Both the position numbers and the translations under genes were made by a program. Below, in pieces: positions 1-64,000 of a stretch of 64,000 bases of DNA. The notes beneath the pieces are model-generated. The model searched no databases. It was not told the origin of the DNA and was given only the letters and a program-made list of their open reading frames with translations. The stretch is from Microbispora sp. NBC_01189. Lineage in GTDB: Bacteria > Actinomycetota > Actinomycetes > Streptosporangiales > Streptosporangiaceae. Every line of letters begins with the position of its first letter. The stretch's first letter is position 1. Where the stretch lies: assembly GCF_036010665.1 (NCBI RefSeq), contig NZ_CP108581.1, positions 5,017,501 to 5,081,500 of the forward strand, in the 5' to 3' direction.

Positions 1-1730
<1,730 letters not shown>

Positions 1731-1824
1731 ATATTATGCTCGCGTTCACTATGTGATCTCAGAGGCAGCAACCGGAGCCGCACGGCACGTTGAGTGTGTG
1801 TGCGGGTGGTTGTGTGTTTCATGG

Positions 1825-1942
1825 GGTTACGGCGGTTATAGCGGTGGGGAAACACCCGGTTACATTCCGAACCCGGAAGTTAAGCCCGCCAGCGCCGATG
1901 GTACTGCACCGGGGACGGTGTGGGAGAGTAGGACGCCGCCGG
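1825..1942 (+). rRNA. rrf: 5S ribosomal RNA
   Basis: This segment of about 118 nt begins GTTACGGCGGTTATAGCGG and contains the typical central block (CCCGGTTACATTCCGAACCC) and the 3' half that pairs back to the start (ACGCCGCCGG). It lies about 95 bp after the 23S 3' end, as expected in an rrn operon. Ends are placed by closing helix I and may be off by one or two bases. Confidence 0.95.
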
Positions 1943-1954
1943 ACAATCTTTTGA

Positions 1955-1990
1955 GGGGGGCCATCCCGTTGGGATGGCCCCCCTTTTTTT
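1955..1990 (+). terminator. rrn operon intrinsic terminator
   Basis: A perfect 13-bp stem (GGGGGGCCATCCC, 1955-1967, with its complement at 1971-1983) with a 3-nt loop is followed at once by seven T residues. It lies 12 bp after 5S rRNA and is a classic Rho-independent terminator ending the ribosomal operon. Confidence 0.93.
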
Positions 1991-2007
1991 GTGCCCAATG
2001 GTCGGCG

Positions 2008-2481
2008 TCATGGTGCGGCCGGCGTGACCGCGGCCTTCAGCAGAGGTTCGACGCGGTAGGGGATCTGGGTCGACAGGGCGATCGTCGTGTCCGTCCGCCG
2101 GACGGCCGGGGAGGCCAGGATCCGGGCGATGATCTCCTGCAGATGCGGCGTGCTGTGAGCGACCACCCGGCACAGCAGATCGGCCTGGCCGCTCGTGCCG
2201 TACACCTCGAGGATCTCCGGGATCTCGGCCAGTGTCTGCACCGCCTCCGTGAGCCGGCCCTGCGCGATCTGCAGCGAGGCGAAGGCGAGGATGGGATAAC
2301 CGATCTCCTCGGTGGCGATGGCGGGGCCGAAGTCCGTGATCACGCCGCGCGCGGTCAGCTTCTCCACGCGTGCCTGCACGGTGCCCCGGGCCACGCCGAG
2401 CAGGCGCGCCAGTTCCGTGAGCCCGATGCGGGGATGGGCCCGCATGGTGGTCAGCAGCCGGCTGTCGAGCGCGTCGAGCAT
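2008..2481 (-). CDS. Lrp/AsnC family transcriptional regulator
   Basis: A 157-residue protein with the two-part Lrp/AsnC layout. The N-terminal winged HTH covers about residues 1-60 (LDALDSRLLTTMRAHPRIG, then a LTELARLLGVARGTVQARVEKL recognition region). An alpha/beta RAM ligand-binding and oligomerisation domain covers about 65-150, including the GxxD-like turn GTSGQADLLCRVVA. These proteins are cytoplasmic DNA-binding proteins that usually sense an amino acid. It is divergent from phenylalanine hydroxylase with 131 bp between the starts, so by the usual logic of the family it probably controls that gene in response to an aromatic amino acid. The effector is inferred, not shown. Confidence 0.92.
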   Translation of the reverse strand: MLDALDSRLLTTMRAHPRIGLTELARLLGVARGTVQARVEKLTARGVITDFGPAIATEEIGYPILAFASLQIAQGRLTEAVQTLAEIPEILEVYGTSGQADLLCRVVAHSTPHLQEIIARILASPAVRRTDTTIALSTQIPYRVEPLLKAAVTPAAP

Positions 2482-2512
2482 GTGCCGAGGCTACGCCCGG
2501 AGTGGGCGATTC

Positions 2513-2571
2513 GACCAGTGTGATCAGGCGAAAACGATCGGTTTTGGGCGATCCGCCTACTACAACTGGTC
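2513..2571. promoter_or_regulatory. Divergent promoter region with two dyads (candidate Lrp operators)
   Basis: Between the lrp-like gene and phhA lies a widely spaced inverted repeat, GACCAGT (2513-2519) with ACTGGTC (2565-2571). Nested inside it is AAAAC (2531-2535) with GTTTT (2541-2545) around GATCG. Several phased sites are typical of Lrp-type control. A -10-like TATAGA (2604-2609) lies only 4 bp before the phhA ATG, so the phhA transcript may be leaderless. Confidence 0.45.
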
Positions 2572-2612
2572 ACTCTTGCCACCCGTAGGGCGACTTGCTG
2601 TCATATAGAAGT

Positions 2613-3503
2613 ATGTTCGAGGAAGCGCAGTTTTTCGCTCCGGTGGCGACGAAGGATGACGGTTCCGTCGTCGTCGAGCTGGCCACCAGCCACCCGGGGT
2701 TCGCGGACCTGGTCTACCGGGAGCGGCGCAACGCGATCGCGGCGCTGGCGCTAGGTCACACGCCCGGCGACCCGATTCCCGTCGCCGAGTACACCGACGA
2801 GGAACACCACGTGTGGGCGCTCGTCACCAAGGAACTGGCGGTCAAGCACCACAGGTACGCGGTGCGCGAGTTCCTCCGGGCGGCGGAACGGCTCGGGCTG
2901 CCCGAGCACCGCATCCCGCAGCTGCAGGAGGTCAGCGACCTGCTCCATCCGCTCACCGGCTTCCGCTACCTGCCCGCCGCCGGGCTGGTGCCGCTCCGTG
3001 AGTTCTACGGCGTGCTGGCCGACGGCCTGTTCCACTCCACGCAGTACATCCGGCACCACTCGATGCCCTTCTACACGCCGGAGCCGGACGTCATCCACGA
3101 GGTGATCGGCCACGCCAACACTCTCGCCTCGCCCCGGTTCGCGGAGCTGTACCGGGCCGCCGGGCGGGCGGCGCGGCGCATGGAGACCACCGAGGCCCTG
3201 GAGTTCGTCTCCAAGGTGTTCTGGTTCACGCTGGAGTTCGGCGTCATGCGGGAGGACGGCGAGCTCAGGGCGTACGGCGCGGGGATCCTCAGCTCGTACG
3301 GCGAGATCGAGGAGTTCCGCGGGATGGACATCCGCCCGCTCGACCTCGCCGTGATGGGCACCACCAAGTACGACATCACCAAGTATCAGGAGGTGCTCTT
3401 CGAGGCGGCCTCGTTCGACCACCTCGAAGACACCGTCGGGACGTTCTGGGACACCTGCGACGACGACGCCGTCACCCGGCTCCTGTCCGGGGGCCGGCCG
3501 TAG
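2613..3503 (+). CDS. phhA: Phenylalanine 4-monooxygenase
   Basis: An aromatic amino acid hydroxylase that converts L-phenylalanine to L-tyrosine using tetrahydropterin and O2, the entry step of phenylalanine catabolism. The 296-residue protein has the family signature HEVIGH. His162 and His167 with Glu208 (in FWFTLEFG) form the 2-His-1-carboxylate iron site. RHHSMPFYTPEPDVIHE is the usual preceding segment. Length matches bacterial enzymes without the regulatory ACT domain. The ATG at 2613 is preferred over a TTG six codons upstream, because the protein then starts at the conserved MFEEAQFF. There is no strong Shine-Dalgarno sequence, and a -10 box lies immediately upstream, which suits leaderless translation. 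It is divergent from an Lrp/AsnC regulator. Confidence 0.95.
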   Translation: MFEEAQFFAPVATKDDGSVVVELATSHPGFADLVYRERRNAIAALALGHTPGDPIPVAEYTDEEHHVWALVTKELAVKHHRYAVREFLRAAERLGLPEHRIPQLQEVSDLLHPLTGFRYLPAAGLVPLREFYGVLADGLFHSTQYIRHHSMPFYTPEPDVIHEVIGHANTLASPRFAELYRAAGRAARRMETTEALEFVSKVFWFTLEFGVMREDGELRAYGAGILSSYGEIEEFRGMDIRPLDLAVMGTTKYDITKYQEVLFEAASFDHLEDTVGTFWDTCDDDAVTRLLSGGRP

Positions 3504-3518
3504 GGGCTCGTCCCCGGC

Positions 3519-4988
3519 TCAGGGCGCGGGGACGATCAGCAGGGCGTCGCCGACTCCTCGTTCCACGCCGTCGGACGGGTGGTTGACCACCTTCTTGCCG
3601 ATGACCATGGCGCTCGACCCGCCGCCGTCCAGGTTGATCGCGTCGTGCGCCCCGAGCCAGCGCATGAGCTCGGCCGCCTCGAAGAACGACGCGCCGATCG
3701 CGGCGCCGGGATCGCGGCCGTCCACGACCGCGATGACGAGCTTGCCGTTCCGGGTGACGCCGGCGAGCGTCCGGGGGTGGCGGCGCAGGATCATGTTGGT
3801 GTTGGCCATGCCGTCCCGGCCGGGGGTGATCGTCGTCCGGCCGCCGCGGACCAGGCCCACGGCGCCGCCGATGATGTTCGTCTCCGGCGTCAGCGGAACG
3901 GCCCTCTTCGTGCGCAGGTCGGTGACCCGGGTCGTGACCTTGATCGTCGTCCCCTCGGTCACGTGCTCCGACAGCCAGTCGGCGCCCGCTCCGACGCCGT
4001 GCAGCACCCGCATCCCACGGGTGACCTTGCCACCCGTGTCGCGGACGGCCAGCACCTTGCCGGTCGCGTCGAGGACCGCCTCGACGCCGTCGTCCTCCGG
4101 GGTGTCACGCCCGAGTTCCTCGGTGTAGAGGACCACCTCGTCCGGCTGCGGCACCCGGTTGAGGCCGGCCACCTGGACGGTCGCCCCGTCGGCCGCGCGG
4201 GCGACCACGGAGGAGGACAACTCGGTGACCCGGGCCGTACGGCCCTTGAGGACCAGGCCGACGCGGCCGGGGACCGCCTCACTGAGCAGTTTGCCGCCCA
4301 CGACCGAGATGCCGGTGGGGTCGCCGCGGAACGCGGGAAGTGTGTGGATGTCGAAGAAGCCGCCGTTCACCGCCGCCACGGCCTTGGCGGCGGTGGCCAT
4401 CGCCGAGACCTTCTCCCGTTTGGCGACGCTCGTGCCCACCGAGGATCGGTAGGAGCCGCGGAAGGTGCGGGGATCGACCACGATCACCCGCACGCTCCAG
4501 GGGCCGGTGGTGACGAAGCCGTCGTCGCCCTGGAAGTCCACCTTCGCGTTCACGCCGGCGTCCTTGAGCTGCTTGACGACCTTGGCGGCCTCGGTCTTCT
4601 GGCTGAGCGGCCAGCCGCCGACGCGGACCATGTAGTAGTCGCCGGCGGGGAAGTCGGCCACGGCCGGCCGGGTGAACTTCACCACCGTGGGAGTGAACCC
4701 CGCCGCCTGTACGGCGTCCGCCTGGGCCTGCGCGTTGGACTCGGACATGAAATCCTTGCCCGCCACGACGACGCTGACCGTGTACCCGTCCTTCGCGGTG
4801 CCGTGCTGGAGCGTGAAGTAGCTGATGCCGGGTCCGAGGCTCTTGGCCGCCGACTTCGGTATCCCGGGCGCGCCGAGCGGGAAGCTCGTCGTCGGCAGAC
4901 CGGCGACGGGTTCGGCGGCTGCCGGGGCCGTAAGGGTGGTCGTCGTCAGGGCCAGTGCTGCGGCCCCGGCGATCAGGCGGCGTCTCAT
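3519..4988 (-). CDS. Secreted phosphodiester glycosidase-family protein with SPOR domain
   Basis: The 489-residue precursor starts with a Sec signal peptide (MRRRLIAGAAALALTTTTLTAPAAA, cleavage near 26). A SPOR-like repeat pair follows at about 60-165 (YTVSVVVAGKDF...YYMVRVGGWPL), a fold that binds denuded peptidoglycan glycan in other proteins. The C-terminal half is a NAGPA/DUF2233 phosphodiester glycosidase domain with the characteristic VNGGFFD and AINLDGGGSSAM motifs. It is probably exported and acts at the cell wall; the substrate is unknown. The ATG at 4988 has GGGGAG eight bases upstream. The longer reading frame to 5066 would put about 26 charged residues before the signal peptide and is rejected. 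Confidence 0.85.
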   Translation of the reverse strand: MRRRLIAGAAALALTTTTLTAPAAAEPVAGLPTTSFPLGAPGIPKSAAKSLGPGISYFTLQHGTAKDGYTVSVVVAGKDFMSESNAQAQADAVQAAGFTPTVVKFTRPAVADFPAGDYYMVRVGGWPLSQKTEAAKVVKQLKDAGVNAKVDFQGDDGFVTTGPWSVRVIVVDPRTFRGSYRSSVGTSVAKREKVSAMATAAKAVAAVNGGFFDIHTLPAFRGDPTGISVVGGKLLSEAVPGRVGLVLKGRTARVTELSSSVVARAADGATVQVAGLNRVPQPDEVVLYTEELGRDTPEDDGVEAVLDATGKVLAVRDTGGKVTRGMRVLHGVGAGADWLSEHVTEGTTIKVTTRVTDLRTKRAVPLTPETNIIGGAVGLVRGGRTTITPGRDGMANTNMILRRHPRTLAGVTRNGKLVIAVVDGRDPGAAIGASFFEAAELMRWLGAHDAINLDGGGSSAMVIGKKVVNHPSDGVERGVGDALLIVPAP

Positions 4989-5156
4989 GCGGTTTACTCC
5001 CCATTGGTGATCCTTGCGGGACCATCGTGGCGAGGCTGACACCCGTTGTGGAGGCAAACGCGCCAAAGGGCATCAAATTGCGATGTGAAACGGCCGACAG
5101 CATGCACAAAAATCGGACTAAAGGAACATAATCGCCCAAAGTGTGCATTCGACGGC

Positions 5157-5372
5157 TTACGCGGGGTCGAGGGGGGCGCGGGCGTCCATCTCCCGGGCCC
5201 GCTGCACGAACTCCTGCGCGGAGCGGGCCTCGATGTGGACGAGGAGCCCGTCGGGTCGGCGGAACAGGCCCCAGTAGTGGGTGGTGGCCTGGCCCCACCA
5301 GATGGTCCAGCCGGGGAAACGCGCGGACAGGGCCCGTACCACCACGGCCGGGCTGATTCGGGGTTCGCTCAT
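5157..5372 (-). CDS. Small conserved hypothetical protein
   Basis: A 71-residue protein without a recognisable catalytic motif. It has a compact alpha/beta look with an aromatic-rich core (FPGWTIWWGQATTHYWGLFRRPDG) followed by an acidic/basic helix (SAQEFVQRAREMD). Short proteins with this W/Y-rich pattern occur in actinomycetes, but I do not recognise a named family. The ATG at 5372 is chosen; a GTG three codons upstream (5381) is possible. It sits alone between the glycosidase gene and the PucR regulator, all on the minus strand. Confidence 0.6.
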   Translation of the reverse strand: MSEPRISPAVVVRALSARFPGWTIWWGQATTHYWGLFRRPDGLLVHIEARSAQEFVQRAREMDARAPLDPA

Positions 5373-5539
5373 CGTGGGCACGCTTCGAGATAAGCACGAC
5401 TCGGTGCGTGATCGCGAGTGTGCGAAGGGTAGCGGGTAGGAACTCTTACACCGGGGACGAGATACCTACGCTCCGGTTATGGCATCTCCGCGTCTCCACG
5501 GGCGGTTGCCCGCCGCAGGCGGTGGCGGCCGGATCGCGC

Positions 5540-7204
5540 TCAGCCGTTCTCGCGGCGGAAGGTCTCCAGGGCCAGCAGCGCGATATGCAGCGACAGGCAC
5601 GACTCGACGTCGTCGAGGTCGGTGTCGAGGACGCGCTCCAGCCGCCGCAGCCGGTCGTAGAAGGCGGGCCGGGACAGGTGGGCCTTCTGGGCGGCCACCG
5701 CCTTGTTGCGGCCCGAGTCGAGGTAGACGCGCAGGATCCGGGTCAGGTCGCCGTGCCGCTGCGCATCGTGGGCGAGCAGGGCGCCGAGCTCGCGTTCGGC
5801 GAAGGTCTGGAGCCGCGCGTCGTCCCGCAGCAGGTGCAGCAGCCCGCGCAGCCGCAGATCGGGCAGGCGGTAGAACGGCCGTCCGTCAGGCTGGCGCACC
5901 GCGACCGCGGCGACCTGCTCAGCCTCCAGGAAGCTGCGCCGTACGTCCTTGATCGATTCCACGACGGAGCCGGCCGCGAGCACGAACGGGGTGACGAACC
6001 CGGCCCGCAGACGCTCGGCCAGGGTGTCGAGCGCCGTCTCGGCGGCCGTACGGGGCGGCAGCGGCAGCAGCACCCCCACGCTGCTCTGGTCGAGCGCTCC
6101 CACCAGGGCGGGCAGCTTGGCTTCACGGCAGGCGGCGGCGCCGGCCTCGGCCAGTTCGCCGAGCCTGGCCTGCTCGCCCAGCGCGGTGCCGGCCGGAACC
6201 GCGCCAACCACTGGGCCGGCCGGGACCGCGCCGGCCACTGGGCCGGCCGGAGAGGTCAGGCGGATCACGGCGCTGACCAGCCTGCGGCCGGTGAGCGGGA
6301 CGCCGACGGCGCGGGCCCGCGCGGCGGCCTCGTCGGGATCGGCGTAGGCGTGGGTGAGGATGCCGGTCAGTATCGTGCCGTGCGCCTGCCGCTCCAGGGA
6401 CTCCTGGTGCCGCTCCAGCAGGCGGCCGAGCGCGAGAGTGGTCGCCGCGCGTTCGGCGAGCACGATGTCGCGGGGGCCGGGTGGGCCGTCGCACAGCAGG
6501 ATGAGCCGTCCCCAGTCCTGGCCCCGGGCCCCGACCATGGTCACCAGCCATCCGGCGGCGGCGTCGTAGGCGGTCCGCCCGGACGGCATGACCGCGCGCG
6601 ACCTCGCCTCCCAGTTGGCCAGCACGGTGCCGGTGTCGCCTCCGGCGGCGTCGCAGGCCAGCACCTGGTGGGCGAGGTTCTCCAGCAGCGCCGGGCGGCC
6701 GGAGAAGCGGACGACCTGGTTCAGCACCTCCCCCGGGGAGGCGCCCTCGACGGACAGCTCGGTGAAGACCTCGTGCAGCTGCTCGGAGGCCCGTAACTCC
6801 TGGAGCTGGCTGTCGATGATCCGCGCGTGGACCGCCTCGGTGATCTGCACGAAGGGCGTCTCGCGGCCCAGCGTGACGAGCGGCAGCCCGTGTTCCTCCG
6901 CGGCCCTGACCACCGCCCTCGGCAGCTCGCGGACGAACCGGCGGCCGAGCTCCACGATCAGTCCTGAGGCGCCCACCTCGGCCAGTTCGCCGATGTAGTC
7001 GGTCAGACTGCCGGGTTCGCCCGGCAGCGCCACCCCGGTCGTGAGGACGAGCTCGCCGCCGCGCAGCAGGTGCGCGATGTCGTGGACCTCGCCGACGTGC
7101 ACCCAGCGCACCCGGGTGTCGAGCCGGTCGCCGCCCGCCACCACCCGGGGGTCGCCGCGCCGCACCGTGTCAAGCGCGAGCACGTCGGCGACCGTGGGGA
7201 GCAT
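5540..7204 (-). CDS. PucR family transcriptional regulator
   Basis: The 554-residue protein has the PucR layout. The N-terminal purine-catabolism domain (about 1-125) has the motif RVRWVHVGEVHD...LLRGGELVLTTG. A GGDEF-like central region (about 290-400) follows, and the C-terminal HTH_30 domain has LTRILRVYLDSGRNKAVAAQ...LSRPAFYDRLRRLERVL. In actinobacteria, PucR proteins often activate purine, pyrimidine or amine catabolic genes next to them. It is divergent from the aminotransferase/mmsA pair 120 bp away and is the likely local activator of that pair. The inducer cannot be read from sequence, but beta-alanine or a related metabolite is a reasonable guess. Confidence 0.9.
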   Translation of the reverse strand: MLPTVADVLALDTVRRGDPRVVAGGDRLDTRVRWVHVGEVHDIAHLLRGGELVLTTGVALPGEPGSLTDYIGELAEVGASGLIVELGRRFVRELPRAVVRAAEEHGLPLVTLGRETPFVQITEAVHARIIDSQLQELRASEQLHEVFTELSVEGASPGEVLNQVVRFSGRPALLENLAHQVLACDAAGGDTGTVLANWEARSRAVMPSGRTAYDAAAGWLVTMVGARGQDWGRLILLCDGPPGPRDIVLAERAATTLALGRLLERHQESLERQAHGTILTGILTHAYADPDEAAARARAVGVPLTGRRLVSAVIRLTSPAGPVAGAVPAGPVVGAVPAGTALGEQARLGELAEAGAAACREAKLPALVGALDQSSVGVLLPLPPRTAAETALDTLAERLRAGFVTPFVLAAGSVVESIKDVRRSFLEAEQVAAVAVRQPDGRPFYRLPDLRLRGLLHLLRDDARLQTFAERELGALLAHDAQRHGDLTRILRVYLDSGRNKAVAAQKAHLSRPAFYDRLRRLERVLDTDLDDVESCLSLHIALLALETFRRENG

Positions 7205-7257
7205 GGTCCGAGGCTACCTGTGCGGGCGCGGAGCCGGTGACGTCCGCCATTGTGTAA

Positions 7258-7268
7258 GCGGAATCCGC
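7258..7268. promoter_or_regulatory. Candidate PucR operator (GCGGA-a-TCCGC)
   Basis: A perfect 5-bp dyad GCGGA/TCCGC with a one-base centre lies midway between the divergent PucR gene and the aminotransferase operon. It is the only clear symmetric element in the 120-bp gap. Assignment to PucR rests on location only. Confidence 0.3.
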
Positions 7269-7324
7269 ATTCTCCCGACAGGCTGACGGGTGAGCCTTCG
7301 CCCGTCAGCCGGGATACTCAGAAC

Positions 7325-8620
7325 ATGTCGGACCTTCTCGCGCGCCATCGCGCGGTCATGCCCAACTGGATGGCCCTCTACTACGACGAGCCCATCGAGA
7401 TCGTCGGCGGCAAGGGCAACCGGGTCGTCGACGCGGACGGGAAGAGCTACCTCGACTTCTTCGCCGGGATCCTGACCAACATGATCGGGTATGACGTACC
7501 CGAGGTGCGGGAGGCCGTCGAGCGTCAGCTCGCCACCGGGGTCGTGCACACCTCGACGCTGTACCTCCTCCGCACCCAGGTCGAGCTGGCCGAGAAGATC
7601 GCCCGCCTGTCGGGCATCCCGGACGCCAAGGTCTTCTTCACCAACTCCGGCACCGAGGCCAACGAGACGGCCCTGCTGCTGGCCACCTACGCCCGGGGCA
7701 CCGACCAGGTGCTCGCGATGCGGCAGAGCTACCACGGCCGGTCGTTCGGCGCGATCAGCGTCACCTCCAACCGCGCCTGGAAGAACAACTCGCTGTCGCC
7801 GCTCAACGTGCACTTCCTGCACGGCGCAGACCGCCACCTCACGCAGTTCCGCGGCATGTCCGACGCCGACTACGTCGCCGCCTGCGTGGACGACCTGCGC
7901 CACGTGCTCGCCACCGCCGTCACCGGGAACGTCGCCGCGCTGATCGCCGAGCCCGTCCAGGGCGTCGGCGGCTTCACCGCGGCCCCCGACGGGCTGTTCG
8001 CCGCGTACAAGGAGGTCCTCGACGAGGAGGGCATCCTGTTCGTCAGCGACGAGGTGCAGACGGGCTGGGGCCGTACGGGCTCGGCGTTCTTCGGCATCCA
8101 GAACCACGGCGTGACGCCGGACATGATGACCTTCGCCAAGGGACTCGGCAACGGCTTCGCGGTCGGCGGCATCGTGGCGCGCGGCGACCTCATGGACGGC
8201 CCGCACGCCATCGGCCTGTCGACCTTCGGCGGCAACCCGATCTCGATGGCGGCGGCTAACGCGACGCTCGACTACGTGCTCGACCACGATCTGCAGGCCA
8301 ACGCGGCGCGCACCGGGGAGATCCTGATCTCCGGGCTGCGCGAGGCGGCCGGGCGGCTGCCCGTCGTGGGCGGCGTCCGGGGCCGCGGCCTGATGTTCGC
8401 CGTCGACCTGGTCGACCCCGCCACCGGAGCGCCGGCCCCCGCGCTGGCCGCCCGCTTCATGGAGGAGACCAGGAAGCTCGGCCTGCTCGCCGGCAAGGGC
8501 GGCCTGTACGGGAGCACGCTGCGCATGGCCCCGCCGCTCACCCTCACCGAGGACGAGGCCCGCGAGGGCCTCGGCATCCTCGTCACCGTTCTGGAGACCG
8601 TCGACGATGAAGCACGTTAA
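7325..8620 (+). CDS. Class III PLP aminotransferase (beta-alanine/omega-amino acid type)
   Basis: The 431-residue fold-type I aminotransferase has the PLP-site features [13 protein letters not shown] (phosphate and aromatic contact), [12 protein letters not shown] (Asp binding the pyridine N) and the Schiff-base Lys272 in [11 protein letters not shown]. The [17 protein letters not shown] segment resembles AGXT2/beta-alanine:pyruvate-type enzymes. It probably transfers the amino group of beta-alanine, or another omega-amino acid, to pyruvate or glyoxylate, giving malonate semialdehyde. The ATG at 7325 is used, with GGGA about 10 bp upstream. Its end overlaps the start of mmsA by 14 bp, so the two are translationally coupled and form one pathway: transamination, then oxidative CoA acylation. 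Confidence 0.88.
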
Positions 8621-10100
8621 CCACTGGATCGGGGGCGCTCGCACCGGCGAGGGCGCCCGTACGGCCGAGCTGTTCGATCCGGCGACGGGCGAGGTGAGCG
8701 GCCGGGTGTCGCTCGCCTCGGCCGGGGAGGTCGACGCGGCCGTGGACGCGGCCGCGGGCGCCTTCCCCGCCTGGAGGGACGCCTCGCTGGTCAGGCGCAC
8801 GCAGGTGCTGTTCCGGTTCCGCGAGCTGATGGACGCGCACCGCGACGAGCTGGCCGCGCTGATCACCGCCGAGCACGGCAAGGTCCACTCCGACGCGCTG
8901 GGCGAGGTGGCCCGCGGCCTGGAGGTCGTGGAGTTCGCCTGCGGCATTCCCCACCTGCTCAAGGGCGGCCACTCGGAGAACGTCTCGACCCGCGTCGACT
9001 CCTACTCGATCCGCCAGCCGCTCGGGGTGGTCGCGGGGATCACGCCGTTCAACTTCCCGGCGATGGTGCCGATGTGGATGTTCCCGGTGGCCATCGCCTG
9101 CGGGAACACGTTCGTGCTCAAGCCCTCCGAGCGCGACCCCTCGGCGTCGCTGCTCATCGCCGAGCTGTGGCGGCGGGCGGGACTGCCGGACGGCGTGTTC
9201 AACGTCGTCCAGGGCGACAAGGTCGCGGTCGACCGGCTGCTGGAGCACCCGGCCGTACGGGCGGTGTCGTTCGTCGGCTCCACGCCGATCGCCCGGTACG
9301 TGTACGAGACGGGGACGGCCCACGGCAAGCGGGTGCAGGCCCTCGGCGGCGCCAAGAACCACATGCTCGTGCTGCCCGACGCCGACCTCGACCTGGTCGC
9401 CGACTCGGCCGTCTCGGCGGGCTTCGGCTCGGCGGGGGAGCGGTGCATGGCGATCTCCGTGGTGCTCGCCGTCGACCCGGTCGGCGACGACCTGGTCGAG
9501 AAGATCGTGTCGCGGGTGCGCGACCTGACCGTCGGCCCGGGCGACGACCCCGAGTCGCAGATGGGCCCGCTGGTCACCGCGGCGCACCGCGACAAGGTCG
9601 AGTCGTACCTCGACCTCGGCGTCGAGGAGGGCGCCAAGCTCGTGGTCGACGGCCGGGAGACGCCGGTGCGGGGCGGCCGGGGCGGCGGCTTCTGGCTGGG
9701 CCCCACCGTGCTCGACCACGTGCCGCCGGACTCCCGCGTCCACCGCGAGGAGATCTTCGGCCCGGTGCTGTCGATCGTGCGGGTCCGCTCGTACGAGGAG
9801 GGCCTGGAGCTGATCAACACCGGCGAGTACGGCAACGGCACGGCGATCTTCACCAACGACGGCGGCGCGGCCCGGCGTTTCCAGAACGAGGTGGAGGTGG
9901 GCATGGTCGGCATCAACGTGCCGATCCCGGTGCCGATGGCGTTCTACAGCTTCGGCGGCTGGAAGGCCTCGCTGTTCGGCGACACCCACGTGCACGGCAC
10001 CGAGGGGGTCCACTTCTACACGCGGGGCAAGGTCGTCACCTCCCGGTGGCTCGACCCCTCCCACGGCGGAGTGAACCTGGGCTTCCCCGTCAACGGCTGA
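8607..10100 (+). CDS. mmsA: CoA-acylating methylmalonate/malonate-semialdehyde dehydrogenase
   Basis: The 497-residue ALDH-superfamily enzyme has the MmsA-specific pattern. The cysteine nucleophile Cys280 is in [23 protein letters not shown] replaces the usual glutamate general base of hydrolytic ALDHs, and [21 protein letters not shown] forms the NAD site. Enzymes with this signature convert malonate or methylmalonate semialdehyde plus CoA and NAD+ to acetyl- or propionyl-CoA plus CO2. Directly coupled to the upstream aminotransferase, it most likely finishes beta-alanine or valine-derived beta-aminoisobutyrate breakdown, as in reductive pyrimidine catabolism. The earlier enzymes of that pathway are not in the window. 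Confidence 0.92.
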
Positions 10101-10175
10101 GATCCGCACGGCGGGCCGCTCCGGGGTGCCGGGCCAGTAGGCTCGGGACGTCCGTCTCTTCCCTGGGGGTCGTGC

Positions 10176-11372
10176 GTGCGCCGTACACACGTGGCCGTGG
10201 CGGTGGTGCCGGCGGTGGTGTCCGCCGCGCTGCTCGCCGCCTGTGGCAGCCGTTCCGCGCCGGGGACGGAGACGGTCACGCCGGGCACCTCGGAGGCGGC
10301 CGCGTCGACGACGGCCTCCGCCGGCCCCGGCCCGTCCGCACCGGCCGCCACACCCACCCCGACACCCGCGGCCTCGCTCGGGCCGGGCGAGGGAACGCTC
10401 AGCGTGGTCGCGCTCGACGGGTACGCCGAGTGGGGCGGCGTCGATCCCAAGGTGAAGTGGGTCGGCACGTTCGAGAAGGAGACGGGCTGCAAGGTCAGCC
10501 TCCGGTTCTACGACCCCCGCCAGGAGGAGAAGCCGGGCGACTTCGCGCCGTCGTCGTTCGACGTGGTCTCCGCGACGCCGGAGCTGGGCGGCAGGCTGAT
10601 GGCGGAGGGCGGGGCCGCCCCGCTCAACACCTCCCTGCTCACCGGCTACGACAAGATCCCCAAGCGGCTGCGCACGCTGCCGTCGGTGACCCGGGACGAG
10701 CAGGTGTACGGCGTGCCGTACGTCTGGGCGACCAACGAGGTCCTCTACGACTCCGGCAAGGTCCGTTCGGCCGGCCCGGAGTCGTTGTTCGAGGACAAGG
10801 GGCCGGTGCTGCTCCGCGACCGCCCGCTGTCGCTGGCGGACGCCGCGCTGGTGCTCAAGGCGCGCGGCGCGGACATCGAGGACCCTTTCGACCTCACCGA
10901 CGACCAGCTCGACGCCGCCGCCGACCTGTTCCGCGAGGGCGACGCGGGCAGCCGTCTTTTCTGGCGTGACCCCATCCAGGTCGTCCAGGCCTTCGCGACG
11001 GGGTCCGTACGGCTCGCGCAGGCCACGCCGTACCACGCGGACGTGCTCAGCCACGGGCGCAAGCCCGTCAAGGTGTCGGGGGACCGGCCGGTGACCGGCT
11101 GGGTCGACGCCTGGATGCTGTCGGCGGCGGCCCCTCACCCCTCGTGCGCGTACAAGTGGCTCGACTTCACCACCTCGGCCGACGTGCAGCGGAAGGTGTC
11201 GGCCTGGATGGGCCTCGCCCCGGCCAACCCCGAGGCCTGCACCGGCGCGGCCCGCCGGATCTGCGCCGACTACGAGGTCGGAGAACCCCAGGCGCTCAGG
11301 GACGTCCACTTCGCGGTGCGCCCCGAGGCGTACGACAAGTGGGTGGAGCACTGGTCCCGCATCGTGCCGTGA
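10176..11372 (+). CDS. ABC transporter substrate-binding lipoprotein, PotD-like
   Basis: The 398-residue lipoprotein has a short signal peptide and lipobox LLAAC (Cys22), then a Ser/Thr/Pro/Ala-rich tether to about residue 70. A periplasmic-binding-protein type II fold follows (GTLSVVALDGYAEWG..., FEKETGCKVSLRFYD, YGVPYVWATNEVLYD, DAWMLSAAAPHPSCAYKWLDF). This matches the spermidine/putrescine-type solute-binding family. No permease or ATPase gene flanks it, so it is an orphan binding protein. The spacing of 75 bp from mmsA suggests it may be read in the same direction and could serve amine uptake. The start is GTG 10176, with GGGGG about 6 bp upstream. Ligand is inferred. Confidence 0.82.
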   Translation: MRRTHVAVAVVPAVVSAALLAACGSRSAPGTETVTPGTSEAAASTTASAGPGPSAPAATPTPTPAASLGPGEGTLSVVALDGYAEWGGVDPKVKWVGTFEKETGCKVSLRFYDPRQEEKPGDFAPSSFDVVSATPELGGRLMAEGGAAPLNTSLLTGYDKIPKRLRTLPSVTRDEQVYGVPYVWATNEVLYDSGKVRSAGPESLFEDKGPVLLRDRPLSLADAALVLKARGADIEDPFDLTDDQLDAAADLFREGDAGSRLFWRDPIQVVQAFATGSVRLAQATPYHADVLSHGRKPVKVSGDRPVTGWVDAWMLSAAAPHPSCAYKWLDFTTSADVQRKVSAWMGLAPANPEACTGAARRICADYEVGEPQALRDVHFAVRPEAYDKWVEHWSRIVP

Positions 11373-11441
11373 CGCCGCCCCATGGCAGGCGGCGGGCCGA
11401 GGGTACCGCCGTGAAAACGCCTCAGATGCTATCTATTGCCT

Positions 11442-11757
11442 GTGGAGACCTCTCTGGCGGTACGTCTGATCATTGTTACCGTCGGTGTCGTCGGTATGGC
11501 CGGTATCGCGACCGTGCTGCTGGTACTCCCCGGTCCTGCTCCGGCCGAGCTTCATCGCTGAGGTCGAGAATCCGGCGGAGTGGATTGTCGTCGGCCAGGC
11601 TCCGGCGCCGGGGGCCCCTTTGAAAAGCGCTGCTCCACTCGAGGTCTACGTCACGACCAGGGACATGCCGATACCCAGCCAGTCCACGATGCCGGGCTCA
11701 CCCTCGGCCCCGATCCTTGAACCTGCTGAAGTTCCACCTGCGTCAATGCAGGACTGA
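11442..11757 (+). pseudogene. Probable frameshifted membrane-anchored PASTA-type protein
   Basis: From GTG 11442 one frame encodes a typical N-terminal membrane anchor (METSLAVRLIIVTVGVVGMA, continuing GIATVLLVLP) and stops at TGA 11559. The +1 frame, open across this stop to TGA 11757, encodes a PASTA-like repeat (ENPAEWIVVGQAPAPGAPLK, then SAAPLEVYVTT), followed by a Pro/Ser-rich tail. Read together with one extra base removed before 11559, they give a coherent protein of about 104 residues: one transmembrane helix plus one extracellular PASTA-type domain. PASTA domains bind muropeptides or beta-lactams in other proteins. A real inactivating frameshift, an assembly error, or two unrelated short ORFs are all possible. 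Confidence 0.45.
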
Positions 11758-12038
11758 CGAAGCCAGGGACGGTCGGCCCGGGTGCGTGCGCCCTGCGGGG
11801 CGTGCAGGTCGAGCAGGTCTCCTTGGCTCGTGTGGGCGACGGGGGGTGGCGGGGCCGGGGTGCCTGGTTCGGTGATCCCGCGCGGAGGGCTTTGCGGGGC
11901 CCCCGGTTTTGTCGGTGGGGGCAGAAAGAATCGGCGTGTGGATGTCGGGGGCGCGAGCTCCGCTCCGGCTCCTCAGTGAGTGCCGCCCGCGGTGTCGACG
12001 ACACGTGGCGGTCCCACCGAGACGAAAAGGACACGACG

Positions 12039-13367
12039 ATGACGCTCGCATATGCTCCCTCCCTCACCGGCGAGATCGTGCGGCCCGGCGACGAGGCGTA
12101 CGAGACCCTGTGCCGGACCTCCGGCGGCACCGGCAGCCCCGCGTACATCGTGCGCTGCCGCGACGCGGAGGAGGTCGCGCGGGCCGTCAGGTTCGCGACG
12201 GAGGAGGGCCTGACGCTGTCGGTGCGCAGCGGCGGGCACCACGGCGCGGGGTTCGCCACCAACGACGGCGGGTTGGTGATCGACCTGGCGCCCATCAACG
12301 GGGTGGAGGTGTTCGGCGGCCTCGACGACATCGTGCGGATCGGCGCCGGCGCGCGGTGGGGCGAGGTGGCCCGCGCGCTCGCGCCGTACGGCCTGGCCGT
12401 CTCCTCGGGAGACACCGCGGCGGTGGGTGTCGGCGGGCTGATGCTCGGCGGCGGCATCGGGTGGATGGTGCGCAAGCACGGCCTCGCCCTGGACCATCTC
12501 GTCGCCGCGGAAGTGGTGACCGCCGACGGCCGGATCGTCCGGGCGAGCACGACGGAGCACCCCGACCTGTTCTGGGCGATCCGGGGAGGCGGTGGCAACT
12601 TCGGCGTGGTGACCACGTTCGAGGTCGCGGCCACGCGCGAGCGGGAGGTGACCTTCGCCCGGGTCGTCTATCCGGCGAGCCAGGCGGCTCGGGTGCTCAG
12701 GGGCTGGCGCGACGTCATGCGGGCGGCGGGTGACGAGCTCACCTCCACCGCGCAGCTGTCTCCCGCGTCCGGCGACGACGTCCCGCCCACGGTCGTGATC
12801 ACCGCCTGTCAGGCCGGCGGCGACCACGACGCGGTGGAGCCCCTCACCCGGCTCGGTGACGCCCTCGGCGTGGACGTCGCGGTGAAGCCGTACGCGGACC
12901 TGCTGGTGGAGACCCCGCCGGGACCGCCGCCGGCCTGGCACGCGCTGCTGCGCAACCGGTTCGCCCGGTCCTGCACCGACGAGCTGATCGACACGCTCGT
13001 GTCCCGCGCGGGCGACGTTCCGATGACGGTGGTGGAGCTGCGCGCGCTCGGCGGCGCGATGGGCCGGGTGCCGGCCGGGGCCACCGCCTTCGCCCACCGG
13101 GACGCCGAGATCCTGCTGACCACGGTCGTGCTGGGTGGCCGGGCGGAGCACGCGCCGGTCCGGGAGAGCTTCGAAGCGCTGTGGCGCGGCCTGACTCCCC
13201 ACACCGCCGGGGCGTACGGCAACTTCCTGAGCGAGCCGTCGAAGGACGACGTGGCCGCCGTCTACCCGGCCGGCACCTACGAGCGGCTCGCGGCCGTCAA
13301 GCGCCGCTACGATCCCGCGAACCTGTTCGACCAGAACATCAACGTCGGTCCGGAAGGGAGCCGCTGA
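12039..13367 (+). CDS. FAD-binding oxidoreductase, berberine-bridge-enzyme-like
   Basis: The 442-residue protein has an FAD_binding_4 (PCMH) domain (about 30-200) with VRSGGHHGAGF, in which the first His is the usual 8-alpha-histidyl flavin attachment site, and the VGVGGLMLGGGIGWMVRKHGL and FWAIRGGGGNFGVVT motifs. The C-terminal BBE segment is YPAGTYERLAAVKRRYDPANLFDQNINV. The second cysteinyl attachment of bicovalent members is absent: SSGDTAAVGVGG has Thr where Cys would be, so mono-covalent FAD is expected. Such enzymes oxidise sugars, alkaloids or secondary metabolites with O2; the substrate here is unknown. The ATG at 12039 has AAAAGGA 8 bp upstream. No signal peptide is seen. The 281 bp before it hold no gene I can support. 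Confidence 0.88.
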   Translation: MTLAYAPSLTGEIVRPGDEAYETLCRTSGGTGSPAYIVRCRDAEEVARAVRFATEEGLTLSVRSGGHHGAGFATNDGGLVIDLAPINGVEVFGGLDDIVRIGAGARWGEVARALAPYGLAVSSGDTAAVGVGGLMLGGGIGWMVRKHGLALDHLVAAEVVTADGRIVRASTTEHPDLFWAIRGGGGNFGVVTTFEVAATREREVTFARVVYPASQAARVLRGWRDVMRAAGDELTSTAQLSPASGDDVPPTVVITACQAGGDHDAVEPLTRLGDALGVDVAVKPYADLLVETPPGPPPAWHALLRNRFARSCTDELIDTLVSRAGDVPMTVVELRALGGAMGRVPAGATAFAHRDAEILLTTVVLGGRAEHAPVRESFEALWRGLTPHTAGAYGNFLSEPSKDDVAAVYPAGTYERLAAVKRRYDPANLFDQNINVGPEGSR

Positions 13368-13377
13368 CGGGTGATGG

Positions 13378-13626
13378 TCAGGACATGGCCGCGCGGGAGC
13401 GGCGGGGCAGCGGCACCTTTCCCTCGGGCGCGGGCAGCAGGGCCTCGGCGCAGTCGTCGCAGGCGTGTACGGGGGCGTTGTCGGGCAGCATGCCCACCTT
13501 GACCCGGGGGCGGGGCCACTTCTTGTGGCAGACGACACAGGCGTCGCCGTCGCGCTGCGTGGTGGTCAGACCGGCAGGGTCGAACGTCAGCATGAGCCGC
13601 TCGGCGCCGTTCGGGTTCCAGCCCAT
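13378..13626 (-). CDS. Small zinc-binding-motif protein
   Basis: The 82-residue protein begins MGWNPNGAERLMLTFDPAGL and carries a four-cysteine knuckle: CVVC, a spacer of about 23 residues, then CDDC. This is consistent with a structural zinc site. The spacer contains KKWPRPRVKVGMLPDNAPVH. I do not recognise a named family, and function is unknown. The ATG at 13626 has a strong GAGGGGGG about 6 bp upstream, so the longer reading frame (to 13722) is not used. It is the last gene before a terminator on the minus strand and lies convergent to the flavoprotein. Confidence 0.7.
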   Translation of the reverse strand: MGWNPNGAERLMLTFDPAGLTTTQRDGDACVVCHKKWPRPRVKVGMLPDNAPVHACDDCAEALLPAPEGKVPLPRRSRAAMS

Positions 13627-13742
13627 CAAAGTCCCCCCTCGATCGCCTATCGGAACCGTTATAACGCGGTTACCCTTCGTGATCGGCGCGAGTCGGGCCA
13701 AGCGATGGTTAAATCGCGGCATAACGCAAGCCGTACAACAAC

Positions 13743-13779
13743 AAAAGGGACACCCTGGAAGATAACGGGTGCCCCTTTT
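13743..13779 (-). terminator. Intrinsic terminator of gabT
   Basis: An imperfect 13-bp stem, AAAAGGGACACCC (13743-13755) against GGGTGCCCCTTTT (13767-13779) with one mismatch, encloses an 11-nt loop. On the minus strand the U-rich side follows the stem, 18 bp after the gabT stop. Confidence 0.75.
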
Positions 13780-13796
13780 GATCCGTTTGAAACGGT

Positions 13797-15146
13797 CTAA
13801 TCGATGTTGAGGGCCTTCTCCAGGATGGACAGGCCCTCCTCCAGCAGGTGGTCGGGGATGACCAGCGGCGGCAGGAAGCGCAGCACGTTGCCGTAGGTTC
13901 CGGCGGTGAGCGCGAGAAGCCCCTGCTCATGGCACCTGCGCGCGATCTCGCCGGCCGGGTAGGGCTCCTTGGTCCCCGGGACCACGAGCTCGATCGCGAT
14001 CATCGCTCCGCGCCCGCGCACGTCGCCGATGATCGGGTTGCGCTCCTGGAGGGCCCGGAGACGGGGAAGCATGACCTCGCCGATGTGCCGGGCCCGCTCG
14101 ACGAGCTTCTCCTCCTCGATGGTCTCCAGCACGCCCAGGGCCGCCTCGCAGGCGAGGGGGTTGCCGCCGTACGTGCCGCCGAGCCCGCCCGTGTGGACGT
14201 GGTCGAGCAGGTCGGCCCTGCCGGTCACGGCCGCCAGCGGGAGGCCGCCGGCGATGCCCTTGGCTGTGCAGATGATGTCCGGGACGATCCCCTCGTCCTC
14301 GCAGGCGAACAGATGGCCGGTCCGGGCGAAGCCCGTCTGGACCTCGTCGGCGATGAAGACGATGCCGTTGGCCCGGCAGTATTCCACGATCTTCGGCAGG
14401 AACCCGCGGGCCGGCTCGATGAACCCGCCCTCGCCCGCGATCGGCTCGATGAGCACCGCCGCGACGTTCTCCGCGCCGACCTGCTTGTTGATCATGTCGA
14501 TCGCCTGCGCCGCGGCCTCCTCGGCGCAGTTCTCCGGCCCGGTGGGCCAGCGGAACGGATAGGCGAGCGGCACCCGGTACACCTCAGGCGCGAACGGGCC
14601 GAATCCGTGCTTGTACGGCATGCTCTTGGCCGTCAGCGTCATCGTGAGCAGCGTGCGGCCGTGGTAGCCGTGGTCGAACACGACGACCGCCTGCCGCCCG
14701 GTGGCGTGCCTGGCGACCTTGACCGCGTTCTCGACGGCCTCCGCGCCGCTGTTCACCAGGAACGTGCGCTTGTCGTGGTCGCCGGGCGTCAGGTCGTTGA
14801 GCTTCTCGCAGACCGTCACGTACGACTCGTACGGCGCGACCATGAAGCAGGTGTGGGTGAAGTCGGCGACCTGCTTGCGCACCCGCTCGACCACGCGCGG
14901 CGCGGCGTTGCCGACGTTGGTCACGGCGATGCCCGAACCGAAGTCGATCAGGGAGTTGCCGTCCGCGTCGACGATCACGCCGCCGCCCGCGTGGGTCACG
15001 AAGACGGGCAGGGTGGTGCCGATGCCCGGAGGCACGGCCGACTGCTTGCGCGCGAACAGCTCGCGGGACCGCGGGCCGGGGATCTCGGTGACGAGGCGGC
15101 GCTCCTGGGGGAGCTGCGGGCCGCCGTGCGTGGTCGCAGTGCTCAT
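13797..15146 (-). CDS. gabT: 4-aminobutyrate aminotransferase
   Basis: The 449-residue class III PLP enzyme catalyses GABA + 2-oxoglutarate to succinate semialdehyde + glutamate. It shows NSGAEAVENAVKVAR, FDHGYHGRTLLTMTLTAK, FIADEVQTGFARTG (the conserved Glu-Val-Gln) and the PLP lysine Lys296 in CTAKGIAGGLPLAAVTGR. CAEEAAAQAIDMI and the length match actinobacterial GabT. It is divergent from a PucR regulator, and an aldehyde dehydrogenase lies 2.6 kb beyond. Together they make a GABA-to-succinate route. A terminator follows directly. Confidence 0.93.
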   Translation of the reverse strand: MSTATTHGGPQLPQERRLVTEIPGPRSRELFARKQSAVPPGIGTTLPVFVTHAGGGVIVDADGNSLIDFGSGIAVTNVGNAAPRVVERVRKQVADFTHTCFMVAPYESYVTVCEKLNDLTPGDHDKRTFLVNSGAEAVENAVKVARHATGRQAVVVFDHGYHGRTLLTMTLTAKSMPYKHGFGPFAPEVYRVPLAYPFRWPTGPENCAEEAAAQAIDMINKQVGAENVAAVLIEPIAGEGGFIEPARGFLPKIVEYCRANGIVFIADEVQTGFARTGHLFACEDEGIVPDIICTAKGIAGGLPLAAVTGRADLLDHVHTGGLGGTYGGNPLACEAALGVLETIEEEKLVERARHIGEVMLPRLRALQERNPIIGDVRGRGAMIAIELVVPGTKEPYPAGEIARRCHEQGLLALTAGTYGNVLRFLPPLVIPDHLLEEGLSILEKALNID

Positions 15147-15255
15147 ATCTGAGACGCTACGGCTACCACTGCGACCTGCCGATATGCCGCTATGTCAGAA
15201 TGTAGGCGCACTTTTGGCCGGTCCGCACAAGCCGGTGATCGGGGGAGAGGGGGCC

Positions 15256-16851
15256 GTGGCACCCACGTTGCGCCGGATCACGGCGATCGTACCGCTCCAC
15301 CTGGAGGTTCTCGCCGGGAGGAGCGAGCTCGACCGCCCCGTGCGATGGGTCGCCGTGAGCGAGCTGGAGGACCCCACCCCGTTCCTGGAGGGCGGGGAGC
15401 TCGTGCTCACCACCGGCATGCGCCTGTCCGGCGCCGACGCCGGCCCGTACGTCTCCCGGCTCGTGGCCCGGGGTGTCGCGGGGCTGGGGTTCGGTGTGGG
15501 GCTGAGCCACGACGTCGTCCCGCCGGCGTTCGCCGAGGCGGCCGAGTCCGCCGGGCTGCCGCTGGTCGAGGTGCCGAGAGACACCCCGTTCATCGCGATC
15601 GGCAAGGCCGTCAGCGACCTGCTGGCGGGGGAGCAGTACGAGGAGATCAGCCGCGCCTTCGCCGCGCAGGGCCGGCTGACCAGGGCCGCCCTGCGGCGCC
15701 GGGGACCGGTGGCGGTGGTGGACCGGCTGGCCAGGGAGATCGGCGGCTGGGCACTGCTGCTCGACCCCTCCGGCGCGGTCCGTCACGCCGCCGGCGCGAC
15801 CGGCCGCCAGGCGGACAGAGCGGGGCAGGAGGGCCCGGCGGAGGAGTGGGCGCTGGAGACGGCCCGGTCGCTGGAGCCCGAGATCGCCCGGCTGCGGAGC
15901 GCGCCGTCCCCGGCGAGCCTCGCGCTGGCCACCCCGCACGAGCACGTCGTCGTCCAGCCGCTGGGCCGCCGGGGGTTCTTCGCCGTGGGTTCCCCGCGGC
16001 CGTTCTCGCCCATCGCGCACACGGTCGTCAACGCGGCCGGGTCCCTGCTGACGCTCGCGCTGGAACAGGGCAGGGAGCAGCGCGCCGCCGCGGCGCGGGT
16101 GCGCGCCGCGGTGCTGCGGCTCCTGCTGGCCGGTCAGACCGGAGCCGCGGCGCGGACGCTGGCGGCCCTGGGCCTGCGGCTGCCCACCGAGCCGGTCACG
16201 GTACTGGTCTGCCAGACCGCCGACCCGGACGCGCTGACCGAGGCACTCGGCGGCGCGGCGCCCGCCTGTCTCACCGCCCCCTGGGAGGGCCTGCTCGTCG
16301 TGCCGGCTCCGGACGCGTACGCGGAGGAGGTCGTCGCGCTGGCCGCGCGGTACGGCCGGGTCGGGGTCAGCGCGCCCGGAGTGGACCTGTCCCTGGGACA
16401 CGGCTCCCTGGGACACGGCGCGGAAACAGGCCCACCTGGTGAGAGAGCCGAAGCCGCCGGCGGCGGCGTTCACACGGCCGGAGGCGGGCCCCGGCTGGAC
16501 CTGGCCGTCGGGCTGGACCAGGCCAGGCGGGCGCTCGCCTCGGCCTCACCGGTCGCACGCTTCACCGAACTCGCCGGCCAGGGACTGCTGTCGCTGCTGG
16601 ATCCGGACGCCGCGGCGTCGTTCGCCGCCGCGATCCTCGCGCCGCTGCGCGAGTACGGCTCCCGCGCCGACCTCGTCGCGTCGCTGCGTGCCTATCTCGC
16701 GAGCAACGGGCACTGGGACGCCGCCGCGCAGCGCCTCGGCGTGCACCGGCACACGCTGCGCTACCGGATGAAGCGGGTGAGCGAGTTGCTCGGGCGCGAC
16801 CTCGACGACCCCGCCGTACGCGCCGAGCTGTGGATCGCGCTCTGCGTGTGA
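15256..16851 (+). CDS. PucR family transcriptional regulator (GABA locus)
   Basis: The 531-residue protein has an N-terminal PucR domain (about 1-120; RPVRWVAVSELEDPTPFLEG, LVEVPRDTPFIAIGKAV). A divergent middle region follows, and the C-terminal HTH_30 has SLRAYLASNGHWDAAAQRLG and HRHTLRYRMKRVSELLGRDL. It starts at GTG 15256 behind GGGGGAGAGG; an upstream in-frame ATG (15184) is possible but has no ribosome site. It is divergent from gabT with 109 bp between starts, the arrangement of known PucR-type GABA regulators (GabR/PucR) in actinobacteria. It is therefore the likely activator of gabT and perhaps of the aldehyde dehydrogenase further on. Confidence 0.88.
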   Translation: MAPTLRRITAIVPLHLEVLAGRSELDRPVRWVAVSELEDPTPFLEGGELVLTTGMRLSGADAGPYVSRLVARGVAGLGFGVGLSHDVVPPAFAEAAESAGLPLVEVPRDTPFIAIGKAVSDLLAGEQYEEISRAFAAQGRLTRAALRRRGPVAVVDRLAREIGGWALLLDPSGAVRHAAGATGRQADRAGQEGPAEEWALETARSLEPEIARLRSAPSPASLALATPHEHVVVQPLGRRGFFAVGSPRPFSPIAHTVVNAAGSLLTLALEQGREQRAAAARVRAAVLRLLLAGQTGAAARTLAALGLRLPTEPVTVLVCQTADPDALTEALGGAAPACLTAPWEGLLVVPAPDAYAEEVVALAARYGRVGVSAPGVDLSLGHGSLGHGAETGPPGERAEAAGGGVHTAGGGPRLDLAVGLDQARRALASASPVARFTELAGQGLLSLLDPDAAASFAAAILAPLREYGSRADLVASLRAYLASNGHWDAAAQRLGVHRHTLRYRMKRVSELLGRDLDDPAVRAELWIALCV

Positions 16852-16878
16852 CCGGGTGGCCTGGTGACCTGAGGCCGG

Positions 16879-17508
16879 TCAGGCCTGGGGCCGGGCCATG
16901 AACGCGCGGATGGCCGCGGTCGTCACGATGTCGTAGGTCTTGCCGTCCGGCAGGTGCCCGGCACGTTCCAGGCTGAGCGCGCCCTGCGCCGCGGCCCACA
17001 GCGTGTCGGCGACCTTCCGGGGCTGGGTCGGCATCAGGCGGCCCGCCGAGATGCAGTCGGCGATCACCCGGTCGACGATGTTGAGCGCGGCCCTCGCCAG
17101 CGTGCGGGCGCGCTCGCTCGGGACGAACCCGGGGATGGTCCGCTCGAACATCAGGCTGTAGTAGCCGGGCTCGGACAGCGCGGCCTCGCGATAGGCGGGA
17201 CCCAGCAGGCTGAGGTGCTCCATCGGGTCCGCGCGCTGCGGCACGGCCTCCAGCCTCCGGCGGAACCGTTCGAAGCCCTCCAGGTAGAGCGCCTCGGCCA
17301 GGCCTTCCTTGCTGCCGAACATCGTATAGATCAGCTGGGTGGAGCAGCCGGCCTCCGACGCGATCCTGCGTACGGTGAGGCTCTCCGGGCCCGCGGAGGC
17401 GAGCAGGTCGTTGGCGACGTCGAGAAGGCGGGTGCGGAGCTCGTCGTAGTTGCTTCGATGGCCGCGTGCGTAGGCACCCTGAAGACCGAGCGGCGCCGGC
17501 GTACCCAT
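16879..17508 (-). CDS. TetR family transcriptional regulator
   Basis: The 209-residue protein has an N-terminal TetR HTH (about 24-70; TRLLDVANDLLASAGPESLT, VRRIASEAGCSTQLIYTMFG, SKEGLAEALYLEGF). The all-helical C-terminal domain resembles the TetR_C WHG class. The start is the ATG at 17508, with AAGGG 10 bp upstream; longer readings add an unlike segment. It is divergent from the aldehyde dehydrogenase (219 bp gap) and convergent with the PucR gene, so it most likely represses the dehydrogenase. Ligand unknown. Confidence 0.88.
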   Translation of the reverse strand: MGTPAPLGLQGAYARGHRSNYDELRTRLLDVANDLLASAGPESLTVRRIASEAGCSTQLIYTMFGSKEGLAEALYLEGFERFRRRLEAVPQRADPMEHLSLLGPAYREAALSEPGYYSLMFERTIPGFVPSERARTLARAALNIVDRVIADCISAGRLMPTQPRKVADTLWAAAQGALSLERAGHLPDGKTYDIVTTAAIRAFMARPQA

Positions 17509-17727
17509 CAGCGACGAGCCCTTCTGATTGTGGGGGTCCCGCGACAGACCCGGAAGATGACTTAACCATGCCGCTCGGCTTTCAAACCGCTGGGAAACCG
17601 AAAACATCATGAAATTGCCGCTCATCCGTGACATCCCGCCAAAGTTGTCCACGATGGCGTGCCGGAGGGCGGCGATTGGCCCGTCCGGAGTAGGGACCGG
17701 TCCCGGGAGGGGACATAGCGTGAGGGC

Positions 17728-19173
17728 ATGGACGTGAGCCGCACTTCCGATCCCCGCCCCTTCTGGCTCGCCGGTCGTCCCGCCACGGGAGACGCCGAGC
17801 AGACCGTGACCAACCCGCACGACGGAAGGGTCGTCGGCGTCCACTCGGTCCCGACACCCGACCAGGTCGAGCGGGCCGTCGCCGCCGCCCACGCGGTGCG
17901 CGGACAGGCCGCCGCCCTGCCCGTCCACGTACGCGCCGAGGCGCTGGCCCACGTGGCCCGGCGGCTGAGCGAGCGCGCCGAGGAGATCGCCCAGCTGATC
18001 AGCGCCGAGAACGGCAAGCCGATCTTCTGGGCCCGGGGCGAGGTCGGCCGGGCCGTCTCCACCTTCCGCTTCGGCGCCGAGGAGGCCCGCCGCTTCAGCG
18101 GAGACGTGCAGCGGCTCGACACCGAGCCCGCGGCGCAGGGACGGCTCGCCTACGTCTCCCGGGTGCCGTACGGGCCGGTGCTGGCGATCACGCCCTTCAA
18201 CTTCCCGCTCAACCTGGTTGCGCACAAGGTCGCTCCCGCCATCGCCGTGGGCGCGCCGATCCTGGTCAAGCCCGCCCCCGCGACACCGCTGTCGGCGCTC
18301 GTGCTCGGCGAGATCCTCGCCGAGACCGACCTGCCGGAGGGCGTGTTCTCCGTGCTGCCGGTGCCCAACGACCGGGCCGCGTCCCTGGTGGAGGACCCCC
18401 GGCTGCCGGTCATCTCCTTCACCGGCTCGGGACCGGTCGGCTACTCCATCCTCGACAGCGTGCCGCGCAAGCACGTCACGCTCGAACTCGGCGGCAACGC
18501 CGCCGCGGTCGTGCTCGCCGACGCCGACCTCGACTGGGCGGCGAGCCGGGTGGCACTGTTCTCCAACTACCAGGCGGGCCAGAGCTGCATCGCGGTGCAG
18601 CGCGTGATCGTGGAGGACTCGGTCGCCGACGCCTTCACCGAGAAGCTGGTCGGCGCCGTCGGCGGCCTTGTGACCGGCGACCCGGCCGACGAGAAGACGC
18701 AGGTCGGGCCCCTCGTCAGCGAGGACGCCGCGATCCGCGTCGAGAACTGGGTCAACGAGGCCGTGGCGGCCGGGGCGCGCCTGCTCGCGGGCGGCACTCG
18801 CGATGGCGCGACCATCGCCCCCACCGTGCTGGCCGACGTGCCCGCCGGCGCCAAGGTCGCCTGCGAGGAGGTCTTCGGGCCGGTCATGACCGTGCAGCGG
18901 GTGGCCTCCGTCGACGAGGCGTTCGCCCTGGTCAACGACTCCCGGTACGGCCTGCAGGCCGGGGTCTTCACCCGCAGCCTCGACGTCGCCTTCCGGGCCA
19001 ACCGGGAGCTCGAAGTCGGCGGCGTCGTCATCGGCGACGTGCCGTCGTACCGGGCCGACCAGATGCCGTACGGCGGGGTGAAGGAGTCGGGCGTGGGCCG
19101 CGAGGGGCTGCGCTCGGCCATGGAGGACCTCACCTACGAGAAGGTCATGGTGCTCACCGGCCTCACGCTGTGA
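17728..19173 (+). CDS. NAD(P)+ aldehyde dehydrogenase, probable succinate-semialdehyde type
   Basis: The 481-residue ALDH has ITPFNFPLNLVAHKVAPAIA (nucleotide site), FTGSGPVGYSI, general-base Glu in HVTLELGGNAAAVVL, nucleophile Cys287 in QAGQSCIAVQRVIV, and EEVFGPVMTVQRV. Because a GABA aminotransferase with its own regulator lies next door, succinate semialdehyde to succinate is the best guess. However, the Q-S-C-I-A-V-Q-R signature is also seen in broad lactaldehyde, phosphonoacetaldehyde and glyceraldehyde-type enzymes, so the substrate is not settled. Control probably comes from the divergent TetR gene. Confidence 0.85.
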   Translation: MDVSRTSDPRPFWLAGRPATGDAEQTVTNPHDGRVVGVHSVPTPDQVERAVAAAHAVRGQAAALPVHVRAEALAHVARRLSERAEEIAQLISAENGKPIFWARGEVGRAVSTFRFGAEEARRFSGDVQRLDTEPAAQGRLAYVSRVPYGPVLAITPFNFPLNLVAHKVAPAIAVGAPILVKPAPATPLSALVLGEILAETDLPEGVFSVLPVPNDRAASLVEDPRLPVISFTGSGPVGYSILDSVPRKHVTLELGGNAAAVVLADADLDWAASRVALFSNYQAGQSCIAVQRVIVEDSVADAFTEKLVGAVGGLVTGDPADEKTQVGPLVSEDAAIRVENWVNEAVAAGARLLAGGTRDGATIAPTVLADVPAGAKVACEEVFGPVMTVQRVASVDEAFALVNDSRYGLQAGVFTRSLDVAFRANRELEVGGVVIGDVPSYRADQMPYGGVKESGVGREGLRSAMEDLTYEKVMVLTGLTL

Positions 19174-19192
19174 CCCGGCCGCCCGGTCCACG

Positions 19193-19408
19193 ATCGCGAC
19201 CGGCATCGTCGACAGTGGCGCGATCACACTGACCGTCGTCTTCGCCCTCGGTCTCGCGGCTCTCGCCGCGGGGCGGGTGTACGACGCCCCTGATCGGGGC
19301 AGCGGGACGTCCGCGGCGCGAGCGGCCGGGACGGCCGTCGCCGTCGCCTGCTTCGGCCTCGTCCTGGCCGGGGCGTTGCTCGGTCTATACGTAATGCTGA
19401 CCAAGTGA
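19193..19408 (+). pseudogene. Two-helix membrane protein ORF lacking a normal start (remnant or frameshifted gene)
   Basis: The frame ending at TGA 19406-19408 is open back into the dehydrogenase gene and reads as a convincing small membrane protein. Helix 1 is GAITLTVVFALGLAALAAG, followed by a polar loop (RVYDAPDRGSGTSAARAAG), and helix 2 is TAVAVACFGLVLAGALLGLY. It has no ATG or GTG before the first helix. The only early start is the GTG at 19170, which overlaps the dehydrogenase stop (GTGA) but lies in another frame that closes within 21 codons. A single-base shift there would create an intact, translationally coupled two-helix protein of about 80 residues. The GTG at 19277 in the open frame would give only 43 residues. 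Family unknown. Confidence 0.4.
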
Positions 19409-19420
19409 GCGGGGTCGGAG

Positions 19421-20359
19421 ATGCCGGAAGCGTCGCAGGTCGCGAAGGATCACCCGGACGGCGTCGAGCTGCTGCGGCGCACGCCCGGGCTGAAGGTGCT
19501 GGACGACGATGACGACGATCCCGTCCTCGTCCGCGCCGACGGCGGGCCGGTGGACACCTGGCGCGAGCACTACCCGTACGACCACCGCGTCTCGCGGCAG
19601 GACTACGACCGGCAGAAGCGGCTGCTGCAGATCGAGCTGCTGAAGCTGCAGTACTGGCTGAAGGACACCGGCGGGCGCCTGGTCATCCTCTTCGAGGGAC
19701 GGGACGCGGCCGGCAAGGGCGGCACGATCAAGCGCTTCATGGAGCACCTCAACCCCCGGGGCGCGACCGTGGTGGCGCTGGAGAAGCCCAGCGAGCGCGA
19801 GCGCGGCCAGTGGTACTTCCAGCGGTACATCTCCCACCTCCCGGCCGCGGGGGAGATGGTGCTGTTCGACCGGTCCTGGTACAACCGGGCCGGGGTCGAG
19901 CGGGTCATGAACTTCTGCACCCCCGAGGAGTACATGGAGTTCATGTACCAGACGCCGTTGTTCGAGCGGATGCTCGTCCGCGACGGTGTCCGCCTGGTCA
20001 AGCTGTGGTTCTCCGTCTCCAGGGCCGAGCAGCGCACCCGGTTCATCATCCGCCAGGTCGACCCCGTACGGCAGTGGAAGCTGTCGCCGATGGACATCGC
20101 CTCACTGGACCTGTGGGACGAGTACACCCGGGCGAAGGAGGACATGTTCCTCAACACCGACACCGAGGACGCCCCCTGGACGATCATCAAGAGCAACGAC
20201 AAGAAGCGCGGGCGCCTGGAGGCGATGCGCTACGTCCTCTCCATCTACGACTACGACGACAAGGACGTCTCGGTGGTGGGCGAGCCCGACCCCCTGATCG
20301 TCCGGTCCGCCGCCGACATCGTGGACGAGGACAACGCCGCGCCCCTGTCGTCCTTCTGA
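19421..20359 (+). CDS. ppk2: Polyphosphate kinase 2
   Basis: The 312-residue PPK2-family protein transfers phosphate between polyphosphate and nucleotides (typically polyP + GDP/ADP to GTP/ATP, or the AMP-using variant). Walker A is FEGRDAAGKGGT (91-102), with lid residues around EKPSERERGQWYFQRYISHL. The Walker B-like segment LFDRSWYNRAGVE has Asp150. IIRQVDPVRQWKLSPMDIAS and WTIIKSNDKKRGRLEAMRYV close the domain. Unlike two-domain PPK2s, it has one catalytic domain plus an N-terminal extension of about 50 residues with an acidic run. The ATG at 19421 has GGAG just upstream. It converges on a secreted protease gene. Confidence 0.94.
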   Translation: MPEASQVAKDHPDGVELLRRTPGLKVLDDDDDDPVLVRADGGPVDTWREHYPYDHRVSRQDYDRQKRLLQIELLKLQYWLKDTGGRLVILFEGRDAAGKGGTIKRFMEHLNPRGATVVALEKPSERERGQWYFQRYISHLPAAGEMVLFDRSWYNRAGVERVMNFCTPEEYMEFMYQTPLFERMLVRDGVRLVKLWFSVSRAEQRTRFIIRQVDPVRQWKLSPMDIASLDLWDEYTRAKEDMFLNTDTEDAPWTIIKSNDKKRGRLEAMRYVLSIYDYDDKDVSVVGEPDPLIVRSAADIVDEDNAAPLSSF

Positions 20360-20384
20360 CCGCGCCGCACGCCTCCTGCACAGC

Positions 20385-20423
20385 CAGGCAGCACGGTCAG
20401 GCAGCACGGCCAGGCAGCGCGGT
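20385..20423. repeat. Three tandem 13-bp repeats between convergent genes
   Basis: CAGGCAGCACGGT occurs three times head to tail (20385-20397, 20398-20410, 20411-20423) with one or two changes. It fills the gap between ppk2 and the protease and runs into the protease stop codon. No hairpin is evident. It is probably slippage-derived. Confidence 0.7.
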
Positions 20424-21484
20424 CACGCCTGTTCCGCGCCGCGGAACAGATCGCGTACGGCGGAGCCGAAGTGGGGGCCGTACATCGTGCGCTGGTCGTT
20501 GCTGTACTTGAAGCTGCTCACCGAGGTCAGCGTGCCGCGGCCGGAGCCGGGGTCGAAACCGCTGAGCCAGGGCCCGCCGCTGGCCCCCGCCGTGAGGTCG
20601 CACCGCAGGCCCTGGTCGCGGGTCTGCCCCTGCGGGTCCCCGTGCGGCATCCCGGCGCAGTAGAGCAGGCGCTCCCCGTCGTACGGGGGGTCGGCGGGGA
20701 ACCCGAACCCGTAGGTCCGCCGGCCCTGCGGCGTGTCGAAGCCCAGAGGCTGGCCGCCCACCACGTCGGTGAGGTGCCGGCCGTCCTGGTCGTCCACGGC
20801 GACCATTCCCACGTCGTAGTCGTCGTTCCCCGAGCGCGACCAGGGCCCCGCGACGAACATGCGCCGGGCCGGGAAGACGCCGTACGGCTGACGTCCCTGG
20901 TCGTAACCGGGGACGAAGGTCCAGTTCTCGGCCCAGGCCCCGGAGCCGTCCTTGACGCAGTGCCCGGCGGTGACGACCACGTCGCGGTTCGCGCTGCGCA
21001 CCGCGCTGGCCGAGCAGACGAAGTCCACGCCGTTCATGGTCAGGAAGACCCTGCCGGTGGTCCTCGTCACCGAACCGCCCGCCGCCCAGTGCGTGCCGCT
21101 CGTGGTCGCCGGAGGCATCATCGCCGCCTGCCGGGTCCTGGTCGCCCCGCCCGCCCCGCCGGTCTCGAACGTCCCGGTCCGTACGGCGGGCCGCGCCGCG
21201 TCGGGCGCGAGCACCGGCGGAGGCAGGGCAGTGATCTTCTGCAGGCCCGCCAGCAACCCGATCGGGACCGCCCGCGCCATCCGCTGCGGCGTCCAGTAGG
21301 GCTCGGAGGTGTGGTCCGCCGCGTGTTCCACCACGTCCGTCACAGGGTCCGTCACGGGGTCCGTCACGGAGTTCGTCACGGAGTTCGTCACGGGGCCCTG
21401 CGACGGCGGGACCGCCGGTCCGGGGCCGCGGACGAGTCCGGCGGCGAGGAGGGTGACGGCAAGCAAGGGGAGGCTCGGAGTCAT
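20423..21484 (-). CDS. Secreted trypsin-like serine protease
   Basis: The 353-residue exported protein has an N-terminal signal (TPSLPLLAVTLLAAGLVRG), then a low-complexity Thr/Asn/Ser/Val/Asp stretch (about 30-52) encoded by a 12-bp repeat, a propeptide-like region and an S1/glutamyl-endopeptidase-like domain. The catalytic triad is visible: His in VVVTAGHCVKDG, Asp in DDYDVGMVAV and Ser in GASGGPWLSGF. Cys pairs are placed as in trypsin-fold proteases. It is about 45% alike by eye to the next gene, so the two are tandem paralogues. It probably acts outside the cell. Target unknown. Confidence 0.88.
   Translation of the reverse strand: MTPSLPLLAVTLLAAGLVRGPGPAVPPSQGPVTNSVTNSVTDPVTDPVTDVVEHAADHTSEPYWTPQRMARAVPIGLLAGLQKITALPPPVLAPDAARPAVRTGTFETGGAGGATRTRQAAMMPPATTSGTHWAAGGSVTRTTGRVFLTMNGVDFVCSASAVRSANRDVVVTAGHCVKDGSGAWAENWTFVPGYDQGRQPYGVFPARRMFVAGPWSRSGNDDYDVGMVAVDDQDGRHLTDVVGGQPLGFDTPQGRRTYGFGFPADPPYDGERLLYCAGMPHGDPQGQTRDQGLRCDLTAGASGGPWLSGFDPGSGRGTLTSVSSFKYSNDQRTMYGPHFGSAVRDLFRGAEQA
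21335..21394. repeat. Five tandem 12-bp repeats inside the protease gene
   Basis: The 12-bp unit GTCCGTCACGGG or variants (GTTCGTCACGGA) is repeated five times. In the protease reading frame it encodes an expanded (V-T-N/D-S/P) tetrapeptide run just after the signal peptide. Being in frame, it can grow or shrink without breaking the gene. Confidence 0.85.
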
Positions 21485-21535
21485 GGCTCCCGAGTGTGGA
21501 CCACCTTGGGTGCGCGCGTGGCTACTTTCCGTGAA

Positions 21536-22651
21536 TCAGGGTGCCGCTGGTTCCTGGGCCGTGTTCTGGGCCGTGGTGTAGACCGCCTCGGCCTCCGGGC
21601 CGAAGTACGGCCCGAACATCCAGGAGGGCGCGAAGTTATACTTGAAACTGTTCACCGAGTTGACCATGCCGCCGCCGGTGCTCAGGCTGAAGTTGAGCAG
21701 CCACGGGCCGCCGCTGGAGCCTCCGGTCATGCCGCAGCTCAGCCCCTGGTCCTCCGAGGACAGGTAGTCGTCGAACGTGCGCCCGCTGCAGTAGACCAGC
21801 CTCGACCCGTCGTACGGCGCGCCGGCCGGGTAGCCGAAGGCGTACGTCTGGCGTCCGCGCGGCTGGTTGAACGCCACGCCCTGGCCGCCGACGACGTCGG
21901 TCAGGCTCTTTCCGCCCTGGGGCGCCACGACGGCGGCGGCGACGTCGTAGTTCATGTTCTCGCCGGAGTTCCACTGGGAGGTGGTGAGCAGGGTGGTCGC
22001 GGGCCAGGTGCCGTCGGGCCGGTTGCCCTGGTCGTAGCCCGGCACGAACACCCAGTTGGCGTGGAACGCGCCGTTCAGCTTCACGCAGTGCCCCGCCGTG
22101 ATCACGACGCTCTTGTTGGCGCTGGTGACGGCGGTGCCGGTGCAGGAGGCGTTCCGGCCGGCACTCGATCCGGCCGTCACCGTGAAGAAGACCCGGCCCG
22201 TGGTCCTCGCGATCGTCCCGCCCGCCGTCCAGGACGACCCGGAGGTCCGGGCGGAGGCGGCGGCCTGCGCGGACGTGCCCGTGGCCGCGCTTGTGGGAGT
22301 GTTCGCGGTGGCGCTTGTCGGGGCGACGGCGGCGGGGCTCGCCCCGGACACGTCGAGGAGGGCGGAGGCAGCGGCGGCGAAGTGCCGCGAGCCCGTGCTG
22401 GGAGCCTCCAGCGGCCTGGCGGCCTCCATCCGGGCGGTGGTCCAGAACTTCCGGACCGTCCGCTGCTCCGCCGCCGTGTCGGCCGCGTCGTGCACGGCGG
22501 GCCGCGGGGTCGTCCCTGAGACCGTCCGCGGGACCGTCCGCGGGGTCGTCGCCGCGGCGCCGGCGGCGGCGGGCAGCGTGGCGAGGACCACAGCCGCCGC
22601 CGCGAAAGCGGGGGCCGCGAGGGCCGTGAGACGTCGTGCCAAGGGGTGCAT
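21536..22651 (-). CDS. Secreted trypsin-like serine protease (paralogue)
   Basis: The 371-residue precursor has an alanine-rich signal peptide (LTALAAPAFAAAAVVLATLP, AAAGAA). The propeptide of about 130 residues ends in the same SWTAGGTIARTTGRVFFTV context as its neighbour. A trypsin-fold domain follows with His in VVITAGHCVKLNG, Asp in MNYDVAAAVV and Ser in GSSGGPWLLNF. LTDVVGGQGVAFNQPRGRQ and YAFGYPAGAPYDGSRLVYC are shared nearly word for word with the downstream gene, showing tandem duplication. The gap between them is 51 bp, so they may be cotranscribed. Confidence 0.88.
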   Translation of the reverse strand: MHPLARRLTALAAPAFAAAAVVLATLPAAAGAAATTPRTVPRTVSGTTPRPAVHDAADTAAEQRTVRKFWTTARMEAARPLEAPSTGSRHFAAAASALLDVSGASPAAVAPTSATANTPTSAATGTSAQAAASARTSGSSWTAGGTIARTTGRVFFTVTAGSSAGRNASCTGTAVTSANKSVVITAGHCVKLNGAFHANWVFVPGYDQGNRPDGTWPATTLLTTSQWNSGENMNYDVAAAVVAPQGGKSLTDVVGGQGVAFNQPRGRQTYAFGYPAGAPYDGSRLVYCSGRTFDDYLSSEDQGLSCGMTGGSSGGPWLLNFSLSTGGGMVNSVNSFKYNFAPSWMFGPYFGPEAEAVYTTAQNTAQEPAAP

Positions 22652-22850
22652 GCCTACCTCCGTGTCGGGATGTCCTGACGCGGGAAGGTAGCGACGCCTC
22701 CGGCCGGATTTCTCACGATCCGCCTATACGGTTATGGGCAGATTCCGGCATAGATGTACTGGTTTCTCCGTCGCATCGCGTGTTCCGTACGGTGGGACGG
22801 AAGGGCGACGCGGATGCCGCCGCGGTCGTCGTCTCGGCGACAATGAGGGA

Positions 22851-24038
22851 ATGAGCTCCCAATCCCCGCCGCAGCCCCGGTCAGTCGTCGTGCTGGGCTC
22901 CACCGGCTCCATCGGCACCCAGGCCCTCGACGTCGTCGCCCACGCGTCCGGACGGTTCCGGGTGACCGCGCTCGCGGCGGGCGGCGGGCGGGCCGACCTG
23001 CTCGCGCGGCAGGCGGCCGAGACGGGGGCGGAGACGGTGGCCGTCGCCGACCCCGCGGCCGTGCCCGCGTTGCGGGCGGCGCTCGCCGCCGCCGGGGCGC
23101 GGCCCCGGGTGCTGGCGGGCCCGGAGGGGGTGGCGGAGGTCGCCGCGTCGCCCTGCGACGTGGTGCTGAACGGGATCACCGGGGCGCTCGGGCTCACCTC
23201 CACCCTCGCGGCGCTGGAGGCGGGCCGGGTGCTCGCGCTGGCCAACAAGGAGTCGCTGATCGTGGGCGGGCCGCTGGTCAAGCGGCTGGCCGGGCCGGGG
23301 CGGCTGATCCCGGTCGACTCCGAGCACTCCGCGCTCGCCCAGTGCCTGTGGGCGGCCGGCCCCGGCGGGGCCGCTCCGGCGGCCGTACGGCGGCTGGTCG
23401 TGACGGCGAGCGGCGGCCCGTTCCGGGGCAGGAGGCGGGCCGAGCTGACGGACGTGACGCCCGAGATGGCGCTGAACCACCCGACGTGGTCCATGGGCCC
23501 GGTCATCACCGTGAACTCGGCGACCCTGGTCAACAAGGGCCTGGAGGTGATCGAGGCCCACCTGCTGTTCGACATCGGCTTCGACCGGATCGAGGTGGTG
23601 GTCCACCCGCAGTCGATCATCCACTCGATGGTGGAGTTCGTGGACGGCTCGACGGTCGCGCAGGCGAGCCCGCCCGACATGCGGCTGCCGATCTCGCTCG
23701 CGCTGGCCTATCCCGAACGGGTGCCCGGAGCGGCCCGGCCGGTCGACTGGTCCACCGCCCGCACCTGGACCTTCGAGCCGCTCGACGACGAGGCGTTCCC
23801 CGCCGTCGCGCTGGCGCGGCATGTGGGCACGCTGGGCGGCACGGCCCCGGCGGTCTACAACGCCGCGAACGAGGTGTGCGTGGAGGCGTTCCTGAAGGGC
23901 GCACTGCCGTTCCCCGGCATCGTGGACACCGTGGAACGCGTGGTGGCCGCCCACGACCCCGGCCCCGCGTCGTCCGTCGAGGAGGTCCTCGACGCCGACG
24001 CGTGGGCGCGGGCGCGGGCGGCCGAGCTGACGCGCTGA
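22851..24038 (+). CDS. dxr: 1-deoxy-D-xylulose 5-phosphate reductoisomerase
   Basis: The 395-residue MEP-pathway enzyme makes 2-C-methyl-D-erythritol 4-phosphate from DXP with NADPH. The NADPH site is [18 protein letters not shown]. Metal and substrate residues lie in [61 protein letters not shown] and [18 protein letters not shown]. The ATG at 22851 gives a protein that starts at the expected place; a GAGGGA directly abuts it, which is unusually close. ispG of the same pathway is downstream, but an unrelated gene on the other strand intervenes. Confidence 0.95.
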
Positions 24039-24086
24039 GACCACTGCCACCGCAGCTGAGACCACTGCTGGAACCACTGCTGGAAC

Positions 24087-24121
24087 TGTGGCGCGCCCCG
24101 GGTCAGGTGGGGCGCGCCACA
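24087..24121. terminator. Bidirectional hairpin between dxr and LPMO genes
   Basis: A perfect 13-bp stem TGTGGCGCGCCCC (24087-24099) with its complement at 24109-24121 and a 9-nt loop lies between the convergent dxr and LPMO genes. It has no T-tract on either side, as is common for actinobacterial hairpin terminators. Just upstream, short direct repeats of GACCACTGCT are seen. Confidence 0.7.
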
Positions 24122-24131
24122 GCCGGGCGGG

Positions 24132-25301
24132 TCAGGCCGCCGAGCAGGTCAGCGACGGGGTGCCGCTGCTCGATCCGTTGGCCAGGAAGCCGAAGGTGGT
24201 CGAGGCGCCGGCGCCGAGGCTGCCGTTGTAGTTCACGTTCTGCACGCTGACGTTGCTGCCGGACTGGCTCAGCGTGCCGTTCCAGACCTGGGTCACCGTG
24301 ACACCGCTCGGCTGGGTCCATCTGACGGTCCACCCGCCGATGGACGAGGAGCCGGCCTTCACCGTCACCTCACCCTGGAAGCCGCCGCCCCACGAGCTGA
24401 CGACGTTGTACGTCGCAGAGCAGCCGCCGGGGCCGCTCGACGGGGTCGGGCTCGGCGAGGTGCCGGGCGTGCGCGACGGCGAGGCCGACGGGCTCGGCGA
24501 GGTGCTGGGCGTGCGGGAGGGCGAGGCCGACGGGCTCGGCGAGGTGGGCGGGGTGGGGGTGGGGGTGCTGGTGCCGGTCTGGCCGACGCCCGTCACCTCG
24601 CCGTTGCCGCCGTCGAAGACGACGTCGGAGCAGCTGTAGAACGTCTCGTTGCTGTCCGAGCGCTGCCACACGGTGTAGATGATGTGGCGGCCGCTCTTAC
24701 CCGACGGCAGGTGGGCGTTCCAGTAGTAGTGGCCGTCCTCGGTGCCCACCGAGCCGACGCTCGGCGGGTTGGTGACGCTGTCGAACGGCGTCGACTCCAG
24801 GTCGCTCCACGCCAGCGCGCGGGTCGGGCTCCAGGAGTCCTTGGTGACGTACGACCGGAACGTGCCGGGGTGCGCCGCCCACATGTTGTACCTGTACTGG
24901 ATGGTCGCCCCGGACGTCAGGTGGGTGACCGGCCAGTCGTTGCGGGCGAGGTCGAAACCGCTGAAGTCGTAGACGACCGCGCCGCCGCTGCACAGCTGCC
25001 CGTCCGGGATGAAGCCGGACATCCGGCCCGCACCGTCCGAGCGGAGCACGGCGAACCAGTTGTACAGCGCATTGGTCCCGCTCTTGGCGACCGCGGCCGC
25101 GCAGGCCGGGTTCTTCGGCTGGATGGCCCCGCTCGAGGTCGTGCCGTCCTTCCAGCACAGGTAGGTGCGGCTGCCGGGCATCATCGGGGCGCCGTGCGCG
25201 GACGCCGGGGAGGCGAGCACGACGGCGGAGACGAGGGCGGACAGCGCGGCGACGATCACGCCGATCGTCACCTTCGATGGTGTTCTTCGTGGTCTTCCCA
25301 C
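24132..25301 (-). CDS. Secreted AA10 lytic polysaccharide monooxygenase with CBM2
   Basis: The 389-residue copper enzyme cleaves chitin or cellulose oxidatively outside the cell. The signal peptide (1-35) ends ASPASA, leaving His36 as the mature N-terminus. With His144 (YRYNMWAAHPGTF) it forms the histidine brace, and the AA10 domain runs to about 230. A Thr/Ser/Pro linker (about 240-290), partly encoded by a duplicated 42-bp unit near 24450-24540, leads to a family 2 carbohydrate-binding module (about 292-389; CSATYNVVSSWGGGFQGEVT, ending in Cys). The CBM2 points to cellulose or crystalline chitin. GTG 25301 has AAAGGG upstream. It sits where rseP usually separates dxr and ispG. Confidence 0.93.
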   Translation of the reverse strand: MGRPRRTPSKVTIGVIVAALSALVSAVVLASPASAHGAPMMPGSRTYLCWKDGTTSSGAIQPKNPACAAAVAKSGTNALYNWFAVLRSDGAGRMSGFIPDGQLCSGGAVVYDFSGFDLARNDWPVTHLTSGATIQYRYNMWAAHPGTFRSYVTKDSWSPTRALAWSDLESTPFDSVTNPPSVGSVGTEDGHYYWNAHLPSGKSGRHIIYTVWQRSDSNETFYSCSDVVFDGGNGEVTGVGQTGTSTPTPTPPTSPSPSASPSRTPSTSPSPSASPSRTPGTSPSPTPSSGPGGCSATYNVVSSWGGGFQGEVTVKAGSSSIGGWTVRWTQPSGVTVTQVWNGTLSQSGSNVSVQNVNYNGSLGAGASTTFGFLANGSSSGTPSLTCSAA

Positions 25302-25535
25302 GGGCTACCCTTTCGCGTGGTCATGGCTGCCGCACTCGTGGTGCAGCACGGCACCGCCGACGGCGCGAGCACGTCGGCCCCGGGGGACAGCCTCTGACTA
25401 ACCGACCTGATGGTGGTGGTGCGAGAGCACTCGCGCTGATCGGACTGTAGGTCGGCCCCGCGCCGCCGCCCACCCCGGCCGGCGCGGCGGCGCTCGTCCA
25501 TGCAGGTGGGACCGTTTTCATCCTTCGCGGGTCAT

Positions 25536-25564
25536 GAAACCTTCATTCGTCGTGAAAAGGTTTC
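25536..25564. promoter_or_regulatory. Inverted repeat and promoter region upstream of ispG
   Basis: GAAACCTT (25536-25543) and AAGGTTTC (25557-25564) form a perfect 8-bp dyad around 13 bases. A good -10 box TAGACT follows at 25591-25596, about 45 bp before the ispG start with its AAGGTG ribosome site. The dyad could be an upstream operator for ispG or part of the divergent LPMO control region, which spans 25302-25641. The rest of that 340-bp gap shows no gene. Confidence 0.4.
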
Positions 25565-25641
25565 GGGCCACCCGCCCGCGCGGCACTCCTTAGACTGGGA
25601 GAGCCCCCCATCGGGCATCGCCTATCACACAAGGTGCAGAA

Positions 25642-26811
25642 ATGTCTGTTGATCTCGGGATTCCCGCCGTACGGAACCGGCCCATCGCCACGCGGCGGGT
25701 GTCGCGTCAGATCATGGTCGGTTCGGTCCCCGTCGGCGGGGACGCGCCGGTCTCGGTGCAGTCCATGACCACCACGCTGACCGCCGACGTCAACGCCACA
25801 CTCCAGCAGATCGCCGAGCTCACCGCGACCGGCTGCCAGATCGTCCGCGTCGCGGTGCCGTCCCAGGACGACGCCGAGGCGCTGCCGGCGATCGCCCGCA
25901 AGTCGCAGATCCCCGTCATCGCCGACATCCACTTCCAGCCCAAGTACGTCTTCGCCGCCATCGAGGCCGGCTGCGCGGCGGTGCGGGTCAACCCGGGCAA
26001 CATCAAGAAGTTCGACGACAAGGTCGGCGAGATCGCCCGCGCCGCCTCCGACGCCGGCGTGCCGATCAGGATCGGCGTCAACGCCGGGTCCCTCGACCCG
26101 CGCCTGCTGGCCAAGTACGGCAAGGCCACCCCCGAGGCGCTGGTGGAGTCCGCGCTGTGGGAGTGCTCGCTGTTCGAGGAGCACGGCTTCCGCGACATCA
26201 AGATCTCCGTCAAGCACAACGACCCCGTCGTGATGATCCAGGCCTACCGGCTGCTGGCCCAGCGGTGCGACTATCCGCTGCACCTGGGCGTGACCGAGGC
26301 GGGGCCGGCCTTCCAGGGCACGATCAAGTCGGCGGTGGCCTTCGGCGCGCTGCTGGCCGAGGGCATCGGCGACACCATCCGGGTGTCGCTGTCGGCGCCC
26401 CCGGTGGAGGAGGTCAAGGTCGGCGCCCAGATCCTCGAGTCGCTGGGCCTGCGCGAGCGCGGCCTGGAGATCGTCTCCTGCCCGTCCTGCGGCCGTGCCC
26501 AGGTGGACGTGTACACGCTGGCCGAGCAGGTTCAGGCCGGCCTGGCCGGGCTCAAGGTGCCGCTGCGCGTGGCCGTGATGGGCTGCGTGGTCAACGGACC
26601 CGGCGAGGCCAGGGAGGCCGACCTCGGCGTCGCCTCGGGCAACGGCAAGGGGCAGATCTTCGTCAGGGGCGAGGTCATCAAGACCGTGCCCGAGTCGCGG
26701 ATCGTGGAGACCCTCATCGAGGAGGCCCTGCGCCTGGCCGAGGAGATGGGCGTCGAGGTGGACCTCGACGACGACGACGAGGCCGGCGGTCCCGAGGTCG
26801 TCGTCCGCTGA
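25642..26811 (+). CDS. ispG: (E)-4-hydroxy-3-methylbut-2-enyl-diphosphate synthase
   Basis: The 389-residue [4Fe-4S] enzyme of the MEP pathway (GcpE) converts MEcPP to HMBPP. The TIM-barrel half begins [20 protein letters not shown]. The cluster half has ligands Cys280 and Cys283 (SCPSCGR) and Cys315 with Glu322 ([10 protein letters not shown]), the canonical three-Cys-one-Glu set. Length is normal. AAGGTG lies 6 bp before the ATG. It is preceded by its own promoter region because the LPMO gene breaks the usual dxr-rseP-ispG string. The C-terminus is an acidic run ([16 protein letters not shown]). Confidence 0.96.
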
Positions 26812-26964
26812 CCACCCGGCCGTCGCCACAAGCCGTCGCCACAAGCCGTTACAACAAGCAATACTCTGACTACACAATGGCAATGACCGGGTAGTACCGG
26901 GCGTAGCGCCGCGATCACACCGCGAGGCTTGCCTCTGCCGTACAGGAGCAGAGGAGCGTTGCCG

Positions 26965-28758
26965 GTGAAGCGGGTCGTTGGTGTGGTCGCGGGCGTGGCG
27001 GCTCTGGTCGCCGGGCTCGCCGTGCCGGGAGGGGCGGCGGCATCCGGAGGGGCGGCGTCCGGAGGGGCCGCGGCCCAGGGCAGGGCGCCGTGGAGCGCGG
27101 CGTCGTGGAGCGGGACATCGCCGTGGCACCCGGCGATGTCCCGGAGACGCCCCTGGGGGCCGCCGCAGCGGCCCCTGGAGTGGCGGCCCTGTCCCGCGGA
27201 GGGCTCCTCCCAGGACGTCTCCCAGGGCGACACGTCCTCCGGCGGCCTGCCGGGCTCCGCCGTCCCCCGCAGGACGCGGCAGGAGCCGACGAAAGAGTGC
27301 GCCACGCTCGACGTCCCGCTCGACTACTCCGAGCCGTACGGCCAGCGGATCTCGCTGGCGCTCAACCGCATCAGGGGCACCGTCTCCCGCGACGCCAACC
27401 ACCTCGGTGTGCTGCTGGTCAACCCGGGCGGCCCGGGTGGTGAGGGCCTGAGCCTGGCCGGGTACGTCGCGGCCCGGCTGCCCGCCGACGTCGCCGCGCG
27501 GTTCGACGTCGTCGGCTTCGCCCCGCGCGGGGTGGCCCCGAGCAGGCCCGCGCTGTCGTGCGCCGACCCGGCGCGCTTCTTCGCCGCGCCCCGCCCCGAC
27601 AACGTGCCGCGCGGCGACGCCGACGAGCAGGTGCTGGCGGGCCGGGCCCAGCAGTACGCCGAGGGCTGCGGCAACCGCTGGGCCTGGTTCCTGCCCTATC
27701 TGACCAGCGAGAACAACGCACGCGACATGGACGCGATCCGGGCGGCCCTCGGCGAGGACAAGATCAGCTACCTGGGCTACTCGTACGGCACCTATCTGGG
27801 CGCGGTCTACGCCACCCTGTTCCCCCGGCGGGTGCGCCGGCTCGTGCTGGACAGCGTGGTCGACCCGGAGGGCGTCTGGTACGGCGCGAACATCGCCCAG
27901 GACCGCAGCTTCGACCGGCGCCACCGCGACCTCCTCGCCTGGCTGGCCGCGCACGACGACGTCTACCGGCTGGGCGCGAGCGAGGCCGCGGTCTCCTACG
28001 CCTGGTACGCCATGCGCGCCCGCCTGCGGGACCGCCCGGCGGGCGGCCTGGTCGGCCCGAGCGAGCTCGACGACGTGTTCTCCAACGGCGCCTACACCGA
28101 CCGGCTCTGGCCGTACCTCGGGGCCGCCTTCTCGGCCTACGTCCACCGGGGCGACCCCTCGATCCTGGTGAGGCTCTTCCACAGCGAGGCCGAGATCGAC
28201 GCCGAGAAGGAGAACGCGTACGCCGTCTACCTCGGGGTGGAGTGCCGGGACGCGCCCTGGCCCCGGTCCTGGGCCCGCTGGCACGACGACACGCGGCGGC
28301 TCCACGCGGAGGCGCCCTTCATGGCCTGGCCCAACGCCGTCTACAACGCGCCGTGCGCGTTCTGGCCGGAGAAGGGCGGCACGCCGGTCAAGGTGGCGGG
28401 CACCGCGCAGCTGCCGCCGATCCTGCTGATCCAGGCCCAGCGGGACGCCGCCACGCCGTACGACGGGGCGCTGCGGATGCGCCGCCGGTTCCCGACCGCG
28501 CGGCTGGTCACCTCGGGCGGCGGCAACCACGGGGTGTCCCTCGCCGGGAACGCGTGCGTGGACCGGTATCTCGCCGCCTACCTGCGGGACGCGTCCGCGC
28601 CGCCGCAGCGCAGGGGCGCGCGGGGAGCCGGCGCGAGCTGCCCGGCCGACCCGCCGCCGCGGGCGGCGCCCGTGGCTGTGGCTCCGGCGGCAGTGGCTCC
28701 GGCGAATGGGGCGGCGGCGCCCGGCGCGGCCGCGCACGAATCCGCCGTACGGCGGTGA
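26965..28758 (+). CDS. Secreted alpha/beta hydrolase, tripeptidyl-aminopeptidase type
   Basis: The 597-residue exported hydrolase has a signal peptide (RVVGVVAGVAALVAGLAVPG) and an unusual Ala/Gly-, then Trp/Pro-rich spacer of about 75 residues. The TAP-like fold begins at CATLDVPLDYSEPYGQRISL, with oxyanion-hole NPGGPGGEG, nucleophile Ser in YLGYSYGTYLGAVYA, and acid Asp (QAQRDAATPYDGALRM) and His (GGGNHGVSLAGN) in the C-terminal TAP domain. A Pro/Ala-rich tail ends the protein. Relatives release N-terminal tripeptides or cleave esters outside the cell. GTG 26965 is chosen because GAGGAG lies 8 bp upstream. Short repeats (CCGTCGCCACAAG) precede it near 26820-26845. Confidence 0.85.
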   Translation: MKRVVGVVAGVAALVAGLAVPGGAAASGGAASGGAAAQGRAPWSAASWSGTSPWHPAMSRRRPWGPPQRPLEWRPCPAEGSSQDVSQGDTSSGGLPGSAVPRRTRQEPTKECATLDVPLDYSEPYGQRISLALNRIRGTVSRDANHLGVLLVNPGGPGGEGLSLAGYVAARLPADVAARFDVVGFAPRGVAPSRPALSCADPARFFAAPRPDNVPRGDADEQVLAGRAQQYAEGCGNRWAWFLPYLTSENNARDMDAIRAALGEDKISYLGYSYGTYLGAVYATLFPRRVRRLVLDSVVDPEGVWYGANIAQDRSFDRRHRDLLAWLAAHDDVYRLGASEAAVSYAWYAMRARLRDRPAGGLVGPSELDDVFSNGAYTDRLWPYLGAAFSAYVHRGDPSILVRLFHSEAEIDAEKENAYAVYLGVECRDAPWPRSWARWHDDTRRLHAEAPFMAWPNAVYNAPCAFWPEKGGTPVKVAGTAQLPPILLIQAQRDAATPYDGALRMRRRFPTARLVTSGGGNHGVSLAGNACVDRYLAAYLRDASAPPQRRGARGAGASCPADPPPRAAPVAVAPAAVAPANGAAAPGAAAHESAVRR

Positions 28759-28812
28759 GGCCCGCGCGGGCCGATACATCCCAAACGTGAACCCTTCGCG
28801 TAGGCTGGGCCC

Positions 28813-29658
28813 GTGATGCTGCGCACATCGGCGTCGCGCGTGCTCGACGACGGCGACCGGGACGAGGTGCTGACGCTCCTCGACACCGATCCGGTCGCCA
28901 ACGTGTTCGTAGCGGCGAGGGTCAGGGCCGTCGGCCTCAGCCCCTCGCGGCTGGGCGGCCAGATGTGGGGATACGGCCCGCGCGGCGGGCTGGTGTCCCT
29001 GTGCTACGCGGGGGCGAACCTGGTGCCCGTCAACGCCACCCGCGAGGCCGTGCACGCCTTCGCCGACCGGGCGCGCAGGCAGGGCCGCCGCTGCTCGTCC
29101 ATCGTCGGCCCGGCCGCCGCCGTCGAACAGCTCTGGGAGCGGCTCGAACCCCACTGGGGCGGCGCCCGCGCGATCCGGTCGGCCCAGCCGGTCATGGCGA
29201 CGAGCTCCGCGCCCGCCGTCGAGCCGGACCCGCTCGTCCGGCGGGTCCGCCCCGAGGAGTTCGGCATCCTGCTGCCCGCGTGCGTCGCGATGTTCACCGA
29301 GGAGGTGGGCGTCTCGCCGGACAACGGCGACGGCGGCGCGCTCTACCGGTCGAGGGTCGCCGAGCTCATCCGCATCGGGCGTTCGTACGCCCGGATCGAC
29401 GACGGCCGGGTGGTCTTCAAGGCGGAGATCGGCGCGGTCACGCCGCACGCCTGCCAGATCCAGGGCGTGTGGGTCCACCCGGACCTGCGCGGCCGGGGCC
29501 ACGCCGTGGCGGGCATGGCCGCGGTGGTGGAGCAGGCGCTGAAGTACTTCGCCCCGGTCGTCACCCTCTATGTGAACGACTTCAACCTCCCGGCCAGGGC
29601 CGTCTACCGCAGGGTGGGCTTCCTTGAGGTCGACTCGTTCATGTCCGTGCTGTTCTGA
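28813..29658 (+). CDS. GNAT acetyltransferase with N-terminal DUF4081-like domain
   Basis: The 281-residue protein has an N-terminal half (about 1-140; LDDGDRDEVLTLLDTDPVAN, PRGGLVSLCYAGANLVPVNA) that resembles DUF4081. The C-terminal GNAT fold (about 150-281) has the acetyl-CoA loop VWVHPDLRGRGHAVAGMAA and VNDFNLPARAVYRRVGF. A gene of this type commonly follows ispG in actinobacteria, so this is likely the conserved neighbour, now separated from ispG by the hydrolase gene. The start is GTG 28813 or ATG 28816. Its last 20 bp overlap the end of the convergent DUF3037 gene. Substrate unknown. Confidence 0.85.
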   Translation: MMLRTSASRVLDDGDRDEVLTLLDTDPVANVFVAARVRAVGLSPSRLGGQMWGYGPRGGLVSLCYAGANLVPVNATREAVHAFADRARRQGRRCSSIVGPAAAVEQLWERLEPHWGGARAIRSAQPVMATSSAPAVEPDPLVRRVRPEEFGILLPACVAMFTEEVGVSPDNGDGGALYRSRVAELIRIGRSYARIDDGRVVFKAEIGAVTPHACQIQGVWVHPDLRGRGHAVAGMAAVVEQALKYFAPVVTLYVNDFNLPARAVYRRVGFLEVDSFMSVLF

Positions 29659-30046
29659 CCGCGGTCGGCGGCCTGACCAGCCGGGTCAGCAGGTGCTCCA
29701 GCTCGGCGGCCGGGTCACCGGTCAGCCCGGCGTGCACCGGCCCGGTCTGCACGATCGTGCTGCGCGGCGCGGTGAGCCAGCGGAAGCGCGCGCCGAGCGG
29801 CTCCCCGCACAACGGCCCCGCCTCCTCGCCGCAGGCCCGCTCGTACGCCGCCAGGGCCAGCCGCACGCCGGGGAGGTCGACCGGCGCGCCCAGCGCGAGC
29901 AGCCGGGGCTCGTCCAGCTCGGCCCGCGCGCACAGATAGCCGCGTGGCTGGGAGTAGAGGATGACCCCCGCGTTGACCAGTTCGCCCCGCTCGACGCTCG
30001 GCACCACGCGGATCACCGCGTACTCGTAGACGTCCCGCCCGCTCAT
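29639..30046 (-). CDS. DUF3037 family protein
   Basis: The 135-residue protein has the DUF3037 beginning YEYAVIRVVPSVERGELVNAGVILYS, then GYLCARAELDEPRLLALG and GPLCGEPLGARFRWLTAPRSTIVQTGPVHAGLT. Function is not known. Its ATG overlaps the stop of the upstream HipA-like gene (ATGA, 30043-30046), so the two are translationally coupled and almost certainly work together. HipA-like plus DUF3037 is a recurrent pairing in bacteria. It overlaps the convergent GNAT gene by 20 bp. Confidence 0.88.
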   Translation of the reverse strand: MSGRDVYEYAVIRVVPSVERGELVNAGVILYSQPRGYLCARAELDEPRLLALGAPVDLPGVRLALAAYERACGEEAGPLCGEPLGARFRWLTAPRSTIVQTGPVHAGLTGDPAAELEHLLTRLVRPPTAVRTART

Positions 30047-30867
30047 CGCCCGGCCTCCCGCGCGGCCCGCCAGAAGCCGCCGATCGTCGCGCCCGGCTCA
30101 CCGCGCGGGGCGGGGGCCTCGCCCGGGTCCGGCAGCCAGTCACGCGGCCCGGCGGCCCGGGCGAGCAGGTGCTCGGCATAGGCCCGCCGTACGGCCGCCG
30201 CGTCCGCGAAGCCCGGTTCGTCCTCCAGCCACTCGTCCGGCACCAGCGCGGTCACCTCGTCGAGCAGCGTACGGGTGACGCGCCCGGCGAGGTCGGCGTC
30301 GGCCTCGCCGAGCCGGGTCGCGAACGGCGCGAGCACGTGGTCGCGGCCGTCGAACCGGCGGCGGGGGTCGGCCGCCGGCCAGTTGTGGTGGAACCACAGG
30401 GCCGCGCCGTGGTCGATCAGCCACACCCCGCCGTGCCACACCAGGAGGTTGGGGTTGCGCCAGCTCCGGTCCACGTTGTGGACGAAGGCGTCGAACCAGA
30501 GCACCCGGGAGGCGAACCCGGCGTCGGGCCGCCAGGCGAGCGGGTCGAAGCCCAGCGCGCCGGGCAGGAAGTCGATCGCGAGGTTGTGCCCGGAACTCGC
30601 GGTGAGCAGGTCCTGGATCTCCTCGTCGGGCTCCCGGGCGCCGAGCTGGGGATCGACGTCGACGACCTTCAGCTCCGGCGTGGCGAAGCCCAGCCGCCGG
30701 GCGAGCTCGGCGCAGACGATCTCGGCGACGAGCACCCGCCTGCCCTGGCCCGCGCCGCGGAACTTCACGACGTAGGTGCCGAGGTCGTCGGCCTCGACGA
30801 CGCCGGGCAGCGAGCCGCCCTCGCGCAGCGGCGCGACGTACCGCGTCGCCGTGATCTGTTCGAGCAC
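30043..30867 (-). CDS. HipA-like kinase domain protein
   Basis: The 274-residue protein resembles the short HipA-kinase-fold family. The N-terminal strand region (LEQITATRYVAPLREGGSLP, GVVEADDLGTYVVKFRGAGQ) holds the ATP-binding Lys in VVKF. The C-lobe has FVHNVDRSWRNPNLL (catalytic Asp and metal Asn) and WLIDHGAALWFHHNW. True HipA toxins are longer (about 440 residues) and come with HipB; neither holds here, so a toxin role is not supported. The partner is DUF3037, coupled by ATGA. GTG 30867 is chosen because it puts the start at the conserved beginning. No clear Shine-Dalgarno sequence is present, so the start is uncertain. Confidence 0.78.
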   Translation of the reverse strand: MLEQITATRYVAPLREGGSLPGVVEADDLGTYVVKFRGAGQGRRVLVAEIVCAELARRLGFATPELKVVDVDPQLGAREPDEEIQDLLTASSGHNLAIDFLPGALGFDPLAWRPDAGFASRVLWFDAFVHNVDRSWRNPNLLVWHGGVWLIDHGAALWFHHNWPAADPRRRFDGRDHVLAPFATRLGEADADLAGRVTRTLLDEVTALVPDEWLEDEPGFADAAAVRRAYAEHLLARAAGPRDWLPDPGEAPAPRGEPGATIGGFWRAAREAGR

Positions 30868-30961
30868 GACAGGAAGGTTACCGGCAGGGCCGGCGGGCGC
30901 TCCCCTCCAGGCGCCCGCCGGCCGTCGTGACGGACGACGTCTCCGGTGCCGGTCGCCTGTC

Positions 30962-32281
30962 TCAGTTGGCGACCGGCAGCCACCACACCCGGCCCTCCGT
31001 GACGTCGTGGTAGACGTCCAGGAGGTCCAGGCCGGTGATCTTGCTGCGTGACTCGGCGGCGGCCCAGGCGTAGACGCCGCGGGCGATGGTTCCGGACTCC
31101 TGCTGCACCCGCAGCGCGTACACGAGGGCCCTGATCTCGTGAACCTGGTGGTCGTCGGGCTCGGCCTGGGCGGCGAGCTCGGCGAGCTGGCAGGCGAGGC
31201 GCAGGTCGCCGTCGGCCGCCGCGGAGACGGCGCGCCCCGCGACCGACGCCGCGCCCGCGGAGAGCTCGGCGACCGCACGGGCGAACACCGCGTCCGGCGC
31301 GGGCTTGAGGTTGGCCGGGTTGCCGTCGTGCCAGCCGCCGTGCAGCCGCCAGATGTTGCGCACGATGAACTCGGGTTCGTCGTGGTGCTCCCGCAGGTAG
31401 ACGCGGGCGGCGAGCGCGGGCGGCGGCTTGACCTCGTGCAGGATCTCGTCCAGCCGGGCGCCGGAGTTCATCAGGTCGAGCGTCTGCTCCACCAGGCTGT
31501 CGAGGTAGTCGGCGGTGTCGGCGAGCGCCCTGCGCACCCGGGCGGCGCCGCAGATCGGCAGGCCCCGGCCGGGGAGGAGCAGGTCGGCGTCGAGCGCGGC
31601 CATGGCGCGCAGGGCCACCGCCCACTCGTCGGGATAGCCCTGGACCCGCTGCGGGTCGCCCGCGCCCGGCACCGTCCAGGCGAAAAGGTCCCCGGTCAGC
31701 AGCACGCCGCGTTCCGGCAGGAACGCCCAGGTGGCGTCGTCCGTGGCGCCGTGGGCGTGGGTGAGCATGAAGGTGACGTCGCCCAGCGACAGCGACAGCC
31801 GGTCGCGATAGGTCAGGTCGGGCAGCCGGTGCGGCAGCGGCCAGACCACCCGCGGGAACCCCTGCTCGCGCAGGTCGACGGTGGCGTTGTAGCCGGCCGT
31901 CCTGCCCTGCTGGGCGAGCCGGCGCACCAGCCCCTCCTGCGCCACCACCAGGGGGCGCGGGCCGGGTTCCGCGTCGAACTCCTCCAGCCCGGCCAGCCGG
32001 TCGGCCCGGCCCCGGGAGAAGATCGCGTACTTGAGCGGCTCGGCCGACCACTTCCTGATGGCCCGGTAGGACGGCGACGCCTCGTGGGCGTCGCCGGTGT
32101 CGAAGAGAGCCAGCCCGTCCTCGCCCCGGACCACGTAGACGTTGCCGCAGGCGGGCCACATCGCGACGCCGTAGGCGATCTCCTGCACCCCGTCGCGGCG
32201 CAGATCGGAGACGGGCACGTCCTCGGGACGCACCGCACCACGCCAGACCGCGTCGGCGAACCGAAGGATCGGTGACTCCAT
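30962..32281 (-). CDS. Metallo-beta-lactamase-fold/alkylsulfatase-like protein lacking metal-binding histidines
   Basis: The 439-residue protein is laid out like a linear alkylsulfatase-type hydrolase. An N-terminal MBL fold (about 30-250; NVYVVRGEDGLALFDTGDAH) is followed by an alkyl-sulfatase dimerisation-like helical domain (REHHDEPEFIVRNIWRLHGG, WHDGNPANLKP). At the place of the THxHxDHxGG motif it reads SRGRADRLAG (89-98): all three histidines are arginine while Asp94 is kept. Later ligands (LTHAHG; Asp in LLTGDLF) remain. Metal binding at site 1 should be lost, so catalysis may be altered or absent. It lies 77 bp downstream of the LuxR regulator on the same strand. Confidence 0.8.
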   Translation of the reverse strand: MESPILRFADAVWRGAVRPEDVPVSDLRRDGVQEIAYGVAMWPACGNVYVVRGEDGLALFDTGDAHEASPSYRAIRKWSAEPLKYAIFSRGRADRLAGLEEFDAEPGPRPLVVAQEGLVRRLAQQGRTAGYNATVDLREQGFPRVVWPLPHRLPDLTYRDRLSLSLGDVTFMLTHAHGATDDATWAFLPERGVLLTGDLFAWTVPGAGDPQRVQGYPDEWAVALRAMAALDADLLLPGRGLPICGAARVRRALADTADYLDSLVEQTLDLMNSGARLDEILHEVKPPPALAARVYLREHHDEPEFIVRNIWRLHGGWHDGNPANLKPAPDAVFARAVAELSAGAASVAGRAVSAAADGDLRLACQLAELAAQAEPDDHQVHEIRALVYALRVQQESGTIARGVYAWAAAESRSKITGLDLLDVYHDVTEGRVWWLPVAN

Positions 32282-32358
32282 GCTCCCGAGCCTGGCCCTC
32301 CGCGCGCGCGGCGCCCAGTAGGGAGATCCCTAAACAGCCCCCGGCCGTGGGTCCCCGG

Positions 32359-34965
32359 TCACAGCTCGCCGCGTGCGACGGCCAGGGCGAGCTCCACGCG
32401 GGACCGCAGCCCGGTCTTGGCGTAGACCCGGGTGAGGTACACCTCCACGGTCTTGCGGCTGTAGTGCAGCTCCTCGGCGATCTCGGGGTTGCTCAGGCCG
32501 CCCGCGACCAGTTCGATGACGCGGCGCTCGCCGGGGGTGAGGCGGCCCTCCGGTTCGGGGACCATCCCGGCCTCGCGCAGGCGGCGGCCGGACAGCGCCG
32601 CCCAGGGAGCCGCGCCGAGCCGGGTGAAGATGGCGTGCGCGCGGGGGAGCTGCGCCGCGTCGCCCAGCGCGCCGAGGATCAACCGGGCGCGGGCCTCCTC
32701 GAACGGCAGGCCGTCGGCGCGGGCCCGCTCCAGCGCCGCGCCCGCCCGGGCGGGCCGCCGGAACGCCCAGCCCACCGCCAGGTCGGCGGCCAGCAGGGTC
32801 CGGGGACTGCCGTTCGCCGACCGCTCGTCCAGCCGGGCGGCGGCCGCCCGGCTGGCCACGTCGTCACCGGCCGCTCCCGTGACGAACACCTGGACGGCGA
32901 GGGCCCGGTGCACCACGTCCGGCACGTCGCAGGCGAGCGCCCGGCCGAGCTCGCGCCGCGCCGCGGCGAGGTCGCCCCGGGCGTGCGCGAGGCGCGCGCG
33001 GAAGGTGCAGCGCAGGCCGTTCTGCATGGCGCAGCCGGGCGGCGGCTCGGCGAGGACGCGGTCGGCCTCCTCCAGCCTGCCCTGGTCGAGCAGGATGTCG
33101 AGCTCCATGTTGCGCAGCAGAGCGAGGTTCTCCAGCAGGCCCGCCTCGGCCAGCCCCCGGGCCGCGACGGCGATCTCCTGGAGCGCGCGCTCCCAGTCGC
33201 CGCCGAGCCGCCGGATGACCGCGACGGTCCGCACGTGCTGCCCGGCGATGTCATGCCAGCCGAGCCCGCGGTGGATCTGCTCGGCCTGCTCCAGCACCTC
33301 GGCGGCGCGGGCGCGGTGCCCGGCCGCCGCGAGCACGTGCGCCGCCGACTCCAGGGACGCGAGGCGGGCGCCGGGCGGCAGCGCGGCGGCGAAGGCGAGC
33401 AACTCGTCGACCGCCCGCCGGCTCTCGGCCCAGTCACCCCGCACCAGCGCATGGATCGCCAGGCAGCCCACCGCGATCGCGCGGTCCTGCGGCGGGCAGT
33501 CGGCGACGCCCTCCCAGGCGCGGCGGGCGATGTCGCGGCTCGGGCGGCCCAGCTCCGCGCTGACCAGCGCCTGCTGGGCGAGCAGCGCCGAGGCGTCGTC
33601 GGCCTTCGGGACCTGGCGGCGGGCCACGTCGAGCGCCACCTCGTACCACCCCATGGCGTGCGCGGCGCCGACGGCGGTGTACGCGGCCTGGGTGCGGCGC
33701 CGCCCGGCGGGCAGCACGGCGAGGGCGCGCTGGGCCGAGTTGAGCGCCAGCGCGGGCCGCGAGCCCTTCCAGTAGGCCAGGGCCTGCCTCGCCAGCAGCT
33801 CGCCCGGCTCGGCGGACAGCTCCGCGGCCTTGCCGTACCAGTGCGCGGCCGACAGCGGCGCGGTCCAGCGGGTCAGGTCGGCCGCCCGCAGCACCGCCGG
33901 CAGGGCCCGCGCGGGCGAGCCGGCCTCGGCCATGTGCGTGGCCCACTCCAGCACCCGCCGGGTGCCGGTCAGCCCGTCGCCTTCGAGCATGTCGGCGATG
34001 CGGCGGTGCACGTCCCGCCGGCCCGCGGGGCCGAGGTCGTCGTACAGCGCCTCGGCGACCAGCGGGTGAGCCAGGGCGTAGCCGTCGCCGCTCCGGGCGA
34101 CGACGCCGTCCCGGACCAGGGCGTCGAAGGCGCGTTCGGCCTGTTCCGGGCACAGGCCGGCCAGCACGGCGAGCGCCGCCGGGTCCGCGGCCTCCCTGGT
34201 CCGCGACAGCGCGGCCAGCACGCGGGCGAGGTCGCGGCCACCCCGGTCGCGCTGGAACAGTCGGCTGAGGATCGCGCCGCGCCGGGCCCCCGGGTCCGCC
34301 GAGCGCACCGCGCCGCCCTGCACCAGCGTCAGCACCGCCTCCTGGGCGAACCACGGGTTGCCCCGGCTCACCGCGTGGATCCGCCGCAGGACGGCGTCGC
34401 TCGGCGTACGGCCGAGCAGCGCGGTGACCAGTTCCGCCACCTCGGGCATGGTCAGCGGCTGGAGCCGTACGCACAGGTCCACGTCGAGGGCGGGCGGATG
34501 CCGCGCGGTGCCGAGGATGGCGATGGAGTCGTGCCGGTGCGGCAGGGCCCGCAGCACGCCCAGCGTGTCGGCGTCGGCGAGGTGGATGTCGTCGAGGGCG
34601 AGAAGGATGGGGCCGGGCAGCGACTCCAGGACCCGGGCGGCCATCGCGCCGGGCGCCGCCGCGGGCTCCCCGAGCGCCGCCTGGTCGATCGACTCCAGCA
34701 GATCGGACAGGACGCCCGCCGCCTCGCCGCGCAGCGAGCCCAGGGCGTCGACCAGGGGGGCGTACGCCCGTCCGCCGTCCAGTTCCCGCGCCTGGCCGCG
34801 CAGCACGCGGAAGCCCTCCAGCCGCGCCGCCACCTCGCCGAGCAGGCGGGTCTTCCCGATTCCGGGCTCGCCGACGATGAGGACGGTCCGGGGCGTGCTC
34901 GACAGGGCCGAGACCACCTGGCCGAGCGCGCCCGCACGGCCCTCCCCGACGGCCGGTACGTCCAC
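32359..34965 (-). CDS. Large ATP-binding LuxR (LAL) transcriptional regulator
   Basis: The 868-residue LAL/STAND-type regulator has an N-terminal AAA/NACHT-like ATPase with Walker A GEPGIGKTRL (about 32-41) and Walker B ILLALDDIHLAD. A long helical TPR-like middle follows. The C-terminal LuxR HTH (about 805-868) has LTPGERRVIELVAGGLSNPE, IAEELHYSRKTVEVYLTRVY and AKTGLRSRVELA. LAL proteins are activators of sugar or secondary-metabolite genes. The gene just downstream, in the same direction, encodes the odd MBL protein, which may be its target or partner. GTG 34965 is used and the ribosome site is weak. Confidence 0.88.
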   Translation of the reverse strand: MDVPAVGEGRAGALGQVVSALSSTPRTVLIVGEPGIGKTRLLGEVAARLEGFRVLRGQARELDGGRAYAPLVDALGSLRGEAAGVLSDLLESIDQAALGEPAAAPGAMAARVLESLPGPILLALDDIHLADADTLGVLRALPHRHDSIAILGTARHPPALDVDLCVRLQPLTMPEVAELVTALLGRTPSDAVLRRIHAVSRGNPWFAQEAVLTLVQGGAVRSADPGARRGAILSRLFQRDRGGRDLARVLAALSRTREAADPAALAVLAGLCPEQAERAFDALVRDGVVARSGDGYALAHPLVAEALYDDLGPAGRRDVHRRIADMLEGDGLTGTRRVLEWATHMAEAGSPARALPAVLRAADLTRWTAPLSAAHWYGKAAELSAEPGELLARQALAYWKGSRPALALNSAQRALAVLPAGRRRTQAAYTAVGAAHAMGWYEVALDVARRQVPKADDASALLAQQALVSAELGRPSRDIARRAWEGVADCPPQDRAIAVGCLAIHALVRGDWAESRRAVDELLAFAAALPPGARLASLESAAHVLAAAGHRARAAEVLEQAEQIHRGLGWHDIAGQHVRTVAVIRRLGGDWERALQEIAVAARGLAEAGLLENLALLRNMELDILLDQGRLEEADRVLAEPPPGCAMQNGLRCTFRARLAHARGDLAAARRELGRALACDVPDVVHRALAVQVFVTGAAGDDVASRAAAARLDERSANGSPRTLLAADLAVGWAFRRPARAGAALERARADGLPFEEARARLILGALGDAAQLPRAHAIFTRLGAAPWAALSGRRLREAGMVPEPEGRLTPGERRVIELVAGGLSNPEIAEELHYSRKTVEVYLTRVYAKTGLRSRVELALAVARGEL

Positions 34966-35449
34966 GGCTGGCCGTCACCCCCTTCACATCGGGTCCGCTG
35001 GCGTTCCTAGGACGCGGCATAAAGGTTGAACGTTCACACGAAATGTGACGCGCCCCGGCGGTGATCGCAAGGGGATATGGATATCAGAATTCGAACGCCG
35101 CGACGGCGGCGGTCGAGGTTTCCCCGGCCACCGGCGCGGGCACGCCCGACGGTCCGCACCACCCCCGACAGCGCCGCACCAGGGCGGCCCGGCGCGCGCG
35201 CGGGTCGCGGGGGAGTGGCCCGGCCCGGCGATCCGGATGAAAAATTCTTTTCCGAACTCGGTGACCGCCTCCCCGCCGCCGGGCGACCCCGGGCGCGGCG
35301 CCGCCGATGTCACCGGTGAGTAACCGGACCACCACGATGCGGCCGGGTGAAGGTGTCGGGCGGCCGCCGATCACCAACCTTTACCCTCGTACTGTACGGC
35401 CGTACGGTACGGCCGTCATGACGCGCTACCCGGGGACGGACGGTCGACG
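34966..35449. other. 484-bp divergent intergenic region (LuxR gene / MMPL gene)
   Basis: No supportable coding region is present. Open frames here are short, arginine-rich and lack ribosome sites. The region holds the promoter areas of both flanking genes, a locally AT-rich patch near 35238-35254 (GATGAAAAATTCTTTTCC), and the large palindrome at 35391-35412. Confidence 0.6.
35391..35412. promoter_or_regulatory. 22-bp near-perfect palindrome upstream of the MMPL gene (TetR-type operator candidate)
   Basis: The 22-bp dyad has GTAC at both ends and TACGGCCGTA at its centre. Only one symmetric pair (positions 5 and 18) fails to match. A partial third half (GTACGGCCGT) follows at 35409-35418. The dyad lies about 38 bp before the MMPL start codon. 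TetR-family repressors of efflux pumps use operators of this size and symmetry, yet no tetR gene is adjacent. Confidence 0.65.
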
Positions 35450-37705
35450 ATGAGCGGGCTTCTTGGGCGGCTCGGCGAATGGTGCGCTCGGCACGGCCTG
35501 CTCGTGCTCGCGCTGTGGGTGTTCGCGGCGGGGCTGGTGACCGCGGGCACGGTGGTGTGGGGCCGTCCGGTCAACAACGACGTGGCGATCCCTGGCACCG
35601 ACGCGCAGCGGGCGCACGAGCTCATGCGCGAGGGCTTCGGCCCGGGGTTCGACCCGGGCGGGACCGTCCAGCTCGTCCTCTACACCCCGAAGGGCACGCT
35701 GAACGAGAAGGCCCGCAAGAAGGCCGTCGAGCGGTCGCTGGACGCCCTGCGGCGGGCCCCGCACGTCGCCCGGGTGGAGACGCCGTACCGGGTGGGCGGA
35801 ATGTCGCCGAGCCTGCGCATCGGCGTCATCACGGTGCGGCTGCGGGGGCAGGACACCACGAAGATCGCGCAGACCTCCGAGCAGCTCGCCGCCGCCGCCG
35901 CTCCGGCGGCCCGCGCGGGCATCGAGGTCGTCCCCTCCGACAGCTCCACCCCCGCCGACAAGCAGATCAAGACCGGCGTCAGCGAGGTCATCGGGGTCGT
36001 CGTCGCGCTGCTGGTGCTGCTGTTCGCCTTCGGCACGCTCGTCGCCGCGATCGTGCCGATCTTCACCGCGATCGTCAGCATCGGCGTCGGACTCGGCCTC
36101 ATCGGGCTGCTCGGTCACATCGTGGACGTGCCCTCGACGGCGTCGATCCTGGCCACGATGATCGGCCTTGGCGTCGGCATCGACTACGCGCTGTTCCTGC
36201 TCTCCCGGCACCGGGCGCTGCTGGCGCGGGGAGTCGCGGTGCACGAGGCGGTCCGGCGTACGGCCGCCTCGTCCGGCGGCGCCGTGCTGTTCGCCGGCGG
36301 CACGGTCGTCATCGCCCTGAGCGCGCTGATGCTCGCCGGGTTCCCGCTGCTGGCCACGCTCGGCTGGATCACCGGCGTCTCGGTCGTGTGCGCCGTGCTC
36401 ACCTCGATCACGCTGGTCCCGGCGCTGCTCGGCGTCCTCGGTCAGCGGATCAACGCGCTGCGGCTGCCCTTCTTCGGGCGCGCCGCCCGGCGGGACGGCC
36501 CGGCGACGGGCTGGACCAGGCTCGGCCTGTGGGTGGCGCGCCGCCCCTGGCGGGTGCTCGCCGTTACCGTCGTCGTGCTCGCGGCGCTCACCGCCCCGGC
36601 CCTGACGATGAAGCTCGGCCCCCTCGACGACGGGTACGGCGACAGGGGCACGCCGGCCCGGCGGGCGTACGAGCTGATCGAGGCCGGCTTCGGCCCGGGG
36701 GCCAACGGCGGGCTCATCGCGGTCGCCGAGACGGATGAGCGGATCGCCGGCTCCACGCCGCCCGACCCGCTCGTGCAGGTGCTGCGGCAGCGGATCGAGC
36801 ACATCGACGGCGTCGCGTTCGTCGCCGAGCCGGTGGTCAACGACGACGGCCGCTCGGTGCTGTTCCAGGTCGTCCCCGACTACGCGCCGAGCGACCCGCG
36901 GGCCCTCGACGTGGTGAAGCGGGTGCGGGCCGTCCAGGTGCCGGGGGCGCGCCTGCACGTCGGCGGCAAGGTGGCCGGCATGGCCGACGCGGGCGACCGC
37001 ATGATGAGCAGGACCCCCCTGGTCGTCGGCGTCGTCGCGCTGCTCAGCGCCCTGCTCCTGCTGCTGGCCTTCCGCGCGCCCCTGGTCGCCGTCAAGGCCG
37101 CGGTGATGAACCTCGTCTCGCTGGGGGCCGCCTTCGGCGCGCTCTCCGTGGTGTTCTCCCAGGGCCTCGGCAGCCGCGTGGTCGGCATGGACCCGCCGGT
37201 CTCGGCCGACGGGTCCTATCTCGCCACGCTGTTCTTCTCCGTGCCCATCGACACGTACGTGCCGCTCATGCTGTTCGCCGTGCTGTTCGGGCTGTCGATG
37301 GACTACGAGGTCTTCCTGCTCACCTCCGTACGGCAGGCCTACACGCGCGGCGGGGACAACCGCGCCGCGGTGGCCGAGGGGCTCGGGTCGACCGGCCGGG
37401 TCATCACCTCCGCGGCGCTGATCATGGTGGCGGTGTTCACCGCGTTCATCGCCTATCCCGATCCTCTCGTCAAGGTGTTCGGGGTCGGGCTCGCCGTGGC
37501 CATCGCGGTCGACGCCACCCTGATCCGGGGCTTCCTCGTGCCCGCCACTATGGTGCTGCTCGGCCGGCTCAACTGGTGGATCCCCCGCTGGCTCGACCGC
37601 CTGCTGCCGAACCTGTCGGTCGAGGGCCACGAGGAGGACGCTCCGCCCGCCGGGCGGACGGAGCCCCTCCTCGTGGACGCCGGCCGGCCCGCCCGGCGCC
37701 CCTGA
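35450..37705 (+). CDS. MMPL family transporter (RND superfamily)
   Basis: The 751-residue integral membrane protein has the duplicated MMPL layout. TM1 (LLVLALWVFAAGLVTAGTVV) is followed by an extracellular porter domain and TM2-6, with the proton-relay segment LGVGIDYALFLLSRHR. A second half repeats this, with the equivalent FGLSMDYEVFLLTSVRQ. Both Asp-Tyr pairs are intact, so a proton-driven pump is expected. The short cytoplasmic tail is Pro/Arg-rich. MMPL proteins export lipids, siderophores or drugs; the cargo here is unknown. It stands alone behind a strong palindrome. Confidence 0.92.
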   Translation: MSGLLGRLGEWCARHGLLVLALWVFAAGLVTAGTVVWGRPVNNDVAIPGTDAQRAHELMREGFGPGFDPGGTVQLVLYTPKGTLNEKARKKAVERSLDALRRAPHVARVETPYRVGGMSPSLRIGVITVRLRGQDTTKIAQTSEQLAAAAAPAARAGIEVVPSDSSTPADKQIKTGVSEVIGVVVALLVLLFAFGTLVAAIVPIFTAIVSIGVGLGLIGLLGHIVDVPSTASILATMIGLGVGIDYALFLLSRHRALLARGVAVHEAVRRTAASSGGAVLFAGGTVVIALSALMLAGFPLLATLGWITGVSVVCAVLTSITLVPALLGVLGQRINALRLPFFGRAARRDGPATGWTRLGLWVARRPWRVLAVTVVVLAALTAPALTMKLGPLDDGYGDRGTPARRAYELIEAGFGPGANGGLIAVAETDERIAGSTPPDPLVQVLRQRIEHIDGVAFVAEPVVNDDGRSVLFQVVPDYAPSDPRALDVVKRVRAVQVPGARLHVGGKVAGMADAGDRMMSRTPLVVGVVALLSALLLLLAFRAPLVAVKAAVMNLVSLGAAFGALSVVFSQGLGSRVVGMDPPVSADGSYLATLFFSVPIDTYVPLMLFAVLFGLSMDYEVFLLTSVRQAYTRGGDNRAAVAEGLGSTGRVITSAALIMVAVFTAFIAYPDPLVKVFGVGLAVAIAVDATLIRGFLVPATMVLLGRLNWWIPRWLDRLLPNLSVEGHEEDAPPAGRTEPLLVDAGRPARRP

Positions 37706-37799
37706 CCCCGCACCGTGCGTCGCCGCCAGGCGCCCGAGGAGCCGACAACTGGACCCGGGCGGACCCGGACGCGTCAACGAGGCGGAGTCTCCGCCGTGC

Positions 37800-39737
37800 T
37801 CACTCCGCGTCCGCCGAACCGAGGGGTGCCGGGCTCTGCGGCTCCGCGTTTCCGGGCGGCTCGGGACTCCGCGTCACATTCTGCGACACTCCCTGCGGCG
37901 CACTTCGGGGCGCACTCTGCTGCGTGTCGGGCGTGCGCGGCCTGTCGGGACTCTGCGGCGCTTCGGGAGTCTGCTGCGGCTCGGGTGTCTTCGGCGGTTC
38001 GGGAGTCGGCGCTTCCGGAGTCGTGGGCACGCCGGGGGTTCCGGCCGGTTCGGGGCTCTCGCGCGGGCCGGGGCTTTCGCGGGGGCCCGTCGGCGACACG
38101 TCCGGCTTAGGGCACCGGGGACCGGTGACGGTCCTGGTCTCCACGCGCGTACCGGCGTCCCCTCGCGCGGCCGGGACCGTGGACACCTCGACTCTGCGGT
38201 GCACGGTCGTCCCGCACGCGGGGGAGGGGAAGGGCTGCTGGAAACCCATCCGGTAGGAGGTCGCGCCCCGCAGCGCGATCGTCTGCGGCGGCGCGGCGAC
38301 GAGTGCGGCGGGCGACGGTCCGGAGGCGAACCGCGTGGTGAGCAGCACCCGCCCGGTCGTGCTCGCCCGCACCTCGACCATCACCGCCTGACCGTCGAAC
38401 GACGTGATGCCGAGGCCGGTCACCAGCGGCGGGGCTGGGCTGGAAGACGGCGTACGACCTGGGGACGGCGCATGGCTCGGGGGCCTCGTGGCGCCCATGT
38501 GGGAGGGGACAGGCACCCCGCCCGCGTCGGTGCCCGTGCCGCCGCCGGTGCCGGTGCCGGTGTCTGTGCCGCCGCCGGGGTCCTCGGTGGCGGAGTCCGC
38601 GGGGCCGGGGCCGTACGACTCCGCGGCCCCGGGCGGGACCGGCCCGGTGGTGTCCGGAGGCGGCGCGGCGGGACGGCTGTGCGGCGGCGGCGGCGTGAGC
38701 AGGGTGCCCTGCGCGACCGGCGTCTGCCGGTTGGCGGCGAGCACCCCCGCGGTCACCAGGGCCGCCAGCACGACCGCGCCGAGGGCGAAGCGCGGGGCGA
38801 AGCGGGTGAGCCGTTCGGCGAGCACGGTCCGGGCGAGCGACGTGGACACCTCGACCGGCACCGCCGGAGTGGCCAGGGGGAACGTCAGCGCGAGCAGGGT
38901 GGCCAGTTCCGCCAGGTGACGGCGGCCCCGCTGTTCCCAGTCGGGGCCGTAGGCCGAGGTCGCCGCGGTCTCCAGGTCGGCGACGAAGGCCCGGGCGGTC
39001 GGCGGCCGGTCGGCCGGGTTCTTGGCCATGCCCCGCTCGACCAGGGTCCGCACCGGGGCCGGCACGTCCCCGGCCGGGACGGGCGCGCTGCGGTGCAGCA
39101 TGCGCAGCACCGCCATGTCCTGCGCACGGTACGGCCGGTGCCCGGTCAGGCATTCGTAGAACACGCAGGTGGCGGAGTAGACGTCGGTGGCCGGACCGGC
39201 GGGCCCGCCGTACCACTGCTCGGGGGCCATGTACGGCGGGGTGCCGGCGGGGGCCTCCGGCGTCCCGCTCGGCGTCGCGATGCCGAAGTCCGACAGCTTG
39301 CTCGTGCCGTCGGCCTGGACCAGCACGTTCTCCGGCTTGTAGTCCCGGTGGACGATGCCCGCGGCGTGCGCGGCCGACAGGCCCGCCAGCGAGCCCTTCA
39401 GCACGACCAGCGCGGCCTCGGGACCGGTCGAGCCGTGCTCGGCGAGGATTTTGCGCAGGGAGACGCCGTCGACGAGTTCCATGACGATCGCCGCGCCGTC
39501 GCGCGCCTCGACGTACTCGTACAGGCGCACGACGTTGGGGTCGTTGAGCTCCACCATGACCCGGGCCTCGTGCCGGAACCCGGCCAGGAAGCGCGGATCC
39601 CGGCGCAGTTCCTCGCGCAGGTGCTTGATGGCGACGTAGGCGCCGGTGGTTGTGTAGGTCGCCAGCACGACCCGCCCGGCGCCGCCCGCGCCGAGCTCCC
39701 GCACCTCCCGGTAGCCCGGTACCGACCAGGCCCTCAT
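37800..39737 (-). CDS. Membrane-anchored Ser/Thr protein kinase (PknB-like)
   Basis: The 645-residue protein has a kinase domain at about 8-260: glycine loop LGAGGAGRVVLA, Lys in VAIKHLRE, catalytic loop IVHRDYKPENVL, LSDFGIATPSG, and MAPEQWYG. A single transmembrane helix (RFALGAVVLAALVTAGVLAA, about 315-335) leads to a long Pro/Gly/Thr-rich extracellular part. This contains a small beta-rich unit (about 440-540; VTGLGITSFDGQAVMVEVRA) and a Pro/Glu repeat tail. PASTA repeats are absent, so the sensor differs from PknB. The C-terminal tail has many SPEP/TPEP-like short repeats. Confidence 0.9.
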   Translation of the reverse strand: MRAWSVPGYREVRELGAGGAGRVVLATYTTTGAYVAIKHLREELRRDPRFLAGFRHEARVMVELNDPNVVRLYEYVEARDGAAIVMELVDGVSLRKILAEHGSTGPEAALVVLKGSLAGLSAAHAAGIVHRDYKPENVLVQADGTSKLSDFGIATPSGTPEAPAGTPPYMAPEQWYGGPAGPATDVYSATCVFYECLTGHRPYRAQDMAVLRMLHRSAPVPAGDVPAPVRTLVERGMAKNPADRPPTARAFVADLETAATSAYGPDWEQRGRRHLAELATLLALTFPLATPAVPVEVSTSLARTVLAERLTRFAPRFALGAVVLAALVTAGVLAANRQTPVAQGTLLTPPPPHSRPAAPPPDTTGPVPPGAAESYGPGPADSATEDPGGGTDTGTGTGGGTGTDAGGVPVPSHMGATRPPSHAPSPGRTPSSSPAPPLVTGLGITSFDGQAVMVEVRASTTGRVLLTTRFASGPSPAALVAAPPQTIALRGATSYRMGFQQPFPSPACGTTVHRRVEVSTVPAARGDAGTRVETRTVTGPRCPKPDVSPTGPRESPGPRESPEPAGTPGVPTTPEAPTPEPPKTPEPQQTPEAPQSPDRPRTPDTQQSAPRSAPQGVSQNVTRSPEPPGNAEPQSPAPLGSADAE

Positions 39738-39805
39738 GACGCCCCCTTGAATCCGCCCTGACCCAAGGTCTCACCCGAAAGGGCGGTTGTCACCGGAGCA
39801 AAAAC

Positions 39806-39836
39806 GTCACCTCCCGGATGTAATCCGGGGGGTGAC
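39806..39836 (-). terminator. Intrinsic terminator of the SIS/kinase operon
   Basis: GTCACCTCCCGGAT (39806-39819) pairs with the segment 39823-39836 with one mismatch. On the minus strand the stem is followed by GTTTTTG. It lies 36 bp beyond the stop of the SIS-domain gene. Confidence 0.75.
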
Positions 39837-39871
39837 GCGGCGCGCGGGCCCCGCCGCGGGTGGACGGGGAT

Positions 39872-40843
39872 TCAGTGCCAGAGCGCGGCGGCGACGAGCT
39901 CGGGCACCAGCGTCTCGGTGAGCAGGGCGACGTCCGGGTCGTCGTCGTGCCGGTACCGCACCGCCGCCGCCTGCCCCTCGGCCTCGCCGCCGACGGTGAG
40001 CACCCGCGATCCACGCTGTCTGATCCACTCCATCGCCTGGTCGTCGTACCGCGAGCCGGGGAACAGGACGGCCCGGTAGTCGTAGGTCTTGGTGAGGTAG
40101 ACGTCCACGTGCGCCCAGTCACCCGTCTCGCACGCGTCGGCTTGGCGGCGCGGGCCCTCGCGGAACATCAGCGCCGACTGCTCGGCCGACGACAGCCGCT
40201 CGGCGGGGGCGATCGTGTAGACGCCGTGCGGCCCGTCGAGCAGCGCCACGGCGTCCGCGAGCCACTCCGGCCGCCGTTCCAGGAGGTCGGCGGTGGCCTC
40301 CGCGGCCCGCCGTACGAGGCCCGCCACGGCCACGGGGCCCTCGGCGAGCGTGAGCAGGAGGGCGAGCGTGTGCTGGAACGTCCGGCAGGCGACGCCGCCC
40401 CGCTCCTCGCCCGCGAGCATCGGCACGACCAGGTCGGCGCCCTCGGTCACCGGGGATCCGGGCCGGTTGGTCAGCGCCACGACGAACGACCTGCCCGTGT
40501 GCCGGGCCAGGGCGTCGAGGGTCTCCCGGCTGCCGCCCGACGCCGAGACGACGACGGCGGCCGTCCGCGGGCCGGGCGGGGTGCCGAGCGCGGCGGAGGC
40601 GTACTCGGCGACCGCGTCCACCCCGGCCGCCCGCAGCCGCCCCGCCGCCACCCTCGCCGCGTAGCGGGAGCTGCCCATACCGAGGAAGACGATCCGGTCG
40701 AACCGCCGTGCCAGCCCCTCGAACGGATCGCCGGCGTCCAGCAGCCGGGCCAGCGCCGCCAGCGCGGCCGGCTTGGCCTCCAGGTCCTCCCCGAACAACG
40801 TCGAGTCCACCGGCTCCACCCTCTCTTCACGCGGGCCGCTCAC
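39872..40843 (-). CDS. SIS-domain sugar isomerase/deaminase-like protein
   Basis: The 323-residue protein has two SIS subdomains, as in the isomerase half of GlmS or in AgaS/FrlB-like enzymes. FLGMGSSRYAARVAAGRLRA and VVVSASGGSRETLDALAR are the phosphosugar-binding loops. EQSALMFREGPRRQADACET carries the likely catalytic Glu, and VLFPGSRYDDQAMEW is also typical. It probably acts on an amino-sugar phosphate (isomerisation/deamination), a natural next step after the adjacent kinase, whose stop lies 9 bp upstream. Start GTG 40843 has no good ribosome site; inner GTGs (40822, 40810) are possible. The reaction is inferred. Confidence 0.8.
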   Translation of the reverse strand: MSGPREERVEPVDSTLFGEDLEAKPAALAALARLLDAGDPFEGLARRFDRIVFLGMGSSRYAARVAAGRLRAAGVDAVAEYASAALGTPPGPRTAAVVVSASGGSRETLDALARHTGRSFVVALTNRPGSPVTEGADLVVPMLAGEERGGVACRTFQHTLALLLTLAEGPVAVAGLVRRAAEATADLLERRPEWLADAVALLDGPHGVYTIAPAERLSSAEQSALMFREGPRRQADACETGDWAHVDVYLTKTYDYRAVLFPGSRYDDQAMEWIRQRGSRVLTVGGEAEGQAAAVRYRHDDDPDVALLTETLVPELVAAALWH

Positions 40844-40852
40844 ACGGGCCGC

Positions 40853-41941
40853 TCATGCGAACCAGGACCGCAACACGCCCATCGGGGCGTACCGCCAGCG
40901 CGGCAGGTGCCGGGTGGCGTAGATCAGCTCCCGGCACTCCTGCTCCACCTCGAACGGCCGCAGCAGCGACGCGTCGAGCAGGCCGGACCGTCCGGCTTCC
41001 GTCAGCGTCCGTGTGTAGGCCGTCCGGAGTCTCCGCCGCGCGGAGACGGCCCAGGCGGCCGTCGCGGCGGGGTCGGCGGACCTGCGCCTGACCGCCACCT
41101 GTCCCGCGTGGTCCACACTCGTGGTGAGCTGCGCGAGGTCGCGGGCGGCCGGCTGGTACGGATCGGCGCCCGCCACGGTCGGGTTGCCGTCGAAGTCGAC
41201 CACCGCGTAGCCGTTCCGCCACCGCAGGATCTGCCCCACGTGCAGGTCGCCGTGGACGCGGATCAGCGGCGTGGCGGCGAGCGACGCGAGGGGCTCCAGT
41301 TCGCTCCGCAGCGCCTCGGCCCGTCCCGCCAGCCACGCGCCGTCTTCGCCGTCCGTCAGCGTCAGCGCCTCGCGCAGCGCCTCCTCGGCCCGCTCACGCC
41401 ACGCACCGGAGCCGGGCGGCGACAGCCGTACGGGGTCGGGGAAGACCGCGGACGGGGTGGCCGTCGCGAGGTGCAGTTCGGCGGCGAGGGAGCCGATCTC
41501 GCCCGCGAAGTCCGTGCTGCCCGCCTCCGCCTCGTCGACGCACCACTCCCAGCCGTCCCGCGCCTCCGGCAGGTAGGCGGTCACCAGGGCGACCAGCGCA
41601 TCCTCCCAGTAGACCGCGGCGTACGGCGCGGCCGTACGGGCGAAACCGGTCAGATGGGCGAGCAGGTCGGGCGCCGGGTGCGGGGCCCGCGAGGGCCGGG
41701 GGAACCACTTGACCACCACGGTCTCGCCCGCGATCACCGAGTGGTTGGTCTGGTCCACCGTTATCGGCCGCTCCCCGGCCGGCACCGGCGGCAGTGGCAG
41801 GAGCGCGCGCACCGAGAAGGGCGGCGGAGCGGCTCCCCGCGCCAGGTCGCGCAGAACGCGCTCGGTGACGCCGTCGCCTGTCTCCAGCGCGAGGACGCCG
41901 TCCGGCCCCTCGGTCACCCGAGGCCAGCGGGACCCTTCCAC
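40853..41941 (-). CDS. Maltokinase-like sugar kinase, glucosamine-kinase type
   Basis: The 362-residue protein has the aminoglycoside-phosphotransferase/maltokinase fold. The N-terminal cap domain has RPITVDQTNHSVIAGETVVV with the ATP-site Lys in VVVKWF. The catalytic core has IRVHGDLHVGQILRWRNGYA and VVDFDGNPTVAG (the second Asp binding metal). It is shorter than maltokinases (about 450 residues) and, with its SIS-domain neighbour, matches the actinobacterial glucosamine kinase type (GlcNK) rather than Mak. The likely reaction is ATP + glucosamine to glucosamine 6-phosphate. GTG 41941 has AGGAG 5-6 bp upstream, which is preferred over the TTG at 41965. Operator site A overlaps this ribosome site, so expression is probably repressible. 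Confidence 0.75.
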   Translation of the reverse strand: MEGSRWPRVTEGPDGVLALETGDGVTERVLRDLARGAAPPPFSVRALLPLPPVPAGERPITVDQTNHSVIAGETVVVKWFPRPSRAPHPAPDLLAHLTGFARTAAPYAAVYWEDALVALVTAYLPEARDGWEWCVDEAEAGSTDFAGEIGSLAAELHLATATPSAVFPDPVRLSPPGSGAWRERAEEALREALTLTDGEDGAWLAGRAEALRSELEPLASLAATPLIRVHGDLHVGQILRWRNGYAVVDFDGNPTVAGADPYQPAARDLAQLTTSVDHAGQVAVRRRSADPAATAAWAVSARRRLRTAYTRTLTEAGRSGLLDASLLRPFEVEQECRELIYATRHLPRWRYAPMGVLRSWFA

Positions 41942-41949
41942 TCGATCTC

Positions 41950-41965
41950 CTGAATGTGGATTCAA
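41950..41965. promoter_or_regulatory. TetR operator candidate, site A (CTGAATGTGGATTCAA)
   Basis: A 16-bp dyad with half-site GATTCAA is shared with sites B (46472) and C (46539). It lies between the divergent sugar kinase and polyamine-type ABC operons and overlaps the kinase ribosome site. Relative to site C it keeps the whole right half and 4 of 7 left-half bases. Confidence 0.6.
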
Positions 41966-42065
41966 TACGACAACAGAAAGCGGAGGTAGACGTGATGGCC
42001 AAAGTCTTGTCTACGTTGAGCCGTCCTGCAACACTTGCCGCCATCCTCACGCAAGGGAGCTCCCC

Positions 42066-43154
42066 ATGACTCGTCGCGTGCCCGTCGTGGCCTCCGCCTT
42101 TCTGGCGTTCGCGCTGACCGCCTGCGGCGGAGGTTCGCCGACCGACTCCGCGCCCGCGGGCCTCGACGCCAAGGCGGACCTGTCCAAGCAGAGCCTGACG
42201 ATCTCGATCTGGGACGGTTACAGCCCGAAGGATCTTCCGGAGCGAGTGAAGGCCAAGCTCGGGTTCGACACCAAGGTCGCCATCCACGACACGAACGAGA
42301 CGATCGTGGCCAAGCTGACCGCAAGCGGCGACAGCGGCATCGACGTGGCGTTCGTGTCCGGCCAGTACGCGCAGGCGCTCAACGCGCAGGGCCTGCTGGA
42401 GCCCATGCACCGCGAGCTGATCCCGAACCTGAAGAACCTCTACCCCGAGGCGTCGCAGCTCGCCTACGACAAGGGCAACGCCTACTCCGTCCCGTACACC
42501 TGGGGCACCACCGGGCTGTGCTACCGCAGCGACCTGGTGAAGACCCCGCCGAGGAGCTGGAACGACCTGCTCGACCCGGCCCCCGAGCTGAAGAAGAAGA
42601 TCACGATGATGACCACCGAGCGGTGGCTGGCGCTACCCGCGCTCAAGCTGCTCGGCGCCTCGGTCAACACCACCGACAAGGCGGTGCTCGACAAGGCCAA
42701 GGCGATGCTGCTGAAGGTCAAGCCCGACCTGCTGGCCTACGACGACACCACGTTCGGCGACCGGCTCAAGTCCGGCGAGGCCGTGATGGTCGAGGCGTGG
42801 GACGGCTGGTGCCCGACGGCGGAGAAGAACATCGAGTTCGTGGTGCCGAAGGAGGGCAGCGACCTCTGGGCCGACACGATGGTGATCCTCAAGAGCTCGA
42901 AGAACAAGGAGGCGGCGCACGCCTTCGTCAACTACATCCTCGACCCCGAGGTGCACGGCTGGGTGCCCGCGAACATCCTCTACAGGATCCCCAACAAGGC
43001 GGCCATGGACAAGGTCGACCCGAAACTGCTCGAGAGCTACCCGACGCTGGCGGAGTCGCCGTCCGAGCTGCTCAAGGGCGAGAGCCTGGTCGACCTCGGC
43101 GAGGCGTCCACCGCGTACACGCGCCTGTCCACCGAGGTCTCGGCGGCGCAATGA
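42066..43154 (+). CDS. Polyamine-type ABC transporter substrate-binding lipoprotein
   Basis: The 362-residue lipoprotein has a signal (VPVVASAFLAFALTAC) with lipobox LTAC (Cys20), then a type II binding-protein fold resembling PotD/PotF (LTISIWDGYSPKDLPERVKA, YSVPYTWGTTGLCYRSDLVK, GEAVMVEAWDGW). A WDGY/Trp pair and acidic residues of this kind coordinate polyamines in PotD, so putrescine, spermidine or a similar cation is likely. The ATG at 42066 has AAGGGAG 8 bp upstream. Its stop overlaps the next start (ATGA), opening a four-gene operon. Confidence 0.88.
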   Translation: MTRRVPVVASAFLAFALTACGGGSPTDSAPAGLDAKADLSKQSLTISIWDGYSPKDLPERVKAKLGFDTKVAIHDTNETIVAKLTASGDSGIDVAFVSGQYAQALNAQGLLEPMHRELIPNLKNLYPEASQLAYDKGNAYSVPYTWGTTGLCYRSDLVKTPPRSWNDLLDPAPELKKKITMMTTERWLALPALKLLGASVNTTDKAVLDKAKAMLLKVKPDLLAYDDTTFGDRLKSGEAVMVEAWDGWCPTAEKNIEFVVPKEGSDLWADTMVILKSSKNKEAAHAFVNYILDPEVHGWVPANILYRIPNKAAMDKVDPKLLESYPTLAESPSELLKGESLVDLGEASTAYTRLSTEVSAAQ

Positions 43155-44017
43155 CGGCCCGACAGCCCGCCCGCGTGCTCGGGAAGGCGGCCGGCCGTCT
43201 CGCGACGATGGGGCCCGGGTTCGGCTTCCTGACCGTCTTCCTGCTGGTCCCGCTGGCGCTGGTGCTGAGCTACACCGTGTTCCGGCGGGGCCGGTTCGGG
43301 GGAGTGGTCCACGAGCCGACCGGGGAGAACTTCGCCCGCCTCGCCGACCCGCTCTACCTCGACGTGGTGGCCGGGTCGGTGAAGCTCGCGGCGATCACGA
43401 CGTTGCTCGCCCTGCTGCTCGGCTACCCCACGGCGTACCTGATCGCGAGGCTGCCCGCCCGGTGGAAGGTGATCGCCCTGGTGGCGGTCGTGCTGCCGTT
43501 CTGGACGAACTTCCTCATCCGCACGTACGCCTGGATCGTGCTGCTCAACTCCGAGGGGCCCGTGAACTCCGGTCTGAAGGCGCTCGGGCTGGGACCGGTG
43601 GAGCTGCTCTACACGGACGGCGCCATCGTGGCCGGGCTGCTCTACGCCTATCTCCCGCTGATGATCCTCCCGCTGTATTCGGCCGTGGAGCGGCTGGACC
43701 CGGAGTTGCGGGAGGCCTCGGCGAACCTCGGCGCGCGACCGGCCAGGACGTTCTGGTCGGTCACGCTCCCGCTGTCGCTGCCCGGAGTGCTGACCGGATG
43801 CGTGTTCGTGTTCGTGCCGAGCCTGGGCAACTTCGTGATCCCCGAACTGCTCGGCGGCGGTCGCCGGATCATGGTCGGCAACCTCATCCGCGACCAGTTC
43901 CTCAAGGCCCGCGACTGGCCGTTCGGGTCGGTGCTCGCGCTGGCCGTGATCGCCGTGCTCGTGCTGCTGCTGTTCGCCCAGGCGTGGGCCGCGCGGAGGG
44001 CGGGACGCGGTGCGTAG
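43151..44017 (+). CDS. Polyamine-type ABC transporter permease, PotB-like
   Basis: The 288-residue inner-membrane permease has about six transmembrane helices. The BPD_transp_1 EAA motif (REASANLGARPARTFWSVTL, PLSLPG) docks the ATPase. The preceding FWTNFLIRTYAWIVLLNSEG is typical of PotB/PotH. It starts with the ATG that overlaps the binding-protein stop (ATGA) and overlaps the next permease by 8 bp, so the operon is tightly coupled. Confidence 0.92.
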   Translation: MTARQPARVLGKAAGRLATMGPGFGFLTVFLLVPLALVLSYTVFRRGRFGGVVHEPTGENFARLADPLYLDVVAGSVKLAAITTLLALLLGYPTAYLIARLPARWKVIALVAVVLPFWTNFLIRTYAWIVLLNSEGPVNSGLKALGLGPVELLYTDGAIVAGLLYAYLPLMILPLYSAVERLDPELREASANLGARPARTFWSVTLPLSLPGVLTGCVFVFVPSLGNFVIPELLGGGRRIMVGNLIRDQFLKARDWPFGSVLALAVIAVLVLLLFAQAWAARRAGRGA

Positions 44018-44783
44018 ACACGGCTGGCTCCGGCTGCCCTTCTGGCTGACCTATCTGTTCCTGTACGCGCCGATCGTCGTGCTCGTCGTGATGTCGTTCA
44101 ACCGGAACAGGTCGCCCTACTCGTGGGGCGGCTTCTCCCTCGACTGGTACGGCAGGCTGGCGGGCAACGCCTCGATCCGCACCGGTCTGGTCAACACGCT
44201 GATCGTCGCCCTCGGGTCGACGGCGCTGTCCACGGTGCTCGGCACGCTCCTCGCCGTCGGGCTGGCCCGCCACACCCGCTCGCGGCTGCTCGACGCCCTC
44301 TCGACGCTGCCCGCGATCCTGCCCGACATCGTCATCGCGATCGGACTCCTGGCGTTCTACTCCGCGATCAAGCTGACGCTCGGGCTGCACTCCGTGCTGA
44401 TCGCGCACACCGTCTTCGGCATGGCCTTCGTCGCGGCCGTCGTCCGGGCCAGGCTCGGCGGAATGGACACGTCGCTGGAGGAGGCGTCCCGGGACCTCGG
44501 CGCGGCCCCGCTGACGACGTTCGTGAGGATCACGCTGCCCACGCTCGCCCCGGGCATCGTCGCGGGCGCGCTGCTCGCCTTCACGCTCTCGCTGGACGAG
44601 TTCGTGATCGCGTTCTTCACCGCGGCTCCGTCCGAGCCGACGCTGCCGATCGTCATCTACTCCATGGTGCGGTTCGGCGTGACCCCCGAGATCAACGCGC
44701 TGGCGACGCTGCTGCTCGCGGTGAGCTTCACCGTCGTGATCGTCGCACAGCGCCTGACCAGGCTGACCGAGGCACTGAAATGA
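44010..44783 (+). CDS. Polyamine-type ABC transporter permease, PotC-like
   Basis: The 257-residue second permease has an N-terminal helix LPFWLTYLFLYAPIVVLVVM and then SFNRNRSPYSWGGFSLDWY, characteristic of PotC/PotI. The EAA loop is EEASRDLGAAPLTTFVRITL, PTLAPG. LSLDEFVIAFFTAAPSEPTLP is also a PotC hallmark. The GTG start lies inside the end of the PotB-like gene, and its stop overlaps the ATPase start (ATGA). It forms the membrane channel as a heterodimer with the PotB-like subunit. Confidence 0.92.
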   Translation: MRRHGWLRLPFWLTYLFLYAPIVVLVVMSFNRNRSPYSWGGFSLDWYGRLAGNASIRTGLVNTLIVALGSTALSTVLGTLLAVGLARHTRSRLLDALSTLPAILPDIVIAIGLLAFYSAIKLTLGLHSVLIAHTVFGMAFVAAVVRARLGGMDTSLEEASRDLGAAPLTTFVRITLPTLAPGIVAGALLAFTLSLDEFVIAFFTAAPSEPTLPIVIYSMVRFGVTPEINALATLLLAVSFTVVIVAQRLTRLTEALK

Positions 44784-45829
44784 CTCTCATCTCCATCGAC
44801 GGCGTGAGCCGCCGGTTCGGCGAGGTGACCGCGCTCGACTCGGTCAGCCTCGACATCCGGCAGGGCGAGTTCTTCGCCCTGCTGGGGCCGTCCGGCTGCG
44901 GCAAGACCACCCTGCTGCGGATCCTCGCCGGGTTCGAACAGCCCGACACCGGCTCGGTGCGCCTCGACGGGGCCGACCTGCTCGCGATTCCCGCACACCG
45001 CCGCCCGGTCAACCTCATGTTCCAGTCGTACGCCCTGTTTCCGCACCTGAGCGTGGAGAAGAACGTGGCGTACGGCCTGGAGCGGGAGCGGCTGCCCCGC
45101 GCGGAGATCCGGGAGCGGGTCGCCGCGGTGCTGGAGACCGTCGGCCTGGCCGCGCAGGCCCGGCGCAGGCCGCACGAGCTGTCGGGCGGGCAGCGCCAGA
45201 GGGTCGCCCTGGCCAGGGCCGTCGTCAAGCGTCCCCGGCTGCTGCTGCTCGACGAGCCGCTGAGCGCGCTGGACAAGAAGGTCAGGTCGGAGATGCAGCT
45301 CGAACTCAAGCGGCTGCAGCACGAGGTCGGCATCACGTTCGTCGTGGTCACCCACGACCAGGAGGAGGCCATGTCGCTCGCCGACCGGATCGCGGTGCTG
45401 AACGGCGGCCGGGTCGAGCAGGTGGACACCCCCGTGGACCTCTACGAACGGCCGCGCACGCCGTTCGTGGCCGGCTTCATCGGGGCGAGCAACCTGTTCA
45501 CCGGCAGGGCGACCGGCAAGGGGCTGGACGTGGACGGGCTGGGCGTGCTGCCCGCGCCCGCGGGGCCCGTGGAGGGCGGGACGGCGATGCTCGCCGTACG
45601 GCCGGAACGGGTCCGCCTCGGCTCGGTCACGGCCGGCCAGGGGGCGCTGCGGGGCAGGGTCGTCGACGTCAGCTTCTACGGAGGCGTCTCCCATGTGGTG
45701 TTGAGTGTGGCGGGCCACGACCGCACCGTGCTCGCGGCCACGCAGGGGCGGGCCAGGGTGGAGGCCGGCGCCGAGGTCGCCCTCTCGTGGGACGCCGACG
45801 ACGGCGCGCTCGTCCCCCTGACCCCGTGA
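44780..45829 (+). CDS. Polyamine-type ABC transporter ATPase, PotA-like
   Basis: The 349-residue ATPase has Walker A GPSGCGKTTLL, Q-loop FQSYALFPHL, signature LSGGQRQRVALARAVVKRP, Walker B LLLLDEPLSAL with D-loop, and switch His in VVTHDQEEAM. A C-terminal TOBE/OB regulatory domain (about 235-349; GRATGKGLDVDGLGVLPAPA, MLAVRPERVRLGS) is as in PotA. It completes the importer: one binding protein, two permeases and this dimerising ATPase. The gene ends 11 bp before the end of the convergent TetR gene. Confidence 0.94.
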   Translation: MTLISIDGVSRRFGEVTALDSVSLDIRQGEFFALLGPSGCGKTTLLRILAGFEQPDTGSVRLDGADLLAIPAHRRPVNLMFQSYALFPHLSVEKNVAYGLERERLPRAEIRERVAAVLETVGLAAQARRRPHELSGGQRQRVALARAVVKRPRLLLLDEPLSALDKKVRSEMQLELKRLQHEVGITFVVVTHDQEEAMSLADRIAVLNGGRVEQVDTPVDLYERPRTPFVAGFIGASNLFTGRATGKGLDVDGLGVLPAPAGPVEGGTAMLAVRPERVRLGSVTAGQGALRGRVVDVSFYGGVSHVVLSVAGHDRTVLAATQGRARVEAGAEVALSWDADDGALVPLTP

Positions 45830-45840
45830 GGCCGCCGGGG

Positions 45841-46458
45841 TCAGGGGCCGTCGGCGGGCCTGAGCGGGTTGCCCGTGGCCAGGCGGGCGTAGTCGAGGAT
45901 CAGCTCGACGGCCCTGTCCGGGTCGATCGAGTGGTGCCGGGCGATGACGCGGTAGCCGTACGCGTCCTCCAGGGCGACGAGGTTGCGGGCGATGGTCTCG
46001 GAGTCGTGCGCCAGCGTGAAGACGCCGTGGGCGGCGCCCGTCTCCAGGATCGTCTGGTACATCGACACCTGCCGGTCGAACAGCGTGGTCAGCAGCGCCG
46101 CGTAGACACGGTTGCGGCCGGCGGCGCCGCCGAGCTCGCACAGCAGACGCACGCCCGCGTCGTCCGGGCCGTCGGGCAGGCCGGAGCGGATCGTGATGAT
46201 GAGCTTCTCGGCCGGGTCGGAGACGCCGCTGATCTTCTTCATCCGCCGCTCGTAGAAGCGCTCCATGCCGGCGTGATGGGCCTCGATCAGCAGCTCGCGC
46301 AGGTCGGGATAGTGATAGAGCACCGCGCCGGAGGTGAGCCCCGCCTCCTCGGCGATCTGGTTGAGGTGGACCCCCTCGGCACCGTGCTGGATCATCGCCC
46401 GGTGGGCCGCGTCGATGAGGTCGAGACGCCGGTCCGCTTTGCTCTTGCGCTGTGCCAT
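45841..46458 (-). CDS. TetR family repressor of the amine/glycosyltransferase locus
   Basis: The 205-residue TetR protein has an HTH at about 10-57 (RRLDLIDAAHRAMIQHGAEG, VHLNQIAEEAGLTSGAVLYH, YPDLRELLIEAHHAGME). A ligand-binding helical domain follows. The ATG at 46458 has AGGGGTGGG immediately upstream; the longer reading frame to 46554 would run through the operators and is rejected. It is divergent from the glycosyltransferase operon, with two 16-bp dyads in the gap (sites B and C) and a third at the ABC/kinase divergent promoter. It is therefore inferred to be an autoregulated local repressor of all four transcription units. Ligand unknown; an amine or its metabolite is likely. Confidence 0.9.
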   Translation of the reverse strand: MAQRKSKADRRLDLIDAAHRAMIQHGAEGVHLNQIAEEAGLTSGAVLYHYPDLRELLIEAHHAGMERFYERRMKKISGVSDPAEKLIITIRSGLPDGPDDAGVRLLCELGGAAGRNRVYAALLTTLFDRQVSMYQTILETGAAHGVFTLAHDSETIARNLVALEDAYGYRVIARHHSIDPDRAVELILDYARLATGNPLRPADGP

Positions 46459-46471
46459 CCCACCCCTGTCA

Positions 46472-46487
46472 TTGCACCCAGGTTCAA
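46472..46487. promoter_or_regulatory. TetR operator candidate, site B (TTGCACCCAGGTTCAA)
   Basis: A 16-bp dyad with the same frame (TTGnAnC-NN-GnTTCAA) as sites A and C lies 14 bp before the tetR start codon. This is the right place for autorepression. Confidence 0.55.
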
Positions 46488-46538
46488 TCGGGCGCCACGA
46501 TACCGCGCCAACCCTTGACGGGTGTAGCAAGTCCGTAT

Positions 46539-46554
46539 TTGAATCTCGATTCAA
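46539..46554. promoter_or_regulatory. TetR operator candidate, site C (TTGAATCTCGATTCAA)
   Basis: The most symmetric of the three sites, with perfect 7-bp arms and a 2-bp centre, lies 22 bp before the glycosyltransferase start. A -35-like TTGACG (46515-46520) lies upstream, so site C falls on the expected -10 region. A repressor bound here would block polymerase. Confidence 0.65.
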
Positions 46555-46575
46555 CTAGCTTCAGAGGAGCCTCGA

Positions 46576-47865
46576 ATGACGGCCACGCCCTTGACGATCC
46601 TGTTCATGCCGGAGAGCGCCTACGGGCCGACGAACAACTGCGTCGGGATCGGCGACGTCCTGCGCCGCCGTGGCCACCGCGTGGTGTTCGCCGCCGAGGC
46701 GTCGTGGAAGGGCAAGCTGGAGGCGCTGGGCTTCGAGGAGGACCTCGTCGACCTGGCGCCGCCCGCGCCCGAAGGGCAGGACACGACGGAGCAGGACCCG
46801 GGCCAGTTCTGGAAGGACTTCATCCGCGACACGGCGCCCGAGTACCGCAAGAGCACGGCCGAGCAGCTGGAGACCGTGACCAAGCCGATCTGGGACGCGC
46901 TCATCGACGGCGCCAAATACTGCGAGCCGCAGCTCAGGGCCATCATCGAGCGGGTGCGGCCGGACGTGATCGTCGAGGACAACGTGGTGGCCTTCCCCGC
47001 CCTGGTGACGGCGGGCGTCCCGTTCGTGCGGATCGTGTCGTGCAACCCGCTGGAGGTGAAGGGCCCGGGCGTGGCCCCCCCGTTCTCGGGCCTGCCCGCC
47101 GACGGGACGGGCTGGGCGGAGTTCCGGGCCGAGTACGACCGGACCCACCGTGAGGTGTGGGAGTCGTTCAACGAGTGGGTGGTCGCGCAGGGCGCCCCGC
47201 CGCTGCCGGACCTGGAGTTCATCCACGAGGGCGACGCGAACCTGTACGTGTACCCCGGGATCGTGGACTATGCGGCCGACCGGCCGCTGGGCGCGTCGTG
47301 GACCCGGCTGGACTCGTCGGTGCGGGAGACCGACGACGACTTCACGCTCCCGGACATCCCGGGCGAGGGCTCGCTGATCTACTTCTCGCTGGGGTCGCTC
47401 GGCTCGGCCGACGTCGAGCTGATGCGCCGCGTGATCTCGGTGCTGGCCCGCACGCCGCACCGGTACATCGTCTCCAAGGGCCCGCTGCACGAGGAGATCG
47501 AGCTGGCTCCCAACATGTGGGGGGCTGAGTTCGTCCCGCAGACAAAGATCATTCCGCTGGTCGACCTGGTGATCACGCATGGCGGCAACAACACGACGAC
47601 CGAGGCGTTCCACTTCGGCAAGTCCATGATCGTGATGCCGCTGTTCTGGGACCAGTACGATAACGCCCAGCGCGTGCACGAGACCGGGTACGGCGTCCGC
47701 CTGGACACCTACCGCTTCACCGACGACGAGCTGATCGGGGCCATCGGCGCACTGCTGGGCGACCAGGACCTGCGGGACCGGCTCGCCGCGGCCGGCGAGG
47801 AGATCCGCCGTCGTGACGGTCTGCGCGTGGCCGCGGACGTCATCGAGAACGTCGCGGCGAAGTGA
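46576..47865 (+). CDS. GT1-family (MGT/UGT-like) glycosyltransferase
   Basis: The 429-residue GT-B enzyme has an N-terminal acceptor domain (LTILFMPESAYGPTNNCVGI, GDVLRRRGHRVVFAAEA) and a C-terminal nucleotide-sugar domain. The latter has IYFSLGSLGSADVELMRRVI and the donor signature VITHGGNNTTTEAFHFGKSM (diphosphate-binding HGG and Glu), then FWDQYDNAQRV where the conserved Asp-Gln contacts the sugar. Macrolide and small-molecule glycosyltransferases share this. The ATG at 46576 has AGAGGAG 8 bp upstream. It is first in an operon with an amine oxidase and aldehyde dehydrogenase, an unusual partner, so the acceptor could be the amine or a product of its oxidation. Donor and acceptor are not known. 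Confidence 0.88.
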   Translation: MTATPLTILFMPESAYGPTNNCVGIGDVLRRRGHRVVFAAEASWKGKLEALGFEEDLVDLAPPAPEGQDTTEQDPGQFWKDFIRDTAPEYRKSTAEQLETVTKPIWDALIDGAKYCEPQLRAIIERVRPDVIVEDNVVAFPALVTAGVPFVRIVSCNPLEVKGPGVAPPFSGLPADGTGWAEFRAEYDRTHREVWESFNEWVVAQGAPPLPDLEFIHEGDANLYVYPGIVDYAADRPLGASWTRLDSSVRETDDDFTLPDIPGEGSLIYFSLGSLGSADVELMRRVISVLARTPHRYIVSKGPLHEEIELAPNMWGAEFVPQTKIIPLVDLVITHGGNNTTTEAFHFGKSMIVMPLFWDQYDNAQRVHETGYGVRLDTYRFTDDELIGAIGALLGDQDLRDRLAAAGEEIRRRDGLRVAADVIENVAAK

Positions 47866-47893
47866 GCCGTCCGGTGAGCGGCGGGACCATCGA

Positions 47894-47925
47894 GATCGAG
47901 GACGCCGCGTGATCGAGGACGCCGC
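47894..47925 (+). repeat. 15-bp direct duplication spanning the oxidase start codon
   Basis: GATCGAGGACGCCGC occurs at 47894-47908 and again at 47911-47925, separated by GT. The first copy holds the GAGGA ribosome site, the GTG start falls at the junction, and the second copy encodes residues 2-6. It duplicated the initiation region and may provide two alternative start contexts. Confidence 0.75.
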
Positions 47926-49282
47926 TCCCCGGGTCTTCTGGACCGACCGGCCTGGGGCGCCCGGCCCCTACGAGCCGCTGCACGGCCGTACGACGGCGGA
48001 CCTGCTGGTCGTCGGCGGCGGCTTCACCGGCCTGTGGGCAGCCGTGCTGGCCAAGCAGGAGAACCCCGCCTGCGACGTCGTCCTCGTGGAGGCCCGCTCC
48101 GTCGCGTACGGCGCGAGCGGCCGCAACGGCGGGTTCATCGCCGACTCCCTGACCCACGGCATCGGCCACGGGGTGCGGTTGTGGCCGTCGGAGAACGCGG
48201 CGCTGCTCGCGCTCGGACGCGCGAACCTCGCGGCCATCGCCCGCTTCGTCGACGACCACGGCATCGACGCCGACCTCCGCCTGGTCGGCAAGACCACGGT
48301 CGCGGTCGCCCCCCACCAGGTGGAGGAGCTGAGGCGGGCCGAGAAGCTGCACCGCGAGCACGGCGAGGACGCGGTGTTCCTCGGCCGTCACGAGATGCGC
48401 GCGGACGTCGACTCGCCCACCTACCTCGCGGGGCTGCGCCTGCGCGGCACGGGCGGCCTCCTCGACCCCGCCGGCCTGGCGTGGGGACTGGTCCGCGTCG
48501 CGGCCCGGCTCGGCGTGCGGGTCCACGAGGGCACCGAGGTCACCGCGCTGACCCGGACGCGGACCGGCGTGGAGGCCAGGACGGGAGGCCGGGCGGTGGT
48601 GAACGCCGGGCAGGTGCTGCTGGCCACCAACGCCTTCCCCTCGCCCCTGCGCAGGCTGGGCCTGTTCGTGCTGCCCGTCTGGGACTACGTGCTCGTCACC
48701 GAGCCCTTGTCGCCCGAGCAACGGGCGTCGATCCGGTGGCCGGAGGGCCAGGGCCTGACCGACGCGGGCAACCAGTTCCACTACTACCGGCTCACCCGGG
48801 ACGACCGCATCCTGTGGGGCGGGTACGACGCGGTGTACAACTTCGGCGGCGGGGGATCGGAGCAGCGCGACGCCTCGCACGAGCGGCTCGCGCGGCACTT
48901 CTTCGCGACGTTCCCGCAGCTGCGCGGTCTGCGCTTCACGCACAGGTGGGGCGGCGTGATCGACTCGACCAGCCGGTTCACCCCGTTCTTCGGCAGGGCC
49001 ATGGGCGGGCGGCTGGCCTACGCCCTCGGCTACACCGGCCTCGGGGTCGGCGCGTCCAGGTTCGGCGCGCTGGTCGGCCTCGACCTGCTGGCCGGGCGGT
49101 CCACCGCGCGGACGAGGCCGCGCATGGTCCGCCGCCACCCGGTGCCGTTCCCGCCGGAGCCGCTGCGCTGGCCGGTGGTGGAGCTCACCCGCCGCGAACT
49201 CGCCCGCGCCGACGACAACGAGGGCCGCCGGGGCCCCTGGCTGCGGCTCCTCGACCATTTCGGCATCGGCTTCGACAGTTAA
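47909..49282 (+). CDS. FAD-dependent amine/amino-acid oxidase, DadA/PuuB-like
   Basis: The 457-residue flavoenzyme of the DAO family has the dinucleotide fold LLVVGGGFTGLWAAVLAKQE with the ribose-binding acid in VLVEARSVAYGASGRNGGF. HRWGGVIDSTSRFTPFFGRA and YALGYTGLGVGASRFG line the active site, as in gamma-glutamylputrescine oxidase and related amine oxidases. With the downstream aldehyde dehydrogenase it should oxidise a primary or secondary amine to an aldehyde plus NH3 and H2O2, and the dehydrogenase would then make the acid. GTG 47909 has GAGGA 7 bp upstream. A gene for a gamma-glutamyl-amine synthetase (puuA) is absent from the window. Confidence 0.88.
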   Translation: MIEDAAPRVFWTDRPGAPGPYEPLHGRTTADLLVVGGGFTGLWAAVLAKQENPACDVVLVEARSVAYGASGRNGGFIADSLTHGIGHGVRLWPSENAALLALGRANLAAIARFVDDHGIDADLRLVGKTTVAVAPHQVEELRRAEKLHREHGEDAVFLGRHEMRADVDSPTYLAGLRLRGTGGLLDPAGLAWGLVRVAARLGVRVHEGTEVTALTRTRTGVEARTGGRAVVNAGQVLLATNAFPSPLRRLGLFVLPVWDYVLVTEPLSPEQRASIRWPEGQGLTDAGNQFHYYRLTRDDRILWGGYDAVYNFGGGGSEQRDASHERLARHFFATFPQLRGLRFTHRWGGVIDSTSRFTPFFGRAMGGRLAYALGYTGLGVGASRFGALVGLDLLAGRSTARTRPRMVRRHPVPFPPEPLRWPVVELTRRELARADDNEGRRGPWLRLLDHFGIGFDS

Positions 49283-49292
49283 GGAAAACCGC

Positions 49293-50690
49293 ATGACGAT
49301 ATTGATCAATCCCGCCGACGGCCAGGTCGTCGAGGACGTGCCCGACACCCCGCTCGACGGCGTGACGCGGGCCGTACGCGCGGCCCGGGAGGCCTTCGAG
49401 CAGTGGCGCGAGACGACGCCGGGGGAGCGTGCGCGGGTGCTGCTGCGACTGGCGGACCTCGTCGAGCGGGACGCCGGGGAGCTGACCCGGCTGGAGGTCG
49501 AGGAGACCGGCAAGCCCGCCGCCGTGTTCCGGGACGGCGAGCTGCCTTTCGCCGTCGACAACCTCCGGTTCTTCGCCGGCGCGGCCAGGTCCCTCGACGG
49601 CACGGGCGCGGGCGTGTTCAGCGCCGGATACACGTCCGTGCTGATCAAACGGCCGATCGGGGTGGTGGGCGCGATCGCGCCCTGGAACTTCCCGTTCATC
49701 ATGGCGGTCTGGAAGATCGGCCCGGCCGTCGCCGCGGGGAACGCCGTCGTGATCAAACCGGCACCCCGGACGCCCCGCTCCACGCTGCGGCTCGCCGAGC
49801 TGTTCACCGAGGCCGGGGCCCCGGAGGGCCTCGTGCGGGTGGTGACCGGCGGCGCCGAGGTGGGACGGACCCTGGTGACCGATCCCGGCGTGGACATGGT
49901 CAGCGTCACCGGGTCCACCGCGACCGGCCGCGAGGTCATGCGCGGAGCGGTGGACGGCCTCAAGCGGGTCCATCTGGAGCTGGGCGGCAAGGCGCCCGCG
50001 CTGGTGTTCGCCGACGCTTCGCTGGAGGACATGGCGGCCGGGGTCGTCATGGGCGCCACCTACAACACCGGCCAGGACTGCACGGCCGCGACCAGGGTGT
50101 ACGTCGAGAGGTCGCGGTACGCCGAGGCGGTCGAGGCGCTGCGGGAGACCATCGCCCGCGTCCGGCCGGGTGACCCCTGGGCGGCCGACGCCGACATCGG
50201 CCCGCTGATCAGCGCCGAGCACCGCGAGCGGGTCCACGGCTTCGTGACCAGGGCGTCCGGCCGCGTCGTCCACGGAGGCGGGCCGATCGACGGCCCCGGT
50301 TTCCACTACACGCCCACGCTGATCGCCGACGCCGACCCGGCGAGCGAGATCGTGCGGAGCGAGATCTTCGGCCCGGTGCTGGTGGCGATGCCGTTCGACG
50401 GCGAGGACGAGGCGGTGCGGCTCGCCAACGCCACGCCGTACGGGCTGGCCTCGTCGGTGTGGTCCACGGACGTGGCCCGCGCGCTGCGCGTCTCCCACCG
50501 CCTGGACGTGGGCGTGACGTGGGTGAACGACCACCTGCCCATCGCCTCGGAGGCCCCGCACGGCGGTGTCAAGGGCAGCGGGTTCGGCAAGGACATGAGC
50601 CAGGAGGCCGTGCGGGAGTATTCGGTCACCCGGCACCTCATGATCAAGCACGCGGCCCCGGAGGCGCGCGACTCCTTCCGCCCGGCCTGA
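49293..50690 (+). CDS. Aldehyde dehydrogenase, gamma-aminobutyraldehyde/betaine-aldehyde type
   Basis: The 465-residue ALDH begins close to the catalytic fold and shows IAPWNFPFIMAVWKIGPAVA, VTGSTATGREVM, general-base Glu in VHLELGGKAPALVF, nucleophile Cys263 in NTGQDCTAATRVYVERS and the end motif WVNDHLPIASEAPHGGVKGS. QDC-T-A and VNDHLPIASE are typical of PatD/YdcW-type aminobutyraldehyde dehydrogenases. It is 10 bp downstream of the amine oxidase and last in the TetR-linked operon, so the route amine to aminoaldehyde to omega-amino acid is a good reading. Its product could feed the gabT locus elsewhere in this window. Confidence 0.9.
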   Translation: MTILINPADGQVVEDVPDTPLDGVTRAVRAAREAFEQWRETTPGERARVLLRLADLVERDAGELTRLEVEETGKPAAVFRDGELPFAVDNLRFFAGAARSLDGTGAGVFSAGYTSVLIKRPIGVVGAIAPWNFPFIMAVWKIGPAVAAGNAVVIKPAPRTPRSTLRLAELFTEAGAPEGLVRVVTGGAEVGRTLVTDPGVDMVSVTGSTATGREVMRGAVDGLKRVHLELGGKAPALVFADASLEDMAAGVVMGATYNTGQDCTAATRVYVERSRYAEAVEALRETIARVRPGDPWAADADIGPLISAEHRERVHGFVTRASGRVVHGGGPIDGPGFHYTPTLIADADPASEIVRSEIFGPVLVAMPFDGEDEAVRLANATPYGLASSVWSTDVARALRVSHRLDVGVTWVNDHLPIASEAPHGGVKGSGFGKDMSQEAVREYSVTRHLMIKHAAPEARDSFRPA

Positions 50691-50704
50691 GCGGCCCCGG
50701 CGAA

Positions 50705-51385
50705 CTACGCGCCGGGGAGGTTACGCAGCGCCTCGCGGCGGCTCACTCCGCTGAGGCCCCGGTGCTTCACGTAGCGGAGCACCTCCTCCGGGTTGGTCCT
50801 CGCGTACTCACGCAGCGCCCAGCCGATGGCCTTGCGGGCGAAGAAGTCGGTGTCCGACAGGCTCGGCTCGATGCACGCGTAGAGCAGGTGGACGTCGGTG
50901 CCGTCCTTGAAGGAGTTCTGGCACAGGATGGCGGCGCGCCGTTTCCACAGGTCGGCGTCGTGCGCCCAGTCGAGCACCTGGCGGCGCATGCTCTCCGGAT
51001 ACAACCGCAGCAGCGTGCCGATCCGATGGATGGCGATGTCGTCCACGAAGTCCCACCAGGCCCCGGTGACGATCATCTCCTCGTACATCGGGATCGTGTA
51101 GAGCGTCTGCCAGGACCGGTAGAACCGGTGCGCGGACAGCTCGATCGCGGCGTAGCGCTCCTCGCGGTACTCGGCGTCGCGCCACAGCGCCAGCACCGCC
51201 CGGCGCCACTCGGGCGCGCTGTCGAGCCGGTGCTCGGTGAAGAGCCTGCGCAGCAGGGCCCGCCGCGGCACGGCCGTGACCCCGAGGAACGGCATCTCGG
51301 ACTTCATGTACGCCCGCATGGACAGGGCGCGCGCGGGGTCGGCGGCCTCCGTCAGCGCGAGGCGTACCGCCTTGTGCAGTGTCAT
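50705..51385 (-). CDS. DNA alkylation repair protein, AlkD-like
   Basis: The 226-residue all-helical protein is built of HEAT-like repeats, as in the AlkD/AlkC family of DNA glycosylases for 3- and 7-alkylpurines. Typical segments are RAYMKSEMPFLGVTAVPRRA, WWDFVDDIAIHRIG, WKRRAAILCQNSFKDGTDV and IGWALREYARTNPEEVLRYV. The catalytic Asp/Trp surface residues appear kept (WWDFVD; RKAIGWALRE). The ATG at 51385 overlaps the TetR stop (ATGA), so the repressor and repair genes are coupled. Confidence 0.88.
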   Translation of the reverse strand: MTLHKAVRLALTEAADPARALSMRAYMKSEMPFLGVTAVPRRALLRRLFTEHRLDSAPEWRRAVLALWRDAEYREERYAAIELSAHRFYRSWQTLYTIPMYEEMIVTGAWWDFVDDIAIHRIGTLLRLYPESMRRQVLDWAHDADLWKRRAAILCQNSFKDGTDVHLLYACIEPSLSDTDFFARKAIGWALREYARTNPEEVLRYVKHRGLSGVSRREALRNLPGA

Positions 51386-52086
51386 GACGGCCGGCTCGCC
51401 CGCTCTCCGGTAGCGAGACCGTCGAACAGGAGCTTGACGAAGTGGCCGGCGAGGTGGTCGGTGTCGAGCGTCCCGCCGGGGCGGAACCAGCGCACGGTCA
51501 CCCAGATGGTGTCGCGGATCATCCGGTAGGTCAGCTTGGGATCGACGTCGGCGCGGAACCGGCCCGCGGCCTGGCCGGCCCTGATCTGCTCCACCCACAT
51601 GCGCTCCACCTCGTCCTCGGCCCGCAGCAGGTAGTCGAACCGGTCGCCGGGCAGCGAGCGCAGGTAGTTCCAGTCGTTCTGCATGACGGTGATGGCCGCC
51701 CGGTGCGGCTCCAGGGTGCCGAAGCCGATGCGGACCATCTCCGCCAGGACCGAGCGGGGATCGCCGCGGCGTTCCAGCACGGCCCGGTAGCGGGTGATCA
51801 GATCGTCCAGGAAGGTGCGCAGCACCTCGTCGACGATCGTCTCCTTCGAGTCGAAGTGGTGATAGAGGCTGCCGGACAGGATGCCCGCCTCCAGCGCGAT
51901 CTCCCGTACCGTGGTGGCCTGGAAGCCCTTGCGCGCGAACAACTCGGCGGCGAGCCTGACGAGGTGCTCGCGTCGTTCCGACGCCGGCCCTGCCACGCCG
52001 CGCCTCGCCCTGCCCGGCCCACTGGCCGGCCCAGTGACCGGCACGGCCGTGCCGCCGGAGTCCTTACGCTGGTTCACGGCTCCCAT
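51382..52086 (-). CDS. TetR family transcriptional regulator
   Basis: The 234-residue TetR protein has a disordered N-terminal extension (to about 40), then an HTH (REHLVRLAAELFARKGFQAT, TVREIALEAGILSGSLYHHF, DSKETIVDEVLR). A long ligand domain follows, of the KstR2-like type judging by YRMIRDTIWVTVRWFRPGG and DHLAGHFVKLLFDGL. It is divergent from the PhoD-like gene (87 bp) and coupled by ATGA to the AlkD-like gene. It may control both. The start ATG 52086 is preferred over an upstream 19-residue extension. Confidence 0.88.
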   Translation of the reverse strand: MGAVNQRKDSGGTAVPVTGPASGPGRARRGVAGPASERREHLVRLAAELFARKGFQATTVREIALEAGILSGSLYHHFDSKETIVDEVLRTFLDDLITRYRAVLERRGDPRSVLAEMVRIGFGTLEPHRAAITVMQNDWNYLRSLPGDRFDYLLRAEDEVERMWVEQIRAGQAAGRFRADVDPKLTYRMIRDTIWVTVRWFRPGGTLDTDHLAGHFVKLLFDGLATGERASRPS

Positions 52087-52173
52087 TATGGCCGTCGAGC
52101 AAAGGCTTGTTCGCAACTCTCGCCTCACGTGACCTCCCGGCATGAGCGCCGCCCGTACGGCAGGATCGGACGC

Positions 52174-53550
52174 ATGGCGAAATTGCAGTATCCGTTCACC
52201 TTGGGGGTGGCGTCGGGCGAGCCCTTATCCGACGGACTGATCCTCTGGACCCGGCTCGCTCCCGAGCCGCTGAACCCGGCGCGGCCCGGCGGCATGCCGG
52301 ACAAGGCGACGACCGTACGCTGGGAGATCGCCGAGGACGAGGCGTTCCGGAAGATCGTGCAGTCCGGCACCACGCCCGCGCAGCCCGACTGGGCGCACAG
52401 CGTGCACGTGCGGGTGGCCGGGCTGAAGCCCGGGGCCGAGTACTTCTACCGGTTCTCCGCCGAGGGCCACGTGAGCCGGGTGGGCCGCACCAGGACCGCC
52501 CCTGCCGCCGGTTCGACCGCTCCCGTCCGCTTCTGCTTCGTCTCCTGCCAGCGCTACGAGCACGGTCACTTCACCGCGCTGCGCCATCTCGCCGCCGAGC
52601 GGCCCGACCTGGTCCTCCACCTCGGCGACTACATCTACGAGTACGGCAAGCCGAAGAACCCCGGGCCCGGCCGCTGGGTGCGCCCGCTGGAGTCGGCGGA
52701 CGAGTGCACCACGCTCGCCGGGTACCGCAACCGCTACGCCCGCTACAAAATGGACCCCGACCTGCAGGCCGCGCACGCCGCCGCGCCGTGGCTCGCGATC
52801 CCCGACGACCACGAGGTCCGGGACAACTGGGCGGGCGCGCTGCCGGGCGACGGCAGCGGTTCCGCCGCCTTCCTCAAGCGCCGGGCCGCCGCCTTCAAGG
52901 CGTACTACGAGCACCAGCCGCTGCGCGTCCGACCGTCCGGCGCGAGCCTGCAGAACTACCGCTGGCGGCCGTACGGGCGGGTGGCCGACTTCCTGCTCAC
53001 CGACGCCCGGCAGTACCGCCAGGGCCGCGACATGCTCGGCCCCGAGCAGGAGAAGTGGCTGGTGGACCGGCTGCGCGGCTCGACGGCCCGGTGGAAGGTG
53101 CTGGCGCAGGCGGTGTTCTTCTCCCAGCGCAGGTTCCCGCTCGAACCCGTCAGCGCCGACGCGTGGGACGGCTTTCCCGACTCGCGCGCCCGCGTGCTCG
53201 CCGCCGCCCCGGACGGGCTGGTCGTGCTGAGCGGCGACGTGCACAGCGCGTACGCCTGCGACGTGCGCGCGAACTGGGCGGACCCGGCCTCCCGCGCGCT
53301 CGGCGCCGAGTTCGTCGGCCCCTCGGTGACGAGCATGCCGGGCATCACCGACGCGAGCAAGATCCTTGACATCAACCCCCACATCGCCTTCTTCGACAGC
53401 CGGCACGGGTACGTGTCCTGCACGGCCGGCCCGGCCGAGTTCCGGGCCGACTACCGGGCGGTCGCCTTCGTGGACCGGCCCGGCGCCCCGCTGACCACGA
53501 TCGCGGGCTTCGAGGTGAGGGAGAACCGGCTGCACCGCACCGATCTGTGA
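52174..53550 (+). CDS. PhoD-like alkaline phosphatase/phosphodiesterase without signal peptide
   Basis: The 458-residue PhoD-family metallophosphoesterase has an N-terminal Fn3-like PhoD_N domain (LGVASGEPLSDGLILWTRLA). The catalytic domain has metal ligands in FVSCQRYEHG, LVLHLGDYIYEYG, IPDDHEVRDNWAG and VLSGDVHSAYA. Relatives are exported by Tat and use Ca/Fe to cleave phosphomonoesters or diesters. Here the protein starts at MAKLQYPFTLGVASG, directly in the PhoD_N domain, and the upstream frame has no twin-arginine signal with a hydrophobic stretch. It therefore appears cytoplasmic, or uses an unseen route. Substrate unknown. Confidence 0.88.
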   Translation: MAKLQYPFTLGVASGEPLSDGLILWTRLAPEPLNPARPGGMPDKATTVRWEIAEDEAFRKIVQSGTTPAQPDWAHSVHVRVAGLKPGAEYFYRFSAEGHVSRVGRTRTAPAAGSTAPVRFCFVSCQRYEHGHFTALRHLAAERPDLVLHLGDYIYEYGKPKNPGPGRWVRPLESADECTTLAGYRNRYARYKMDPDLQAAHAAAPWLAIPDDHEVRDNWAGALPGDGSGSAAFLKRRAAAFKAYYEHQPLRVRPSGASLQNYRWRPYGRVADFLLTDARQYRQGRDMLGPEQEKWLVDRLRGSTARWKVLAQAVFFSQRRFPLEPVSADAWDGFPDSRARVLAAAPDGLVVLSGDVHSAYACDVRANWADPASRALGAEFVGPSVTSMPGITDASKILDINPHIAFFDSRHGYVSCTAGPAEFRADYRAVAFVDRPGAPLTTIAGFEVRENRLHRTDL

Positions 53551-53562
53551 TCCGCACTAGCA

Positions 53563-53581
53563 AATAGGAAAGTTTCCTATT
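53563..53581. promoter_or_regulatory. Perfect 19-bp palindrome before nagZ (AATAGGAAA-g-TTTCCTATT)
   Basis: Perfect 9-bp arms (53563-53571 and 53573-53581) flank a single G. This is the only AT-rich patch in the area. It overlaps a plausible -10 (TATTAA, 53579-53584). Palindromes of this form are seen before sugar-uptake genes regulated by ROK/LacI-type repressors in actinobacteria. The regulator is not in the window. Confidence 0.6.
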
Positions 53582-53592
53582 AAATTGCGGGC

Positions 53593-53625
53593 ATGCCTGA
53601 GCGATGCCCTGCGGACGCAGCATGA
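53593..53625 (+). CDS. Possible 10-codon leader ORF coupled to nagZ
   Basis: ATG 53593 opens a reading frame of ten codons (MPERCPADAA) whose TGA overlaps the ATG at 53622 of the nagZ frame (ATGA). The nagZ ATGs have poor ribosome sites, so translation may enter through this mini-ORF. It is too short for coding statistics, so the evidence is positional only. Confidence 0.3.
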   Translation: MPERCPADAA

Positions 53626-55169
53626 AGCGAAGCCCTGACCTGCTCCGTCTGGCCGACACGGTCCTCCTGCCCGGCTTCGCTGGCACCACCGCCCCCGACT
53701 GGGTGCGGCGGCGGCTCGCGGGCGGCCTCGCCGGCGTGGTGCTGTTCTCGCGCAACGTGGACACCCCGGCCCAGCTCGCCGCGCTGACCTCGTCGCTGCG
53801 CGCGGAGAACCCCGACGTCGTCATCGGCATCGACGAGGAGGCGGGGGAGGTGACGCGGCTGGAGGCCCGCACCGGCAGCTCACGGCCCGGGAACTACGCA
53901 CTGGGCGTCGTGGACGACGAGGAGCTGACCGAGCGGGTGGCCCGCGACATCGGGCACGACCTGCGGCAGGCCGGGATCACCATCGACTTCGCCCCGGCCG
54001 CGGACGTCAACTCCAACCCGGACAACCCGGTCATCGGCCTGCGGGCGTTCGGCGCCGGCCCGGGCCTCGTCGCGCGGCACACGGCCGCCTGGATCCGCGG
54101 GCTGCAGTCCACCGGCGTCGCCGCCTGCGCCAAGCACTTCCCCGGGCACGGCGACACGTCCGTCGACTCCCACCACGGGATCCCGCGGGTGACCGCCTCG
54201 CGGGAGGAACTGGCCGAGGTCGAGCTGTGGCCGTTCCGGGTGGCCATCCGCGAGGGAGTGCGGGCCGTCATGACCGGTCACCTGCTCGTGACGGCGTACG
54301 ACGAGGAGCGGCCGGCCACCCTGAGCCCCCGCGTCCTCACCGGCCTGCTCCGGCGGGAGCTGGGCTTCGAGGGCCTGATCGTCACCGACGGCATCGAGAT
54401 GGCGGCGGTCTCCGGCCGGTACGGCCTGGGCGGCGCGAGCGCGATGGCGGTGGCGGCGGGGGCCGACGCGGTCTGCGTGGGCGGCGAGAACGCCGACGAG
54501 GCGACCCACGCGCGCATCCGCGACGCGATCGCCGACGCCGTGACGGAGGGATCGCTGACTGAGGAGCGGCTCGCCGACGCGGCGGCGCGGGTGCGCGCCC
54601 TCGCCGCCTGGCGGGCGGGGGCGGAGCCGGGAGACGCCGAGCCCGGCGAGATCGGGCTGGCCGCCGCCCGCCGGGCGCTGCGGGTCACCCTGCGCGGGCC
54701 GGTCGGGACGCTGCCGCTGGCCGCGGCGCCCCATGTGGTCGAGCTCGCGCCGGAGACCAACCTCGCGATCGACAAGGGCATGCCGTGGGGCGCCGGGGAG
54801 CCGCTGGGCAAGCTGCTGCCGGGCACCACGGTCGCCCGCCTACGCGCGGAGGATGTGCGAGCGGAGGATGTGCGAGCGGAGGACGGGCGCGCGGAGGACG
54901 GGCGGGGGGCGCACGAGCCGGGCGGCGTCGCCGCCGCGGTCCTGCGCCAGGCCGCCGACCGGCCCCTCGTCGTCGTGGTGCGGGACGCCCACCGGCATCC
55001 CTGGCAGACGGACCTGCTGGAGCGCCTGCTGGCGGCCCGGCCGGACGGCGTCGTGGTCGAGATGGGGCTGCCGGGCCGTACGGACCTGGGGGCGGTCCAC
55101 ATCGCCACGTACGGCGCCGCCCGGGTCTGCGGCCAGGCGGCGGCCGAGGTCCTCGCCGGTCTCGGCTGA
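53622..55169 (+). CDS. nagZ: Glycoside hydrolase family 3, beta-N-acetylhexosaminidase (NagZ-like)
   Basis: The 515-residue GH3 enzyme removes terminal N-acetylglucosamine, e.g. in muropeptide recycling. It has VVLFSRNVDTPAQLAALTSS, IGIDEEAGEVTRL, AACAKHFPGHGDTSVDSHHG (the flexible His/Asp acid-base loop of NagZ) and the nucleophile Asp256 in LIVTDGIEMAAVSG. There is no signal peptide, so it is probably cytoplasmic. The C-terminal part, with a 4 x 5-residue RAED(V/G) repeat, extends beyond minimal NagZ (about 340 residues) and resembles the second domain of longer GH3 proteins. The start at 53622 is supported by ATGA overlap with a mini-ORF; 53604 is an alternative. Confidence 0.88.
   Translation: MKRSPDLLRLADTVLLPGFAGTTAPDWVRRRLAGGLAGVVLFSRNVDTPAQLAALTSSLRAENPDVVIGIDEEAGEVTRLEARTGSSRPGNYALGVVDDEELTERVARDIGHDLRQAGITIDFAPAADVNSNPDNPVIGLRAFGAGPGLVARHTAAWIRGLQSTGVAACAKHFPGHGDTSVDSHHGIPRVTASREELAEVELWPFRVAIREGVRAVMTGHLLVTAYDEERPATLSPRVLTGLLRRELGFEGLIVTDGIEMAAVSGRYGLGGASAMAVAAGADAVCVGGENADEATHARIRDAIADAVTEGSLTEERLADAAARVRALAAWRAGAEPGDAEPGEIGLAAARRALRVTLRGPVGTLPLAAAPHVVELAPETNLAIDKGMPWGAGEPLGKLLPGTTVARLRAEDVRAEDVRAEDGRAEDGRGAHEPGGVAAAVLRQAADRPLVVVVRDAHRHPWQTDLLERLLAARPDGVVVEMGLPGRTDLGAVHIATYGAARVCGQAAAEVLAGLG
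54844..54903 (+). repeat. Four tandem 15-bp repeats inside nagZ
   Basis: GCGCGGAGGATGTGC and close variants occur four times without a gap. In frame they encode RAEDV twice and RAEDG twice, inserting a charged linker between the catalytic barrel and the C-terminal domain. Copy number can vary without frameshift. Confidence 0.9.
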
Positions 55170-55256
55170 GGGCGCGGGGCTTCGGCGGGGGGAGGCGGGC
55201 GGCGGTGTGGCGTGCGCCGTAGCATGGGGCGCCGACGCATCGCGGATGGGAGCTTC

Positions 55257-56099
55257 ATGAAGGTCGCCTACGTCACCACCGACGATCCGGTCAGCCGCGA
55301 GGACGACGAGCGCGAGACCGCCCTCGCCGCCTGGCTCGGGGCCGGCATCGAGGGGTCGCCGGTGAACTGGCACGACCCCGCCGTCGACTGGTCGGAGTTC
55401 GACGCGGTGGTGGTCCGCTCCGCCTGGGACTACATCGAGCGGCGGGACGAGTTCGTCGCCTGGGCCCACCGGGTGGAGCGGGTCACGCGGCTGTTCAACC
55501 CGGCGCGGGTGCTCGAATGGAACACCGACAAGACCTACCTGCGCACGCTGGGCGTGCCGATCGTGCCCACCTTCTGGCCCGAGCCGGGCGCCGGGCCGCC
55601 GGAGTGGGAGCTGCCCGAGTGGGAGGAGTACGTCGTCAAGCCGGCCGTCTCGGCGGGGGCCCGCGACACGGTCCGCACGGCGAGCCGGGACGACGCCGCC
55701 GCCCACGCGGCCGGGCTGCTCGCCGAGGGCCGCACGGCCATGGTCCAGCCCTACCTCCCGTCCGTGGAGCTGGAGGGCGAGCTGTCGCTGCTGTACTTCG
55801 GCGGCCGGTTCAGCCACGCCGTACGTCGGCATCCCATGCTCAGCGGCGCCCCGGCCACGGCGGAGAACCGCGCCACCCTGCGCGACCCCGACGACGACCA
55901 GTTCGCGCTGGCCGAGCGGGTGCTGGCCGCCGTCCCGCCGGATCTGCTGTACGCCCGGGTGGACCTGGTCCGCATGCCGGACGGCGAGCCGGTGCTGATG
56001 GAGGCCGAGCTCACCGAGCCGTACCTGTTCCTGCGGGACGAACTGGCCGCGCCGGACCTGTTCGCCGAGGTCCTCGCCGAGACGCTCAAGGCGGGCTGA
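55257..56099 (+). CDS. ATP-grasp domain protein
   Basis: The 280-residue protein has an N-terminal Rossmann-like lobe (MKVAYVTTDDPVSREDDERE, WSEFDAVVVRSAWDYIERRD) and an ATP-grasp core with the ATP-site Lys in EYVVKPAVSAGARDTVR. MVQPYLPSVELEGELSLLYF and metal residues follow in VDLVRMPDGEPVLMEAELTE, PYLF. Relatives ligate a carboxylate to an amine or thiol (glutathione synthetase, RimK-like). The substrates here are unknown. ATG 55257 has GGGAGC 5 bp upstream. No ligase partner gene is adjacent. Confidence 0.82.
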   Translation: MKVAYVTTDDPVSREDDERETALAAWLGAGIEGSPVNWHDPAVDWSEFDAVVVRSAWDYIERRDEFVAWAHRVERVTRLFNPARVLEWNTDKTYLRTLGVPIVPTFWPEPGAGPPEWELPEWEEYVVKPAVSAGARDTVRTASRDDAAAHAAGLLAEGRTAMVQPYLPSVELEGELSLLYFGGRFSHAVRRHPMLSGAPATAENRATLRDPDDDQFALAERVLAAVPPDLLYARVDLVRMPDGEPVLMEAELTEPYLFLRDELAAPDLFAEVLAETLKAG

Positions 56100-56143
56100 C
56101 CGCGGGCTGACCTCCGCGGCCGGGGCGGGCGAGAGTCCGTGGC

Positions 56144-56905
56144 TCAGCCGTGCGTCGAGATGCCGCCGTCCACCGGGATGACGGCCCCGGTGAGGTACGA
56201 CCCGGCCCGTGAGGCGAGGAAGACGGCCGCGCCCGCCATGTCGTCGGGCCGGCCGATCCGGCCCAGCGGCACGCCGCTCTCGATCGCGCCGCGCATCTCG
56301 GGGTCGTCGAGCGCGAAGGCCATCATTTTCGACTCGAAGGGCCCGGGGGCGATGGCGTTGACGGTGATCGACTCCTTGGCCAGCCGGTGTGCCAGATGCC
56401 GGGTCAGCATGTGGACCCCCGCCTTCGCCGCCGAGTAGGCGTAGTTCTCCATGAACGGCACCCGCAGCCCGTCGACCGACCCGATGTTGATCACCCGGGC
56501 GGGGTCGTCGGGAGAGGCGGCGGCGCGCAGCAGTGGCAGGAACCGGCGGGTGAGGAAGAAGACGCCCTTGACGTTGATGTCCCAGAGCTTGTCGAAGGCG
56601 TGCTCGGGATACTCCTCCAGGGGTGCGCCCCAGCTCGCCCCGGCGTTGTTGACGAGCACGTCGAGCCGGCTCTCCCGCTCCGCCACCGCTCGCGCCAGCG
56701 TCTCGACGCCCTCGGGGGTCGACAGGTCGGCCCGGACCGCCCGGCAGCCCAGCTCCTCGGCTGTGGCCTCCAGTTCGTCCTGCTTGCGGGAGGAGATGTA
56801 GACGGTCGCGCCCGCGTCCAGGAACCCGCGCGCGATCATCTTGCCGATTCCCCTGGAGCCGCCCGTCACGACGACCGTCTTGCCTTCCACCGAGAACAGA
56901 GTCAT
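56144..56905 (-). CDS. Short-chain dehydrogenase/reductase
   Basis: The 253-residue classical SDR has the cofactor motif VTGGSRGIGK (17-26 region) and DVLVNNAGASWGA. The catalytic triad is Ser in INIGSVDGLRVP and Tyr/Lys in NYAYSAAKAGVHML. Asn and PG motifs (VNAIAPGPFES) and GRPDDMAGAAVFLASRAGSY close the fold. It resembles 3-oxoacyl-ACP reductase (FabG)-like or RhlG-type enzymes. The substrate is unknown. ATG 56905 has no Shine-Dalgarno sequence, and a perfect 14-bp palindrome lies 11 bp upstream, so the transcript may be leaderless and repressible. Confidence 0.9.
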   Translation of the reverse strand: MTLFSVEGKTVVVTGGSRGIGKMIARGFLDAGATVYISSRKQDELEATAEELGCRAVRADLSTPEGVETLARAVAERESRLDVLVNNAGASWGAPLEEYPEHAFDKLWDINVKGVFFLTRRFLPLLRAAASPDDPARVINIGSVDGLRVPFMENYAYSAAKAGVHMLTRHLAHRLAKESITVNAIAPGPFESKMMAFALDDPEMRGAIESGVPLGRIGRPDDMAGAAVFLASRAGSYLTGAVIPVDGGISTHG

Positions 56906-56916
56906 GGGGGAAGCGT

Positions 56917-56930
56917 ACCGACCGGTCGGT
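56917..56930. promoter_or_regulatory. 14-bp perfect palindrome (ACCGACCGGTCGGT) before the SDR gene
   Basis: A perfect dyad lies 11 bp upstream of the SDR start, of the ACCGACCGGTCGGT type bound by several TetR/FadR-like regulators in actinobacteria. No regulator gene is adjacent. The position would block initiation. Confidence 0.5.
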
Positions 56931-56981
56931 TCCCGACCCGCGCCGCGCGGCGCCGGGGTTGATGGCACCGGGCTAACGGTG

Positions 56982-57020
56982 GCGCGTCCTGGCGGGCGTG
57001 GGGGACCCGCCAGGACGCGC
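56982..57020 (-). terminator. Strong hairpin terminator (15-bp stem)
   Basis: GCGCGTCCTGGCGGG (56982-56996) pairs perfectly with 57006-57020 around a 9-nt loop. It lies just past the stop of the small minus-strand gene ending at 57074. It lacks a U-tract, which is usual in high-GC actinobacteria. Confidence 0.7.
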
Positions 57021-57073
57021 TCCGCCCCGGCGCGAGGCTTCGACCCCGGCGAGGGTTGGGGTCGAGACCTCGT

Positions 57074-57394
57074 TCAATCGCACGGAGTCTCTGGGGAGAG
57101 GCCGTCGTCGTCCGGCCGCTCCGGCGTGCGGTGGTGCCGCATGATCAGGCGTATCGCGCCGTCGGGGTCGTCGGAGGGATGCGTGATCAGGAAGTCATCC
57201 TCATGCCACACAAACGACCCGTTCCTGCACCAGACCGTCAAGTCGGTGGATACCGACAGCACGGACATGCCGTTCCCGTTGCTCTGGTAGGTGTGGGTGA
57301 ACCCCTGCCGGTGCAAGGCGTAGCGCAGCATGCGCGTCGCCTCGCAGGGGTCCCGCCAGGGCAAGTACGGCGTGCCCGCACGGACCGCTAGCAC
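57074..57394 (-). CDS. Conserved hypothetical protein beside GntR regulator
   Basis: The 106-residue protein has no catalytic motif I recognise. It begins LAVRAGTPYLPWRDPCEATR, has MLRYALHRQGFTHTYQSNGN, and ends in an acidic tail. The middle (MSVLSVSTDLTVWCRNGSFV, WHEDDFLITHP) reads as a beta-rich fold. Proteins like this recur beside HutC-type GntR regulators in Streptosporangiales. GTG 57394 has a very good GGAGGTG 7 bp upstream, so the reading frame that extends to 58279 is not used. It is divergent from the GntR gene, 135 bp apart, and probably controlled by it. Confidence 0.65.
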   Translation of the reverse strand: MLAVRAGTPYLPWRDPCEATRMLRYALHRQGFTHTYQSNGNGMSVLSVSTDLTVWCRNGSFVWHEDDFLITHPSDDPDGAIRLIMRHHRTPERPDDDGLSPETPCD

Positions 57395-57497
57395 CTGCCC
57401 ACCTCCATTGGATGGATTTGTACCAACGTTTGGATAATGCGCGGCCCGGAGGGCTCCGGTCAAGGGGTTGTTTCCCACTAGACCGAGATCCTCTAGA

Positions 57498-57511
57498 TTT
57501 GTTGGAACAAA
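57498..57511. promoter_or_regulatory. Candidate GntR operator (TTTGTTGGAACAAA)
   Basis: A perfect 6-bp dyad TTTGTT/AACAAA with a GG centre lies 18 bp before the GntR start. A related half (TTTGTACCAACGTTTGG, 57417-57433) lies near the divergent gene, so one regulator could bind both. Confidence 0.45.
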
Positions 57512-57529
57512 AGGGTGGATTGAGGAAAG

Positions 57530-58282
57530 ATGGCACGATCGTCGCTCTATCAGCAGGTGGCCGCCGAGGTGCGCAGGGCCATCTACGCGGGCGAACTCGC
57601 GCCGGGGGACCAGATCCCGACCGAGACCGACCTCATGGAGGCGCACGGGGTCAGCCGCAACACCGTACGGCTGGCGCTGGGCGAACTGGAGAACGAGGGT
57701 CTCATCCTGCGGATGCGCCGGCGTGGAACGTTCGTACGCGAGCGCCGTCCCCTCCTCATGCGGCCCCAGGACGAGTTCCTCGCGCATGACCAGGAAGAAC
57801 CCCGGTTCGACGCGTTCGTCCACGCCGTCCGGTCCGAGGGCCGTACGGCCGACCAGCGGATCGAGGTCTCGATCGTCGAACCGCCCGAGGACGTGGCGAC
57901 CCGCCTCGCCCTCGCCGACGGCGCCCTGGCCGTGGTGCGCCGCCGCCTGCGGTTCGTCGACGCCCAGCCGTTCAACACGCTGGACTCGTACTTCCCGCTG
58001 GAGATCGTGGGGGGCTCCGAGATCGCCCGGCCGGGGGACATCACCCGCGGGGCCAACAGGGTGCTGGAGGAGCTCGGGCACCTGCAGACCCGCGTGATCG
58101 ACGACCTCTCGGCCCGCATGCCCACCTCCGACGAGTCGTCCCGGCTCCAGCTGGAGCCGGGCACCCCGGTCGTCGTCCACACCCGGGTCGGCTACGACGC
58201 CGACGACACTCCGGTCCGCGTCGCCGTGTCCGTGCTGCCCGCCGACAAGCATCTGATCCGATACGAGCTGGAACGTCATTGA
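57530..58282 (+). CDS. GntR/HutC family transcriptional regulator
   Basis: The 250-residue protein has an N-terminal winged HTH (4-70; YQQVAAEVRRAIYAGELAPG, DQIPTETDLMEAHGVSRNTV, RLALGELENEGLILRMRRRG). The UTRA ligand domain (about 90-245; RRLRFVDAQPFNTLDSYFPL, PTSDESSRLQLEPGTPVVVH) is of the HutC subfamily. Such regulators sense small metabolites (sugars, amino acids). It is divergent from the small protein gene, with a dyad in between. It is probably autoregulated. Ligand unknown. Confidence 0.9.
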   Translation: MARSSLYQQVAAEVRRAIYAGELAPGDQIPTETDLMEAHGVSRNTVRLALGELENEGLILRMRRRGTFVRERRPLLMRPQDEFLAHDQEEPRFDAFVHAVRSEGRTADQRIEVSIVEPPEDVATRLALADGALAVVRRRLRFVDAQPFNTLDSYFPLEIVGGSEIARPGDITRGANRVLEELGHLQTRVIDDLSARMPTSDESSRLQLEPGTPVVVHTRVGYDADDTPVRVAVSVLPADKHLIRYELERH

Positions 58283-58587
58283 CGAGGCCCGGGCGCCCGC
58301 TCCCCTGAGCGGGCGCCGCAGGCCGAGCCCTCCTCCGGGGGGCCCATCCCTCCTGTGCGCCGTCCCGCCCGGCCGGGGCGCCGATCACTGTGCCCGTCAA
58401 CGGGCCGATCCCGGTGCAGATCCCGGTGCGGTTCCCGGTGCCGTTCCCCGGGGGCGCCACCGCCATGGGCCCCGCCGTGCCCGCGCGCCCTAGCGAGGTC
58501 CGCCGTCCACCGCGACGGACGCTGTACGGCATCCCGCCGTCACTCTGAGTGATCGGATCATCCCCCTCGGCACGAAAGGAATCAGGC
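58283..58587. other. 305-bp intergenic region with imperfect 12-bp repeats
   Basis: Between the GntR and GNAT genes lies GC-rich sequence with 12-bp repeats ATCCCGGTGCAG / ATCCCGGTGCGG / TTCCCGGTGCCG at 58408-58443. One frame reads Pro/Val-rich (PIPVQIPVRFPVPFPGG) and closes at 58549, but it has no ribosome site or homology I recognise. I call no gene here. Confidence 0.5.
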
Positions 58588-59313
58588 ATGCCTGCGAACA
58601 CCCTGGATCTTGTTACGGAACTCACGCTGCGTCGCGCCACCCCGGCCGACCTTCCGGGGGTCCTCGCCCTGCTGGCCCGCACCGCCGGCTGGCTGAACGG
58701 TCTCGGCGTACGGCAGTGGCCGGCCGGCGGCTTCCCGGCCGAGCGGATCGACCCGCTGATCGGCGAGGGGGTCATGTATCTGCTCGACGCCGGCGAGGCC
58801 GCGGAGACCCTCGACGGCGCCGCCCGCGTGCCCGCCGCCACGATCGCGGTGGACGGCCACGCCGACGCGGAGTTCTGGACGCCGCGGGACCGGCCCGGCG
58901 ACGCGCTGTACGTCCACAAACTGGCCGTCCACAGGTCCTTCTCGGGCCAGGGCCTGGGGGAGGTGCTGCTCGACTGGGCCGGCCTGCGGGCCGCCGTCCA
59001 CGGCCGGCCGTACCTGCGGCTCGACTGCTCGAAGGACAACGTCCGCCTGCAGGCGTACTACCGGGGAGCGGGTTTCCGGCACGTCCGTACCGTCGACCTG
59101 CCGCACCGCGCCTCGGGGGCGCTGTTCGAGCGGGACGCCTGCGCCGTGCTTCCCGCCTGGGACCGTTCCGGACACGGCGAACCGGCGATGCGGGGGCACC
59201 GGCGGCGGCAGGAGCGCCACACTCCGGCGGTGCCGGCCCCGCGTGGAGGTCACGGGACGCAGCAGTTGCGCGTTCTTGACATCACGGCACACAACGAGTT
59301 GATCGAGTGCTGA
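58588..59313 (+). CDS. GNAT family N-acetyltransferase
   Basis: The 241-residue protein has a GNAT fold at about 10-185: RRATPADLPGVLALLARTAG, LYVHKLAVHRSFSGQGLGEV (acetyl-CoA R/Q-x-x-G-x-G/A loop) and LRLDCSKDNVRLQAYYRGAG, F. A tail of about 50 residues after the fold (HRRRQERHTPAVPAPRGGHG onwards) is unrelated and may be a frame extension or a disordered tail. ATG 58588 has AAAGGA 9 bp upstream. Substrate unknown; the sequence is nearest to stand-alone small-molecule GNATs. Confidence 0.82.
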   Translation: MPANTLDLVTELTLRRATPADLPGVLALLARTAGWLNGLGVRQWPAGGFPAERIDPLIGEGVMYLLDAGEAAETLDGAARVPAATIAVDGHADAEFWTPRDRPGDALYVHKLAVHRSFSGQGLGEVLLDWAGLRAAVHGRPYLRLDCSKDNVRLQAYYRGAGFRHVRTVDLPHRASGALFERDACAVLPAWDRSGHGEPAMRGHRRRQERHTPAVPAPRGGHGTQQLRVLDITAHNELIEC

Positions 59314-59364
59314 ACAGGGCGGATGCCGTGAGGCGCCGCAAAGGGACCCGATACTGTTCACATC

Positions 59365-60045
59365 ATGACGGGATCCCTCCTTGAAGTGATCGCGCTCGAT
59401 CTGCGTGACGCCGTGGCCGCCGAGGAGGGCGGGGCTGACCGCCTGGAGGTCGTATCCGACATGGGCTCGGGCGGGCTCACCCCCTCGGCGGACCTCGTCG
59501 CGGCCATCGCCCGCGAGTGCGGACTGCCGCAGATGATCATGCTCCGCCGTGACGCCGGGTTCACGGTGCGCCCGGAGGAGCTCGACCGGCTGCGCCGCGA
59601 CGTGAAGGAACTGACCGAGGCCGGCGCGGCGGGGTTCGTCTTCGGATTCCTCTCGGAGGACGGTTCGGTGGACGTGAAGGCGACCGAGGCGCTGATCCAG
59701 GCAGTCTCGCCGCTGCCCTGGACCTTCCACCGCGCGGTGGACCACGCCGCCGACGTGCGGGCGGCGTGGCGTGCCGTACGGCTGCTGCCGAACCTGGCGA
59801 CCATCCTCACGTCGGGGTCGCCCGAGGGCGTCGGCAGCGGCCTGGACGTCCTGCGGGCCCGCGCCGAGGCGGGGGACGCCTCGCTCGTGCTCGCCGGCGG
59901 CGGCCTGCGCGAGGCGCACATCCCGGCGCTGCTCGACTACGGCATCCGCGCCTTCCACGTGGGTGGCGCTGTGCGGGGCTCCTGGCAGGAGCCCGTCGAC
60001 CCGAACCGAGTCAGGCGCTGGCGCCGCCTGGTGGACCGGCTCTGA
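59365..60045 (+). CDS. cutC: CutC family protein
   Basis: The 226-residue TIM-barrel protein of the CutC family is historically linked to copper homeostasis, though an enzymatic function is not established. Typical segments are LLEVIALDLRDAVAAEEGGA, DRLEVVSDMGSGGLTPS, MLRRDAGFTVRPEEL, WTFHRAVDHAADVRAAWRAV, LTSGSPEGVGSGLDVLRARA and VLAGGGLREAHIPALLDYG. Length is a little shorter than E. coli CutC (248). The ATG at 59365 has no clear Shine-Dalgarno sequence, and TACTGT a few bases upstream allows a leaderless transcript. Confidence 0.92.
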   Translation: MTGSLLEVIALDLRDAVAAEEGGADRLEVVSDMGSGGLTPSADLVAAIARECGLPQMIMLRRDAGFTVRPEELDRLRRDVKELTEAGAAGFVFGFLSEDGSVDVKATEALIQAVSPLPWTFHRAVDHAADVRAAWRAVRLLPNLATILTSGSPEGVGSGLDVLRARAEAGDASLVLAGGGLREAHIPALLDYGIRAFHVGGAVRGSWQEPVDPNRVRRWRRLVDRL

Positions 60046-60057
60046 GGCCCGGCGCCG

Positions 60058-61644
60058 TCAGGCACGGCGGCGCGCGACCAGGACGGCGTCCCGGATGGTG
60101 ATCTCGTGCCCCTCCGGGTCCGTCGCCGTGCGCGGCCGGGCCTCGGCGGCCGTCACCTCCCAGTCGGCCGGGTCGAGCGAGGCCGCGACCTCCTCGGCGG
60201 TGAACATCGCCTGCGGGAGGTGCTGCCGGTGGGCCACGGTCAGCAGGTCGAGCGGGTGGTGCCCGACGATCAGCAGGACGCCGCCCGGCGCGACGGCCGC
60301 GGCCAGCCGGGCGTACAGCGCCCGCCGCGTCTCGACCGGCAGATGCATGTAGTGCGCCGACACCAGGTCATACGCGCCCTCGGGGAGTGGGTGGTCGCGC
60401 AGGTCGGCGTGGACCCACTCGATGCGGGCCGCGACCTCGGGGCCGGCGTCGGAGGCGTGGCCGGCGGCCCGCTTCAGCGCGGTGGCCGAGATGTCCGTGC
60501 CGGTCACCCGCCAGCCGCGCCCGGCGAGCCATACGGCGTCGGCGCCCTCGCCGCTGCCGACGTCGAGTGCCCGGCCCGGCGGCAGATCGGCGGCCTCGGC
60601 GACGAGTTGCGCGTTCGGGCGCCCGCTCCAGACGGCCGGCCGTGACTGGTAGCGCTCCTCCCAGGCGGCCTCCTCGAACATCGTGCCCATCGCGAGCCGG
60701 TAGGCGCCGACCGCCTCCGCGGTCTCCTCGGCGACAAGGTCCATGTTGATCGCCGCGCCGGTGGTCAGGCCCGCCGCGGCGGCCGTGATCACCTGCGCCA
60801 TCACGTCGGCCGTGTTCCCCGCCACGTAGACGCCGGGCACGGCGGTGGCCCCCGTCGGCTCCGCGGGGATCCGGCTGCCGACCACGTGACCGTTCTTCTC
60901 CACATCGACCGGCGTGAGCCCGAGCGACCGCGCCACGTCGGCGCGGGCGGTGAACCGCGGCGCGACGACGACCGCGTCGAGCGCGATCACGTCGCCCGAG
61001 GCCAGGCGTACCCCGGTGAGCGTGTCGCCGGTCACCTCCACCTCCGCGACCTGGCCGTCCGCGACGGCGATCCGGCGCGCGGCGAGCCGCTCGGCGTCCT
61101 CCGCCGGCAGCGGCGCGGCGCGATGGTTGAGGAACACCACGTTCTCGGTCCACTGCCGCCACAGGCAGGCCTGCTCGACGGCGTGCGGGCCGGTGGCCAG
61201 CACGCCGATCCGCCGGTCGCGGACCTCCCAGCCGTGGCAGTACGGGCAGTGCAGCACGTCGCGGCCCCAGCGTCCGGCCAGGCCGGGCACGTCCGGAAGC
61301 TCGTCCGCGAGGCCGGTCGCGAGCAGCAGCCGTCGCGCCCGGAGCGCGCGCCCGTCGTCGAGCGTCACGACGAAGCGGCCGTCGTCCTCCCGTGCCGCGT
61401 TCGCCACGCGCCCGCCGGTGATCTCGGCGCCGTACGCCGCGATCTCCGCGCGCCCGGCCGCCAGCAGTTCGGCGGGCGGCGTGCCCTCCCTGCCGAGGTA
61501 GTTGTGCACGTGCGAGGCCGGCGCGTTGCGCGGCCGCCCGTCGTCGACCACCAGCACCGACCGTCTCGCCCGCGCCAGCGCCAGGGCGCCGCTGAGGCCC
61601 GCCGCGCCGCCGCCGACCACGATCACGTCATATGTTCTTTCCAC
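60058..61644 (-). CDS. Fusion: thioredoxin-reductase-like FAD oxidoreductase + SAM methyltransferase
   Basis: The 528-residue protein has two complete domains. Residues 1 to about 310 form a TrxR-type flavoprotein: FAD site VIVVGGGAAGLSGALALARA, redox pair in VLHCPYCHGWEVRDRRIGVL (Cys-Pro-Tyr-Cys), NAD(P) strand nearby, and TAVPGVYVAGNTADVMAQVI binding FAD. Residues about 330-528 form a class I methyltransferase (RALDVGSGEGADAVWLAGRG, GTDISATAL, LPEGAYDLVSAHYMHLP). A CPYCHG-type pair is shared with dithiol oxidases of the GliT/HlmI class, so oxidation plus S-methylation of thiols is a reasonable idea. GTG 61644 has GAGGAG 6 bp upstream, favouring it over ATGs further up. Confidence 0.85.
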   Translation of the reverse strand: MERTYDVIVVGGGAAGLSGALALARARRSVLVVDDGRPRNAPASHVHNYLGREGTPPAELLAAGRAEIAAYGAEITGGRVANAAREDDGRFVVTLDDGRALRARRLLLATGLADELPDVPGLAGRWGRDVLHCPYCHGWEVRDRRIGVLATGPHAVEQACLWRQWTENVVFLNHRAAPLPAEDAERLAARRIAVADGQVAEVEVTGDTLTGVRLASGDVIALDAVVVAPRFTARADVARSLGLTPVDVEKNGHVVGSRIPAEPTGATAVPGVYVAGNTADVMAQVITAAAAGLTTGAAINMDLVAEETAEAVGAYRLAMGTMFEEAAWEERYQSRPAVWSGRPNAQLVAEAADLPPGRALDVGSGEGADAVWLAGRGWRVTGTDISATALKRAAGHASDAGPEVAARIEWVHADLRDHPLPEGAYDLVSAHYMHLPVETRRALYARLAAAVAPGGVLLIVGHHPLDLLTVAHRQHLPQAMFTAEEVAASLDPADWEVTAAEARPRTATDPEGHEITIRDAVLVARRRA

Positions 61645-61708
61645 CCGAGTCTCCTCTCGCATCGCCCGGGCCACGATGCGCCATGATCGGTGGGACCGCC
61701 AAACAACG

Positions 61709-61723
61709 TTGCCGATATGGCAA
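61709..61723. promoter_or_regulatory. Dyad TTGCC-gatat-GGCAA in the fusion-gene promoter
   Basis: A 5-bp dyad around GATAT lies in the 94-bp gap upstream of the oxidoreductase-methyltransferase gene, before which the DUF6986 gene ends. The outer bases (C/G) also pair. It is a plausible operator; the regulator is unknown. Confidence 0.35.
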
Positions 61724-61738
61724 AGGCGGGCGCGCGGC

Positions 61739-62920
61739 TCAGCCGAGGGCCTGGTCGGCCCGCGCCAGCGCGGCGACCAGCGTCCGTATCGTCGCGGGCT
61801 CGTCCAGCACCCCGCCCGCCGCGGCCCGCCGCTCCTCCCACGCGCGCACCCGGTCGGCGTACTTCTCGTAGCAGGCGAGATGGAAGGCGTAGACGGTCGT
61901 GAAGCGGCTGACGAGGTGGGAGGGGTGCATGTCCCAGCCCTGGTGGAAGCCGTGGGACAGCGAGTGCGCCACCAGCGCCGAGTGTCTGCGGAGCAGGGCG
62001 TGCACGTCGGCGGCCGAGTCCGAGGCCGGCGCCGCGGCGAGGGAGCCGTCCGACAGTTCGACGCCCGTGCCGGCGAGCGCGGTCCGCATGACGTGCCTGG
62101 CGTGGTCGCACGCGGGATGGTCGAGCCGCTGCTCGTCCGGGGGCAGCCCGACCGCCGCGGTGTAGTCGAACACCCCGAAGTGCGCGGCCGCGAGCCGCCC
62201 GCCGAGCGACGGCACCAGATCGGCCGACCGCTGCAGGATCAGCACGGTCTGCGGGGCCTCCACCTGCATCTCGAAGCGCAGCGTCCCGGAGGGGAGCGCC
62301 AGCGCCCGCTCCAGCGCCTCCAGGCAGCGGGCGAACCGCCCGAGGTGGTCCTCCATGAGGACCTTGGGGAACGTCACCGTGAACCCGTCCGGAAGCCGCC
62401 CGGCCCGCCGTACGACCTCGGTGAGGAACCCGTCGAGCGTACGGACCGAGCGGTGCGGGTCGCCGTCGGCGAACGACTTCACCCGCAGCCCCCACCGGCG
62501 GGGGAGGGTGCCCGCGCGGTGCATCTCGGCGACGGCCGCCGCCGCGGCCTCGGCGTGCCGGTCCTCCTCCTCGGGCGCGCGCACGCCGTAGCCGTCCTCG
62601 AAGTCGATCCGCAGGTCCTCGATGGGTTCGTTGTGGAGCTTGCGGCGGACCCGGTCGTGCACGGGCTGGGCCAGCCCGGGGTCCAGCCCGAACAGCGCGG
62701 CCAGCTCACCGGGGGTGAACAGCAGCCGGTTCAGCAGGTCGGTTGCGGCGTGCCGCCATTCGTGGACGACCCCCGCCGTGACCCGGTCCGCCGGCACGTA
62801 CACGGTGTGCACCGGCTGCCACGCCGGCTCCTGGCCAGTGGGGTAACGGGCGAGCTGGTCGCGGTGGACGCGGTCGAAGCCGTCGAGCAGCCCGTCCAGG
62901 CCGGTCAGCGTCGTCTCCAT
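61739..62920 (-). CDS. DUF6986 family, HpcH/HpaI aldolase-citrate lyase-like protein
   Basis: The 393-residue protein looks like a TIM-barrel lyase of the HpcH/HpaI/CitE superfamily. It has LRIDFEDGYGVRAPEEEDRH (acidic pair), FEMQVEAPQTVLILQRSADL with a metal-type Glu, AAHFGVFDYTAAVGLPPDEQ with Asp, and SHGFHQGWDMHPSHLVSRFT. In actinomycetes members of DUF6986 lie near malate synthase and allantoin-degradation genes, but neither is here. A CoA-free lyase or malate-synthase-like role is possible; function is not established. ATG 62920 is used with an average ribosome site. Confidence 0.8.
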   Translation of the reverse strand: METTLTGLDGLLDGFDRVHRDQLARYPTGQEPAWQPVHTVYVPADRVTAGVVHEWRHAATDLLNRLLFTPGELAALFGLDPGLAQPVHDRVRRKLHNEPIEDLRIDFEDGYGVRAPEEEDRHAEAAAAAVAEMHRAGTLPRRWGLRVKSFADGDPHRSVRTLDGFLTEVVRRAGRLPDGFTVTFPKVLMEDHLGRFARCLEALERALALPSGTLRFEMQVEAPQTVLILQRSADLVPSLGGRLAAAHFGVFDYTAAVGLPPDEQRLDHPACDHARHVMRTALAGTGVELSDGSLAAAPASDSAADVHALLRRHSALVAHSLSHGFHQGWDMHPSHLVSRFTTVYAFHLACYEKYADRVRAWEERRAAAGGVLDEPATIRTLVAALARADQALG

Positions 62921-63029
62921 GGCGACGATCCTCGCAGAGTCCCCGGCACGGCCACTTCATCACGCAACGTCGCCACGTTGCGACGGAGAGTTGGGTATCC
63001 TCTTACTCGAACACGCGAGCGAAAAAGAA

Positions 63030-63076
63030 ACGGCCCCCTGCCGGGGGCCGTAGAGCCCGGGGACGTAGCCCCGGGC
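63030..63076. promoter_or_regulatory. Two adjacent strong hairpins upstream of the NYN gene
   Basis: Hairpin 1 (63030-63051) has a 9-bp stem ACGGCCCCC/GGGGGCCGT with tetraloop TGCC. Hairpin 2 (63055-63076) has an 8-bp stem GCCCGGGG/CCCCGGGC with loop ACGTAG. They are 3 nt apart and end 21 bp before the GTG at 63098. Hairpin 1 is preceded by GAAAAAGAAA, which would read as a U-tract on the minus strand. They may form a 5' UTR structure or attenuator, or terminate an unannotated minus-strand transcript. Confidence 0.55.
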
Positions 63077-63097
63077 GCGGTGACTCCATGTTAGGGC

Positions 63098-63751
63098 GTG
63101 ATGGCGATGCGCGACAACCCCGTTTCGCAACCCGTGCGTGTCGGTCTCTACGTCGACGGGTTCAACCTCTACTACGGGCTGCGTTCCCTCCGGGGGCGAC
63201 GCTACCTCTGGCTCGATCTCCACGCGCTGGGGCATCGGTTGCTGAAGCGCGGCCAGACGCTGACCACCATCCGCTATTTCACCGCTCCCGTCCGGGGCGA
63301 GCCACGAGCCCTCGCCCGGCAGCAGACCTATCAGGCGGCACTGGAGACCCTGGGGGTCGACGTGGTGCTGGGGCGGTTCCAGGAACAGCGGGCCTCCTGC
63401 CGGATCTGTGGAGCCTCCTGGCGGACGTACGAGGAGAAGCAGTCCGACGCCGCCCTCGCCGCCGCGATCGTCGGTGACGTCGCGCTCGACCTCGTCGACG
63501 TCGTGCTGCTGCTGTCGGCCGACAGCGACCTGTGCGCGGCGATCGAGGCGGTGCGGTCGGTGGACGCCAGACGGGGCGGCAAGACCCGGGTGGTCACCGT
63601 GTTCCCGCCCGGCCGCCGTTCTGACGGCCTGCGCCTGGCGAGTGACGCGTGGTTTCCCCTCGGCGAGGCGATCATCCGCAGGTCACAGCTACCCGACCTC
63701 GTGCCCGGCCGCGACGGCGCCCGTTATCACCGGCCGGGGTACTGGAACTGA
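63098..63751 (+). CDS. NYN domain (PIN-like) nuclease-type protein
   Basis: The 217-residue protein of the NYN/LabA-like PIN fold has clustered acids Asp20 (VGLYVDGFNLYYG), Asp117 (EEKQSDAALAAAIVGDVALD) and Asp142/Asp144 (LLLSADSDLCAAIE) forming a single metal site. VTVFPPGRRSDGLRLASDAW completes the domain. A CRICG pair (Cys101, Cys104) may hold a metal or be incidental. Relatives cleave RNA or act in tRNA/RNA turnover. Starts at 63098, 63101 and 63107 are in frame, with TTAGGG just before. The target is unknown. Confidence 0.85.
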   Translation: MMAMRDNPVSQPVRVGLYVDGFNLYYGLRSLRGRRYLWLDLHALGHRLLKRGQTLTTIRYFTAPVRGEPRALARQQTYQAALETLGVDVVLGRFQEQRASCRICGASWRTYEEKQSDAALAAAIVGDVALDLVDVVLLLSADSDLCAAIEAVRSVDARRGGKTRVVTVFPPGRRSDGLRLASDAWFPLGEAIIRRSQLPDLVPGRDGARYHRPGYWN

Positions 63752-63782
63752 CCTCACCCGCCGTGCGCCGCGCGGTGGGCGC

Positions 63783-64000
63783 TCAGGAGGGGGTTCCCCT
63801 GTGGGTGAGACGGCCGGCTGCGCCCAGCATGGCGTCCCTGCCCACCAGCTTCACCCGCTCGCCCCGCTTGAGGTTCTCCGCCAGCGCCGCCTCCGCGGCC
63901 TCGATCCCGAGCCAGTCGTCGTACGTCACCGGGCACACGCCGCGGGCGGCGAGCAGGTCGTCCAGCCGGGCGGTGGCGGTTCCCGGCTTGACCTCGGCGA
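63783..64000 (-). CDS. fprA: Ferredoxin--NADP+ reductase-like protein, C-terminal part (5' end outside window)
   Basis: The last 72 codons of a minus-strand gene run off the right edge of the window. The visible end reads AEVKPGTATARLDDLLAARG, VCPVTYDDWLGIEAAEAALA, ENLKRGERVKLVGRDAMLGA. It resembles the conserved C-terminus of actinobacterial FprA/adrenodoxin-reductase-type ferredoxin-NADP reductases, where the Thr-Tyr-x-x-Trp and Ile-Glu-x-Ala-Glu pattern precedes a Lys-Val/Ile-x-x-Arg/Trp-Asp segment. The tail GAAGRLTHRGTPS is its own. Identification from 72 residues is tentative. Confidence 0.6.
   Translation of the reverse strand, partial: AEVKPGTATARLDDLLAARGVCPVTYDDWLGIEAAEAALAENLKRGERVKLVGRDAMLGAAGRLTHRGTPS

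Follow-up and report, generated by a model that had tools for sequence, protein, structure and literature searches.

A local TetR repressor with four operators probably controls a divergent polyamine-type import and oxidation cassette joined to a glucosamine-kinase triad in Microbispora

TetR repressors that control divergent operons and are autoregulated form a known class. The import and oxidation cassette SCO5666-5671 of Streptomyces coelicolor has the order aldehyde dehydrogenase, ATPase, solute-binding protein, permease, permease, oxidase. Two gene sets bear on the locus considered here. One, a Pot importer with an oxidase and a dehydrogenase, is known from Streptomyces polyamine work (PMC5403932). 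The other, a glucosamine kinase with SIS and GT1 neighbors, was already described in 2019, in a paper stating that the physiological role of actinobacterial glucosamine kinases lacks experimental evidence (PMC6520443).

Both sets meet in a single unit of the soil actinobacterium Microbispora sp. NBC_01189 (genome, 7.37 Mb), within the 64,000-nt stretch of DNA that was analyzed and is called the window (GCF_036010665.1, NZ_CP108581.1, 5,017,501 to 5,081,500, forward strand). It combines a diverged version of the actinobacterial import-oxidation cassette for polyamines with a glucosamine-kinase/SIS/GT1 triad, and sequence comparison indicates that a local, autoregulated TetR protein with four operators probably controls it. 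The unit shares with SCO5666-5671 (PMC5403932) a Pot-type ABC importer, a PuuB-like oxidase and an aminobutyraldehyde-type dehydrogenase, but it has a different gene order, no AsnC-type regulator, an altered binding pocket, and the added kinase-SIS-GT1 genes and TetR. With the SjGlcNK association (PMC6520443), it has in common the kinase signature, the D-x-H motif and the SIS and GT1 neighbors, and it adds a Pot-type importer, an aldehyde dehydrogenase, in some loci an oxidase, and one TetR. The preliminary description had judged this combination of parts not to be a described pathway; the two halves are in fact known from these sources, whereas for their union under one TetR we found no description in the open-licence literature that was searched. 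The S. coelicolor-type order, which the unit does not have, is followed by the aldehyde dehydrogenase, ATPase, solute-binding protein, PermC and oxidase of a second cassette in the window genome (L270), which contains a 56% paralogue of the oxidase.

The importer genes lie on the forward strand and encode a solute-binding protein of the PotD/PotF fold and family (42066..43154), a PotB-like permease (43151..44017; NF007044, E 1.2e-74, below cut-off), a PotC-like permease (44010..44783; NF007047, E 3.6e-70, below cut-off) and a PotA-like ATPase with a TOBE domain (44780..45829; TIGR01187, 358.7 bits against a cut-off of 355.6; PF08402). In PotD, the acids holding the far amine of polyamines are presumably D168 and E171. 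Here these are replaced by Thr and Trp, respectively. The same pair is found in 60 of 61 binding proteins from these loci, L187 being the one that departs, whereas the paralogous cassette of the window genome retains Asp and Glu. Because of these replacements we do not file the transporter as a polyamine importer: the earlier label was right about the PotD family, but two polyamine-binding positions differ and a polyamine cargo is doubtful. When binding-protein folds were compared, Pot proteins came out on top and opine, GABA and sugar binding proteins lower, a ranking that does not settle the ligand. An amine with one positive charge, which might be an amino sugar, would fit the protein better than a polyamine, and the importer may take up a cationic compound for which the pocket offers a single amine site plus an extra tryptophan.

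One alternative is that the unit serves uptake and oxidation of polyamines or glycosylated polyamines under TetR, the importer carrying polyamines and GT1 glycosylating them. Pot proteins are indeed the closest named relatives of the importer, and the unit at L171 lies near agmatinase and N-carbamoylputrescine-amidase-like genes. At L187, GT1 stands downstream of an operon for aldehyde dehydrogenase, Pot importer and oxidase, and both polyamine positions of the binding protein encoded there are Asp. The near-universal Thr and Trp, set against the acids kept by the paralogue in the same genome, nevertheless make this alternative unlikely.

The two genes on the other side of the importer are on the reverse strand. 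The kinase (40853..41941) is of the glucosamine type, as had been proposed: its signature QECRELIYATRHLPRW fits the published Q-x2-RE-x2-YA-x3-LP-x-W, which is exact in 75 of 97 kinase sequences, and it carries the D-x-H motif as DLH. It matches the equivalog model NF041273 at E 2.2e-81 with 274 bits, below the cut-off of 550, and is therefore named glucosamine-kinase-type and not filed as the equivalog. The protein encoded at 39872..40843, found in 59 of 61 full-length orthologous loci, has a SIS domain (PF01380, E 3.2e-7, 30.6 bits against a cut-off of 25). Its matches among solved structures include 8eol and 3hba (both E 1.8e-7) and 7kqa (1.5e-7), and its nearest solved relatives include a GlcN-6-P deaminase (NagB-II type) and a putative phosphosugar isomerase. 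With 31.6 bits to NF046059, the NagB-II GlcN-6-P deaminase equivalog, against a cut-off of 430, it is not filed as that deaminase. Together the kinase and the SIS protein would convert glucosamine via GlcN-6-P to fructose-6-P and ammonia. It is quite unlikely that they instead serve catabolism of N-substituted glucosamine or a sugar-amine adduct, which would be imported, phosphorylated by the kinase and split by the SIS protein into a sugar phosphate and an amine for the oxidase and dehydrogenase. That scheme leaves the well conserved partner GT1 without a role, the listed solved SIS relatives are of deaminase, synthase and isomerase type, and the characterized kinase relatives use glucosamine (PMC6520443).

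The third operon, on the forward strand, begins with the GT1-type UDP-glycosyltransferase (46576..47865; PF00201, 58.4 bits, cut-off 19.5), which has relatives across the phylum and is 53-81% identical to nine chosen ones. In the family of genome G251, one of 12 genomes, G251 itself, had a GT1 match at 1e-80. Among solved structures GT1 is closest, over nearly its whole length, to the spider-mite enzymes UGT202/203 (7lvy, 6pnt), with UGT203A2 nearest (E 1e-75); those are mite detoxification enzymes, whereas this GT1 is bacterial. Earlier studies considered the mite enzymes bacterial in origin, and PMC7738191 itself reports no clear signature of transfer. GT1 is followed by a probable amine oxidase, FAD-dependent and belonging to the DAO superfamily (47909..49282; PF01266, E 3e-52; TIGR03329, 200 bits, below cut-off), and by an aminobutyraldehyde-dehydrogenase-like aldehyde dehydrogenase (49293..50690; NF010000, 609.3 bits, cut-off 615). 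The oxidase had no PDB sequence match at 1e-8, and its structure model was poor (pLDDT 41.4) and was set aside. Where the oxidase is present, it and the dehydrogenase would convert an amine to the acid. A link of the unit to amine metabolism is also seen in other families and other classes, and in the genes near it at L171. It is tempting to draw an analogy with gamma-glutamylation, in which case the unit would be a phylum-wide amine route new to the literature: GT1 would conjugate the imported amine to a sugar before or during oxidation, the kinase and SIS protein would recycle the freed amino sugar, and the whole would be under one four-operator TetR switch. We regard this extension as speculative and distinctly improbable. 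A domain search of ten genes of the unit found no glycosidase as a source of free glucosamine.

Gene content varies among the 61 full-length orthologous loci. The aldehyde dehydrogenase is kept in 59, and the local oxidase is present in 25 and missing from 36. A search of 35 of the 71 TetR genomes gave an oxidase match in all 35, but a moved copy was rejected as the explanation, since where the local gene is missing the match is a 50-56% paralogue that the window genome also has. Four loci keep kinase, SIS, GT1 and aldehyde dehydrogenase without this importer, and GT1 is missing at 13 loci, being elsewhere in the genome for 12 of them. Thus, an importer-oxidase route cannot be the sole role of the unit. 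Another suggestion, made for the kinase family from gene neighborhoods (PMC6520443), is secondary metabolism, in which kinase, SIS protein and GT1 would build an amino sugar and attach it to a natural product. The unit is syntenic across many genera, and two very small genomes, each about 1.3 Mb (L171 and L172), also have the importer with GT1-kinase-SIS, which argues against a purely secondary-metabolic role and makes this suggestion very unlikely.

The evidence for a shared regulator starts from 16-bp dyads. The preliminary description had named three, all of which are present and far above chance: A (CTGAATGTGGATTCAA, 41950..41965), at the kinase start; B (TTGCACCCAGGTTCAA, 46472..46487), the weakest site, 13 bp upstream of the tetR start; and C (TTGAATCTCGATTCAA, 46539..46554), which is perfect. 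It overlooked a fourth, D (TTGAGCCGTCCTGCAA, 42016..42031), and its three promoter regions are two intergenic regions, B and C sharing the tetR/GT1 gap. Against TTGAATCNNGATTCAA, A has two mismatches, B three and C none. With up to three mismatches this pattern occurs at 19 places genome-wide, three of which are A, B and C; a reversed control pattern gave two per strand. C is the sole genomic occurrence of the perfect core TTGAA-N6-TTCAA, and TTGNA-N6-TTCAA is found at B, C and one other place. That place (G000:C1:6175856, L002) is upstream of a reading frame judged by eye to be SRPBCC-like. The GNTTCAA half-site that the dyads were said to share occurs 10 times in the window against 5.1 expected, and as 4 of 100 shuffles also reach 10 it says little by itself. 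The 16-mer is not scattered over unrelated promoters, either in the window genome or in 200 family genomes: the exact pattern occurred in 23 of the 200, once in each and always at the tetR locus, and a backwards-read control in eight.

The orthologous loci likewise have the dyads. We compared the orthologous tetR loci of the family, 71 counting that of the window. The kinase/ABC promoter (A) carries a core site (TTGAA-N6-TTCAA, at most one mismatch) at 66 of 68 loci, against 0.38% after shuffling, and the tetR/glycosyltransferase promoter (C) at 68 of 71 (60 perfect), against 0.34%, the remaining two and three loci having degenerate sites only. These loci, the genome mismatch scan and the unique perfect core led us to reject a chance origin. 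Of 60 loci, 55 have dyad D at a distance of 66 or 67 bp from A and five lack it there; no other scanned offset gave it. Dyad B is absent from most relatives: 9 of 71 loci show it as the partner of C, 67-69 bp away. A second set of 80 named loci, overlapping the first in species, gave C in 65/69, A in 55/57 and D in 51/55 where scorable. The dyads also move with their genes, as in the inverted kinase loci L064-L066 and the relocated SBP-GT1 pair of L188.

The longest kinase reading frame begins at TTG 41965, inside A; the GTG at 41939-41941 was chosen as the start because of the AGGAG at 41947-41951, which A touches, as first described. Site C does overlap the expected -10 region of the GT1 operon. 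Upstream of it, 24 bp from the dyad start, is a conserved TTGAC, every position of which is kept in 65% or more of 68 loci; TTGACG (46515..46520, forward strand) is the likely -35 box. Dyad D lies within the conserved block GTCTTG...TGCAACACT (42004..42035, forward strand), which also precedes the moved SBP-GT1 pair of L188 and is the probable ABC-operon promoter, read here as TTGTCT, 17 bp and AACACT preceded by TGC. Part of the conservation of D may thus reflect the promoter and not the operator. A simple sigma-70 scan of 41850-46650 found no promoter, and the boxes are assigned from conservation. A 24-aa reading frame before the binding-protein gene was dropped, being kept, among 17 loci listed, in close relatives only.

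The regulator (45841..46458, reverse strand) has a TetR_N domain (PF00440, E 1.3e-9, 38.1 bits against a cut-off of 24) and falls below every listed NCBIfam cut-off. Across 73 sequences with 65% identity or more, the presumed recognition-helix stretch is 99% identical and the C-terminal part 78%. Four same-genus genomes without a detected TetR also lack a GT1 match. A further 55 GT1 loci were scanned, two from the family and 53 from outside it: sites with up to two core mismatches occurred in 9 of the 11 that have TetR, for which about twice as many positions were scanned, versus 5 of 44 without. That the dyads belong to the promoters or serve a different regulator, as the overlap of D and C with promoter-like blocks might suggest, is highly improbable, since the dyad symmetry itself is conserved, A lies outside both blocks, and sites track the TetR gene in these further loci and one remains beside tetR in L097, where the other unit genes were not found.

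Comparison favors one TetR regulon over the kinase/SIS, ABC, tetR and GT1 units, as first proposed, with local operators. From the sequences, their conservation and synteny, TetR is predicted to repress its own locus and little or nothing else, binding dyads of the form TTGNA-N6-TNCAA, one per promoter: A for kinase-SIS, D for the ABC operon, B for tetR and C for GT1-oxidase-dehydrogenase. Dimers on the dyads would keep transcription off by occupying the -10 or spacer region until an inducer derived from the pathway freed the promoters. The TetR_N domain, dyads over promoters and local control resemble known divergent, autoregulated TetR repressors, from which the locus differs in having four sites paired at 66-67 bp. 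This same-gap spacing, about 6.3 helical turns, may allow neighbors to cooperate or may simply result from fixed promoter distances.

The conserved dyads at the start points of the unit make the pathway easy to test. Their pattern and spacing are a direct handle on it, and the inducer of TetR would name the substrate. For the actinobacterial glucosamine kinases, the unit suggests which importer, deaminase and regulator are likely to go with them, and it points their role away from secondary metabolism and towards nutrient use.

The preliminary description placed three copies of a 16-bp dyad at 41950-41965 (A), 46472-46487 (B) and 46539-46554 (C), ascribed them to a single TetR regulon, and proposed a genome-wide scan and a search of orthologous loci as checks. 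Inspection of the sequence showed all three positions to be correct. Scanning the whole 7.37-Mb genome (window, G000:C1:5017501-5081500) with TTGAATCNNGATTCAA at up to three mismatches returned 19 places, three of them A, B and C, spread over 4.6 kb; the reversed control returned two per strand. The perfect core TTGAA-N6-TTCAA occurs once in the genome, at C, and TTGNA-N6-TTCAA has three matches, namely B, C and a site (TTGCATCCCGATTCAA) at 1501-1516 of locus L002 (G000:C1:6175856-6175871). This last site precedes reading frames that by eye are SRPBCC-like and FAD-monooxygenase-like.

TetR homologues were found in 81 of 200 family genomes (E 1e-20), with identities running from 100 to 69% and then falling to 43%. 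Eighty regions were fetched: L035-L104 are the complete upper-identity group of 70 apart from the window, and L105-L114 are 10 loci of lower identity. The upper group and the window together form the orthologous set of 71 loci. The dyads are present there: allowing no more than one mismatch to the core, a site was found in region A at 66 of 68 loci (three loci had no scorable region) and in region C at 68 of 71, and the same criterion gave 0.38% (A) and 0.34% (C) in dinucleotide-resampled regions. Together the 71 loci span 1.33 Mb and contain 94 perfect cores; the best sites in regions A and C are perfect in 33 + 60 = 93 cases. Among the lower-identity loci, L106 had a two-mismatch match, and the other nine had no match or four-mismatch ones only. 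The exact 16-mer pattern occurs in 23 of the 200 family genomes, one per genome and, by comparison of coordinates with the TetR search, always at the tetR locus (reversed control, 8 of 200). In 80 named loci, which share species with the 71-locus set, the sites were found, where scorable, at 65/69 (C), 55/57 (A) and 51/55 (D, see below).

A conserved TTGAW-N6-TGCAA block 5' of the solute-binding protein (SBP) gene constitutes a fourth site, D (42016-42031). At the 60 loci with a good A, a D-type site with at most one mismatch lies at offset 66 from A in 51 and at 67 in four, and the 450 bp scanned contained none at any further offset. Per column, A carries 1.38 bits of information and D 1.13, against 0.83 for the stretch between them; because this intervening stretch is itself partly conserved, the A-D spacing is not wholly independent evidence. 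B is a D-type site in the opposite direction, and a B-type site lies 67-69 bp from C at 9 of 71 loci, each with at most one mismatch. TetR dimers predicted on A, D, B and C would cover the start regions of four transcripts, with C overlapping the likely -10 box, D sitting in a spacer and extending to a likely -10 box, and A adjoining the kinase ribosome site.

The presumed recognition-helix stretch of TetR is 99% identical, versus 78% for the C-terminal part, across 73 sequences sharing 65% identity or more. At 55 further loci of the GT1 glycosyltransferase (53 outside the family, plus L168 and L170 inside), a core site, with up to two mismatches allowed, was found at 9 of the 11 with TetR versus 5 of the 44 without, the former having about twice as many positions scanned. 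Four Microbispora genomes without a TetR match also had no GT1 match at E 1e-100. GT1 is absent from the locus in two genera, yet is present elsewhere in the genome in 12 of 12 genomes; the sole displaced example examined (L188) lies beside an SBP gene, and 5' of the two are a D-type site that is perfect and a core site with a single mismatch. Separately, TTGAATCATGGTTCAG (L166 2279-2294) coincides with the beginning of a reading frame judged TetR-like by eye; a GT1-kinase-SIS unit lies some 7 kb away. The three dyads are thus confirmed and a fourth is added, and comparison across loci makes a strong case for the proposed regulon; TetR binding, repression and an inducer are what we infer.

The order of the SIS-kinase, ABC, tetR and GT1/oxidase/dehydrogenase (ALDH) genes is widely preserved at orthologous loci. 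In 61 loci of at least 19 kb each, the kinase was found in 60, SIS in 59, ALDH in 59, ATPase in 56, GT1 in 48 (missing at 13), SBP in 38 and the oxidase in 25. In many relatives (L067-L104) the unit is flanked by two four-gene sets of families f2, f7, f4 and f6 (about 1000, 140, 130 and 200 aa), which we take to resemble conservons (CvnA-D); in L097 tetR lies inside such a set, with the dyad kept and the rest of the unit not found. The ATPase of some loci (L043 8286-9295, L079 8865-9280, L071 8837-9440) carries an Ala/Glu-rich low-complexity insertion directly before the C-terminal TOBE part, longest in L043 (~330 residues).

The window kinase bears the published glucosamine-kinase signature. 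Of 97 sequences, 75 match this signature exactly; the other 22 comprise two incomplete sequences, four distant ones and a remainder with one or few positions changed. GlcN-6-P deaminase is among the solved relatives of the SIS protein. GT1 (46576-47865) has its nearest named relatives in Microbispora species (up to 96%) and is strongly conserved in 56 of 394 class genomes (1e-60), including two of ~1.3 Mb, and in 35 of 296 phylum genomes (1e-80). L168 and L170, in same-family genomes, hold two tandem GT1 copies with 62-68% identity to the window protein, and no kinase, SIS or Pot-type importer match was found within the fetched 20 kb. The nearest solved relatives of GT1 are spider-mite UGT203A2 (E 1e-75) and 202A2 (E 5.6e-63), the macrolide glycosyltransferases being much more remote (E 7.4e-21). 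According to PMC7738191, earlier studies considered the mite UGTs to be of bacterial origin, but that paper itself reports no clear signature of this. Judged by sequence, the mite genes may trace back to a bacterial source close to this GT1 family.

The unit had been described as including a polyamine importer, and the SBP is indeed a PotD/PotF protein by sequence and fold (model pLDDT 85.7). PotD residues W34, Y37, S83, W229, W255 and D257 are retained in 60 or 61 of 61 SBPs, but the polyamine reading is weakened, since D168 is Thr and E171 is Trp in 60 of 61; in PotD these two acids hold the far amine of the polyamine. A Trp beside one retained Asp could accommodate a monocation with a ring, for example an amino sugar. 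A second cassette in the same genome (L270: AsnC-type regulator, ALDH, ATPase, SBP, PotC-like permease (PermC), oxidase) resembles S. coelicolor SCO5666-5671 in gene order. The SBP of L270 retains D168 and E171, in contrast to the altered site here, and the window unit therefore looks like a retargeted copy of a polyamine cassette. The SCO5666-5671 gene assignments are those of PMC5403932.

The class survey (L150-L189) covered 38 of 43 further GT1-hit genomes, plus a second copy in genome G033 and a TetR fragment. Among the 38, GT1, kinase and SIS occur together in 28, a Pot-type importer in 15 and TetR in 11; at several loci GT1-kinase-SIS diverges from SBP-permeases-ATPase-oxidase-ALDH with TetR in between. 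For other classes, 17 of 32 GT1-hit genomes were fetched; importer, ALDH or oxidase genes lie near GT1 at five loci (L281, L283, L288, L292, L295) and were not found near it at the other 12. At L187, GT1 immediately follows an ALDH-Pot-oxidase operon whose ALDH, ATPase, SBP and PermC are nearer the L270 cassette, the oxidase being about equal. At L185, L187 and L292 (the last by eye), GT1 and Pot importer genes repeatedly have saccharopine-dehydrogenase-like genes in their vicinity; that of L187 is nearest carboxynorspermidine synthase, below the cut-off. At the two loci from genomes of ~1.3 Mb (L171, L172), the importer and GT1-kinase-SIS are present in both and a clear ALDH (60%) in L171 only. 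The same 20 kb of L171 holds an agmatinase, a histone-deacetylase-type gene and two carbon-nitrogen hydrolases, one with N-carbamoylputrescine amidase as best match, below the cut-off. The presence of the unit in such very small genomes argues for a role in nutrient use.
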